A DNA stretch of 36,527 bases from Streptomyces murinus (GTDB taxonomy: Bacteria > Actinomycetota > Actinomycetes > Streptomycetales > Streptomycetaceae), in assembly GCF_002154555.1 (NCBI RefSeq), contig NZ_MUNF01000055.1, positions 1-36,527 of the forward strand. Direction: 5' to 3'. Below, piece by piece: positions 1 to 36,527 of this stretch (position 1 is its first letter; each line of letters opens with the position of its first letter). Below the pieces are notes generated by a model. The model ran no database searches and had not been told where the DNA came from. It saw only the letters and a program-made list of their open reading frames with translations. The position numbers were made by a program, and so were the translations under genes.

Positions 1-904
1 ACGTACGGCTGCTGGCGGCGGCCGCCTCGGAGGCGTCGCGGTGCCGGTTCAGGGCCTGGCCCGCCGCCAGCAGCCGTACGTCCACGGGGGTCCCGGCGTC
101 CAGCACCTCGCGCGCGTAGCGGTGCAGACGCAGCAGCAGCCGTACCTGGTGCCAGGGGCCGTCCTGGGGGTGCGGGGACGGATCCGGGGACAGGCCGTGG
201 ATCAGCGCCTCCGCGTTGTACGGGTGGCCCGCGGTGAGCAGCGGCAGCGCGGTGATGGCGTCGGTGAGCCGCTCGCGGGCGGCGCCGGCCAGCGGGCGCA
301 GGTCGGTGGTGGTGGCGGTGGGGGTGAGGGGCACCTCACTGGCGAGCACGGCGACTTTGTCGGCGACGGCGTGGAAGCGGCTGGAGCCGAGCGCCTGGAG
401 GGCGGTGGAGTGGGCGCGGGTCCGGGCGAGGGTGAGCTGGCGGTCGAGCAGGGCGCCCGCCTTCGCCGCGCCCACCGTCAGATTGCCGCGCTCCGGCGGG
501 GCGGCCGCGGGGCCGCCGGGCACCGTCACCTGCTCGGGGAAGGCCGCCGCCCCCGACAGCCGGTGCAGTGCCTGAAGCAGCCGCTCCAGCCGGGCCTCGT
601 ACGCGTGCTCAAGCGCCAAGGTGCCCGAGAGCCACGCCAGTTCGGGCCGCATCGACTCCGACCAGGCGGGGTCGAGCAGGGGGCGGTAGGTGTGCAGGCT
701 GCCGCTGATGCGCCGGGCCGAGCGGCGCAGGGCGCGGGCCGCGTCGACGGATTCCTCGCCGGAGCCCGTGGCGCCCCCGGTCTCCCGGTGCAGGCGCAGG
801 GCGCGCAGGAACTCCGTGGCGTGGGTGCGCAGATAGCCCGCGAGGGCGTCCCCCGTCACCACCTCGGCCGTGGGGTCCGTCGGGTCAAGGTGTTGCTGTG
901 CCAC
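1..904 (-). CDS. CHAD domain protein (3' end beyond window)
   Basis: The reverse strand reads open from a GTG at 904 to the window edge, about 301 residues with no stop, so the C-terminus is missing. The product is helical and rich in His and Arg, with typical CHAD features: an early segment with [13 protein letters not shown] that carries the conserved basic residues, a second region around [11 protein letters not shown], and repeated Arg/His-rich helices. CHAD domains bind inorganic polyphosphate and sit next to polyphosphate enzymes, which is established for the family. Here the start lies inside the end of ppk (20 bp overlap), so the two are almost certainly cotranscribed and coupled in translation. 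The likely role is polyphosphate granule association or modulation of polyphosphate metabolism. No catalytic motif is visible. Confidence in the family is good; the exact function is inferred from the partner gene. Confidence 0.85.
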
Positions 905-3116
905 GCCGGCGCCTCCGGGCGTCTATGAGCATCTCCTGGATGTTGCGCAGGGGTTGGCCGTCCGCGTCTATCGCGTGCCGGGTCCACTCGCCGTCCGGGC
1001 CGAGGTGCCAGGACGCGGTGGTGTCGGACATGCCGGTGTCCAGCAGCCGGTTGATGGCCGCGCGGTGGCCGGGGTCGACGACCCGCACCAGGGCCTCGAT
1101 CCGCCGGTCGAGGTTGCGGTGCATCATGTCGGCGCTGCCGATCCACACCTCGGGCTCGCCGCCGTTGCCGAAGGCGAACACCCGGGAGTGCTCCAGGAAG
1201 CGGCCGAGGATCGAGCGGACCCGGATGTTCTCCGAGAGCCCGGGGACGCCGGGCCGGATCGCGCAGATGCCGCGGACCCAGACGTCCACCGGCACGCCCG
1301 CCTGGGCGGCCCGGTAGAGGGCATCGATGACGGCCTCGTCGACCATCGAGTTGACCTTGATGCGGATGAACGCCGGGCGGCCCGCGCGATGGTGCTGGAT
1401 CTCCTTGGTGATCCGCGATATCAGGCCGTCCCGCAGGGACTTGGGGGCGACCAGCAGCCGGCGGTAGGTCTCCCGGCGGGAGTAGCCGGACAGCCGGTTG
1501 AACAGGTCGGAGAGGTCGGCGCCGACCTGCGGGTCGGCGGTGAGCAGGCCGAGGTCCTCGTACAGCCGGGCGGTCTTCGGGTGGTAGTTGCCGGTGCCGA
1601 CGTGGCTGTAGCGGCGCAGGGTCTCGCCCTCCTGGCGGACCACCAGCGACAGCTTGCAGTGCGTCTTCAGGCCGACCAGGCCGTAGACGACGTGGCAGCC
1701 GGCCTCCTCCAGCTTCTTCGCCCACTTGATGTTGGCGTGCTCGTCGAAGCGGGCCTTGATCTCCACCAGCACCAGGACCTGCTTGCCGGACTCGGCGGCG
1801 TCTATGAGCGCGTCCACGATCGGGGAGTCGCCGGAGGTGCGGTACAGGGTCTGCTTGATCGCGAGGACGTCCGGGTCCTCGGCGGCCTGCTGGAGGAAGG
1901 CCTGCACGGAGGTGGAGAAGCTGTCGTAGGGGTGGTGCAGCAGCACGTCCCGCTGGCGCAGCGCCGCGAAGATGTCGGGCGCGGAGGCCGACTCGACCTC
2001 GGCGAGGTCGCGGTGGGTGCCCGCGATGAACTTGCGGTACTTCAGCTCGGGCCGGTCCAGGCCGTGGATGCGGAACAGACCGGTGAGGTCGAGCGGGCCG
2101 GGCAGCGGGTAGACCTCGGCCTCGGAGACCTTCAGCTCGCGCACCAGCAGGTCGAGCACCTCGCGGTCGATGGACTCCTCGACCTCCAGGCGCACCGGCG
2201 GCCCGAAGCGGCGCCGCATGAGTTCCTTCTCCAGGGCCTGGAGCAGGTTCTCGGCGTCGTCCTCCTCGACCTCCAGGTCCTCGTTGCGGGTGAGCCGGAA
2301 GGCGTGGTGCTCCAGCACCTCCATGCCGGGGAACAGCTCTTCGAGGTGGGCGGCGATGACGTCCTCGACGGGGACGTACCGGCCGGGGCTGGACTCCAGG
2401 AAGCGGGAGAGCAGCGGCGGCACCTTCACCCGCGCGAAGTGCTTGTGGCCGCTGACCGGGTTGCGTACGACGACGGCCAGGTTCAGGGACAGGCCGGAGA
2501 TGTACGGGAAGGGGTGCGCGGGGTCGACGGCGAGCGGGGTGAGGACCGGGAAGATCTGGTGCCGGAACAGCGTGAACAGGCGGGCCTGCTCCTTGTCCGT
2601 CAGCTCGCTCCAGCGCACCAGGTGGATGCCCTCCTCCGCGAGCGCGGGGGCGACGTCCTCGTGGTAGCAGGCGGCGTGCCGGGCCATCAGCTCACGCGAG
2701 CGGCCCCAGATCATCTCCAGGACCTCGCGCGGCTGGAGCCCGGAGGCGGACCGGGTGGCCACGCCGGTGGCGATGCGGCGCTTGAGTCCGGCGACCCGGA
2801 CCATGAAGAACTCGTCCAGGTTGCTGGCGAAGATCGCGAGGAAGTTGGCGCGCTCCAGCAGGGGGGTGTTCGGGTCCTCGGCCAGTTCCAGGACGCGTTC
2901 GTTGAAGGCGAGCCAGCTGCGCTCCCGGTCGAGGAAGCGGCCCTGGGGCAGCGGGGTGCCGTCGGCCTGGGACTCCTCGTACGCGTCGAGATCCGCGTCG
3001 AGGTCGGGTTCCAGGTCGGAGACCGCGGAGGTCACCGTGTGCGGCCGGTGCGCCGCGATGGAGCCCACGGGGGGCTGCGGGTGCTGTGCCTCTGCCTGGG
3101 TGTCTTGCTGGCTCAT
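885..3116 (-). CDS. ppk: Polyphosphate kinase (PPK1)
   Basis: Reversible transfer of the ATP gamma-phosphate onto polyphosphate. The 743-residue length fits PPK1. All four PPK1 regions are recognisable: N domain with [19 protein letters not shown], head domain with YEDLF-type contacts replaced here by [15 protein letters not shown], and the C1/C2 catalytic part. The phosphohistidine is H505 in [11 protein letters not shown], with the second conserved His at 512; the segment [18 protein letters not shown] is the ATP-site loop. I chose the ATG at 3116 because the preceding in-frame ATG at 3239 adds a low-complexity Pro/Gly-rich stretch and related Streptomyces proteins begin with MSQ. The upstream 380 bp contain no gene. 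In Streptomyces ppk is known to be PhoP-controlled under phosphate limitation, but I could not see a convincing PHO box. Downstream CHAD gene overlaps. Confidence 0.97.
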
Positions 3117-3380
3117 GAACCCATTCTTCCGCGCGACCGGTGCGACAGGCGCGTCGGAACGCGCGGGCGGGAGCGTCACGGTCCCGTTGCCCGCGGGCCC
3201 CTCGGGGGGCGGCGAAGGTTCTGGCACGACGGGTTTCATTGGCCGAGCGTCGCAAGCCCGTCTGAATCGATGGTTACGGAGACATGACGTGCGGGATAGC
3301 GCGGGGCGGCTCCCGGGGGTCCGGGGTGCGAAAGCGACGGATTCCGCAGCGGCCCGGACGCGGTCGTACAAGGTCGTACA
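3117..3380. other. Intergenic region upstream of ppk, no gene
   Basis: No credible gene. On the minus strand it should hold the ppk promoter. A stretch at about 3258-3290 has weak 11-bp periodicity (GTCATGT, GTAACCA, TTCAGAC) that loosely resembles a degenerate PhoP box but matches the GTTCACC consensus poorly. The Shine-Dalgarno sequence before the ppk ATG is also weak. Confidence 0.4.
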
Positions 3381-3425
3381 GGTACGAAAGCCCGGGTGCT
3401 CGTACGGGTACGAAAGCCCGGGTGC
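3381..3425. repeat. Two direct copies of a 19-bp repeat
   Basis: The 19-bp unit GGTACGAAAGCCCGGGTGC occurs at 3381-3399 and again at 3407-3425, start to start 26 bp. The second copy runs into the 5' arm of the long hairpin at 3416-3461. Shorter TCGTAC motifs surround it. Confidence 0.9.
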
Positions 3426-3461
3426 GGGACCGTACGGCAGCGTACGGTCCCGCACCCGGGC
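3416..3461 (-). terminator. Perfect 21-bp inverted repeat, 4-nt loop
   Basis: Positions 3416-3436 are the exact reverse complement of 3441-3461, with loop GCAG. It lies about 35 bp beyond the stop codon of the ABC permease gene, so it is most simply the terminator of the YtrA/ABC operon. There is no clear U-tract, which is usual in Streptomyces. Confidence 0.8.
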
Positions 3462-3495
3462 GGAGAAGGGCCGGACGGCCCGTGCCGGAGAGGGC

Positions 3496-4485
3496 TCAGG
3501 CCCGCACGGCGCGCAGCGTCCCGGTCTGCCGGCGCAGGACCAGGAAGCAGCCGGTGACCAGCAGCGCGGCGACGGCCAGGGTCAGTGCGGTGGTGGTGAG
3601 CTGGAGTCCCCAGAGGTGGGACTGCGGCTGGTAGGTGTTGTAGCGGCCGGCGAAGCGGTCGAACGCCGTCGCGCAGGACGCGACGGAGTCGCACGTCGGG
3701 GGCGGGACATGGGCGCCGGAGGCGGTCACCATGCCCTGGTCGACCACCATGCCCTTGCCGAGGAAGCCCTGGTCGACGGTGCTCAGCCGGGTCACCGCGG
3801 GCCACAGGTGCGGCATCGCCAGCTCGGTCAGCCAGCGCACGACGCCTATTGCCACCAGGCCGACCGCCAGCGCGGGCAGCGTCCGGCGCAGCAGCAGGCC
3901 CGCCAGGGCGCCGGCGGCGAGCCCGGCGAGGGCCATGGCCGCGAGGGTGGGGCCGCCCGCGTGGAAGGTGAAGCGGTCGTACCACTCCTTGGCGGTCTCG
4001 ATCCGGCCCTGGCTCGCGGTCCAGGCGCGGTGGTGCAGCCAGGCCAGCAGTCCGGTGCAGACGGTGACGCCGAGCGCCGGGACGGCGAGGCGCACGGCCA
4101 GCCAGCGGGCCGGGGAGGTGGCCTGGGTCCAGGCGAGCCGGGCGGTGCCGGACTCCAGCTCCCGGCCGGTCAGCGCGGCGCCCGCCCAGGCGGCCAGCAC
4201 GAAGGGCAGCACGTTCAGGGCGATGGTGGCGTAGTTGTAGTAGTCCTTGTAGCGCAGGATCGCGTTCTGGTCGTAGCTGCACCGCTCGCTCGTGGTGCAG
4301 CTCTCGTACTGCCGCCAGGCGTCCGCCGCCGCGTTCAGGAGCGGGCCGTCGAGGGCGAGCAGCAGGGCGATCAGGGCGATCCAGAGCACGGCCCAGGTGT
4401 AGAGCGCGGGCCGGTGCAGGCGCAGCAGCCAGCGGGTCTGCCGGGGCCGGTCGACGGGCGCGGCGGTCAGGGTCACGGCGCTCAC
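3496..4485 (-). CDS. ABC transporter permease
   Basis: A 329-residue integral membrane protein with about six hydrophobic segments: one near residues 25-45, one following an extracytoplasmic loop that carries a CTTSERC pair of cysteines, and four more toward the C-terminus, the last near 290-312. The sequence [16 protein letters not shown] is typical of ABC-2-like permeases, as is [12 protein letters not shown]. The GTG start at 4485 overlaps the TGA of the ATPase gene (GTGA), so the two are translationally coupled. With the ATPase and the YtrA-type regulator it forms a three-gene unit of the kind usually linked to export of, or response to, cell-envelope stress agents. The substrate cannot be told from sequence. 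Confidence 0.88.
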
Positions 4486-5354
4486 GCGGCACGCTCCTCG
4501 GTCGGGTTCGGTGCGCCGGCGTCCCGCAGATGGGCGAGGACCAGCTCTTCCAGGGAGGGCGCGGCGGTGCGCCAGTCGTCGGCGAGCGGTCCGGCCGGGC
4601 GGATCAGCGCGGTGAGCTGGCGTCCGGTGACACGGGACTCGACCACGGTGTGCGGGGCGAGGTCGGCGCTCGCGGCGCCGCTGACCCGCAGATGGGCGCC
4701 GAGCAGCTCGTCGATCTCGCCGGCCAGCCGGACCCGGCCGCCCGCGACCAGCAGCAGATGGTCGCAGGAGTCCTCCAGCTCCGCGATGACGTGCGAGGAC
4801 AGCACGATCGTGGTGCCGTGCATCGCGGCCTGGCCCATCAGCGTGCCCATCAGCTCGTGCCGGGCCAGTGGGTCCAGGTCGGCCATCGGCTCGTCCAGGA
4901 GCAGCAGCTCGGGCCGCTTGCCGAGGGCGAGGGCGAGCGCGACACGGGTGCGCTGGCCGCCGGAGAGGGTGCGGATCCGGGCGGTCGCGTCCAGCTCCTT
5001 GACGATGTGCCCGGCCAGCTCCGCGTCCCAGCGCCCGGGGTTGAGGTCGGCGCCCATGCGCAGCGTCTCGGCGACGGTGAGCTGCGGGTACAGCGGCTTG
5101 TCCTGGGCGACGTAGCCGACCCGGGGCCTGGCCTGCGCGGCGGTGGTGCCGAGGACGGTGAGGGCGCCCTCGGTGGGGCCCGTCAGTCCGGTGGCGAGGG
5201 CCAGCAGGGTGGACTTGCCCGCCCCGTTGGGGCCCACGACGGCGCACACGCGCCCGGTCGGCAGGTGGAACGCGCAGTCCCGCAGGGCCCAGCGGCCCCG
5301 GCGGCCGAACCGCTTGCCCAGAGCGTCGGCCCGCAGGGCCGTGTCGCTGCTCAT
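4482..5354 (-). CDS. ABC transporter ATP-binding protein
   Basis: A 290-residue nucleotide-binding protein that powers the adjacent permease. Walker A is GPNGAGKST at residues 41-49, the Q-loop is YVAQDKPLYP near 81-90, the signature LSGGQ is at 130-134, Walker B LLLLDEP at 150-156, and the switch His is in VLSSHVIAELEDS. After the ATPase core there is a roughly 75-residue C-terminal tail containing PHTVVESRVTGRQL, seen in ABC-2 exporter ATPases. The ATG overlaps the TGA of the regulator (ATGA) and its own TGA overlaps the permease GTG, so all three genes are coupled. Confidence 0.93.
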   Translation of the reverse strand: MSSDTALRADALGKRFGRRGRWALRDCAFHLPTGRVCAVVGPNGAGKSTLLALATGLTGPTEGALTVLGTTAAQARPRVGYVAQDKPLYPQLTVAETLRMGADLNPGRWDAELAGHIVKELDATARIRTLSGGQRTRVALALALGKRPELLLLDEPMADLDPLARHELMGTLMGQAAMHGTTIVLSSHVIAELEDSCDHLLLVAGGRVRLAGEIDELLGAHLRVSGAASADLAPHTVVESRVTGRQLTALIRPAGPLADDWRTAAPSLEELVLAHLRDAGAPNPTEERAA

Positions 5355-5737
5355 GACGGATCTCCCTGGAAGTGCTTGTCGAGTACGGCGGTGAAGAGCG
5401 CGGCCACGTCCTCCCGCTCCAGGCCGGCCGCGTCGGCGCGGCGGGCCCAGTCCTCCAGCTCGGTGCGGAGCGGGGAGTCGGCGGGGGTGGCGCCCAGTGC
5501 CCGGCGCACGAAGGTGCCGAGTCCACGCCGTGCCTCGACCAGGCCCTCCCGCTCCAGTTCGCGGTAGGCCTTGAGGACGGTGTTGGGGTTGATGGCGGTG
5601 GCCTCGACGACCTCGCGGGCCGTGGGCAGCCGGTCGCCGGGGCGCAGCAGGCCCAGGCGCAGGGCCTGTTTGGTCTGCTGGACGATCTGGACGTACGTGG
5701 CGACACCGCTGTGCCGGTCGATGCGATATTCGACCAC
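5351..5737 (-). CDS. GntR family regulator, YtrA subfamily
   Basis: A small (128 aa) GntR protein: winged helix of roughly 70 residues with YVQIVQQTKQALRLG, LRPGDRLPTAREV and INPNTVLKAYRELEREGLV, then a short two-helix dimerisation tail. That short tail and the linked ABC genes are the marks of the YtrA subgroup, usually an autorepressor of the downstream ABC genes. I chose the GTG at 5737 (MVEYRIDRHSG), which matches family N-termini and has a GAAAGGGTGG ribosome-binding site just upstream; the GTG at 5749 would add four residues and fall within that site. A perfect palindrome overlaps the ribosome-binding site and is the likely operator. Confidence 0.9.
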   Translation of the reverse strand: MVEYRIDRHSGVATYVQIVQQTKQALRLGLLRPGDRLPTAREVVEATAINPNTVLKAYRELEREGLVEARRGLGTFVRRALGATPADSPLRTELEDWARRADAAGLEREDVAALFTAVLDKHFQGDPS

Positions 5738-5740
5738 GCG

Positions 5741-5784
5741 TTGCACCACCCTTTCACTAATTGAGTAGTGAAAGGGTGGTGCAA
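5741..5784 (-). promoter_or_regulatory. Perfect 19-bp palindrome, likely YtrA-type operator
   Basis: Positions 5741-5759 (TTGCACCACCCTTTCACTA) are the exact reverse complement of 5766-5784, with a 6-bp centre. The arm contains the regulator's ribosome-binding site and ends four bases from its GTG. A protein bound here would block the start of the operon; folded in RNA, the same sequence would hide the Shine-Dalgarno. The binder is inferred to be the adjacent GntR protein. Confidence 0.75.
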
Positions 5785-5786
5785 AG

Positions 5787-5816
5787 AAGGGGCGGCCGTC
5801 AAGGCGACCGCCCCTT
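5787..5816 (-). terminator. Hairpin terminator after mshD
   Basis: AAGGGGCGG at 5787-5795 pairs with CCGCCCCTT at 5808-5816 around a 12-nt loop, 22 bp past the mshD stop. It separates mshD from the downstream regulator/ABC operon. Confidence 0.7.
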
Positions 5817-5838
5817 AAGGGTCCTTACGGGCCTTATG

Positions 5839-6765
5839 TCACGTCTCTGTCCGGTACATCAGGTCCGTCTCGTACGTACGGAAGCCCAGCCGCTCGTACA
5901 CCGAGACCGCGGCCTTGTTGTCGGCGTCGACGTAGAGCATCGCGGTCGGCAGGCCCTGCGCGGCGAGGTGGCGCAGGCCGATGGTGGTGAGCGCCTTGCC
6001 GAGGCCGCCGCCCTGCTCGCCGGGGCGGACCCCGAGCACATAGACCTCGCCGAGGCCCTCCTCGGCGTGCACCTTGGTCCAGTGGAAGCCGATCAGCTCC
6101 CCGCGCCGCTCGGCGAGGAAGAACCCGGCCGGGTCGAACCACGGCTGGGCCTTGCGGTCGTCCAGGTCGCGCTGGGTCAGCGAGCCCTGCTCGGGGTGGT
6201 GGGCGAACGCGCCCGCGTTGACCGCGAGCCAGGCGGTGTCGTCCTTGCCGGGCTCGAAGGCGCGCACGCTCACGCCCTCGGGCAGCTGCGGGTCCGGCAG
6301 TTCGAGACCGGTCAACTCCCGCCGCATCTGGCGCAGTTCGCGGAACAGGGTGAGGCCGAGCACCTGGGCGAGATGGCGGGCGGCGGGGTGCCCGCCGTGC
6401 GCCCACACCCGCAGCCGCTTGCCGGAGGCGGCGAGCAGGGCCGCGCCGAGCGCCCGCCCGTGTCCGTGCCCGCGGAACTCGGGGCCGATGACGAGTTCGG
6501 CGGCCGGCGCCTCCACCGGGTCGGTGTCTTCCAGCTGGGCGTAGCCGACGAGTTGGCCGTCGACCGACAGCAGCAGATGCGAGACGCCCTCCCGGGCCCC
6601 TCCGCGCAGCTGTAGCCGGCCCTGCTCGGACACCGGCTGCTGCCCGTCGACCCGCGCGGCCTCGCCGAGCAGGGTGAGCACGGCCTCGGCCTGGTCCGGG
6701 GTGAGCGCGGAATGGGTCTCGATGGAGCGGGCGGGAAAGGCCCGTACGGTGTCGTCGCTGCTCAT
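5839..6765 (-). CDS. mshD: Mycothiol synthase
   Basis: Acetyl-CoA:Cys-GlcN-Ins acetyltransferase, the last step in mycothiol synthesis in the cytoplasm. The 308 residues hold two GNAT domains as in MshD: an N-terminal one (about 15-145) with acetyl-CoA loop FRGHGHGRALGAALL and a C-terminal one (about 160-305) with RPGEQGGGLGKAL. The family-typical ends are present, QPWFDPAGFFLAERRGELIG and LYVDADNKAAVSVYERLGF. The ATG at 6765 begins MSSDDTVRAF. Mycothiol is the low-molecular-weight thiol of actinobacteria, which fits the host. It is transcribed alone, with its own hairpin downstream. Confidence 0.95.
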   Translation of the reverse strand: MSSDDTVRAFPARSIETHSALTPDQAEAVLTLLGEAARVDGQQPVSEQGRLQLRGGAREGVSHLLLSVDGQLVGYAQLEDTDPVEAPAAELVIGPEFRGHGHGRALGAALLAASGKRLRVWAHGGHPAARHLAQVLGLTLFRELRQMRRELTGLELPDPQLPEGVSVRAFEPGKDDTAWLAVNAGAFAHHPEQGSLTQRDLDDRKAQPWFDPAGFFLAERRGELIGFHWTKVHAEEGLGEVYVLGVRPGEQGGGLGKALTTIGLRHLAAQGLPTAMLYVDADNKAAVSVYERLGFRTYETDLMYRTET

Positions 6766-6898
6766 GCGTACGAGGGTACGGGGCGGTCACGGGCGACGCC
6801 GAGAACACCGGCCGGGAGTCGACCGGCGCGGGTGCGCCGGGATGCCGTCGCGGTGTCCTTCACGGTGCCCACGATGTCCACGGTGCCCGCGGTGTCCT
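6766..6898. other. Short intergenic with repeated GGTGTCC/GGTGCCC units
   Basis: No gene seen. Positions about 6850-6903 consist of repeated short units, with CGGTGTCCTTCACG occurring twice and CACGATGTCCACGGTGCCCG between. It carries the mshD promoter region on the minus strand. Confidence 0.5.
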
Positions 6899-7729
6899 TC
6901 ACGCGGGCCGGACGGCGGCCCGCAGGGTGTCCAGGGCCAGCTTGTCCGTCGCGGCGCTCGCACCGGAGAGGCGGTGCACGAGGATCCAGCCCTGCGGTAC
7001 GGCACCGGCGAAGACGGACGCGCCGCGTGTCGCGCCGTTGTGCCACAGCAGGCGCCCCGCCTTCTGCCACGCCGGCGCGGGCTCGCCGAGCCTGCGGTCG
7101 ACGAGCAGGCCGGTGACGAGGCGGGCGGCGGCCCGGGGCGTCGCCCACAGCCCTCCGGCGGGCAGGATCGCGCCGGTCATCGTCCAGGGGCGCCGCGGCC
7201 GCCCGAACAGCCCCCGGCGGCACAGCCGTACGTCGGCGGGCGGGTCGGCGGTGACATCGGTGACGCCGAGGGGGTCGAGAAGGTGACGGCGCAGGAGGTC
7301 CTCGTACGGGGTGCGGGTGGCCGCGACCAGGGCGGCGCCGAGCAGGGCGTAGCCGAGGTTGGAGTACTCCTCGGTGCTGCCCGCGGGCGCCGTGGCCAGC
7401 GTGTCGAGGCGTCGTACGACCGAGTCCAGGGCCCGGTCGTCGAAGCCCGCGTACGGGTCGCGCCCGCGGATCCCCTCGGGCAGCCGGGGCAGGCCCGAGG
7501 TGTGCGCGGCGAGATGGCGCAGGGTGATCCCGGTGCCGCCGGGCGCCGGCAGGAACCGTTCCAGCGGGTCGTCGAGTGCCAGGACCCCGCTGTCGGCCAA
7601 GGCGGTCAGCACGGTCGCCGTGAGCGTCTTGGTCAGGGAACCGATCTGCACGAACAGCCCGGGGTCGTGGCCGTGCAGGATCCGGGGCGCCTCGAAGCTG
7701 CTGAGTATGCAGGTGGGTACGCGGGACAT
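6899..7729 (-). CDS. Serine hydrolase, beta-lactamase (class C/DD-peptidase) family
   Basis: A 276-residue penicillin-binding-type serine hydrolase. The catalytic SxxK is S31-L-T-K34, the second motif is Y122-S-N124, and the third (KTG-like) is H230-N-G232. Family segments such as LRHLAAHTSGLP and GLWATPRAAARL are clear. The ATG at 7729 has an AAGGAA ribosome-binding site, but the protein starts unusually close to the active site, with no signal peptide and no N-terminal strand region of normal length, so it is either a cytoplasmic short member or N-terminally trimmed. Typical reactions are hydrolysis of esters or D-amino-acid peptides; true beta-lactam resistance is not indicated. Confidence 0.85.
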   Translation of the reverse strand: MSRVPTCILSSFEAPRILHGHDPGLFVQIGSLTKTLTATVLTALADSGVLALDDPLERFLPAPGGTGITLRHLAAHTSGLPRLPEGIRGRDPYAGFDDRALDSVVRRLDTLATAPAGSTEEYSNLGYALLGAALVAATRTPYEDLLRRHLLDPLGVTDVTADPPADVRLCRRGLFGRPRRPWTMTGAILPAGGLWATPRAAARLVTGLLVDRRLGEPAPAWQKAGRLLWHNGATRGASVFAGAVPQGWILVHRLSGASAATDKLALDTLRAAVRPA

Positions 7730-7769
7730 GGCGTTCCTTCGGCGGGACCTTCGGCGGTACCGGACAGGG

Positions 7770-9251
7770 CTACCCTGCCACCTCGGCCGCCGCCGGTTCC
7801 GGTGGGGGGACCGGGGCGCCGGGCAGGCGTACGGTCGCCACCGAGCCGCCGCCGGGGGCCGGGGTCAACGTGACCTCGCCGCCGGACTGCTGGACCGTAC
7901 GCGCGACGATGGACAGGCCGAGGCCGGAGCCGGGGAGGGCACGGGCGCCGGGGGAGCGCCAGAAGCGGTCGAAGACATGGGGGAGTTCGTCCTCGGGGAC
8001 GCCCGGGCCGTGGTCGCGGACGGTGAGGGCACCGTCGGTCAGCCGGACCTCGACCGTGCCGCCCTCCGGGCTGAACTTCACCGCGTTGTCCAGGATGTTG
8101 ACCACCGCGCGCTCCAGCGCCGACGGCTCCCCGACCACGAACCAGGGCTCCAGATCCGCCGTGATCGTCAGCTCCGGGCCACGCAGCCGGGCCCGGCGCA
8201 GCGCCGCCTCCACGGTGTCCTGGAACGGCACCACCTGCACCCGCTCGCCGCGCTGCCCCTCCGAACGTGACAGCTCCTGCAAGTCGCCGATCAGCGAGGC
8301 CAGTTCCGTCATCTGCGCCTTCACCGAGTTCAGCAGCGCCTTGCGGTCCTCGGGCGGCAGCGGGCGGCCGGTCTCCTCGCTGCGGGTGAGCAGTTCGATG
8401 TTGGTGCGCAGCGAGGTCAGCGGGGTGCGCAGCTCGTGCCCGGCGTCCGCGATCAGCCGCTGCTGGAGCTCCCGGGAGCCGGCCAGCGAGGCCGTCATGG
8501 AGTTGAAGGACCGGGACAGCCGGGCCACCTCGTCCTCGCTGTCGTCCTCCACCGGGATCCGGATGGTCAGATCCTCGGTGCGGGAGACGTGCTCCACGGC
8601 CTCCGTGAGCTTGTCCACCGGCCGCAGCCCGGCCCGGGCGACGGCGAGACCCGCGGCACCGGCGCCCAGGACGCCGACACCGGAGACCAGCAGCAGGATG
8701 AGCGCCAGGTCGTTGAGGGTCTTCTGGGTGTTCTTCAGCGGTACCGCGATCATCATGGCCGCGCCCGGATACAGCTGGGGGCCCACGTTGGTGTCGATCA
8801 CAAGCGGCATGGTGAGCACCCGGACGTCATTGCCCTGGGTGTCCGTGCCGTTGCGCAGGATGCCGCTGCTGCGGGTGCCGCCGTCGCGGATCACGGCCCG
8901 GTCGGCGGCGGTGGTCCGCACCGTGCCCGGCGAATCCGAGGGGACACAGGGCGTGCCGTCCGGCTTGACCAGCTGCGAGTAGACGGTCTCGTGGGTGCGC
9001 AGGCCGCTGTAGGGAGAGGGGTCGACCGGCTTGGGCGGGCAGGAGGCGAGCAGCTTGTACACCGCCTCCGCCGCCGGGCGCGGCGCCGATCTCTCCAGGT
9101 CCTTGTCGATCTGCTCGTACAGCTTCCGCTCCACGATGAACCAGCAGGTCACCGACACGGCCGCCACCGCGAACGCCACCGCCGCCGCGACCAGCACGGC
9201 CAGCCTGGCGCGGATCGGGAGCGAGCGGTAGCGCCGTACGACCTTGTTCAC
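7770..9251 (-). CDS. Two-component sensor histidine kinase
   Basis: A membrane sensor kinase of 493 residues. One transmembrane helix lies at about 16-39 and a second at about 181-204, enclosing a 140-residue extracytoplasmic sensor region with two cysteines (71 and 102). A HAMP domain follows (about 205-258), then the H-box with H272 in [11 protein letters not shown]-box NILDNAVKF (N389), G1 DHGPG (413-417) and G2 GSGLGL (441-446). The C-terminus is a Pro/Ala tail. The GTG start at 9251 overlaps the response-regulator TGA (GTGA). The signal is unknown; the nearby membrane-anchored protease upstream suggests envelope or secretion stress, which is inference. Confidence 0.95.
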
Positions 9252-9982
9252 TCGGCGCCGCCCTGCCGCAGGACATAGCCGACGCCCCGCACGGTGTGCA
9301 CCAGCCGGGGCTCCCCGCCCGCCTCGGTCTTGCGGCGCAGGTACATCACGTACACGTCCAGGGAGTTGGAGGACGGCTCGAAGTCGAAGCCCCAGACCGC
9401 CTTGAGGATCTGCTCCCGGGTGAGGACCTGGCGCGGGTGCGCCATGAACATCTCCAGGAGCGTGAACTCGGTGCGGGTCAGCTCGACCTGCCGGCCGCCC
9501 CGGGTGACCTCCCGGGTCGCGAGGTCCATGCGCAGATCGCCGAAGGTGAGGGCCTCGTCCGCCTGGGCCGCCGGGGAGACGGCGGCCGCGTAGGAGCTGC
9601 GCCGCAGCAGGGCGCGGATCCGGGCGAACAGCTCGTCCAGCTCGAAGGGCTTGACGAGGTAGTCGTCGGCGCCCGCGTCCAGGCCGGTCACCCGGTCGCC
9701 GACCGTGTCGCGGGCGGTGAGCATGAGGATCGGGAGGGTGTCCCCGCCGCCGCGGATACGGCGGGCCGCCGTCAGACCGTCCATCCGGGGCATCTGGATG
9801 TCCAGGACGACCAGGTCCGGCTGGTACGCCGCGGCCTTCTCCAGCGCGTCCGCGCCGTCGACGGCGACCTCCGTGTCGTACCCCTCGAAGGCGAGAGAGC
9901 GCTGGAGCGCCTCGCGTACGGCCGGCTCGTCGTCGACGATCAGGATGCGCTGGGTGTCACGGTCGCCTTCGGCGGGGCTCAT
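9248..9982 (-). CDS. OmpR-family response regulator
   Basis: A 244-residue response regulator paired with the kinase it overlaps. Receiver domain about 12-125: acidic pocket D17/D18, phospho-acceptor D61 in [13 protein letters not shown], the Thr in MLTARD, and Lys in [10 protein letters not shown]. Winged-helix DNA-binding domain about 145-240 with [16 protein letters not shown] and [13 protein letters not shown] start it at the ATG at 9982, which has AAGGAA nine bases upstream. An open frame continues upstream through the 9-bp repeat tract and would encode a [10 protein letters not shown] extension; no other member of this family that I know has one, so I exclude it. Confidence 0.95.
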
Positions 9983-10029
9983 GCTCGCGATTCCTTGTGG
10001 AGATGGGTCGTGTGGTGGGGGTTGTCCGT

Positions 10030-10083
10030 GTTCGGGCCGTTCAGGCTGTTCGGGTCGTTCAGGTCGTTCAGGTCGTTCGGGCG
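10030..10083. repeat. Six tandem 9-bp repeats upstream of the response regulator
   Basis: Units begin at 10030, 10039, 10048, 10057, 10066 and 10075 and read GTTC(A/G)GG followed by two variable bases, for example GTTCAGGTC. The array sits about 50-100 bp upstream of the response-regulator start. It could be a simple minisatellite or a phased set of binding sites. Confidence 0.85.
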
Positions 10084-10144
10084 TCTTGGTGACGTGCCCT
10101 CCAGCCTCCCATGGTGCCGGGCCGGGAGGCACGGATGCCAAGGG

Positions 10145-10393
10145 TCAGGCCGTCATGGCCGCGAGATTGCGCATCGCGGTCAGCCGGTGCAGCGGCACCT
10201 TGTGGCCCCGGCGGTGATGCCGGTCCGCGGAGCTGCGGCGCAGCCCCATCAGCTGCGGGACGGGTGCCGGGACGATCTCCGCGGCGCGGGGTTCGGGGGC
10301 GGCCGGCGTGTGCAGTCGGCGCGCCACCGCGAGGGCGACGGTGAGGTCGGCCGGGCCGAGGCCCGCTTCCCGGTGGAAAGTCAGCTGGATCAT
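10145..10393 (-). CDS. Small basic hypothetical protein
   Basis: An 82-residue ORF between the protease gene and the two-component operon on the same strand. The ATG at 10393 is preceded by GGAGGAAC with ideal spacing, which is the main support for a real gene. The N-terminal half (MIQLTFHREAGLGPADLTV) looks like an ordered segment, and the C-terminal half is rich in Arg and His (RRSSADRHHRRGHK). There is no signal peptide, membrane helix or recognised domain. It may be cotranscribed with the regulator pair. I do not recognise it. Confidence 0.6.
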   Translation of the reverse strand: MIQLTFHREAGLGPADLTVALAVARRLHTPAAPEPRAAEIVPAPVPQLMGLRRSSADRHHRRGHKVPLHRLTAMRNLAAMTA

Positions 10394-10489
10394 GATGTTC
10401 CTCCAGACACCCCGAGTGACGCTGAAAGGCCCTGGTGAGGACCGGGTCAGGACCCGATGGGGCCCTTGGTTCCGCCCTTGGTCCCGTTC

Positions 10490-11539
10490 TTAGTTCCGCC
10501 CGCCGGACCGCAGCTTGGCCAGGTCGGACTTGACCGTGTTGACGGGGATCGCGAAGCCGAGGCCGATGCTGCCCGCGTCCGAGGACGAGGACGCCTGCTG
10601 GCTCGACGAGTACATCGCGGCGTTGATGCCGATGATGTTGCCGGCCGCGTCGATCAGCGCGCCGCCGGAGTTGCCGGGGTTGAGGGAGGCGTCCGTCTGG
10701 ATCGCCTTGTACGTGGTGGTGGACGAGCCGGTGTCGCCGTTGAAGTTGCGGCCGCCGAACTGGAACGGCCAGCTTCCGTCGCCGCCCTGGCCCTGCGCCT
10801 GGCTCTCGTCGGTGGGCACGGTGACATCCCGGTCGAGCGCCGAGACGATGCCGCTGGTGACGGTGCCGGTCAGGCCCTCGGGCGAGCCGATCGCCACGAC
10901 CGAGTCGCCGACCTGCACCCCGCTGGAGTCGCCGAGGGTCGCCGCCCGCAGCCCCGAGGCGCCCTGGAGCTTGATCAGCGCGAGGTCCTTGGAGCTGTCG
11001 GTGCCCACCACGTCGGCGGTGTAGCTGTGCCCGTCGCTGGTGCGCACCTTGACCGACTGCGCGCCCGCGATGACGTGGTTGTTGGTGACGATCTCGCCGT
11101 TCGACGAGATGACCACGCCGGAGCCGGTGGAGGAGCCGTTGTCGAGGGTGGCGTTGATCTCCACCACGCTCGGGCTGACCGCGGCCGCGATCGCGGCGAC
11201 GTCGCCCTTCTTGCCGGCCGGCACCACGGCGGTGCTGGTCCCGGTGGCCGTCACGTCGTTCTTGCCGGCCAGCTCCTGGAAGCCGTACGCGGTGGCGCCG
11301 CCGACCGCCGCCGCCACGATCGCGACCGCCGCGAGGAGGGCGACGGAACCCCGGGCCCGCCTGCGCCGCGGCTCCGGCTCCGGTCCGGCGGCCGGCAGCG
11401 GCGAGGCGGCCGTCGGCTCGTACGCCGGCGGGGGCGGCCACTCCGGGTTCACGGGAGCGGAGTAGCCGTGACTCTGACTGTAGGGACCCTGCGGGTCGTC
11501 GTAGTCGTACTCGCCGCTGCGGCGGAAGCTCTCGGTCAT
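10490..11539 (-). CDS. Membrane-anchored HtrA/trypsin-like serine protease, no PDZ domain
   Basis: A 349-residue protein. A Pro/Tyr-rich cytoplasmic N-terminus and an RRRRARG stop-transfer signal precede one transmembrane helix at about 65-86; the rest faces outside. The S1C/HtrA catalytic triad is H155 (TNNHVIAG), D185 (SSKDLALIKL) and S291 (NPGNSGGALI). An insert of about 40 residues rich in Gly, Gln and Asn lies near 243-278. Unlike standard HtrA proteins it stops right after the protease domain, with no PDZ. I use the ATG at 11539 (MTESFRRSG) on likeness to relatives; the in-frame ATG at 11563 has a better AGGAAG ribosome-binding site and would add eight residues. It probably handles misfolded exported proteins and may be tied to the two-component system downstream. 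Confidence 0.9.
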   Translation of the reverse strand: MTESFRRSGEYDYDDPQGPYSQSHGYSAPVNPEWPPPPAYEPTAASPLPAAGPEPEPRRRRARGSVALLAAVAIVAAAVGGATAYGFQELAGKNDVTATGTSTAVVPAGKKGDVAAIAAAVSPSVVEINATLDNGSSTGSGVVISSNGEIVTNNHVIAGAQSVKVRTSDGHSYTADVVGTDSSKDLALIKLQGASGLRAATLGDSSGVQVGDSVVAIGSPEGLTGTVTSGIVSALDRDVTVPTDESQAQGQGGDGSWPFQFGGRNFNGDTGSSTTTYKAIQTDASLNPGNSGGALIDAAGNIIGINAAMYSSSQQASSSSDAGSIGLGFAIPVNTVKSDLAKLRSGGRN

Positions 11540-11693
11540 GGAAGAAGCGTCCCCGGCGACCATGAGAGCTTCCTGAGTGCTCGCTGAGAAGCCCGGCAGA
11601 ACCTCGTTTGCCCGATATAAAGACGTCTCTCGGCGCTCGGCGAGGGCTCTCAGCAACCGTTAAGAAGCGGCTCTTGAGGACCCGACGACGTTG

Positions 11694-12719
11694 TCAGTGC
11701 TCGCATCCGCAGGAGGGGCGCACCACCAGGCGGGAGGGGAACGTCTTCAGCCGCTCGCGCCGGGATCCGGCGACCCGCAGCCCGTCGTCCAGCACCAGGT
11801 CGACCGCGGCCCGCGCCATCGCCGAGCGGTCGGAGGCGACCGTGGTCAGCGGCGGATCGGCGAACGCGGCCTCCTTGATGTCGTCGAAGCCCGCCACGGC
11901 CAGCTCCCCTGGCACGTCCAGGCGCAGCTCGCGGGCGGCCCGCAGCACGCCGATCGCCTGGTCGTCGGTGGAGCAGAACATCGCCGGGGGCCGGCGGGGC
12001 CCGGACAGGATCTCCAGGGCCGCGCGATAGGCGTCGTACCGGTTGTACGGCGCCTCGAACAGCCGGCCCTCGGTGCTCAGGCCCGCCTCGGCCATGGCCC
12101 GCCTCCAGCCCTCGACGTGGTCGGAGACCGGGTCACCGATGGCGGGGGTGTCCGCGGTGCCGCCCATGCAGGCGACGTAGGGGTGGCCGTGCTCCAGCAG
12201 ATGGCGCACGGCGAGCTGGGCGCCGCCGAGGTCGTCCGTCACCACGGCGACGTCGTCGATGGCCTCGGGCCGCTCGTGCAGCAGCACCACGCGGGCGTCC
12301 CAGGCGTCGATCTCGGCGGCGGCCTGGTCGTTGAGCGCGTGGCTGACCAGGATCAGACCGGAGACCCGCATCCCGAGGAAGGCCCGCAGATAGTGGACCT
12401 CGCGCTCGGCGATGTAGTCGGTGTTGCCGACGAGCACCATCTTGCCGCGCTCGGAGGCCGCCTGTTCCACGGCGTGCGCCATCTCCCCGAAGAAGGGCTG
12501 GCGGGCGTCCGGGATGATCAGCCCTATGAGGTCGGTGCGCCGGGACGCCATCGCCTGGGCGACCCGGTCCGGGCGGTACCCCAGCTCCTTGATCGCGGCG
12601 AGGACACGCTCGCGCGTGGCCGGGGCGACCGGCCGGGGTCCGTTGTTGATGACATAGCTCACGACGGCGGTGGACGTCCCCGCCAGCCGCGCCACATCAT
12701 CCCGAGTCACCTTGGCCAC
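11694..12719 (-). CDS. LacI family transcriptional regulator
   Basis: A 341-residue LacI/GalR protein. The helix-turn-helix is at the extreme N-terminus ([20 protein letters not shown]) with the hinge helix near 45-58 ([20 protein letters not shown]), followed by a periplasmic-binding-protein-like effector domain (about 62-330) with the usual [19 protein letters not shown] and VAGFDDI motifs. The protein ends with CGC-EH, so the cysteines near the C-terminus are notable. The GTG at 12719 has no ribosome-binding site, but a TAGACT -10 box lies six bases upstream, so the mRNA is probably leaderless. The effector is unknown; no sugar genes are adjacent. Confidence 0.94.
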
Positions 12720-12725
12720 GCGCGG

Positions 12726-12731
12726 AGTCTA
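12726..12731 (-). promoter_or_regulatory. -10 box of a leaderless promoter for the LacI gene
   Basis: TAGACT on the minus strand, separated from the GTG start codon by six bases, which puts transcription start at or near the start codon. Confidence 0.6.
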
Positions 12732-12753
12732 CGCGGATTGACCCAGTTCGGGC

Positions 12754-12770
12754 AGGGTGTTCGGCACCCT
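12754..12770 (-). terminator. Weak hairpin downstream of glnR
   Basis: AGGGTG pairs with CACCCT around a 5-nt loop, about 100 bp past the glnR stop. The stem is short, so this is tentative. Confidence 0.3.
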
Positions 12771-12868
12771 CGCTGTGGGCGCCCCGCACCGGTCGGCGAC
12801 GCTTTCCGCACCGGGGTCGCGCGTCTGCCGCGAGGAAGTGGCGAGAAATCGTCGGAAGGTGTGGAGGA

Positions 12869-13648
12869 TCAAGCGTCCGCGTGGACCTCGGCCTCGACCG
12901 GGGCGCCGGATGCGTCCGGCTCGTCCGCCTTGGTCCGGTTCGCCTCGGCCCTGCTCTCCTCCTTGCCCCGGTCGCCCTTCTCCGGGGTAACGAATCGATA
13001 ACCGACGTTCCGTACGGTGCCGATCAGCGACTCGTGCTCCGGGCCGAGCTTGGCCCGCAGCCGCCGTACGTGCACATCGACGGTCCGGGTGCCGCCGAAG
13101 TAGTCGTAGCCCCAGACCTCCTGGAGCAGCTGGGCGCGGGTGAAGACCCGGCCCGGGTGCTGGGCGAGGTACTTCAGCAGCTCGAACTCCTTGAAGGTCA
13201 GGTCGAGGACCCTGCCCTTGAGCTTGGCGGAGTACGTCGCCTCGTCCACCGAGAGATCGCCGTTGCGGATCTCCATCGGCGAGTCGTCGTGCGTGAGCTG
13301 CTGGCGCCCCATGGCGAGCCGCAGCCGCGCCTCGACCTCGGCCGGGCCCGCGGTGTCGAGGAGCACGTCGTCCACGCCCCAGTCGGCGGTGACGGCGGCG
13401 AGGCCGCCCTCGGTGACCACGAGCAGCAGGGGACAGCCGGGACCGGTGGAGCGCAGCAGCTGGCACAGGCTGCGCACCTGCGGCAGGTCGCGGCGGCCGT
13501 CGATCAGGATGACGTCGGCACCGGGCGTGTCGACCAGGGCGGGGCCCTCGGCGGGCGCGACCCGCACATTGTGCAGAAGCAGGCCGAGGGCCGGCAGGAC
13601 TTCCGTCGACGGCTGGAGGGCGTTGGTCAGGAGCAGCAGAGAACTCAT
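12869..13648 (-). CDS. glnR: GlnR, OmpR-family nitrogen regulator
   Basis: The global nitrogen regulator of Streptomyces, controlling glnA, amtB, nirB and others. The 259-residue sequence is unmistakable: receiver-like N-terminal domain beginning [19 protein letters not shown] with [19 protein letters not shown], and a winged helix with [18 protein letters not shown] and [15 protein letters not shown]. It is an orphan, atypical receiver: the acidic pocket of true phospho-receivers is incomplete, matching the known phosphorylation-independent dimer. The ATG at 13648 has a GGAGGAA ribosome-binding site nine bases upstream. After the winged helix comes a charged, Glu/Lys/Ala-rich tail of about 35 residues that is variable in the family. 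No partner kinase is nearby. Confidence 0.97.
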
Positions 13649-13827
13649 ACGTCTGGTTCCTCCTCGGTCCCTGCGAGAACTGTGCGGACGGGCACTGCTC
13701 TGCGTTCCCGAAGGCCCGTACACCGGGGGACGCCGAGGGAGTCCCGCTCCGTATACAACGCTTCCGAAAGCACAAAAGGACCCGGTGGCAACGCTGCCCG
13801 AGTCCTCTGCCCAGCAGAATAGCCCAC
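13649..13827. promoter_or_regulatory. Divergent promoter region, glnR / hydrolase
   Basis: This 179-bp gap carries promoters in both directions. For the plus-strand hydrolase, CAGAAT at 13815-13820 ends seven bases before the ATG and could be a leaderless -10 box. The minus-strand glnR promoter could not be pinned down; the lower-GC stretch near 13750-13785 (GTATACAACG, AGCACAAAAGG) is the best place. Confidence 0.45.
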
Positions 13828-14652
13828 ATGAGCAATCGCCCGGCAGGACATGTGGCACGTTCCACCGTACGTCCGGATGACGAGACAGGCAGACCAGGCC
13901 CTGTCCGGACATACCTGCGCACGGCGGACGGCGTTCCGGTCGAGGTCGTATACGACCCGGGGGCGGCCGTATACGACCCGGACGCCCCGGTGCTGGTGAT
14001 CGCGCACGGTTTCACCGGGGACGTGGATCGCCCGCATGTGCGAAGGGTGGCGGCCGGGCTGGCCCGTTACGGCGCCGTCGTGACCTTCTCCTTCCGGGGC
14101 CACGGACGCTCGGGCGGGCGTTCCACGGTCGGCGACAAGGAGGTCCTCGACCTCGCCGCCGCACTCGCGTGGGCGCGCGGCTTCGGGCACGCGCGGGTGG
14201 CGACCGTCGGCTTCTCCATGGGCGCCTCGGTGGTGCTGCGGCACGCGGCCCTGCACCCGGGCACGGTGGACGCGGTGGCCGCGGTCAGCTCGCCCGCCCG
14301 CTGGTACTACCGGGGCACCGCCCCCATGCGCCGGCTGCACTGGCTGGTCACCCGCCCCGAGGGCCGCCTGGTCGGCCGCTACGGTCTGCGTACCCGTATC
14401 CACCACCGCGACTGGGACCCCATACCGCTCTCTCCCGTCGAGGCGGTCCCCCTGATCGCCCCGACGCCCCTGCTGATCGTGCACGGCGACCGCGACGGCT
14501 ACTTCCCGCTCGACCACCCGCGGATGCTCGCCGACGCCTCCGGCGGCCACGCCGAACTGTGGCTGGAGCCGGGCATGGGCCATGCGGAGCACGCCGCGGA
14601 CGACGCCCTGGTGGACCGCATCGGGGACTGGGCCGCCCGCCGCTCCGGCTAG
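13828..14652 (+). CDS. Alpha/beta hydrolase
   Basis: A 274-residue alpha/beta-hydrolase-fold enzyme, probably a cytoplasmic esterase or lipase-like protein. The oxyanion region is VIAHGFTGD (58-65), the nucleophile elbow is G128-F-S130-M-G, the acid is D221 or D223 in [10 protein letters not shown], and the catalytic His is H252 in [14 protein letters not shown] repeat near residues 43-52 arises from a 13-bp direct repeat in the DNA (GTATACGACCCGG). There is no signal peptide. The ATG lacks a ribosome-binding site, consistent with a leaderless transcript. It is divergent from glnR and followed by the MoaD-like gene. Confidence 0.9.
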
Positions 14653-14703
14653 CCTGGCTCCCGTTACTTACTGACTTTTACCAGCCGTCGATTGAGGAAC
14701 CAG

Positions 14704-14958
14704 ATGCCCAAGGTCACGGTGCGCTACTGGGCCGCCGCCAAGGCCGCGGCCGGGGTCGCCGAGGAGCCGTACGACGCGGCCACCCTCGCCGACGCGCTCA
14801 CCGCCGTGCGCGCCCGGCACCCCGGTGAACTCACCCGCGTGCTCCAGCGCTGCTCCTATCTGATCGACGGCGACCCCGTCGGCACGCGCGCGCATGAGAC
14901 GGTACGGCTGGCCGAGGGCGGCACGGTCGAGGTGCTCCCGCCGTTCGCAGGAGGGTGA
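14704..14958 (+). CDS. MoaD/ThiS family sulfur carrier protein
   Basis: An 84-residue ubiquitin-fold protein, beginning MPKVTVRYWAAAKAAAGVAEE and ending in the diagnostic Gly-Gly (PPFAGG, 83-84), which is adenylated and thiocarboxylated in this family. The ATG at 14704 follows GAGGAACC; an in-frame TTG at 14692 falls inside the ribosome-binding region and is unlikely. It may serve molybdopterin or another sulfur-transfer pathway. No MoaE, ThiG or E1-like gene is adjacent, so the pathway is open. It is followed four bases later by the membrane-protein gene, with shared transcription likely. Confidence 0.9.
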   Translation: MPKVTVRYWAAAKAAAGVAEEPYDAATLADALTAVRARHPGELTRVLQRCSYLIDGDPVGTRAHETVRLAEGGTVEVLPPFAGG

Positions 14959-14962
14959 GTCG

Positions 14963-16246
14963 ATGACCGACCAGCCGTATCAGGGCGGCCCGTACGAGGG
15001 CTACGACCCCTACCAGCAGCAGCCCGCGCCGCCGCAGGACTGGCAGGGCACCGCATCGCAGGGCGCCCAGGGGGGCCCCGACCCGCAGTCCACCCAGACC
15101 TGGCAGGGCCAGACCTGGGAGACCCAGACCCACGCACCGGTCCAGGCGGCGGCGGAGGCGACGGCGTACCTGCCGCCGGTGACGGGGTATCCGCAGCAGG
15201 GGCAGTACCAGCAGGGCGAGGGGTTCGCGGGAGCGCAGGCCCAGCCGCAGTACCAGCAGGCCGGACAGCCCCAGCAGCAGTACCAGCAGATGGGCCACCC
15301 CGGCCCCCAGCCGATGGCCCAGCCGCAGCCGTACCCGCAGTCGGCGACGCCGATGCCGCAGCCGTACCCGACGGCGGGACCCGCGTCGGCCGCCCCCGCA
15401 GTCGCCCCCGCCGCAGGGGACCGCACCGCCGAGGAACCGTCCGGTGACGCGCCCTCCTACGGCCCCGCGACGCTCGCCGGCAACTCCCGGATCACCGACG
15501 CGCAGCGGGCCCGCCTGGAGGGCCGTTCGCCGATCATCGAGCCCGGGATGCAGCCGGCGCTGCTCACCGCGCTGCTCGGTCTGCTGCTGGCCGCGGCGGC
15601 GGGCCTCGGCTCGTACGCGCTGGCCGTCCCGCTGGTGCTGCTCCAGGCGGTGACGGCGGCGGGCTGGTTCCGGCTGAACGGCATGTGGCCGGCCCGGCAG
15701 GGCATCGCGCTGGCGTTCCTGGGCGGACTCGCGGCCGACGTGGCGGTACTGGCCGCGGGCCGCGGCAACGCGCCCGCCGCGATCCTTGGCACCCTCGGCG
15801 TCTGGGTCCTGCTCTCCCTGGTCCTCCAGCTCCGCTCGCACGCCTCGCCGGACGAGCGGATGTACGGCCTGATGGCGACGGTCGCCTCCGCGGCCCTGGC
15901 GATCCTGGCCACCGGCTACCTGGGCGCCGACCCGCACGCGGTCTCGGTGGGCGCGGCCGCGGTGGCGGTCGCCTCGCTGGCGCGTGCGCTGCCGCTGCCG
16001 ACCCCGGCGTCGGTCGTGGTCGCGCTGCTCGCCGCGGCGGGCGCGGGCATCGCGGTGGGCGGCATGACCGGCCTCGGCACGCAGGGCGCCCTGCTCGGTG
16101 CCCTGGCCGGCGCGTGCGCCCTGGTCGGCCACCGGGTCGCCGGCTACGACTACCCCTCCCGCTTCGTCCACTTCACCGCGGGCGTCGCCCTGCCGCTGTC
16201 GGCGGCGGCGCCGGTGGTGTGGGCGTTGGGACGGGTGCTGGGTTAG
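14963..16246 (+). CDS. Multi-pass membrane protein with Gln/Pro/Tyr-rich N-terminus
   Basis: A 427-residue protein. The first 190 or so residues are low-complexity, dominated by Gln, Pro, Tyr and Gly (repeated QPQPYPQ, YQQ, AQPQ units) and probably cytoplasmic and disordered. From about residue 195 it becomes strongly hydrophobic with some eight predicted membrane helices in a compact array separated by short loops. The ATG at 14963 has GGAGGGTG upstream. I recognise it as a conserved Streptomyces hypothetical at this spot but know no function. Neighbour genes give no clue beyond cotranscription with the MoaD-like carrier. Confidence 0.85.
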   Translation: MTDQPYQGGPYEGYDPYQQQPAPPQDWQGTASQGAQGGPDPQSTQTWQGQTWETQTHAPVQAAAEATAYLPPVTGYPQQGQYQQGEGFAGAQAQPQYQQAGQPQQQYQQMGHPGPQPMAQPQPYPQSATPMPQPYPTAGPASAAPAVAPAAGDRTAEEPSGDAPSYGPATLAGNSRITDAQRARLEGRSPIIEPGMQPALLTALLGLLLAAAAGLGSYALAVPLVLLQAVTAAGWFRLNGMWPARQGIALAFLGGLAADVAVLAAGRGNAPAAILGTLGVWVLLSLVLQLRSHASPDERMYGLMATVASAALAILATGYLGADPHAVSVGAAAVAVASLARALPLPTPASVVVALLAAAGAGIAVGGMTGLGTQGALLGALAGACALVGHRVAGYDYPSRFVHFTAGVALPLSAAAPVVWALGRVLG

Positions 16247-16272
16247 CCGCCGGTCGCGAACGGCTCCCGCTC

Positions 16273-17469
16273 TCATACGGCAGGCCGGACGGCCCACGCC
16301 TCATGCGCCGGGTCGTCCAGCCAGGCCCGTTGTCCGCCCCGGGCGTCGGCCGTGAGCCCGAACCGGGTCACGTCCGGCGATCCCCGGTCCTTCCACCACC
16401 GATAGGCATCCGTCACCTCGTCCCACAGACGCCGGGGCCCCGACTGCCAGACGGTGGCGTCCCGTTGTCCGTCGCGGAACAGTACGCAGGCCCAGGACAG
16501 GTCGGTCAGGCCGTAGAACCAGACGGGACGCGCGCCCTCGCGTTTGTCCGCCGCGGCCTGTCGGCACCGGGGCACCCGGAGGCCGAGCACGAAAGGGAGG
16601 TCCGTGAGGCGTCCCGTGACGAACTCCTCCTCGGTCAGGGAAGTCGTCGTCCGCTTCGCGTCGTCCAGAGGGCCGGCCGACAGATAGGCGTCATGGTCGA
16701 TCGCCGGGCCGCGCTGGGATCGGAGCTTCATGAACTCCACGGACCGGGTGAAGCGGCCCGTGGCCTTCCCGTCCCCGACCGTCAGGCGGGCCACGGCGTC
16801 CGCGTTGCCGTAGGCCGTGCCCCAGGGCGCGAGGATGATCCCGCCGGGGCGCGTCTGCCTGATCCAGGCGGTGGGCACTCGACGGATGCCGACCGTGGCG
16901 AGCACACGGTCGTACGGCGCCCCGCCCGGGTGCCCCTCGAACCCGTCCCCCACGATCACCTCCGGGTACAGCCCCTGGCGGCACAGCCGGTCGCGGGCAG
17001 CCGCGGAGACGGCCCGGTCCACGTCGACGGTCGTGACGTGGTGGCGTCCGAGGCGGTGCGTCAGCGCGCCGGCCGTCTCGCCAGTGCCCGTGCCCACGTC
17101 CAGGACGCGCATGCCGTCCTCGACCGCCAGGTCCTGGAGCAGGCCGTAGACCACGGACGGCATGGACGAGGAGCTGGTGGACAGCCTGCCCGGTTCCGTC
17201 CCCCGGTGCGCGCCGTCGTCCCACTGGATGACGACGGGGACGTTGCTGTCGGCCGCCGCGTACCAGCCGTCCGGATCATCCCGCCTGTCCACGGTGGCGC
17301 TCGCGCCGGTCGTCATGTCGTAGGGCCACATGAGGTCCGGGAGAAACGCGGCCCGGTCGACCGCCGCGAACGTCGGCGCCCAGTCCGAGGACAACACACC
17401 GGATTCCACGAGGATCCGCCCCAGCTCCTTGCGGCCGGGGCGGTCCATACGCAGGGAGTCGTACGTCAC
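16273..17469 (-). CDS. PIMT-like SAM methyltransferase with C-terminal extension, RiPP-associated type
   Basis: A 398-residue member of the protein-L-isoaspartate/D-aspartate O-methyltransferase superfamily. SAM motif I is VLDVGTGTG (122-130), followed by TTVDVD (146-151) and the motif YDRVLATVGIRRVP (186-199) with QTRPGGII. Just before motif I is the TSSSSMPSVV segment (98-107) seen in PIMT homologs of RiPP clusters. Beyond the catalytic fold (to about 250) there is an extra C-terminal region of about 150 residues that ordinary repair PIMTs (about 220 aa) lack. The GTG start at 17469 overlaps the stop of a 42-codon upstream peptide gene (GTGA). In known RiPP systems such enzymes methylate an Asp of a precursor, leading to aspartimide. 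That this one does so is inference from architecture and coupling. Confidence 0.85.
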   Translation of the reverse strand: MTYDSLRMDRPGRKELGRILVESGVLSSDWAPTFAAVDRAAFLPDLMWPYDMTTGASATVDRRDDPDGWYAAADSNVPVVIQWDDGAHRGTEPGRLSTSSSSMPSVVYGLLQDLAVEDGMRVLDVGTGTGETAGALTHRLGRHHVTTVDVDRAVSAAARDRLCRQGLYPEVIVGDGFEGHPGGAPYDRVLATVGIRRVPTAWIRQTRPGGIILAPWGTAYGNADAVARLTVGDGKATGRFTRSVEFMKLRSQRGPAIDHDAYLSAGPLDDAKRTTTSLTEEEFVTGRLTDLPFVLGLRVPRCRQAAADKREGARPVWFYGLTDLSWACVLFRDGQRDATVWQSGPRRLWDEVTDAYRWWKDRGSPDVTRFGLTADARGGQRAWLDDPAHEAWAVRPAV

Positions 17470-17594
17470 TTGCGGTGCTTCCCGTCTCCCTCCGGGCTCC
17501 CGCCGTCCGGGCTGGGCGGTTCCTGCGGCGGATTCCACGGCTGACCGGGGAGGTTGTCGTCGCCGTCGGCGTACAGATCGATGCGTGTCCTCAT
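17466..17594 (-). CDS. Short Asp/Pro-rich peptide, candidate RiPP precursor
   Basis: A 42-residue ORF ending in the GTGA overlap with the methyltransferase. The ATG at 17594 has AAGGAG eight bases upstream, one of the best ribosome-binding sites in the window. The peptide has a short N-terminal part MRTRIDLYADGDDNLPG, a Pro-rich middle (PWNPPQEPPSP), and a charged C-terminus (GDGKHRK). It has three Asp-Gly pairs (D10-G11, D30-G31, D37-G38) and one Asp-Asn (D13-N14), the sequences most prone to succinimide formation and the substrates of aspartimide-forming PIMTs. There are no Cys and few Ser/Thr, so lanthionine chemistry is unlikely. No homolog is recognised. A promoter-like pair of boxes precedes it. 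Confidence 0.7.
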   Translation of the reverse strand: MRTRIDLYADGDDNLPGQPWNPPQEPPSPDGGSPEGDGKHRK

Positions 17595-17631
17595 CGTCCG
17601 TTCTCCTTGCGTTCGTCACGGACTGCCGTGA

Positions 17632-17660
17632 TCGGTACGGTAGGAGACAAAGACACTCAA
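17632..17660 (-). promoter_or_regulatory. Candidate promoter for the peptide/methyltransferase pair
   Basis: On the minus strand, TTGAGT (17660-17655) and TACCGA (17637-17632) are separated by 17 bp, giving a leader of about 30 nt before the ATG. Confidence 0.5.
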
Positions 17661-17667
17661 CTCCCAT

Positions 17668-17696
17668 GTGATTGCACGAGGTTGCACCACAATCAC
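17668..17696. promoter_or_regulatory. Inverted repeat just upstream of the peptide promoter
   Basis: GTGATTG (17668-17674) and CAATCAC (17690-17696) are reverse complements 15 bp apart, with TTGCAC repeated directly inside. It sits about 8 bp upstream of the -35 box, overlapping the end of the XRE remnant. It may be an operator for a local XRE regulator or a leftover terminator. Confidence 0.4.
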
Positions 17697-17875
17697 CTGA
17701 GCAGTTCCACGGCGCCTTCGATCAGCGCGCGAGCCTTGGCCCCGTACACAGCCAGCTCGGCCAGCTCCGCGAACGTGTCGGCGTACAGGTCTACCTCACT
17801 CGGCTGGGTGATGGTGAGGTAGCCCGACACCAGCAGGCTGAGGAAGCCAGCGGACATCCTCACCTGCCTCGACAT
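17693..17875 (-). pseudogene. Remnant: C-terminal end of an XRE/DUF5753 regulator
   Basis: A 60-codon open stretch. The segment LTITQPSEVDLYADTFAELA and the following AVYGAKARALIEG closely match the last 45 residues of DUF5753-containing XRE regulators, where the protein ends soon after a helix of this kind. No helix-turn-helix or DUF5753 core precedes it; instead the DNA upstream, in another frame, encodes part of a DUF6879 protein. So most of the gene was lost in a deletion that joined two neighbours. Not expected to be functional. Confidence 0.6.
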
Positions 17876-18161
17876 TCGTGAACGTGCCGTCGTACTCGTA
17901 CCGGATGCAGTCGCTCAGCGGCTCGGAGACCACGCGCAGCCGGCGCATGGCCACCCCTCGGGCCGTCGCCTCGGTCACCACGTCCAGCCACGGCCGCCAC
18001 CACGATGTGCGATCGACCGGCTTGTACGGGTCGTCCCGCATGTAGCTGTCCCGCATCTCAAGGTGCATCGCTGATCGCCGCGCCTTGGCACAGAGTGGAT
18101 CCCATAGATTTTCAGGACCCGCGCCCTCGGCGCCCTCGTCGTCAAGGGCGCTATCCGGCAA
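17796..18161 (-). pseudogene. Truncated DUF6879 gene
   Basis: The frame carries the DUF6879 core: SAMHLEMRDSYMRDDPY, WWRPWLDVVTEATARGVAM, RRLRVVSEPLSDCIRYEYD, then NVEAGEDVRWLP. In the family this is followed by about 60 residues containing a DFWLFD-like motif; here the frame instead runs into the XRE remnant and stops after HHHPAE. The beginning is also poor: only a TTG at 18161 without a clear ribosome-binding site, 15 bp past the DUF397 stop. DUF6879 genes commonly accompany XRE/DUF5753 regulators in Streptomyces, which fits the neighbours. Confidence 0.7.
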
Positions 18162-18176
18162 GAGCGGTAGAGCGGC

Positions 18177-18452
18177 TCACCGCCCGGCCTTGACCCCGCC
18201 CACGAAGGCCGCCCAGGCGGGGGCGCCGAAGAGGAGGGGGGTGCGGGTGGTGTCCTTGCTGTCGCGGACGGGGACGAGGGGGAGGTTGTCGGCGAACTCC
18301 AGGCAGGCGCCGCCATCCGAGTTGCTGTATGAGCTCTTGCGCCAGTCGGCGGTTTGGAGGAGGTCGTCAGAGACCTCGACGCAGGCGCCGCCTTCCGAGT
18401 TGCTGTAGCTGCTCTTACGCCACGTCAGGCTGCTCAGGTCGATGGCTCGCAT
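18177..18452 (-). CDS. DUF397 protein with a duplicated N-terminal motif
   Basis: A 91-residue DUF397 protein. The family motif WRKSSYSNxxGGxCxE occurs twice, at residues 11-26 and 37-52, then the usual C-terminus VRDSKDTTRTPLLFGAPAWAAFVGG. Most DUF397 proteins of about 60-70 aa have one copy. The ATG at 18452 has GGAGGAAG upstream and overlaps the end of the XRE gene by 19 bp, so the pair is coupled. XRE/DUF5753 with DUF397 is a known Streptomyces pairing (Scr1/Scr2 type), described as toxin-antitoxin-like or as a developmental and antibiotic regulator pair; DUF397 proteins bind and oppose the XRE partner. Activity of this pair is inferred. Confidence 0.9.
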   Translation of the reverse strand: MRAIDLSSLTWRKSSYSNSEGGACVEVSDDLLQTADWRKSSYSNSDGGACLEFADNLPLVPVRDSKDTTRTPLLFGAPAWAAFVGGVKAGR

Positions 18453-19276
18453 GGCGCTTCCTCCAGCATCTGCAAGATGAACTTCCGCGAGGCAGCAGGA
18501 TCCATGACCGCGTCGCGAATCGCATCATATCTGCGCTGTAGGTCCTCAACTGGGCCTGCTTCCTCGATGAGTTCACCGCTTACGACAGTCTCGACGTAGG
18601 CGACGGTGCGGCCATCCGGAAGTCGTAGGAATGTCACGGCGGTGTCCATCAGACCATGCAGTCCGGCGCCGAACGGCAGCACGTAGAAGGTGATGTTCGG
18701 GCGCTCGGAGAGCATCACCAGGTGCTCCAACTGCCGCCGCCACATCTGCGCATCTTGCAGAGAGTTCCGTAGCGCGGCCTCGGAAAGGATGACGCGAAAT
18801 GGTGAGGCGCATTCCCCGTCCAGCAGACTCTGGCGGTCCATGCGCGCGTCGGCCTGCTGTTCCACTTCATTGTGGGTGAGGCCACCCGTTGCGAGCAGTT
18901 CCAATGCGTACTCGCGGGTCTGAAGGAGACCGTGCAGGACGCTGCCGCCGTAGTGCCACATGCTGAGGGCTACGGCCTCCAGCGACATGTACTGCCGATA
19001 CCGCTCCTTGAACTGCGTCGGGTCCGCCTTCGCCAGCTCCCACAGCGTGAGCAACTTGTCGCCCGTGCCGTAGAACGTGTCCAGGGCCACCACGGTCTCC
19101 GGGCCCCCGAGCGACTGGCCCTTCTCCATCTTGCTGAAGAGGGTCGGGTCCCAGCCCACCTGCGCGGCCAACGCCCGGAAGGTCAGCTGCCGTTCCTCCC
19201 GGAGTAACCGCAACTCCTCGGCGAACCGAGCCCTCGGCTCCTGGCTGCGACCCGTGATCGCCCGTCGCTGCGGCAC
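18434..19276 (-). CDS. XRE family regulator with DUF5753 domain
   Basis: A 280-residue regulator: helix-turn-helix at about 15-70 (ARFAEELRLLREERQLTFRA, VGWDPTLFSKMEKGQSL) followed by the DUF5753 domain (about 90-275) with the family signature LLQTREYALELLA and VLPFGAGLHGLMD. I use the GTG at 19276 (VPQRRAITG), which follows GGGGAGGG; the open frame extends further to 19330 but without a ribosome-binding site, and across repeated DNA that may be an operator. The downstream DUF397 gene overlaps by 19 bp. Base composition here is slightly less GC-rich than the flanks, consistent with an accessory pair. Confidence 0.9.
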   Translation of the reverse strand: MPQRRAITGRSQEPRARFAEELRLLREERQLTFRALAAQVGWDPTLFSKMEKGQSLGGPETVVALDTFYGTGDKLLTLWELAKADPTQFKERYRQYMSLEAVALSMWHYGGSVLHGLLQTREYALELLATGGLTHNEVEQQADARMDRQSLLDGECASPFRVILSEAALRNSLQDAQMWRRQLEHLVMLSERPNITFYVLPFGAGLHGLMDTAVTFLRLPDGRTVAYVETVVSGELIEEAGPVEDLQRRYDAIRDAVMDPAASRKFILQMLEEAPCEPST

Positions 19277-19290
19277 CGCGCCCTCCCCGG

Positions 19291-19306
19291 TTTGTGGAAT
19301 TTGTGG
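19291..19306. repeat. Direct repeat TTTGTGG x2 upstream of the XRE gene
   Basis: TTTGTGG at 19291-19297 and 19300-19306, 9 bp start to start, about 15 bp upstream of the XRE start codon. Position suits an autoregulatory operator. Confidence 0.45.
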
Positions 19307-19450
19307 CACATGGCCCGCACGACCTGGCACAAGGCGCCGTTCCGCGCGTTTCCGCCTCCGTGCTGGGCCATTCTCGTATCAGGCCAGGAACACGCAGAGT
19401 AATACAACTGGCGCATTCCGTATAGAAGTTGGAGCAAAGGAGCGAAATCG

Positions 19451-19723
19451 ATGTGCATGGATCCAGCCAACCAGGGCACCGGGCCCTCCCTCTACAACCG
19501 CGCCCGCCTCAGCGCCGAGGTACGGATCGCCAACGAGCGCGGGCAGGCGCTGCCGCCGGACCCGGACGACCTGAGCCGACCGCCCCGGGCGGTGCCGGGC
19601 TGTCCGGCGTGTCTGACGCTCGCGGAGCGGCGCGAGGTGGCGCGGGCCGAGTGCGACCGCAGCGCGGAGGCGGACGCGAACGTGCTGCTGCGCAGGCACC
19701 TGAGGGAGGAGCACTGCCCGTGA
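19451..19723 (+). CDS. Small protein with Cys2His2-like metal motif
   Basis: A 90-residue protein with AAAGGAG upstream of the ATG at 19451. The C-terminal half has GCPAC and, about 30 residues on, RRHLREEHC, so a CxxC plus HxxxxH/C pattern that could bind zinc. The N-terminal part has ARLSAEVRIANERGQALPPD. No named family is recognised. Its last bases overlap the next gene (GTGA). The 174-bp gap to the divergent XRE gene holds the promoters of both. Confidence 0.7.
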   Translation: MCMDPANQGTGPSLYNRARLSAEVRIANERGQALPPDPDDLSRPPRAVPGCPACLTLAERREVARAECDRSAEADANVLLRRHLREEHCP

Positions 19724-19953
19724 CCAGGAACGATGAGAACCGGGCCCCGCTGAACCCCGGCTATGCGATCCCGCCGCCGCTGTTCCCGCCACCGCCCCGG
19801 CCGCTGCCGCCCGAGGTACCCGTCCCGGCCCCTGCCGTCGTACGGCGTCGTCGCCACCGTGCCCGCAGGGTCGACGGCGCGTTCGTGAGCGGCGCGCTGA
19901 CCGTGCTCAGCCTGGCGGGCCTGCTGGTGGCGCTCGCCGTGGTGGCGGTCTGA
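19720..19953 (+). CDS. Small Pro-rich membrane protein
   Basis: A 77-residue protein starting at the GTG at 19720 within the overlap with the upstream gene, with GGAGGAG nine bases ahead. It has a Pro-rich N-terminus (IPPPLFPPPPRPLPPEVPVP), an Arg-rich patch (VVRRRRHRARR) and one C-terminal hydrophobic helix (about 57-77), so a tail-anchored topology is likely. Function unknown; it presumably works with the small metal-motif protein it is coupled to. Confidence 0.65.
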   Translation: MTRNDENRAPLNPGYAIPPPLFPPPPRPLPPEVPVPAPAVVRRRRHRARRVDGAFVSGALTVLSLAGLLVALAVVAV

Positions 19954-19973
19954 GCCGCGCTCGCACCGCGGGC

Positions 19974-19979
19974 TACCCT
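19974..19979 (+). promoter_or_regulatory. -10 box of a leaderless promoter for the DsrE-like gene
   Basis: TACCCT followed six bases later by the ATG at 19986, which has no ribosome-binding site. Confidence 0.6.
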
Positions 19980-19985
19980 TCCCGC

Positions 19986-20348
19986 ATGGCGAAGAAGCTC
20001 GTGATCAAGGTGACGGCCGGGGCGGATGCCCCTGAGCGCTGCTCGCAGGCGTTCACGGTGGCGGCGGTGGCCGTGGCCAGCGGGGTCGAGGTGTCGCTGT
20101 GGCTGACCGGGGAGTCGTCCTGGTTCGCGCTGCCGGGGCGGGCCGCCGAGTTCGAGCTCCCGCACGCCGCTCCGCTGCCCGACCTGATCGACTCGATCCT
20201 CGCGGCCGGCCGCGTCACGCTGTGCACCCAGTGCGCGGCCCGGCGGGAGATCACGGAGAAGGACGTCATCGAGGGCGTACGCATCGCGGGCGCGCAGGTC
20301 TTCGTCCAGGAGGCGCTGGCCGACGACACCCAGGCGCTCGTCTACTAG
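19986..20348 (+). CDS. DsrE-like sulfur-relay family protein
   Basis: A 120-residue protein of the DsrE/DsrF/TusD-like fold, starting MAKKLVIKVTAGADAPERC, with the beta-alpha pattern of the family. Two cysteines, CTQC near residue 80, could carry persulfide, while the typical DsrE helix follows (VIEGVRIAGAQVFVQEALAD). Members move sulfur in thiolation pathways, though many stand-alone ones have no proven substrate. It probably has a leaderless transcript. It converges with a DUF3099 gene. Confidence 0.8.
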   Translation: MAKKLVIKVTAGADAPERCSQAFTVAAVAVASGVEVSLWLTGESSWFALPGRAAEFELPHAAPLPDLIDSILAAGRVTLCTQCAARREITEKDVIEGVRIAGAQVFVQEALADDTQALVY

Positions 20349-20371
20349 CTCGTCCGCCGAGTACGGCTCCC

Positions 20372-20635
20372 TCAGGAGCGCGGGCGCTTCTTGCCGTCCA
20401 GCTCGTCCCACCACTCGTCGGACTGGGGATCGCCGGAGGGGTCGTCCCACCAGCGGTCCTCCGGCCCCCGCCGGTTCGCGATCATCGCGGCGACCGGCGG
20501 GATCACCATGGCGACGACACACATGCCGACGGCCGCCGGGACGGACCAGATCCGCACGACCCCCCACGCCAGGACGAACAGGCCGATACAGATCCCCATC
20601 ATGGCGAAGTACACGTGACGTCGCCGTGCGTACAT
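20372..20635 (-). CDS. DUF3099 membrane protein
   Basis: An 87-residue protein with two membrane helices (about 10-28 and 33-52) and the DUF3099 signature YARRRHVYFAMMGICIGLFV and VIPPVAAMIANRRG, then a Trp/Asp-rich tail (EDRWWDDPSGDPQSDEWWDE). The ATG at 20635 is used; an upstream open extension lacks support, whereas a TACTCT box six bases upstream of this ATG fits a leaderless start. Function unknown; conserved in actinobacteria. Confidence 0.88.
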   Translation of the reverse strand: MYARRRHVYFAMMGICIGLFVLAWGVVRIWSVPAAVGMCVVAMVIPPVAAMIANRRGPEDRWWDDPSGDPQSDEWWDELDGKKRPRS

Positions 20636-20641
20636 GCTTCC

Positions 20642-20647
20642 AGAGTA
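20642..20647 (-). promoter_or_regulatory. -10 box of a leaderless promoter for the DUF3099 gene
   Basis: TACTCT on the minus strand with six bases between it and the ATG at 20635. Confidence 0.55.
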
Positions 20648-20820
20648 GGTCCGGGGGTCGGGTTCGGCGCCATAGTGGGGCCGGCTCGGTGTCGAGGCCC
20701 TGTCGGCGCCGCCCCCGACTGCGTGCCCTGTCACAGCTGATCGACATTTACCCTCCGCGAAGCCGCGCGGCGTTACCGTTGCGTAGCCGTGACCTATGTC
20801 GACCTGGGGGGAAACACCAC

Positions 20821-21567
20821 ATGCGCGCCCTGCGAATACTGCTGATCATCGTCGTGATCCTGGGCGGGCTGTTCGTGATCGTGGACCGGGTGGCGGTGCA
20901 TTTCGCCCAGGGGGAGGTCGCGGACAAGCTGAAGTCGTCGGAGAACCTGTCGGTGACGCCGGACGTGGACATCAAGGGCTTCCCGTTCCTCACCCAGGTC
21001 GCCGGTGGCTCGCTGGACGATGTCGAGGTCGGGATCAAGAGCTATGACGCGGCTACCGGGGAGCCGGGGAAGACGATCCGCATCGACGACCTGGAAGCCG
21101 ACATGAAGGGCGTCTCCTTCTCCGGCGACTACAGCTCGGCCACCGCCTCCAGCGCCACCGGCACCGCGACCATCTCGTACGACGAGCTGATGAAGACCGC
21201 CAAGTCGCAGCCCACCGACATCGGCCTGGGCATACGGGCCAAGGTCGTCGGTCTCTCCGACGGCGGCAACGGCAAGATCAAGGTCGCGGTCAAGGTCAGC
21301 GGCACCGTCGCCGGCGCCATCCCCATCGACCGCACGGTCTCCGTCCTGAGCACCGTCAGCGTCGTGAACAACAAGGTCGAGGTGCGCGCCGACTCCCTCC
21401 CCTCGGTCGCCGGCCTCGGACTCGCCGAGGACCGGGTCCGTACGATCACCGACTTCCAGCAGGTCATCGACCAGCTGCCGGGCGGCATCAAGCTGGCCAA
21501 GGTGGAGGCTGCCGAGAACGGCGTGAAGATCAGCGTGCAGGGTTCGGACGTCAAGCTGGCGGGGTAG
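20821..21567 (+). CDS. DUF2993 (LmeA-like) exported protein
   Basis: A 248-residue protein. An N-terminal hydrophobic segment (ILLIIVVILGGLFVIV, about 5-20) acts as signal anchor, followed by the DUF2993 region with KLKSSENLSVTPDVDIKGFP and the repeated beta structure. The mycobacterial relative LmeA affects lipomannan elongation; in Streptomyces the role is unknown. A GGGGGGAA ribosome-binding site precedes the ATG at 20821. Transcribed alone. Confidence 0.88.
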   Translation: MRALRILLIIVVILGGLFVIVDRVAVHFAQGEVADKLKSSENLSVTPDVDIKGFPFLTQVAGGSLDDVEVGIKSYDAATGEPGKTIRIDDLEADMKGVSFSGDYSSATASSATGTATISYDELMKTAKSQPTDIGLGIRAKVVGLSDGGNGKIKVAVKVSGTVAGAIPIDRTVSVLSTVSVVNNKVEVRADSLPSVAGLGLAEDRVRTITDFQQVIDQLPGGIKLAKVEAAENGVKISVQGSDVKLAG

Positions 21568-21737
21568 AAAGCCGCGAAACGGCCCCGATGGGCACCGTTC
21601 GTCCGACAGGCGAGACGGTGACGTCCGTACCGTAGATGCGATGGCGCACCCGAGCGCCCGGAAGGCCTTCCCCCGGCCGCCGGGCGCTCTTCTCGTCCCG
21701 CCATTCGGACGATCGTGTCTCGCCATACGACACACCG
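21568..21737. other. Gap between the DUF2993 gene and the cys leader
   Basis: No gene or strong hairpin recognised. GTGTC and GACAC flank a short spacer at about 21715-21733, a weak inverted repeat shortly upstream of the candidate leader promoter. Confidence 0.35.
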
Positions 21738-21767
21738 GTGACACGCGCGCCCTCGCGTACCTACGAT
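21738..21767 (+). promoter_or_regulatory. Promoter of the cysteine leader ORF
   Basis: GTGACA (21738-21743) and TACGAT (21762-21767) are 18 bp apart; the leader ATG at 21775 lies seven bases past the -10 box, so the transcript is predicted to start at the ATG. Confidence 0.6.
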
Positions 21768-21774
21768 CGTCACC

Positions 21775-21855
21775 ATGAAGCGACAGGCGGATCTCACGAA
21801 GCGGCGGGCAGTCGACCTGTGCCGCGTCGCCGCCATGCTCTGTCGCCCCTTCTGA
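21775..21855 (+). CDS. Leaderless cysteine-containing leader peptide
   Basis: A 26-residue ORF, MKRQADLTKRRAVDLCRVAA then MLCRPF, ending at TGA 125 bp before the rhodanese gene. The RAVDLCRVAAxLCR pattern is the typical form of putative leader peptides ahead of sulfur genes in Streptomyces, and cysteine-coding leaderless uORFs regulate the equivalent mycobacterial operon by attenuation. Two Cys codons (16 and 23) sit near the end. A short stem, CGGAAG/CTTCCG, overlaps the region just after the stop (about 21858-21874). Cys-dependent ribosome stalling controlling cysA is inferred. Confidence 0.75.
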   Translation: MKRQADLTKRRAVDLCRVAAMLCRPF

Positions 21856-21980
21856 GCGGAAGTTCCGCTTCCGCGTCTTTCACCCCTGCCCTGCTGGGCA
21901 CCCGTGCGCCGCTCGCACCCCGGGCGCGCGCCCCTTCGCACTCGCACGCCCCGCCGTAACTGCCCCGGAGGAGAAAGAGC

Positions 21981-22826
21981 ATGAGTCGTAGCGACGTCCT
22001 GGTCGACGCCGACTGGCTTCAGGAGCACCTGGACGACCCGACCATCGCGATCGTCGAGGTGGACGAGGACACGTCCGCCTACGAGAAGAACCACATCAAG
22101 AACGCGATCCGCATCGACTGGACCAAGGATCTCCAGGACCCGGTGCGCCGTGACTTCATCGACCAGGAGGGCTTCGAGAAGCTCCTGTCGGAGAAGGGCA
22201 TCGCCAACGACCACACGGTGATCCTCTACGGCGGCAACAACAACTGGTTCGCCTCGTACGCCTACTGGTACTTCAAGCTGTACGGCCACGAGAGCGTCAA
22301 GCTCCTCGACGGCGGCCGCAAGAAGTGGGAGCTGGACGCCCGCGAGCTGGTCGCCGGCGACGAGGTCCCCGAGCGCGCGCAGACCTCGTACACGGCCCAG
22401 CCGCAGAACACCGCGATCCGCGCCTTCCGCGACGACGTCGTCAAGGCGATCGGCGCCGAGAACCTGGTCGACGTCCGTTCCCCCGACGAGTTCTCCGGCA
22501 AGCTGCTCGCCCCGGCCCACCTGCCGCAGGAGCAGTCGCAGCGTCCGGGCCACGTCCCGAGCGCGCGCAACATCCCGTGGTCGAAGAACGCCAACGACGA
22601 CGGCACGTTCAAGTCGGACGACGAGCTCAAGGAGCTCTACACCGCGGAGAACGTGGACCTCGCCAAGGACACGATCGCCTACTGCCGCATCGGTGAGCGC
22701 TCGGCCCTGACCTGGTTCGTGCTGCACGAGCTGCTCGGCGTGGAGAACGTCAAGAACTACGACGGCTCCTGGACCGAGTACGGCTCCCTCGTCGGCGTGC
22801 CGATCGAGCTCGGCGCCAACAAGTAA
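21981..22826 (+). CDS. cysA: Thiosulfate sulfurtransferase (rhodanese)
   Basis: A 281-residue two-domain rhodanese that moves sulfane sulfur from thiosulfate to an acceptor such as cyanide or thiols. The N-terminal inactive rhodanese domain spans about 5-120 (ILYGGNNNWFASYAYWYF), the C-terminal active one about 145-280, with catalytic C235 in the loop CRIGERS. Strong ribosome-binding site GGAGGAGA before the ATG at 21981. The linked DUF1416 gene and the upstream cysteine leader place it in sulfur metabolism; the mycobacterial orthologs are called CysA and SseC. The name cysA here means sulfurtransferase, not the sulfate-permease ATPase. Confidence 0.94.
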   Translation: MSRSDVLVDADWLQEHLDDPTIAIVEVDEDTSAYEKNHIKNAIRIDWTKDLQDPVRRDFIDQEGFEKLLSEKGIANDHTVILYGGNNNWFASYAYWYFKLYGHESVKLLDGGRKKWELDARELVAGDEVPERAQTSYTAQPQNTAIRAFRDDVVKAIGAENLVDVRSPDEFSGKLLAPAHLPQEQSQRPGHVPSARNIPWSKNANDDGTFKSDDELKELYTAENVDLAKDTIAYCRIGERSALTWFVLHELLGVENVKNYDGSWTEYGSLVGVPIELGANK

Positions 22827-22856
22827 GCGATCCCAAGCGACCTCTGGAGAAACAGC

Positions 22857-23144
22857 ATGTGCGGAGCGAAGGCCGGTGGCCCCGACGCCTCGACGATCAA
22901 GCCCGGTGAGACCACGATCCAGGGTCAGGTGACCCGCGACGGCGAGCCGGTGACGGGCTACGTCCGTCTGCTCGACTCGACCGGCGAGTTCACCGCGGAG
23001 GTGCCCACCTCGGCGACCGGTCAGTTCCGCTTCTACGCGGCCGAGGGCACGTGGACCCTGCGCGCGCTGGTGCCGGGCGGCACCGCGGACCGCACGGTCG
23101 TGGCGCAGCAGGGCGGGCTCGCGGAGGTCGCCATCGCCGTCTGA
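22857..23144 (+). CDS. DUF1416 (SseC-like) protein
   Basis: A 95-residue protein, MCGAKAGGPDASTIKPGET at the start, with a transthyretin-like beta fold (VTRDGEPVTGYVRLLDSTGE, TGQFRFYAAEGTWTLRALV). DUF1416 proteins are found next to rhodaneses across actinobacteria and are named SseC in mycobacteria, suggesting a partnership in sulfur transfer that is not biochemically settled. It starts 30 bp after cysA with a TGGAGAAA ribosome-binding site, so it belongs to the same operon. Confidence 0.9.
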   Translation: MCGAKAGGPDASTIKPGETTIQGQVTRDGEPVTGYVRLLDSTGEFTAEVPTSATGQFRFYAAEGTWTLRALVPGGTADRTVVAQQGGLAEVAIAV

Positions 23145-23155
23145 CGGCAGACGCG

Positions 23156-23202
23156 GAAGGGCCGTACCCCTGGGTTGGACGCCGGACGGGGTACGGCCCT
23201 TC
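23156..23202 (+). terminator. Terminator of the cysA-DUF1416 operon
   Basis: GAAGGGCCGTACCCC (23156-23170) pairs exactly with 23188-23202 around a 17-nt loop, 12 bp past the stop. Confidence 0.85.
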
Positions 23203-23356
23203 GGCATGCCCGGGCCTCCCCGTCCCCGCAGCCCTGCCGCGTCCTCGGCGCTTCCCCGAATCGTGATCCTTCCGCCTACAACTCCATGTGCATGCCATGA
23301 GTCTGCTGTGCATGCGCGGGCCACCAGATCCGCGTTCCGCACCGCGAGGGGATGTC

Positions 23357-24130
23357 TTGGAAGCACTGGAGAAGCCGGAACCGGAAGCCGGGCCGACGGA
23401 GGAGGGGGAGGGGGAGAGACCCATGGCCCCGGTGCGGTGGCGTGGTCGTACCGCCGCACTGATCGCCTCGGCCGCCGCCCTCGGGATCGTCGCGGGGGGC
23501 TGCGTCGGGTACGTCGTACAGGCCGGCCGGGCGCCCACGAAGCTGCCGCCGCTGTCGCAGCCGGTGCTGCGGCAGGGCAAGGGCGCTGTCCCGCTGCTGA
23601 CCGCGGCCGAGGACCGGCAGGTCAAGACCGATGGTGACCTGCGCAAACTGCTGCTGCCGAAGCCGCGCGGCGCCCGGGACGAGGACAGCGGCGGCGACGG
23701 CTGGATGGATCTGGAGGAGTACGCGACCTGGAGCGAGGACCCCGGCACCGGGTTCCGCTGGGCCCTCCAGAGCCGGCTGCGGCGCGTCGCCGCCACCAGC
23801 TGGCGGATCGGCGCCACGTACAGCGTCGACATACGGCTCGTGCAGTACCGCCAGGAGCAGACCGCGGGCGCCCGCGACGCGGTGCGGGACCAGGAGGGCT
23901 GGGTCGGGAACAGGCCCGGCATCGACAGCGTGCCCGTGCCCGGAGCCGGGGACGGCATGGCCTATGTGAGCCGGCGGCCGCGGTCCGAGCCCGGATACGT
24001 GCCGATGTACCAGGCCGAGGCCTATGCCTCGCGCGGCGACATCGTCATGCAGATGTGGATCACCGACACCAAGCCGGTGCCCGAGAAGAAGATCATGGAT
24101 CTGGCGAAGCGGCAGGTGGGCCGGCTGTGA
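23357..24130 (+). CDS. Membrane-anchored protein, first of a paralogous three-gene operon
   Basis: A 257-residue protein if begun at the TTG at 23357, which follows GAGGGG; an alternative leaderless GTG at 23288 has TACAAC five bases upstream and would add 23 residues. A cytoplasmic tail rich in Glu and Pro is followed by one membrane helix (about 35-57), then an extracellular domain with DLRKLLLPKPRG and GFRWALQSRLRRVAATSW. The third gene of the operon shares the DLRxLxLPxPRG segment and the same layout, so they are paralogs. Function unknown. The TGA overlaps the next GTG. Confidence 0.72.
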   Translation: MEALEKPEPEAGPTEEGEGERPMAPVRWRGRTAALIASAAALGIVAGGCVGYVVQAGRAPTKLPPLSQPVLRQGKGAVPLLTAAEDRQVKTDGDLRKLLLPKPRGARDEDSGGDGWMDLEEYATWSEDPGTGFRWALQSRLRRVAATSWRIGATYSVDIRLVQYRQEQTAGARDAVRDQEGWVGNRPGIDSVPVPGAGDGMAYVSRRPRSEPGYVPMYQAEAYASRGDIVMQMWITDTKPVPEKKIMDLAKRQVGRL

Positions 24131-24870
24131 GCAGAGTGAAGGGCAAGTTCGTCGGGGCGGGGCTGCTGGCCGCCGCGGTCGTCGCCGGGGTCGGCTGGAC
24201 GGCCGTCACCGTGTCCGGCGCCGACCGGGATCCCGGCAAGCCCGTCTGGAAGTTCCCCCCGGCGTCCTCCGCCAAGGACGGCGGCGGACCGCGGACGTCC
24301 GGGCTCGGCGGGGTGCTGCTGCCGTACGGGCAGGGGCCGACCGCGTACCAGCGGGGGCCGGACATCGCCGGGTACGGCTCCGACGTCGAACTCACCGGGC
24401 GCCAGGCCACCGCCCTGCGCAAGCAGTCGGTCCAGGGCCTGCCGCCGGACACCCGGCGCCGGATGGACGAGCTGATCGACAAGCAGCACATCAGCGGCAT
24501 GGCCATGCGCAGCTACGCGAACATCGGCCGTGACAACGACGGGAAGGGCTCCTTCACCGTCAACGTCCAGCTGGTACGGATGGACGGCGGCGGCTCCGCG
24601 CACGACCGCGACGTCGAGTTCGGACAGGCGCTGGCCTCCGCCCTGCGCTTCCGCAAGGGCCCCGCGATCAAGGGCCACAAGGACGCGGCGTGCTTCCTGA
24701 CGCCCAAGGCCGCCGACAAGAATTTCGACCTCATGTTCTGCAACGCCTACCAGGGCGGCGTTCTGGTCAGCGTCACCGCCGAGGGACCCCGGCCGCTGGA
24801 GACCAACGCCCTCGCCCTGTTCATCGGGCGTCAGCTCGACCGCATCAAGGACCCGGGGAAGGCCGTATGA
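24127..24870 (+). CDS. Exported or membrane-anchored protein, second of the operon
   Basis: A 247-residue protein from the GTG at 24127, which overlaps the previous stop (GTGA). A short cytoplasmic lead and a helix (about 9-29) are followed by an extracellular domain with LLPYGQGPTAYQRGPDIAGY, a region with Cys residues (AACFLTPKAADK, MFCNAYQGG) that could form a disulfide, and a C-terminal helix FIGRQLDRIK. No named domain is recognised. The tight overlaps on both sides imply that the three proteins act together. Confidence 0.8.
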   Translation: MSRVKGKFVGAGLLAAAVVAGVGWTAVTVSGADRDPGKPVWKFPPASSAKDGGGPRTSGLGGVLLPYGQGPTAYQRGPDIAGYGSDVELTGRQATALRKQSVQGLPPDTRRRMDELIDKQHISGMAMRSYANIGRDNDGKGSFTVNVQLVRMDGGGSAHDRDVEFGQALASALRFRKGPAIKGHKDAACFLTPKAADKNFDLMFCNAYQGGVLVSVTAEGPRPLETNALALFIGRQLDRIKDPGKAV

Positions 24871-25796
24871 GCGAGCAGAAGGCCGTCGAGGGAGTCATCG
24901 AGGGAGCCGAGCCGGGCGCGGAGGGTGTGACCGAGCGGGTGAGCGAGGAGCGGGAGCAGGCCGCAGGCGCTGCGGTCGGGGCCGAGGCCGGGGTCGGGCA
25001 GGAGCCGGTGCCCCCGGCGGCCCGGGCCGCTCGCGCCTCCCGTCCGCTGCGCGGAGCGCTCCGCTGGGCGGCCGCCCTCGCCGTCTTCGCCGTGTTCGGG
25101 GCGTCGACGGCGTACGGCGTCACCCGGCTGGAGCGCACCGACGTGCCCGGTCTCGCCACCGTCCCGGACGGCCGCTGGGACTACCCGCAGCTGGTGCGGC
25201 CACCGCTGCCCGAGGGCCGCCCGGCCCCCTTCGCCTCCTCGAACAAGGCCACCGCCCACTACGCGGACCTGCGCGCACTCGTGCTGCCGGCGCCGCGGGG
25301 CGCCACCGCCGACAAGACGCTCGCGGTGTCCCACGGCTGGGTGCGCACCGGGACCTTCCTCGACGAGTACCCCCTCAAGGACGACCGGGAGCTGCTCGGC
25401 GGCGTGTTCAGGGACCGGGGGCTGCGCCACATCGCGGCCCGCGGCTGGACCACGCCGGACGGCACCCGCACCCGGATCTATCTGCTCCAGTTCGACACCG
25501 GGCTGGTCGCAGGCGAGGTGCAGCAGGAGGAGTTCGCCGGGTACGACCATGCCCCGCGCACGCTGCGCGGCGCGCCCGGCACCGAGCTGGACGGGCAGTT
25601 CCCGGACAGCTGGCAGCTGCCGAACGTGACGCACTACGCGTACGACGAACCCCGGCCGTACGGCGCCGAGCAGGTCCGGCAGGCGTACCTCCTCGCCGGA
25701 GACGTGATCGGACTCGTCGTGCAGTCCCGCAAGGGCGGTGCGCACGCCGTGCCGTTCCAGCAGACGGTGGCGCTCCAGGCGGAGCTGCTCGGCTGA
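24867..25796 (+). CDS. Membrane-anchored protein, third of the operon
   Basis: A 309-residue protein starting at the ATG at 24867 in an ATGA overlap. A long Glu/Ala-rich cytoplasmic region, a membrane helix (about 65-85), then an extracellular domain related to the first protein of the operon (DLRALVLPAPRG, DRGLRHIAARGWTT, YLLQFDTG). No catalytic motif seen. Followed by a strong hairpin. Confidence 0.82.
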   Translation: MSEQKAVEGVIEGAEPGAEGVTERVSEEREQAAGAAVGAEAGVGQEPVPPAARAARASRPLRGALRWAAALAVFAVFGASTAYGVTRLERTDVPGLATVPDGRWDYPQLVRPPLPEGRPAPFASSNKATAHYADLRALVLPAPRGATADKTLAVSHGWVRTGTFLDEYPLKDDRELLGGVFRDRGLRHIAARGWTTPDGTRTRIYLLQFDTGLVAGEVQQEEFAGYDHAPRTLRGAPGTELDGQFPDSWQLPNVTHYAYDEPRPYGAEQVRQAYLLAGDVIGLVVQSRKGGAHAVPFQQTVALQAELLG

Positions 25797-25812
25797 GGCC
25801 CACCTCGGAAAG

Positions 25813-25851
25813 AGAGCCGGAGCCCGGCCGCGTAAGCTGGGCTCCGGCTCT
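25813..25851 (+). terminator. Terminator of the three-gene membrane operon
   Basis: AGAGCCGGAGCCC (25813-25825) pairs exactly with GGGCTCCGGCTCT (25839-25851) around a 13-nt loop, 17 bp beyond the stop. Confidence 0.85.
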
Positions 25852-25883
25852 GTCGTATGCCCACCCTCGCTCAAGGAGCACCC

Positions 25884-25982
25884 GTGGAGATCTTCTTCGA
25901 AACCCTGCTGGTCCTGGTCTGCGTCGGCGTGCTCGCCTTCGCCTACCTGACCGTGAAGAAGCTGTACCAGGGCCAGCGCTGA
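25884..25982 (+). CDS. Single-helix small membrane peptide
   Basis: A 32-residue ORF from the GTG at 25884 with AAGGAG upstream. It reads as one hydrophobic helix (FFETLLVLVCVGVLAFAYL) with a short basic C-terminus (KKLYQGQR), so it is an inner-membrane micropeptide. It starts 24 bp before the nitrobindin-like gene in the same direction and is likely cotranscribed. No function known. Confidence 0.65.
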   Translation: MEIFFETLLVLVCVGVLAFAYLTVKKLYQGQR

Positions 25983-26006
25983 CCCTCCCACCAGGAAGCA
26001 CCGCTC

Positions 26007-26582
26007 ATGATCGAGATCCCGTCCGACCTGCACAAGGACCTCGTCCCGCTCGCCTTCCTCCTCGGCGACTGGGCCGGCGCCGGCGTGCATGACTTCCCCG
26101 GCTCCGAGAAGTGCAACTTCGGCCAGGAAGTCACCTTCACCCACGACGGCCGGGACTTCCTGGAGTACCACTCCCGTACCTGGGTGCTGGACAACGACGG
26201 CAACAAGGTCCGCCCGCTGGAGACCGAGTCCGGCTTCTGGCGGATCGACGCCGGCCGCAAGGTCGAGGTCACGATGACCCGCGACGACGGCACCATCGAG
26301 ATCTGGTACGGCGAGATGGCCGACAAGAAGCCCCAGATCGACCTGGTCACGGACGCCGTCGCGCGCACCGCCACCGCCCGGCCGTACACCGGCGGCAAGC
26401 GCCTGTACGGCTATGTGAAGAGCGACCTCATGTGGGTCGGCGAGAAGCAGACCCCCGAGGTCGAGCTGCGCCCCTACATGTCCGCCCACCTGAAGAAAGT
26501 CGTCACCCCCGAGGACGTCGAACGCTGGGCCAAGGCCCTCCCGGACGACATGCCGGACGACGGCATCGCCTTCTTCAAGTAG
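26007..26582 (+). CDS. FABP/nitrobindin-like beta-barrel protein
   Basis: A 191-residue protein with the GDWAGAG motif (GxWxGxG, residues 20-26) that opens the nitrobindin and fatty-acid-binding-like barrel, repeated strands (FTHDGRDFLEYHSRTWVL, GFWRIDAGRKVEVTMT), and a C-terminal His in SAHLKKV that corresponds to the heme ligand region of nitrobindins. Relatives bind ferric heme and react with NO or peroxynitrite; whether this one does is inferred. Its ATG at 26007 follows AGGAAG. The neighbour downstream is nur, read from its own leaderless promoter. Confidence 0.88.
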   Translation: MIEIPSDLHKDLVPLAFLLGDWAGAGVHDFPGSEKCNFGQEVTFTHDGRDFLEYHSRTWVLDNDGNKVRPLETESGFWRIDAGRKVEVTMTRDDGTIEIWYGEMADKKPQIDLVTDAVARTATARPYTGGKRLYGYVKSDLMWVGEKQTPEVELRPYMSAHLKKVVTPEDVERWAKALPDDMPDDGIAFFK

Positions 26583-26626
26583 GCCCGAGGGATCCTCGGC
26601 GGCTCTCGGTGCGCCGGGCGTGGTTC

Positions 26627-26632
26627 TAGACT
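26627..26632 (+). promoter_or_regulatory. -10 box of a leaderless promoter for nur
   Basis: TAGACT, with seven bases before the GTG at 26640. No ribosome-binding site precedes the GTG. Confidence 0.6.
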
Positions 26633-26639
26633 CGTCGGT

Positions 26640-27077
26640 GTGGTGAGCACCGACTGGAAGAGCGACCTCAGGCAGCGCGGCTACCGGCTGACTCCGCAAC
26701 GGCAGCTTGTCCTCGAAGCCGTGGATACCCTTGAACACGCGACCCCCGACGACATCCTCGTGGAAGTGAGGAAGACGGCGTCGGGGGTCAACATTTCCAC
26801 CGTGTACCGCACGCTGGAGCTCCTGGAGGAGCTGGGCCTGGTCAGCCATGCCCATCTGGGGCACGGTGCGCCGACGTACCATCTCGCCGACCGGCACCAC
26901 CATCTGCATCTGGTGTGCCGGGACTGCGAGAGCGTGATCGAGGCGGATGTGAGCGTGGCGGCGGAGTTCACCGCCAAGCTGCGGCGGCAGTTCGGGTTCG
27001 ACACCGACATGAAGCACTTCGCGATCTTCGGCCGCTGCAAGGACTGCTCCCTGAAGAGTTCAACTACCACGTCGTAG
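26640..27077 (+). CDS. nur: Nur, nickel-responsive Fur-family repressor
   Basis: A 145-residue Fur protein that in S. coelicolor represses nickel uptake genes and the iron superoxide dismutase sodF when Ni is present. All ligands of the published Nur sites fall at the right places when counting from the GTG at 26640: Ni-site H70, H72 and H126; M-site H33, H86, H88 and H90; two CxxC pairs (93/96, 133/136) are retained. The winged helix contains NISTVYRTLELLEELGLVSH. The GTG at 26643 is an alternative one codon later, but the register above supports 26640. Confidence 0.96.
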   Translation: MVSTDWKSDLRQRGYRLTPQRQLVLEAVDTLEHATPDDILVEVRKTASGVNISTVYRTLELLEELGLVSHAHLGHGAPTYHLADRHHHLHLVCRDCESVIEADVSVAAEFTAKLRRQFGFDTDMKHFAIFGRCKDCSLKSSTTTS

Positions 27078-27080
27078 GCT
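27075..27080 (+). promoter_or_regulatory. -10 box of a leaderless promoter for the YgfZ-like gene
   Basis: TAGGCT, seven bases before the ATG at 27088; it overlaps the nur stop codon. Confidence 0.6.
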
Positions 27081-27087
27081 TGCGCTT

Positions 27088-28053
27088 ATGAAGAGCCCCC
27101 TGCTGTCCCTGCCCGGCGCCGTCCCCGCCGAGGGCGTGGACGAAGGCGTCGCCGCCCACTACGGCGATCTGTTCCGCGAGCAGCGCGCACTCGCCGACGG
27201 CACCGGATTCGTCGACCTCTCGCACCGCGGAGTCCTCACCGTCACCGGCGAGGACCGGCTGAGCTGGCTGCATCTGCTGCTCACCCAGCACGTCAGCGAT
27301 CTACCCACCGGCGAGGCGACCGAGGCGCTGATCCTCTCGGCGAACGGGCACATCGAGCACGCCCTGTACCTGGTGGACGACGGTACGACGGTCTGGGCGC
27401 ACGTCGAGCCGGGCACCCGCGAGGCGCTGGTCGCCTACCTGGAGTCGATGAAGTTCTTCTACCGGGTGGAAGTCGCCGACCGCACCGACGAGTTCGCGGT
27501 GGTGTACCTGCCCGCCGGGTCCATCGCCGAGGTGCCCGAGGGCGTCGTCGTACGCGAGACCCCGTACGGCCGTGATCTCTTCCTGCCGCGCGCCGACCTG
27601 GAGTCCTTCGCGGCCTCGCACGGGCCCGCCGCGGGCCTGCTCGCGCACGAGGCGCTGCGGGTCGAGCACCACCGGCCGCGGCTCGGGTTCGAGACCGATC
27701 ACCGCACGATCCCGCACGAGCTGGGCTGGATCGGTACGGCCGTGCATCTCCAGAAGGGCTGCTACCGGGGGCAGGAGACCGTCGCCCGGGTGCAGAACCT
27801 CGGCAAGCCGCCGCGCCGGCTCGTCTTCCTGCACCTGGACGGCAGTGATGTGCATCTGCCGGCGCCGGGCACGGAGATCAGGCTGGCGGACGAGGGCCCC
27901 GACGGCCGGAAGATCGGCTTCGTGACGTCCTCGGTCCGCCATCACGAGCTGGGCCCGGTGGCGCTCGCCCTGGTCAAGCGGAACGTCCCCCTCGACGCGG
28001 CGCTCCTGGCCGGAGACACGGCGGCGGCGCAGGAGGTCGTGGTCGAGCCGTAG
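27088..28053 (+). CDS. YgfZ/GcvT-like folate-binding protein
   Basis: A 321-residue protein of the YgfZ family, which uses a folate-binding GcvT-like fold to help assemble or repair iron-sulfur enzymes. The diagnostic KGCYRGQET motif is at about residues 226-234, with the key Cys and Gly. The N-terminal folate part contains DRLSWLHLLLTQHVSDLPTG. It is probably read as a leaderless mRNA. The stop is followed by a hairpin shared with the convergent dtd gene. Confidence 0.92.
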   Translation: MKSPLLSLPGAVPAEGVDEGVAAHYGDLFREQRALADGTGFVDLSHRGVLTVTGEDRLSWLHLLLTQHVSDLPTGEATEALILSANGHIEHALYLVDDGTTVWAHVEPGTREALVAYLESMKFFYRVEVADRTDEFAVVYLPAGSIAEVPEGVVVRETPYGRDLFLPRADLESFAASHGPAAGLLAHEALRVEHHRPRLGFETDHRTIPHELGWIGTAVHLQKGCYRGQETVARVQNLGKPPRRLVFLHLDGSDVHLPAPGTEIRLADEGPDGRKIGFVTSSVRHHELGPVALALVKRNVPLDAALLAGDTAAAQEVVVEP

Positions 28054-28060
28054 TCGAGCC

Positions 28061-28092
28061 GTAGCCGCCCCCGGGCGGTCCGGGGCGGCTAC
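28061..28092. terminator. Bidirectional hairpin between the YgfZ-like gene and dtd
   Basis: GTAGCCGCCCC (28061-28071) pairs with GGGGCGGCTAC (28082-28092) around a 10-nt loop. It lies between convergent genes and overlaps the dtd stop codon. Confidence 0.7.
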
Positions 28093-28514
28093 ATCTCCAG
28101 CAGTACCGTGAACGGCCCGTCGTTGGTCAGCGACACCCGCATCTTCGCCCCGAACCGCCCCGTGGCCACCGTCGCGCCCAGTGCCCGCAGCTGGGCCACG
28201 ACCTCGTCCACCAGTGGCTCGGCGACATCGCCGGGGGCCGCCGCGTTCCAGGTGGGGCGGCGGCCCTTGCGGGCGTCGCCGTAGAGGGTGAACTGGCTGA
28301 TGACGAGCAGCGGGGCGTCGAGGTCGCTGCACGAACGCTCCTCGGACAGCATCCGCACCGACCAGAGCTTGCGGGCCAGCTGCGCCGCCTTCTCCTTGGT
28401 GTCCTCATGGGTCACGCCGACGAGGACGCACAGGCCCTCGCCCTCGATCGCGCCCACCGTCTCGCCGTCCACGACGACGCTCGCGCCGTCCACTCTCTGC
28501 ACCACCGCTCGCAT
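28089..28514 (-). CDS. dtd: D-aminoacyl-tRNA deacylase
   Basis: A 141-residue Dtd enzyme that hydrolyses D-aminoacyl-tRNA. Motifs [12 protein letters not shown] and the C-terminal TNDGPFT are present (catalytic SQxTL and NxGPxT loops, with the usual Val replaced by Phe in the latter). The ATG at 28514 (MRAVVQRV) gives the normal length; an ATG at 28523 would add three residues. It is transcribed toward the YgfZ-like gene. Confidence 0.95.
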
Positions 28515-28697
28515 GCGGACCATGATGCCGGGTCCCCGGATCGAGGCCGCGGGCGGACCTCCGGGACGCGTTCACAGGTAGAGCTTATGGAACCCTTACC
28601 GCCCATCCGGGGCTGTTCGGGGGCACTCGGTCACATACGGTGCGCCGGGGGTGGCACGATGCTGTCACACGCCGGTCGAGGGGACGGTCCGAACCAC

Positions 28698-29300
28698 ATG
28701 AGCACATCCAGCACCAGTGAGCTGCCGGTTCCCCAGGGGACGTACCGGCCGCCCGTACAGCGGGCCGACGAGCCCATGATCACACCGGCCGCCGTGCGGC
28801 CGGCGGCGCCCGAGCTGTCCCGGCTGAGCCTGTCCGAGCTGCGCGCGCTGCGCCGCGACGCCCAGCGCGACGAAGCCGATCTCAGCTATGTGCGGCGCCT
28901 GTTGCAGGGCCGGATCGACATCCTGCACGCGGAACTGGCGCGCCGCGGCCGGGCGGCCGTGCCCGCGCCGAAGGACGCCTCCGTGGTCGAGCGGCTCCCG
29001 GAGATCCTGCGCGACGCCCCGGCCCGGCACCGCTCCTCGGCCCGCCATGTCACCGTCGGCACCCCCCGGGGCGAGGAGGTGCGGCGGCTCGCCGCCGAGA
29101 TGCTCGGCGAGGTGGAGCTGAGCGATCTCACCGCCCGCACCGACCCCGAACTGACCGCGGCCATGGGCCGGTTGGAGCGGTACGAGCAGGAGGTGTCGAG
29201 GCGCCGCCAGCGCCTCCAGCACACCGCCGACGGATGCGGCGGGGAGATCGCCCGCCGCTACCGGGTGGGCGAGGCGCAGGTGGACGACCTGCTGGTGTGA
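28698..29300 (+). CDS. rsiG: RsiG, c-di-GMP-dependent anti-sigma factor for WhiG
   Basis: A 200-residue helical protein. The RsiG c-di-GMP signature E(x3)S(x2)R(x3)Q(x3)D occurs exactly twice: E59-S63-R66-Q70-D74 and E163-S167-R170-Q174-D178. In S. venezuelae RsiG sequesters sporulation sigma factor WhiG when it binds a c-di-GMP dimer through both helices, so both motifs being intact indicates a working brake on sporulation. The N-terminus (1-40) is Pro/Thr-rich and probably disordered. I use the ATG at 28698; another in-frame ATG is at 28659. RsiG was identified by motif. Confidence 0.93.
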
Positions 29301-29359
29301 CGGGACCGTGCGGGGACCAAGGGGCGGAAATCGGCAGGACATCCGGCGGGAGGGATGCC

Positions 29360-29365
29360 TACCGT
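29360..29365 (+). promoter_or_regulatory. -10 box of a leaderless promoter for the Eis-like gene
   Basis: TACCGT with six bases before the ATG at 29372, and no ribosome-binding site. Confidence 0.55.
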
Positions 29366-29371
29366 GGGCTC

Positions 29372-30607
29372 ATGAACGACGTCCGTACCGCGACCGAGGC
29401 CGACTTCGACGACTGGCAGCGCGCCCTGGCCGTTGGATTCACCCAGCCCCCGGCCCTGGCTCGTGAGCAACTCGACGCCCGACGGCGGAAGTTCACGCCG
29501 GGCCGCTATCTGGGGGCCGTGGACGGCGGCCGCTGGGTGGCCACGTTCCGCTCCTTCGAGCAGGAGCTGACCACGGTGGGCGGCGGGGTGGTTCCCGCCG
29601 ACGCCATCAGCGGTGTGACCGTCAGCCCGACGCACCGCCGCCGCGGTCTGCTGAGCCGCATGATGGCGCAGGATCTCGCGGCGGCCCGGGAGCGCGGGGA
29701 CGTCGTCGCCACCCTGCTCGCCGCCGAGTACCCGATCTACGGCCGGTTCGGCTTCGGTCCGGCCACCTGGATGTCCCGGTGGACCGTCGACGTCCCGCGG
29801 GCCGGCCTCGACCCCCGCTGGTCGGGCCCGGACGACGGCGGCCGGATCGAGCTGCTGGACGGCGCGGAGGTGCGCAAGCTGGGCCCCGAGCTGTTCGACC
29901 GGTTCCGCCGCGGCCAGCCCGGCGCGATCAGCCGCAATGAGCTGTGGTGGGAGCAGTTCACCGGCGCCCTGCGCGCCCACGCCGACTATGTGGAGCCGAC
30001 GCACGCCCTGTACCGCTCGGCGTCCGGCGAGGCCCAGGGTCTGGTGACGTACCGCAGCGACGACACCTGGACCGGCCAGCAGCCCGACCAGACCGCGCGC
30101 GTCGAGCGGCTCTTCGGGACCACCCCGGCCGCCGAGCGGGCGCTGTGGCACTACATGTGCTCCATCGACTGGATCACCAAGGTCGACAGCGGCGGCCGCG
30201 GCCCGGACGATCTGCTCCCGTTCTTCCTGCCCGACCCGCGCGCCGCCCGGATCGCCGAGCAGTCGGACATGCTCTGGGTGCGGATCCTGGACGTCGTACG
30301 GGCCCTGGAGGCGCGGACCTACGACCAGGAGGGCGCGCTGGTCCTGGAGATCGTGGACGACGCCGGATACGCGGGCGGGCGCTACCGGCTGGAGACCTCG
30401 CCGCAGGGCGCGTCCTGTACGGCGACCACCGCGAGCCCCGATCTGACGCTGGGCGTCCAGGAGCTGGCGTCCGTATGGCTCGGCGGAGAGTCGCTGCTGC
30501 GGCTGGCCGCGCTGGGCCGGGTGCGGGCAGCGCGAGAGGGCGCCGCCCGGCAGGCCGACGCCCTGTTCCGCTCGCCCGGGCGCCCGTGGTGCCCGGACGA
30601 CTTCTGA
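29372..30607 (+). CDS. Eis-like GNAT acetyltransferase
   Basis: A 411-residue Eis-family protein with tandem GNAT domains and a C-terminal SCP2-like domain. The acetyl-CoA pocket is in [20 protein letters not shown] (about 72-92), the [13 protein letters not shown] stretch bears the conserved catalytic Tyr, and the protein ends in a free Phe carboxylate, DDF, which acts as the general base in Eis. Mycobacterial Eis acetylates aminoglycosides and other amines; the natural substrate here is unknown. Starts at the ATG at 29372. Confidence 0.88.
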
Positions 30608-30654
30608 CCGCTCCCCTCATCGGCGGCGCTGAGCTGTTCATCCGTAGCGAGCTG

Positions 30655-30763
30655 TTCAGTTGTGGCTGTGCTGGGTGTTCTTCGGTTGTGCGTGTGTTCA
30701 GTTGTGGCTGTGCGCTTCGTCTTCAGTTGTCGTCGTCTTCAGTTGTTCGCGTCTTCAGTTGTG
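30655..30763. repeat. TTCAGTTGT array: five exact copies and one near copy
   Basis: Copies at 30655-30663, 30697-30705, 30722-30730, 30738-30746 and 30754-30762, and TTCGGTTGT at 30681-30689. Spacing varies (16 to 26 bp). Some copies sit in larger repeats, such as GTTCAGTTGTGGCTGTGC which occurs twice. Confidence 0.85.
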
Positions 30764-30827
30764 ACTGTGCGCTTCGCGGGCCGTCCCCGATACGGCCAAC
30801 CACTGGAAAGCCTGACCATGTCAGCCG

Positions 30828-30842
30828 AGTTGGCTGCCAACT
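30828..30842. promoter_or_regulatory. Candidate GntR operator upstream of devE
   Basis: AGTTGGC and GCCAACT are perfect inverted repeats separated by one base, about 90 bp upstream of the devE start. A second partial copy, CAAGTTGGCG, lies at about 30900. The same AAGTTGGC arm occurs upstream of devA. Confidence 0.6.
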
Positions 30843-30929
30843 TATCTCTAGTTATCTCCGCCGGAAGGCGTCTCATAACCAGCTGTCGCTGAACTGCCGC
30901 AAGTTGGCGGGAAGTTGTAGGGTTTTCTC

Positions 30930-31871
30930 GTGGACCCGGAGCACGCCTCCGCCAGGGAACCCCGCGCGTCCCGCGCGTCCCATCGGGAGATCGCCGACGA
31001 GCTGCGCAGCCGGATCGGATCCGGCGCACTGCGCCCCGGGCAGCGCATGCCCACCCAGGCCGAGCTGGCCGAGGAGTTCGGTGTGGAGCGCGGCGCCGTC
31101 CGCCAGGCCCTGGACATCCTGCACGCGGAGCGACTGCTCACCGGGGTGTCCAAGGGCAGCCCGGCCAGGGTGGCGCAGGACGCGTGGCCGGGGTGGTCCG
31201 CCGCGCCGCCGCAGCCCACCGTGGTGGGGCTCGGCCCGCGCGTCGCGGCTGCCTTCGCCGCCCCCCGGGTGCGGATCGACGCGCTCTGTCTGACCTCGGT
31301 GTCGCTCACGCTGGCCGTCGGCGAGCAGCTGCGGCTGATCCATGCGGGGGAGCTGAAACCGGCCAAGATCGATGTCCGGGTGCTGCTGCCCAGCCACCGG
31401 ATCGAGCTGGCCTTCCCGACCCCGGTGGACCCGGTGAACGCGGGCGACGGCGGGCTGCTGCACGAGCGCTGGCTGGCGGTGCGCAACGCCCAGGGCCTGG
31501 TGCTGCGGCAGAATCTGCTGGCCCTGCGCACCACACACGGCATCGATGTGCGGCTGACCTTCCGCGCGCTGCCGTTCACGCCCCCGGTCAAGCTCTATCT
31601 ACTCAACGAGGCCGAGGCGCTGTTCGCGTACTACACCCTGGGGCGCCATGAGCAGCGGGAGTTCGGCGGGGAACCGCTCCAGTCGTACGACGCGGACGGC
31701 ACGCGCTCGATGCTGTTCGCCTTCGGGCCGGGCGCCGGGACGCGGGATGCCGAGACGGGGGATGCCGGGCCGCGGGACGCCGGAGCGCGGGACGCCGCCT
31801 TCGTGGCGGAGTCCCGGCGGTGGTTCGACGCCCTGTGGGAGACGATCAGCTCCGATCTGGAGCTGACGTAG
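30930..31871 (+). CDS. devE: DevE, GntR-family developmental regulator
   Basis: A 313-residue GntR protein, paralog of DevA: winged helix near residues 18-85 (ASHREIADELRSRIGSG, GQRMPTQAELAEEFGVERGA) and a large effector domain with LRTTHGIDVRLTFRALPFTP shared by both. Near the end DevE has a repetitive insert (DAETGDAGPRDAGARDA) from short DNA repeats at 31733-31797 that DevA lacks. Leaderless start: GTG at 30930 six bases after TAGGGT. The name rests on likeness and on the devE-(small gene)-devA-devB order. Confidence 0.88.
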   Translation: MDPEHASAREPRASRASHREIADELRSRIGSGALRPGQRMPTQAELAEEFGVERGAVRQALDILHAERLLTGVSKGSPARVAQDAWPGWSAAPPQPTVVGLGPRVAAAFAAPRVRIDALCLTSVSLTLAVGEQLRLIHAGELKPAKIDVRVLLPSHRIELAFPTPVDPVNAGDGGLLHERWLAVRNAQGLVLRQNLLALRTTHGIDVRLTFRALPFTPPVKLYLLNEAEALFAYYTLGRHEQREFGGEPLQSYDADGTRSMLFAFGPGAGTRDAETGDAGPRDAGARDAAFVAESRRWFDALWETISSDLELT

Positions 31872-31886
31872 CTGAGCCCTCGGTGC

Positions 31887-32075
31887 TCAGATCGCGGGGC
31901 CGGTCAGGAGCACCGCGAGCAGGATCGCGCCGACGGAGCTGACCGCCGGGCTCTTGGCTCTGTGGCCGACGGTGAACAGCAGCAGGCCGAGAGCGCCGGC
32001 GGTGCCGTACCTCCACTGCACGAGCTGTTCGAGGCCGAGGGCGAGGGTGGCGGAGAGGAGGGCGGGAGCGGGCAC
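31887..32075 (-). CDS. Small two-helix membrane protein between devE and devA
   Basis: A 62-residue protein transcribed opposite to devE and devA, ending 15 bp after devE. The GTG at 32075 has a GAAGGGGGA ribosome-binding site; a longer frame back to 32153 begins with TTG and lacks one. Two hydrophobic helices (about 10-35 and 43-62) suggest a hairpin in the membrane. Its leader runs through the putative devA operator, so the same regulator may control both. Function unknown. Confidence 0.7.
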   Translation of the reverse strand: MPAPALLSATLALGLEQLVQWRYGTAGALGLLLFTVGHRAKSPAVSSVGAILLAVLLTGPAI

Positions 32076-32127
32076 GGCGAATCCCCCTTCGGGTGCCGGT
32101 GGAGCAACGACGGGAGGCAAAACTTCC

Positions 32128-32147
32128 GCCAACTTGGAAAAGTTGGC
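32128..32147. promoter_or_regulatory. Candidate GntR operator between the small membrane gene and devA
   Basis: GCCAACTT (32128-32135) and AAGTTGGC (32140-32147) are perfect inverted repeats 4 bp apart. A weaker CAACT/AAGTTG pair follows at about 32151-32167. The arms equal those upstream of devE, so DevA or DevE is the likely binder. Confidence 0.65.
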
Positions 32148-32228
32148 AACCAACTCTGTTTAAGTTGTCCCCACTTGGTGGCACTACATAAACAACTTCT
32201 CAGCAACTCCCCTCAGATGGACGGAAGT

Positions 32229-32234
32229 TATAAC
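32229..32234 (+). promoter_or_regulatory. -10 box of devA
   Basis: TATAAC, five bases before a GTG at 32240, suggesting a leaderless or nearly leaderless devA mRNA. Confidence 0.5.
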
Positions 32235-32239
32235 GTTTG

Positions 32240-33118
32240 GTGGTGACCCAGGAGCACATGGCAGTCAACGGCAGCGGCAGACGCAGCCCCCAGGAGATCG
32301 CGGGCGTCCTGCGCGAGCGGATGCGCGCCGGGATTCTGCGGCCGGGCGAACGGCTGCCCACTCAGGCCGAGTTGGCCGAGGAGTTCGGCGTCGAGCGGGG
32401 TGCCGTACGCCAGGCGCTGCGGGTGCTCCAGCAGGACGGACTGCTCAGCGGTGTCAGCAAGGGCAGTCCGCCGCGGGTCGCCGAGCAGCGGTCCGGAGTC
32501 GGGGAGCCCCAGCCCACGATGGTGGCCCTCGCGCCCCGGCTGACCGACGCGTTCGCGGCGCCGCAGGTGCGGATCGACGCCGTCTGTCTGACCGCGCAGA
32601 GCCTGATCCCGGCCCTTGGTGAACCGTTGCGCCTGATCCACGAGGGCAAGCTGCGCCCGGAGCGGATCGATGTCCGCGTCCTGCTGCCCTCGCGGGAGAT
32701 CAGCCTCGCCTTCCCGGTCTCGGTCGACGCCGGGAGCGCGGAGGACGACGCGGTGCACCAGCGCTGGCTGGCCATGCGCAACGCCCAGGGGCAGGTGCTC
32801 CAGTACAACCTCCAGGCCCTGCGCGCCACCCATGACATCGACGTCCATGTCACCTTCCGGGCCCTGCCGTTCACCCCGCCGGTGAAGCTGTACCTGCTCA
32901 ACGGGGCCGAGGCGCTCTTCGCGCACTACATGATCACGCGCCGCGCCGAGCCCACCGACAACGGGACGCTGGAGATGTACGACGCGGTCGGCTCCGAGTC
33001 CCTGCTCTTCTCCTTCGAGCGGGGCGCCGGGCAGCGGGACGCGGTGTTCGTGGAGGAATCGCAGAAGTGGTTCGACGCCCTCTGGGAAACCATCTCCACG
33101 GACCTGACACTCTCCTAG
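32240..33118 (+). CDS. devA: DevA, GntR-family developmental regulator
   Basis: A 292-residue GntR protein required for normal aerial growth and sporulation in S. coelicolor. Winged helix near residues 12-80 (RRSPQEIAGVLRERMRAG, GERLPTQAELAEEFGVERGA), then the effector domain (about 90-285), containing LRATHDIDVHVTFRALPFTP. I use the GTG at 32240; GTG 32243 and ATG 32258 are in-frame alternatives. The stop overlaps the devB GTG (TAGTG), so devA-devB is coupled. Autoregulation is known in this system and fits the palindrome upstream. Confidence 0.92.
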   Translation: MVTQEHMAVNGSGRRSPQEIAGVLRERMRAGILRPGERLPTQAELAEEFGVERGAVRQALRVLQQDGLLSGVSKGSPPRVAEQRSGVGEPQPTMVALAPRLTDAFAAPQVRIDAVCLTAQSLIPALGEPLRLIHEGKLRPERIDVRVLLPSREISLAFPVSVDAGSAEDDAVHQRWLAMRNAQGQVLQYNLQALRATHDIDVHVTFRALPFTPPVKLYLLNGAEALFAHYMITRRAEPTDNGTLEMYDAVGSESLLFSFERGAGQRDAVFVEESQKWFDALWETISTDLTLS

Positions 33119-33855
33119 TGACTTCTGATACGACTTCTGATGCGAGCGAGATCGAGAAGCTTCGTGTACTGATCACTTCCGCCCGGGTCGTGCTGTGGGA
33201 CTTCGACGGCCCCATCTGCCGGCTGTTCGCCACGCACAAGGCCGAGCGGATCGCCGCGGACCTGGTGGCCTGGCTGGAGCGGCAGGGCCTGCACGGACTG
33301 CTCACCCCGGCCGAACGCGGCACCCTGGACCCCCAGGTGGTGCTGCGCGCGGTGGGCCGCCGCCGGCCCGGCAGCGACCTCGTCACCGGCCTGGAGGAAC
33401 GCCTCACCCAGGAGGAGCTGCGGGCCGCCGCCTCCGCGCTGCCCACCGCCTGGGCCGACCCGCTGATCCGCACCTGGACCGCCGTCGGCGCCCGGCTCGC
33501 CGTCACCACCAACAACTCGCCACGCGTGGCCCGCAGTTACCTGGAGTCCCGGGGCCTGACCGCCTGCTTCGCGCCGCACCTGTACGGCCGTACCGAGCAT
33601 CTGCACCACCTCAAGCCCGACCCGCACTGCCTGCTGCGCGCCCTCGGTGCCATGGGTGCCGCCCCCACCGCCGCCCTGATGATCGGCGACACTCCCTCCG
33701 ACCTCGCCGCCGCCCGCGACGCCGGGGTCCCCTTCCTGGGCTACGCCCGCAACGAGGCGAAGGAGAAACCTTTGCGCGCGGCCGGCGCCGAGCACGTCGT
33801 ACGGTCGCTGGAACCGCTGTTGCGCCTGCTCAGGGGCGGCCGGGGGGTCGGTTAG
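33118..33855 (+). CDS. devB: DevB, HAD-family phosphatase
   Basis: A 245-residue haloacid-dehalogenase-like hydrolase. Motif I is LWDFDGPICRLF (nucleophile Asp at about residue 26), motif II is in VTTNNSPRVARSYL, and the C-terminal motif is MIGDTPSDLAAA. Cap-domain residues lie between motifs I and II. It starts at GTG 33118, whose first base is the last base of the devA stop. In S. coelicolor devB is cotranscribed with devA and needed for normal development. The substrate is unknown. Confidence 0.9.
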   Translation: MTSDTTSDASEIEKLRVLITSARVVLWDFDGPICRLFATHKAERIAADLVAWLERQGLHGLLTPAERGTLDPQVVLRAVGRRRPGSDLVTGLEERLTQEELRAAASALPTAWADPLIRTWTAVGARLAVTTNNSPRVARSYLESRGLTACFAPHLYGRTEHLHHLKPDPHCLLRALGAMGAAPTAALMIGDTPSDLAAARDAGVPFLGYARNEAKEKPLRAAGAEHVVRSLEPLLRLLRGGRGVG

Positions 33856-34082
33856 CATGCGGAGACGCGGCCGGATCACCGTCCGGCCGCGGGTACACGG
33901 GTGCGGGGCGCGGCGAGGTGCCGGGCCCCGGGCGCCGGATCGGCACAGCCGAGCGGCGGACCACCCGTTGGGCTACTCCACCGCGCCCGGCGGCCGTACC
34001 GGCCGCCACGGGGGAATAGCGTTTCCCCGGACCTGTCGCCCGACCGGTCCTCCCCCTTGTGCGATCGATCCCGGAGCGGCCA
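33856..34082. other. Intergenic region upstream of the tandem kinase gene
   Basis: No gene seen. GC-rich, with a GGCCGTACCGGCC palindrome near 33990. GGGGAATAGCGTTTCCCC near 34012-34029 is a clear short inverted repeat (GGGGAA/TTTCCCC), possibly the devAB terminator. Confidence 0.4.
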
Positions 34083-36254
34083 GTGGGCGCACCGTCCATT
34101 CCCCCTACCGTCGTGGGGAAGCGCGCCGAAGCCATGCGGACGGATGCCGCCTGCCGTGCCTTCGTGGCCCGTGCCGCGGCGGCGGGGGCGAGTCGCGAGG
34201 GCCCGCGCCATCGCGACCACGTACTGCCGCTGACCGAACCGCTCGCCGGTCTGCTCGGCTGGGCCCCGGGCACGCCGGTGACCGTGCGGCTGCCCCGCCC
34301 GGACGCGGCACCGGCCGTGCGCACCTGGGAGAGCGAGGCGCAGATCCTGCGCGCGGTCCACCGGGTGCTGCCCCGGGCGCCGGAGTGCCTGGCCGCCGGG
34401 GAGGGGTACGTCATCCACAGCCATGTGGACGGCCGGACACCGGACGAAGGGCCCCCGCCGCAGGACATCGCCGCGCTGCTCGCCGCCCTCGCCCAGGTGC
34501 GCCGCACCGCGCTGCCGCCGCTGCCCCCGCACTGGCCGCGCAACCACACCGACTCCCAGGGCTTCCTGCGCACCCTCGCCCATCTCGCCGACCGGCAGAT
34601 CCGGGGGGCCGACTGGCGCAGGTACGGCGGCCTGTTCACCGCGCTCGGCGTCCCCGAGGACGCGCTCACCCGCCTCGCCGAGCGGGTGCCCGCGCTGACC
34701 CGCCGCCCGTACGTCCTGCTCCACGGCGATCTGCGCCGCGCCCAACTCGTCGTGACGGACGACGGGTTGCGCTGCACGGGCTGGGAACTGGCGAGCTACG
34801 GCGACCCGTTGTACGACCTCGCCGTCCACCTCGTACGGACGCGCCGCCCCGAGCCCGAGCGTGCGGCACTCGTGCGTGCCTGGGCCGACGCGGTGGCCCG
34901 CGCCCGGCCCGCCGCCGTCGCCGGACTCGGCAAGGACCTGCCCCACTACCTCGCCCTCGAACACGCCCAGTCCCTCTACACCGATGTCGTCCGGGCCGTC
35001 CGCGCCCTGGGCCGCTCCTTCGACCCGGAGTCCCTGGAGCGGGCCACCGCCGTCGTGGGCGACGCCCTGCGCGCGGCCACGGAGCCGCTGCGGCTCGGCC
35101 GGGTGCCCGGCGCCGACGAGATCGAGCGGATCCTCTTCCGGCGCGGCGCCGCCCGGCCCGGCCTGCGCCCCCGGGCCATCGCCTGGACACCGGACCGGCG
35201 GGTCCCCGAACACCCCGGCTTCCCGCACCACGCGGTCGCCGACGCCCTGTTCCTGGAGGGCGCCGCCCCGGCCGAGCGGGTGTTCAAGGGTGCCGCGCAC
35301 CTCACCACCGTGCTCCGGGTGCCCGGCACCGGCTTCCCCGTCGTCGTACGCCGCGAGGTGACCGTCGTACTGCGCCGCGAGCGCAGCTTCCTCAGCGAGC
35401 ACGCCGTCCTCGCCGCCATCGAACGGTCCGGGGTGCCGGTCGCCGCCCCCCGCGTCCTCGCGCTCGGCACCAGCCACGCCGCCGACCCCGCCCACCGCTA
35501 CCGCGGCGACCGCTTCGCCGTGCACACCTACGAGGGCGGTCGCGACCTCGGCCGCCGCCCCGACCACCCGGTCGACGGACTGCGCCCGCACGAGGCGGAC
35601 CACCTGGTCGACCAGCTGGCCGCGCTGACCGGTGTCGACCCGGCCGGCATCGACCCGCTCGGCGGCCGCCCCGGCTTCTACGGCTGGCTCAGCGAGCAGC
35701 TCGTCGCGCTGGTCGAGGCGCTGCCGCGGCAGTCCCAGCAGACGGCCCGCTTCCTCGGTCTGCCGGACGGGCCCCGGCTGCGCGAGATCCTCGCCCGGCA
35801 CCGGGTCACCGACCGCGCCCCCGCCCTGCTGCACGGCGACCTCAACCCCTGGAACCTGGTGCGCCGCGACGACGGCCCCGCCCTCACCCTCATCGACTGG
35901 GAGATGGCCCTGGTCGGGGACCCGCTGTACGAACTGGTCCGGCACATGCACCTCACCCCGACCCGGCCGGAGATCCGTGACCGCATGTTCCGCCGCTGGG
36001 CGGCCCGCCTCGACGCGCGCCACACCCATGACTGGCAGCGGGACTGGCGGGTCTACCGCTGGATCGAGCTGGTCCGCTCGGCCTACGTCGACCTCGACCG
36101 GCTGGTCACCGGATCCAGCCTGGACGCGCCCAACGTACGGCGGGCGGTGGCGTCGTACGGCATGACGCTCACGGCGGCCACGGCCTCGCTGGGGCTGTCC
36201 GGGCGCCCCTGGGGACTGCCCCGGCTGGGACTGCCCCGGCTGGGACTCGGCTGA
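34083..36254 (+). CDS. Tandem aminoglycoside-phosphotransferase-fold protein
   Basis: A 723-residue protein with two APH-like kinase domains in a row. Domain 2 (about 400-690) has an intact catalytic loop H584-G-D586-L-N-P-W-N591 and Mg-binding D605 in LIDWE. In domain 1 (about 40-330) the catalytic-loop Asn is Gln (H214-G-D216-L-R-R-A-Q221) and the Mg-binding Asp is Gly (G233 in TGWE), so it is likely a pseudokinase. The C-terminus has a repeated GLPRLGLPRLGLG tail. I chose the GTG at 34083 (CGGAG upstream); ATG 34134 is an alternative. Natural substrate unknown; drug resistance is not implied. Confidence 0.85.
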   Translation: MGAPSIPPTVVGKRAEAMRTDAACRAFVARAAAAGASREGPRHRDHVLPLTEPLAGLLGWAPGTPVTVRLPRPDAAPAVRTWESEAQILRAVHRVLPRAPECLAAGEGYVIHSHVDGRTPDEGPPPQDIAALLAALAQVRRTALPPLPPHWPRNHTDSQGFLRTLAHLADRQIRGADWRRYGGLFTALGVPEDALTRLAERVPALTRRPYVLLHGDLRRAQLVVTDDGLRCTGWELASYGDPLYDLAVHLVRTRRPEPERAALVRAWADAVARARPAAVAGLGKDLPHYLALEHAQSLYTDVVRAVRALGRSFDPESLERATAVVGDALRAATEPLRLGRVPGADEIERILFRRGAARPGLRPRAIAWTPDRRVPEHPGFPHHAVADALFLEGAAPAERVFKGAAHLTTVLRVPGTGFPVVVRREVTVVLRRERSFLSEHAVLAAIERSGVPVAAPRVLALGTSHAADPAHRYRGDRFAVHTYEGGRDLGRRPDHPVDGLRPHEADHLVDQLAALTGVDPAGIDPLGGRPGFYGWLSEQLVALVEALPRQSQQTARFLGLPDGPRLREILARHRVTDRAPALLHGDLNPWNLVRRDDGPALTLIDWEMALVGDPLYELVRHMHLTPTRPEIRDRMFRRWAARLDARHTHDWQRDWRVYRWIELVRSAYVDLDRLVTGSSLDAPNVRRAVASYGMTLTAATASLGLSGRPWGLPRLGLPRLGLG

Positions 36255-36262
36255 GCACTGCG

Positions 36263-36268
36263 TAGGCT
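36263..36268 (+). promoter_or_regulatory. -10 box of a leaderless promoter for the TetR gene
   Basis: TAGGCT with six bases before the ATG at 36275; no ribosome-binding site. Confidence 0.55.
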
Positions 36269-36274
36269 CGCCCC

Positions 36275-36527
36275 ATGGGTGAGTCGGAGCCGCGTGAGCG
36301 GGAGACGGGAACGCGGGAGCCGGGGCTGCGGGAGCGCAAGCGGCAGCGGATGTACCAGGAGGTGTCGGACACCGCGGTACGGCTGTTCCTGGAGCGGGGC
36401 TTCGACGCGGTGCCGGTGGCGGAGGTGGCCGCGGCCGCCGGGATCTCCAAGCCGACCCTCTTCCGGTACTTCCCGGCCAAGGAGGACCTGGTCCTGCACC
36501 GGATCGCGGACCACGAGGACGAGGCCG
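36275..36527 (+). CDS. TetR family regulator (3' end beyond window)
   Basis: The first 84 residues of a TetR repressor. A charged N-terminal tail (ESEPRERETGTREPGLRERK) precedes the helix-turn-helix (about 22-70) with AEVAAAAGISKPTLFRYFPAKEDLV, typical of the family. The rest lies beyond the window, so the ligand-binding part and target cannot be seen. Read in the same direction as the kinase gene. Confidence 0.92.
   Translation, partial: MGESEPRERETGTREPGLRERKRQRMYQEVSDTAVRLFLERGFDAVPVAEVAAAAGISKPTLFRYFPAKEDLVLHRIADHEDEA

What the first reader, a model, noticed from the sequence alone, without database searches (positions are those of the whole stretch)
16273..17594. Possible stand-alone aspartimide RiPP cassette: 42-aa peptide coupled to a PIMT-like methyltransferase
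Seen directly: a 42-codon ORF (17466-17594) with an excellent ribosome-binding site ends in a GTGA overlap with a 398-aa PIMT-superfamily gene. The peptide has three Asp-Gly pairs and one Asp-Asn, is Pro-rich and lacks Cys. The enzyme has the SAM motif plus a C-terminal extension of about 150 residues not found in repair PIMTs. Established: PIMT homologs form aspartimides in some lasso peptides, lanthipeptides and graspetides, and in imiditides, where precursor and PIMT are the only genes. No lanthionine synthetase, ATP-grasp or lasso gene lies in the window. Inference: this is an imiditide-like or related system with a new precursor.
Basis: partly seen in the sequence, partly recalled or inferred. 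Interest (0 to 1): 0.88.

Follow-up and report, generated by a model that had tools for sequence, protein, structure and literature searches.

The report
Streptomyces two-gene imiditide (pamtide) cassette
A tiny gene and its partner enzyme gene in a Streptomyces chromosome very probably make a short peptide in which one aspartate is turned into a reactive ring; this peptide class was described in 2023, so this is a new member of it, though its repeated placement beside developmental-type regulators may be a new clue to its purpose.

Summary
A 42-aa Asp/Gly/Pro-rich, Cys-free ORF (17466-17594, minus strand) with an AAGGAG site overlaps by GTGA a 398-aa PIMT-superfamily gene (16273-17469). The ORF is real: a small ORF of a recognisable type precedes 57 of 65 full-length relatives of the enzyme from other genomes, and it evolves as coding sequence (pN/pS 0.36 in frame; 1.55 and 2.14 in the other frames). 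The features of that class testable by sequence or fold are met. The enzyme is not the graspetide type: it scores under the TIGR04188 cut-off, while two paralogues in the same genome pass it and lie beside ATP-grasp ligases. Verdict: new member of a known kind. The likely modified residue is Asp30 (SPDG), inferred. One point not found in the two papers' main texts: these cassettes often sit beside XRE-DUF5753 regulators (16 of 37 loci with full flanks; 0 such genes in 400 kb of arbitrarily chosen genus DNA). The nearest relatives carry a 10-bp direct repeat upstream of the precursor. The window keeps it, although a deletion removed most of the adjacent one of two regulator genes.

The parts
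17466..17594 (-). Type I pamtide / imiditide precursor, 42 aa; conserved Asp13 (D-x-x-P-G-x-P-W) and Asp30 (S-P-D-G), conserved basic tail GDGKHRK
16273..17469 (-). Peptide L-aspartyl O-methyltransferase (PAMT), GTG start, 398 aa; PIMT fold (to about residue 251) plus TmPIMT-like C-terminal domain with WKDRGSP
17603..17608 (-). Ribosome-binding site AAGGAG, 8 nt before the precursor ATG
   Evidence: read
17671..17687 (-). Putative regulator operator: tandem 10-bp direct repeat GTGCAACCTC/GTGCAAT
   Evidence: function inferred
17696..17833 (-). Remnant (last 46 of 286 residues, 83% identical to L009) of a second XRE-DUF5753 regulator gene that is present whole directly upstream of the cassette in L009-L011
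17838..18089 (-). Remnant of a DUF6879 gene (N-terminal part only; profile 3-110 of 167)
18177..18452 (-). DUF397 (BldB-type) small protein, two matched stretches
18434..19330 (-). First XRE HTH_31-DUF5753 regulator, intact

Best explanation
This is a type I pamtide (imiditide) cassette. The two genes are probably co-transcribed and translationally coupled (GTGA). The 42-aa linear precursor is probably held by its basic C-terminal tail (GKHRK) on the enzyme's C-terminal domain. The PIMT-fold domain would methylate one Asp side chain with SAM (+14 Da), most likely Asp30 in SPDG. The amide of Gly31 would then displace methanol to give an aspartimide (-18 Da relative to unmodified), which partly opens to isoAsp/Asp. 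Shown here: conserved precursor under purifying selection, predicted enzyme fold, motifs, gene pairing. Inferred from SpaA/SpaM and NmaA/NmaM in the literature: the chemistry and tail recognition. Inferred: the site, and control by an XRE-DUF5753 regulator through the 10-bp direct repeat.
For: A precursor of type A, A2, B, C or D upstream of 57 of 65 full-length external relatives. pN/pS 0.36 in frame against 1.55 and 2.14. Asp at the P-D site in 50 of 51 precursors and at D-x-x-P-G in 49 of 51. Length and composition as published for type I (about 45 aa; Gly 17.3, Pro 16.8, Asp 10.2%; PMC10787088 section 2.3): here median 44 aa, 20.1/21.9/10.2% (start codons assigned by a rule). Model pLDDT 93.3, pTM 0.91. 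The top Foldseek match is 1dl5, E 1.3e-19, a PIMT with a C-terminal domain; VIA-align covers model 11-388 with Z 27.2, rmsd 6.6, 310 aligned. WxxxGxP present. A Streptomyces sparsogenes genome, the species of characterised SpaA/SpaM, holds two relatives (L019, enzyme 70% identical, tail GDGTHRK; L034, 58%).
Against: No chemistry, expression or mass data were obtained. Two Asp positions are conserved, so the site is not settled; L018 has Asn at the P-D site. Of the 65, six relatives have no recognisable precursor (L021, L023, L025, L029, L074, L077), L012 has it broken by a frame change, and L027 is cut off upstream; L068, counted among the 57, has no assigned start codon. No exporter was seen beside the pair; an ABC ATPase lies about 11 kb away at 4482-5354. 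I could not confirm from text that L019 is SpaA/SpaM itself.
Confidence: 0.9

Rival explanations
1. Tailoring methyltransferase of a graspetide cluster whose ATP-grasp ligase is elsewhere (graspimiditide type).
For: The best NCBIfam model is TIGR04188, ATP-grasp peptide maturase system methyltransferase (280.9 bits), and the genome holds three ATP-grasp ligases of TIGR04187, one of which (C535) is on a contig without a match to the window enzyme.
Against: 280.9 bits is under the cut-off of 380, while paralogues at C170 (486) and C296 (429) pass it and lie directly beside two of the three ligases. None of the three is on the window's contig, which is the 36.5-kb window itself.
Confidence: 0.04
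2. A protein-repair PIMT with a chance small ORF upstream.
For: PIMT fold.
Against: The small ORF is conserved at the protein level and paired with the enzyme across many loci; the enzyme has the extra C-terminal domain and WxxxGxP, and scores well below the repair equivalog cut-offs (75.6 against 188 bits for NF001453).
Confidence: 0.02
3. The peptide is not a product but a small regulatory or chaperone-like partner of a methyltransferase that acts on another cellular protein.
For: No exporter was seen beside the pair. PMC10787088 reports PAMTs next to FHA-domain proteins with Pro/Gly/Asp-rich regions that may be protein substrates.
Against: SpaA and NmaA, of the same class, are themselves modified (PMC10787088 section 2.5; PMC13001092 section 10).
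Confidence: 0.04

Closest known systems
Type I pamtides / imiditides (SpaA-SpaM of Streptomyces sparsogenes; NmaA-NmaM of Nonomuraea maritima)
   Same: Precursor plus PAMT only; short linear Gly/Pro/Asp-rich precursor without Cys motif; conserved Asp; conserved charged C-terminal tail; PAMT with extra C-terminal domain and WxxxGxP.
   Different: No difference in kind was found. The enzyme is 70% identical to one S. sparsogenes enzyme (L019). The residue after the candidate Asp is Gly here and His in NmaA (PMC13001092). Flanking regulator genes are not mentioned in the two papers' main texts.
Type II pamtides / cysimiditides (FcaA-FcaM)
   Same: Precursor plus PAMT pair.
   Different: Those precursors carry a tetracysteine zinc-ribbon; this one has no Cys.
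Graspimiditide methyltransferases (TIGR04188)
   Same: Same enzyme superfamily; two such paralogues exist in this genome.
   Different: No TIGR04187 ligase beside the gene; score below the TIGR04188 cut-off.
WhiJ/BldB-type regulator loci (XRE protein with DUF397 protein)
   Same: Intact XRE-DUF5753 and DUF397 genes upstream; a 10-bp-period direct repeat upstream of the precursor, like the 10-bp repeats bound by WhiJ9 (consensus CGXXCTCAAC; PMC10294661 passages). That WhiJ proteins are of the XRE-DUF5753 kind is recalled, not shown by a call.
   Different: WhiJ9's known target iosA encodes a 15-kDa protein, not a pamtide; the repeat resembles the WhiJ9 site only loosely in sequence.

Membership tests
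Type I pamtides / imiditides | Precursor of about 45 aa rich in Gly, Pro, Asp next to a PAMT gene | tested here: met
   42 aa; Gly 14.3, Pro 19.0, Asp 14.3%; GTGA overlap
[quoted passage not shown]
   P-D site Asp in 50 of 51, D-x-x-P-G Asp in 49 of 51 precursors
Type I pamtides / imiditides | PIMT-fold enzyme with extra C-terminal domain and WXXXGXP | tested here: met
   (fold predicted, not solved)
Type I pamtides / imiditides | No primary modification enzyme of another RiPP class in the cluster | tested here: met
   33 of the 34 likely window genes scanned with Pfam and one with NCBIfam, none such; the three TIGR04187 ligases are on contigs C170, C296 and C535
Type I pamtides / imiditides | Conserved charged C-terminal precursor residues | tested here: met
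   basic tail in 27 of 51 precursors, the window among them; the B and C types differ
Type I pamtides / imiditides | Asp converted to methyl ester, aspartimide, isoAsp by the enzyme alone | not testable with these tools
   needs co-expression and mass spectrometry
Graspetide methyltransferase (TIGR04188) | Score at or above the curated cut-off of 380 bits | tested here: not met
   280.9 bits
Graspetide methyltransferase (TIGR04188) | ATP-grasp ligase in the same cluster | tested here: not met
   scans
Type II pamtides / cysimiditides | Two CXXCXGXG motifs in the precursor | tested here: not met
   no Cys in the peptide
Canonical repair PIMT | Score above a repair PIMT equivalog cut-off | tested here: not met
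   NF001453 75.6 of 188, TIGR00080 58.5 of 159

The most novel reading that the evidence does not exclude
Pamtides are an output of WhiJ/BldB-type regulator modules in Streptomyces: an XRE-DUF5753 protein (with DUF6879 or DUF397 as co-factor) binds 10-bp direct repeats in front of the precursor and switches the cassette during development or stress, so that the aspartimide peptide acts as an endogenous signal or developmental effector rather than an exported antibiotic. In this genome the adjacent regulator gene has been deleted down to its last 46 codons, while a second XRE-DUF5753/DUF397 pair and the putative operator remain.
Probability: 0.3. Interest if true: 0.68.

Novelty: new member of a known kind. 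Interest (0 to 1): 0.38.

Why it matters
The 2026 review names the link from aspartimide RiPPs to biological function as the bigger challenge (PMC13001092 conclusion, passages seen). The repeated neighbourhood of these cassettes with XRE-DUF5753 regulators, plus a candidate operator, offers a direct way in: delete or overexpress the regulator and watch precursor transcription and colony development. The new precursor itself is one more substrate, with an Asp-Gly candidate site and a conserved basic tail, for enzyme work.

Tried and rejected
Tail/enzyme co-evolution: I looked for acidic C-terminal-domain positions that track the basic precursor tail. Position 365 looked promising (acidic in 65% of 23 type A rows, 11% of 28 B/C/D rows), but the tree allows only 2 independent pairs on supported branches, and mean net charge of residues 255-397 does not separate type A (-4.6) from B (-4.1) or C (-4.8); type D is more negative (-8.1). 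Dropped as inconclusive; it gives no support for tail recognition here.

Promoter and terminator consensus scan of 16150-17850: 0 of each; uninformative for Streptomyces.

Type labels on the tree: precursor types cluster (15 changes, shuffled mean 37.2, none of 200 as low), but only D is a single clade; A, C and B need 7, 6 and 2 changes. So precursor type is not a strict enzyme lineage marker.

The operator pattern was written after seeing related sequences, so its count (7 of 51) is partly circular. The motif-free repeat test: 8 of 22 precursor loci with an XRE nearby reach 8/10 self-match at lag 10, and 2 of 29 others do, against 3.9% of 3000 random 200-nt stretches of the background. Of those 29, three (L001 = the window, L002, L006) had not been scored for XRE at all; the two positives are the window, which does have XRE genes, and L013, whose contig ends about 250 nt upstream. 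Related loci are not independent in any of these counts, flank lengths differ (about 3 kb or 1.5 kb), and none of the B and C type loci reached 8/10.

Labels for type D and for L073 (A2) were assigned by eye, not by a model. Partial or decayed loci (L045-L051 and L055, L048 being split in two frames) were left out of the 65; L056, L057 and L067 were dropped as duplicates of L010, L013 and L031; the window's own genome was left out of the 65. The 37 loci do include decayed loci with long flanks. The 51 precursors include three of the window's genome (L001, L002, L006) and L048, and exclude type D and L073.

The 20 background stretches were picked by me at round coordinates in single- or few-contig genomes, not drawn at random.

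A search of the whole class of Actinomycetes, and of metagenomes, was not made.

Full report
OBSERVATION. The minus-strand ORF 17466-17594 encodes MRTRIDLYADGDDNLPGQPWNPPQEPPSPDGGSPEGDGKHRK. AAGGAG lies 8 nt before its ATG, and its stop overlaps the GTG start of the next gene as GTGA. That gene, 16273-17469, encodes 398 aa including the start: Pfam PCMT to residue 251 (E 6.8e-23), GTGTG at 125 and WKDRGSP at 358, so about 146 residues of extension.

IS THE SMALL ORF A GENE? I fetched 47 relatives of the enzyme from public genomes (identity 51-78%) and searched 150 genus genomes (144 of 150 have some match, 29 loci fetched). After removing three duplicates, the window's own genome and partial or decayed loci, 65 full-length external relatives remained. 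Of these, 57 have a small ORF of a recognised type just upstream: type A (basic tail, 26), A2 (1), B (PSPDGGPK-like, 9), C (PTPDGGPGVPNPP-like, 12), D (DDSDSGNKHGGGG..., 9); one of the 57, L068, has no assigned start codon. The eight others are L012 (frame broken), L027 (contig end; its last upstream codons read as a C-type tail), and L021, L023, L025, L029, L074, L077 (nothing recognisable). Over 15 gap-free type A precursors pN/pS is 0.36, against 1.55 and 2.14 in the shifted frames; 1149 of 2157 pairwise differences fall on third positions.

WHAT IT IS. The literature held here already describes this class. PMC10787088 (abstract and sections 2.2-2.5 read) defines type I pamtides: about 45-aa Gly/Pro/Asp-rich precursors next to a PAMT as sole modifying enzyme; SpaA/SpaM of S. 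sparsogenes gives +14, -18 and 0 Da species and needs the precursor's C-terminal residues. PMC13001092 (abstract and sections 10-11 read; other passages by search) equates these with imiditides, gives 1414 type I members, and states the WXXXGXP motif and charge-based recognition. The present pair matches on each feature I could test (membership table). S. sparsogenes ATCC 25498 carries two relatives, L019 (enzyme 70% identical, tail GDGTHRK) and L034 (58%); I could not verify from text which one, if either, is SpaA.

NOT A GRASPETIDE ENZYME. The best curated model is TIGR04188, but at 280.9 bits it is under the cut-off of 380. In the same genome the paralogues at C170 and C296 score 486 and 429 and lie next to two of three ATP-grasp ligases. 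The window's gene and its 55%-identical paralogue at C745 (267 bits) do not pass, and instead have pamtide-type precursors. Of the 34 likely genes of the window, 33 were scanned with Pfam and the other with NCBIfam; none is an ATP-grasp, LanC-like or lasso enzyme.

ENZYME FOLD. The AlphaFold2 model from 58 sequences has mean pLDDT 93.3, pTM 0.91. Foldseek's first match is 1dl5, T. maritima PIMT (E 1.3e-19), which has a C-terminal domain (PMC13001092). VIA-align aligns 310 residues over model 11-388 at Z 27.2 with rmsd 6.6; the other PIMT chains in that list align only to about residue 246-273. Profile search gives 1dl5 at 8.3e-29. The Ser-rich loop of the profile (tsSasmPs) aligns with the YSTSSQPS loop of 1dl5.

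SITE AND MECHANISM. Asp at the P-D site is present in 50 of 51 precursors (48 followed by Gly, one by Ser, one by Asp; L018 has Asn-Gly), and Asp at D-x-x-P-G in 49 of 51 (L063 Glu, L069 lacks the motif). I favour Asp30 (about 0.7). Gly after Asp suits imide closure. The 2026 review calls a His after the modified Asp in NmaA uncommon. NmaA keeps aspartimidylation, at lower level, when its first 20 residues are removed, but is significantly affected by loss of its last 10, which suggests a site towards the C-terminus. L069 keeps only the P-D site. The chemistry itself is inferred from SpaA and NmaA.

REGULATOR CONTEXT. Upstream of the cassette lie an intact XRE HTH_31-DUF5753 gene, a DUF397 gene and a DUF6879 fragment, reminiscent of the WhiJ/BldB pairs of PMC10294661 (passages read; that WhiJ is of the DUF5753 kind is recalled). 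Compared with L009, L010 and L011 the window lacks about 0.94 kb: window 17842/17832 corresponds to L009 1661/2597. This removed the later part of DUF6879 and 240 of 286 residues of a second XRE-DUF5753 gene that in those loci ends about 120 nt before the precursor. A mis-assembly cannot be excluded. Among 37 relatives with about 3 kb on both sides, 16 have an XRE-DUF5753 gene (20 genes in 263.7 kb), in types A, B and C and on both strands; 0 were found in 400 kb from 20 arbitrarily chosen same-genus stretches with the same models. PF19054 counts in 13 same-genus genomes (290 matches in about 108 Mb; my arithmetic) predict about 0.7 in 263.7 kb. The loci are related to each other, so the excess is not 20 independent events. 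Among the nine type D loci there was one moderate hit (L076, 1.5e-13) and none under 1e-20, with flanks of only about 1.5 kb.

CANDIDATE OPERATOR. GTGCAACCTCGTGCAAT (17687-17671) starts 93 nt before the precursor start, just after the truncated regulator's stop. The pattern occurs upstream in 7 of 51 precursor loci and once in 800 kb of strand sequence. Without a preset motif, 8 of 22 precursor loci with an XRE nearby show an 8/10 or better repeat at lag 10, as do 2 of the 29 others (background 3.9%); those two are the window, not scored for XRE in that test but possessing such genes, and L013, cut off upstream. L041, not used to define the motif, gives CGCAATCACC/CGCAATCGCC. WhiJ9 binds 10-bp direct repeats, CGXXCTCAAC; the likeness is in architecture, only loosely in sequence. 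Main texts of PMC10787088 and PMC13001092 contain no 'DUF397' and no 'regulator'. PMC13097080 notes DUF397/DUF5753 near graspetide groups 11 and 13 (passage), and PMC8939145 lists HTH-DUF5753 among genes linked to ATP-grasp loci (passage), so the link has precedent in graspetides. Searches for 'pamtide' (2 papers), 'imiditide' (5 papers), 'DUF6879' (0) and a combined search showed no report of the link for pamtides in their listings; supplements and closed papers were not searchable.

VERDICT. Real, correctly read, but a new member of a described class. The regulator neighbourhood is the part worth a bench test.

Noticed in passing
L002 (G000:C745:4359-5438) and L006 (G000:C694:660-821): Second pamtide cassette in the same genome (type B peptide MKVTAWQVADDKDKVPGTPWPGPIVPPSPDGGPKVWIFS, enzyme 55% identical) and a third, partial one.
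   Followed up: partly
L075, L076, L078-L084, upstream of the enzyme: A quite different conserved precursor (type D, for example ...NPQDDSDSGNKHGGGGSDEGGNTNDGQGPADGK) without the Pro motifs, paired with enzymes 43-46% identical that form one clade (99/97). Whether it is in the published supplement is unknown.
   Followed up: partly
window 17832-17842: Deletion junction relative to L009-L011 that leaves DUF6879 and XRE-DUF5753 gene remnants beside the cassette.
   Followed up: yes
L012, L029, L045, L046: Broken or lost parts: frame change in the L012 precursor, only a very short ORF before the L029 enzyme, an enzyme remnant in L045, and in L046 an apparent fusion of precursor start to enzyme; the cassette seems to decay often.
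   Followed up: partly
L062, upstream of the enzyme: Two precursor-like ORFs, one with PHPDS and one with PAPDG.
   Followed up: no
G121:C1:155765-156928 and 172449-173612: Two enzyme copies of equal score in opposite orientation about 16 kb apart on a 185-kb contig.
   Followed up: no
plasmid records: 18 plasmid records, 10 of them named Streptomyces, carry relatives of the enzyme (listed identities up to 55%), so relatives are also plasmid-borne.
   Followed up: no
G000:C577:1021-1734 (L005): Another PIMT-family paralogue, 266 bits to TIGR04188, below the cut-off and with no precursor recognised by my pattern; role unknown.
   Followed up: no
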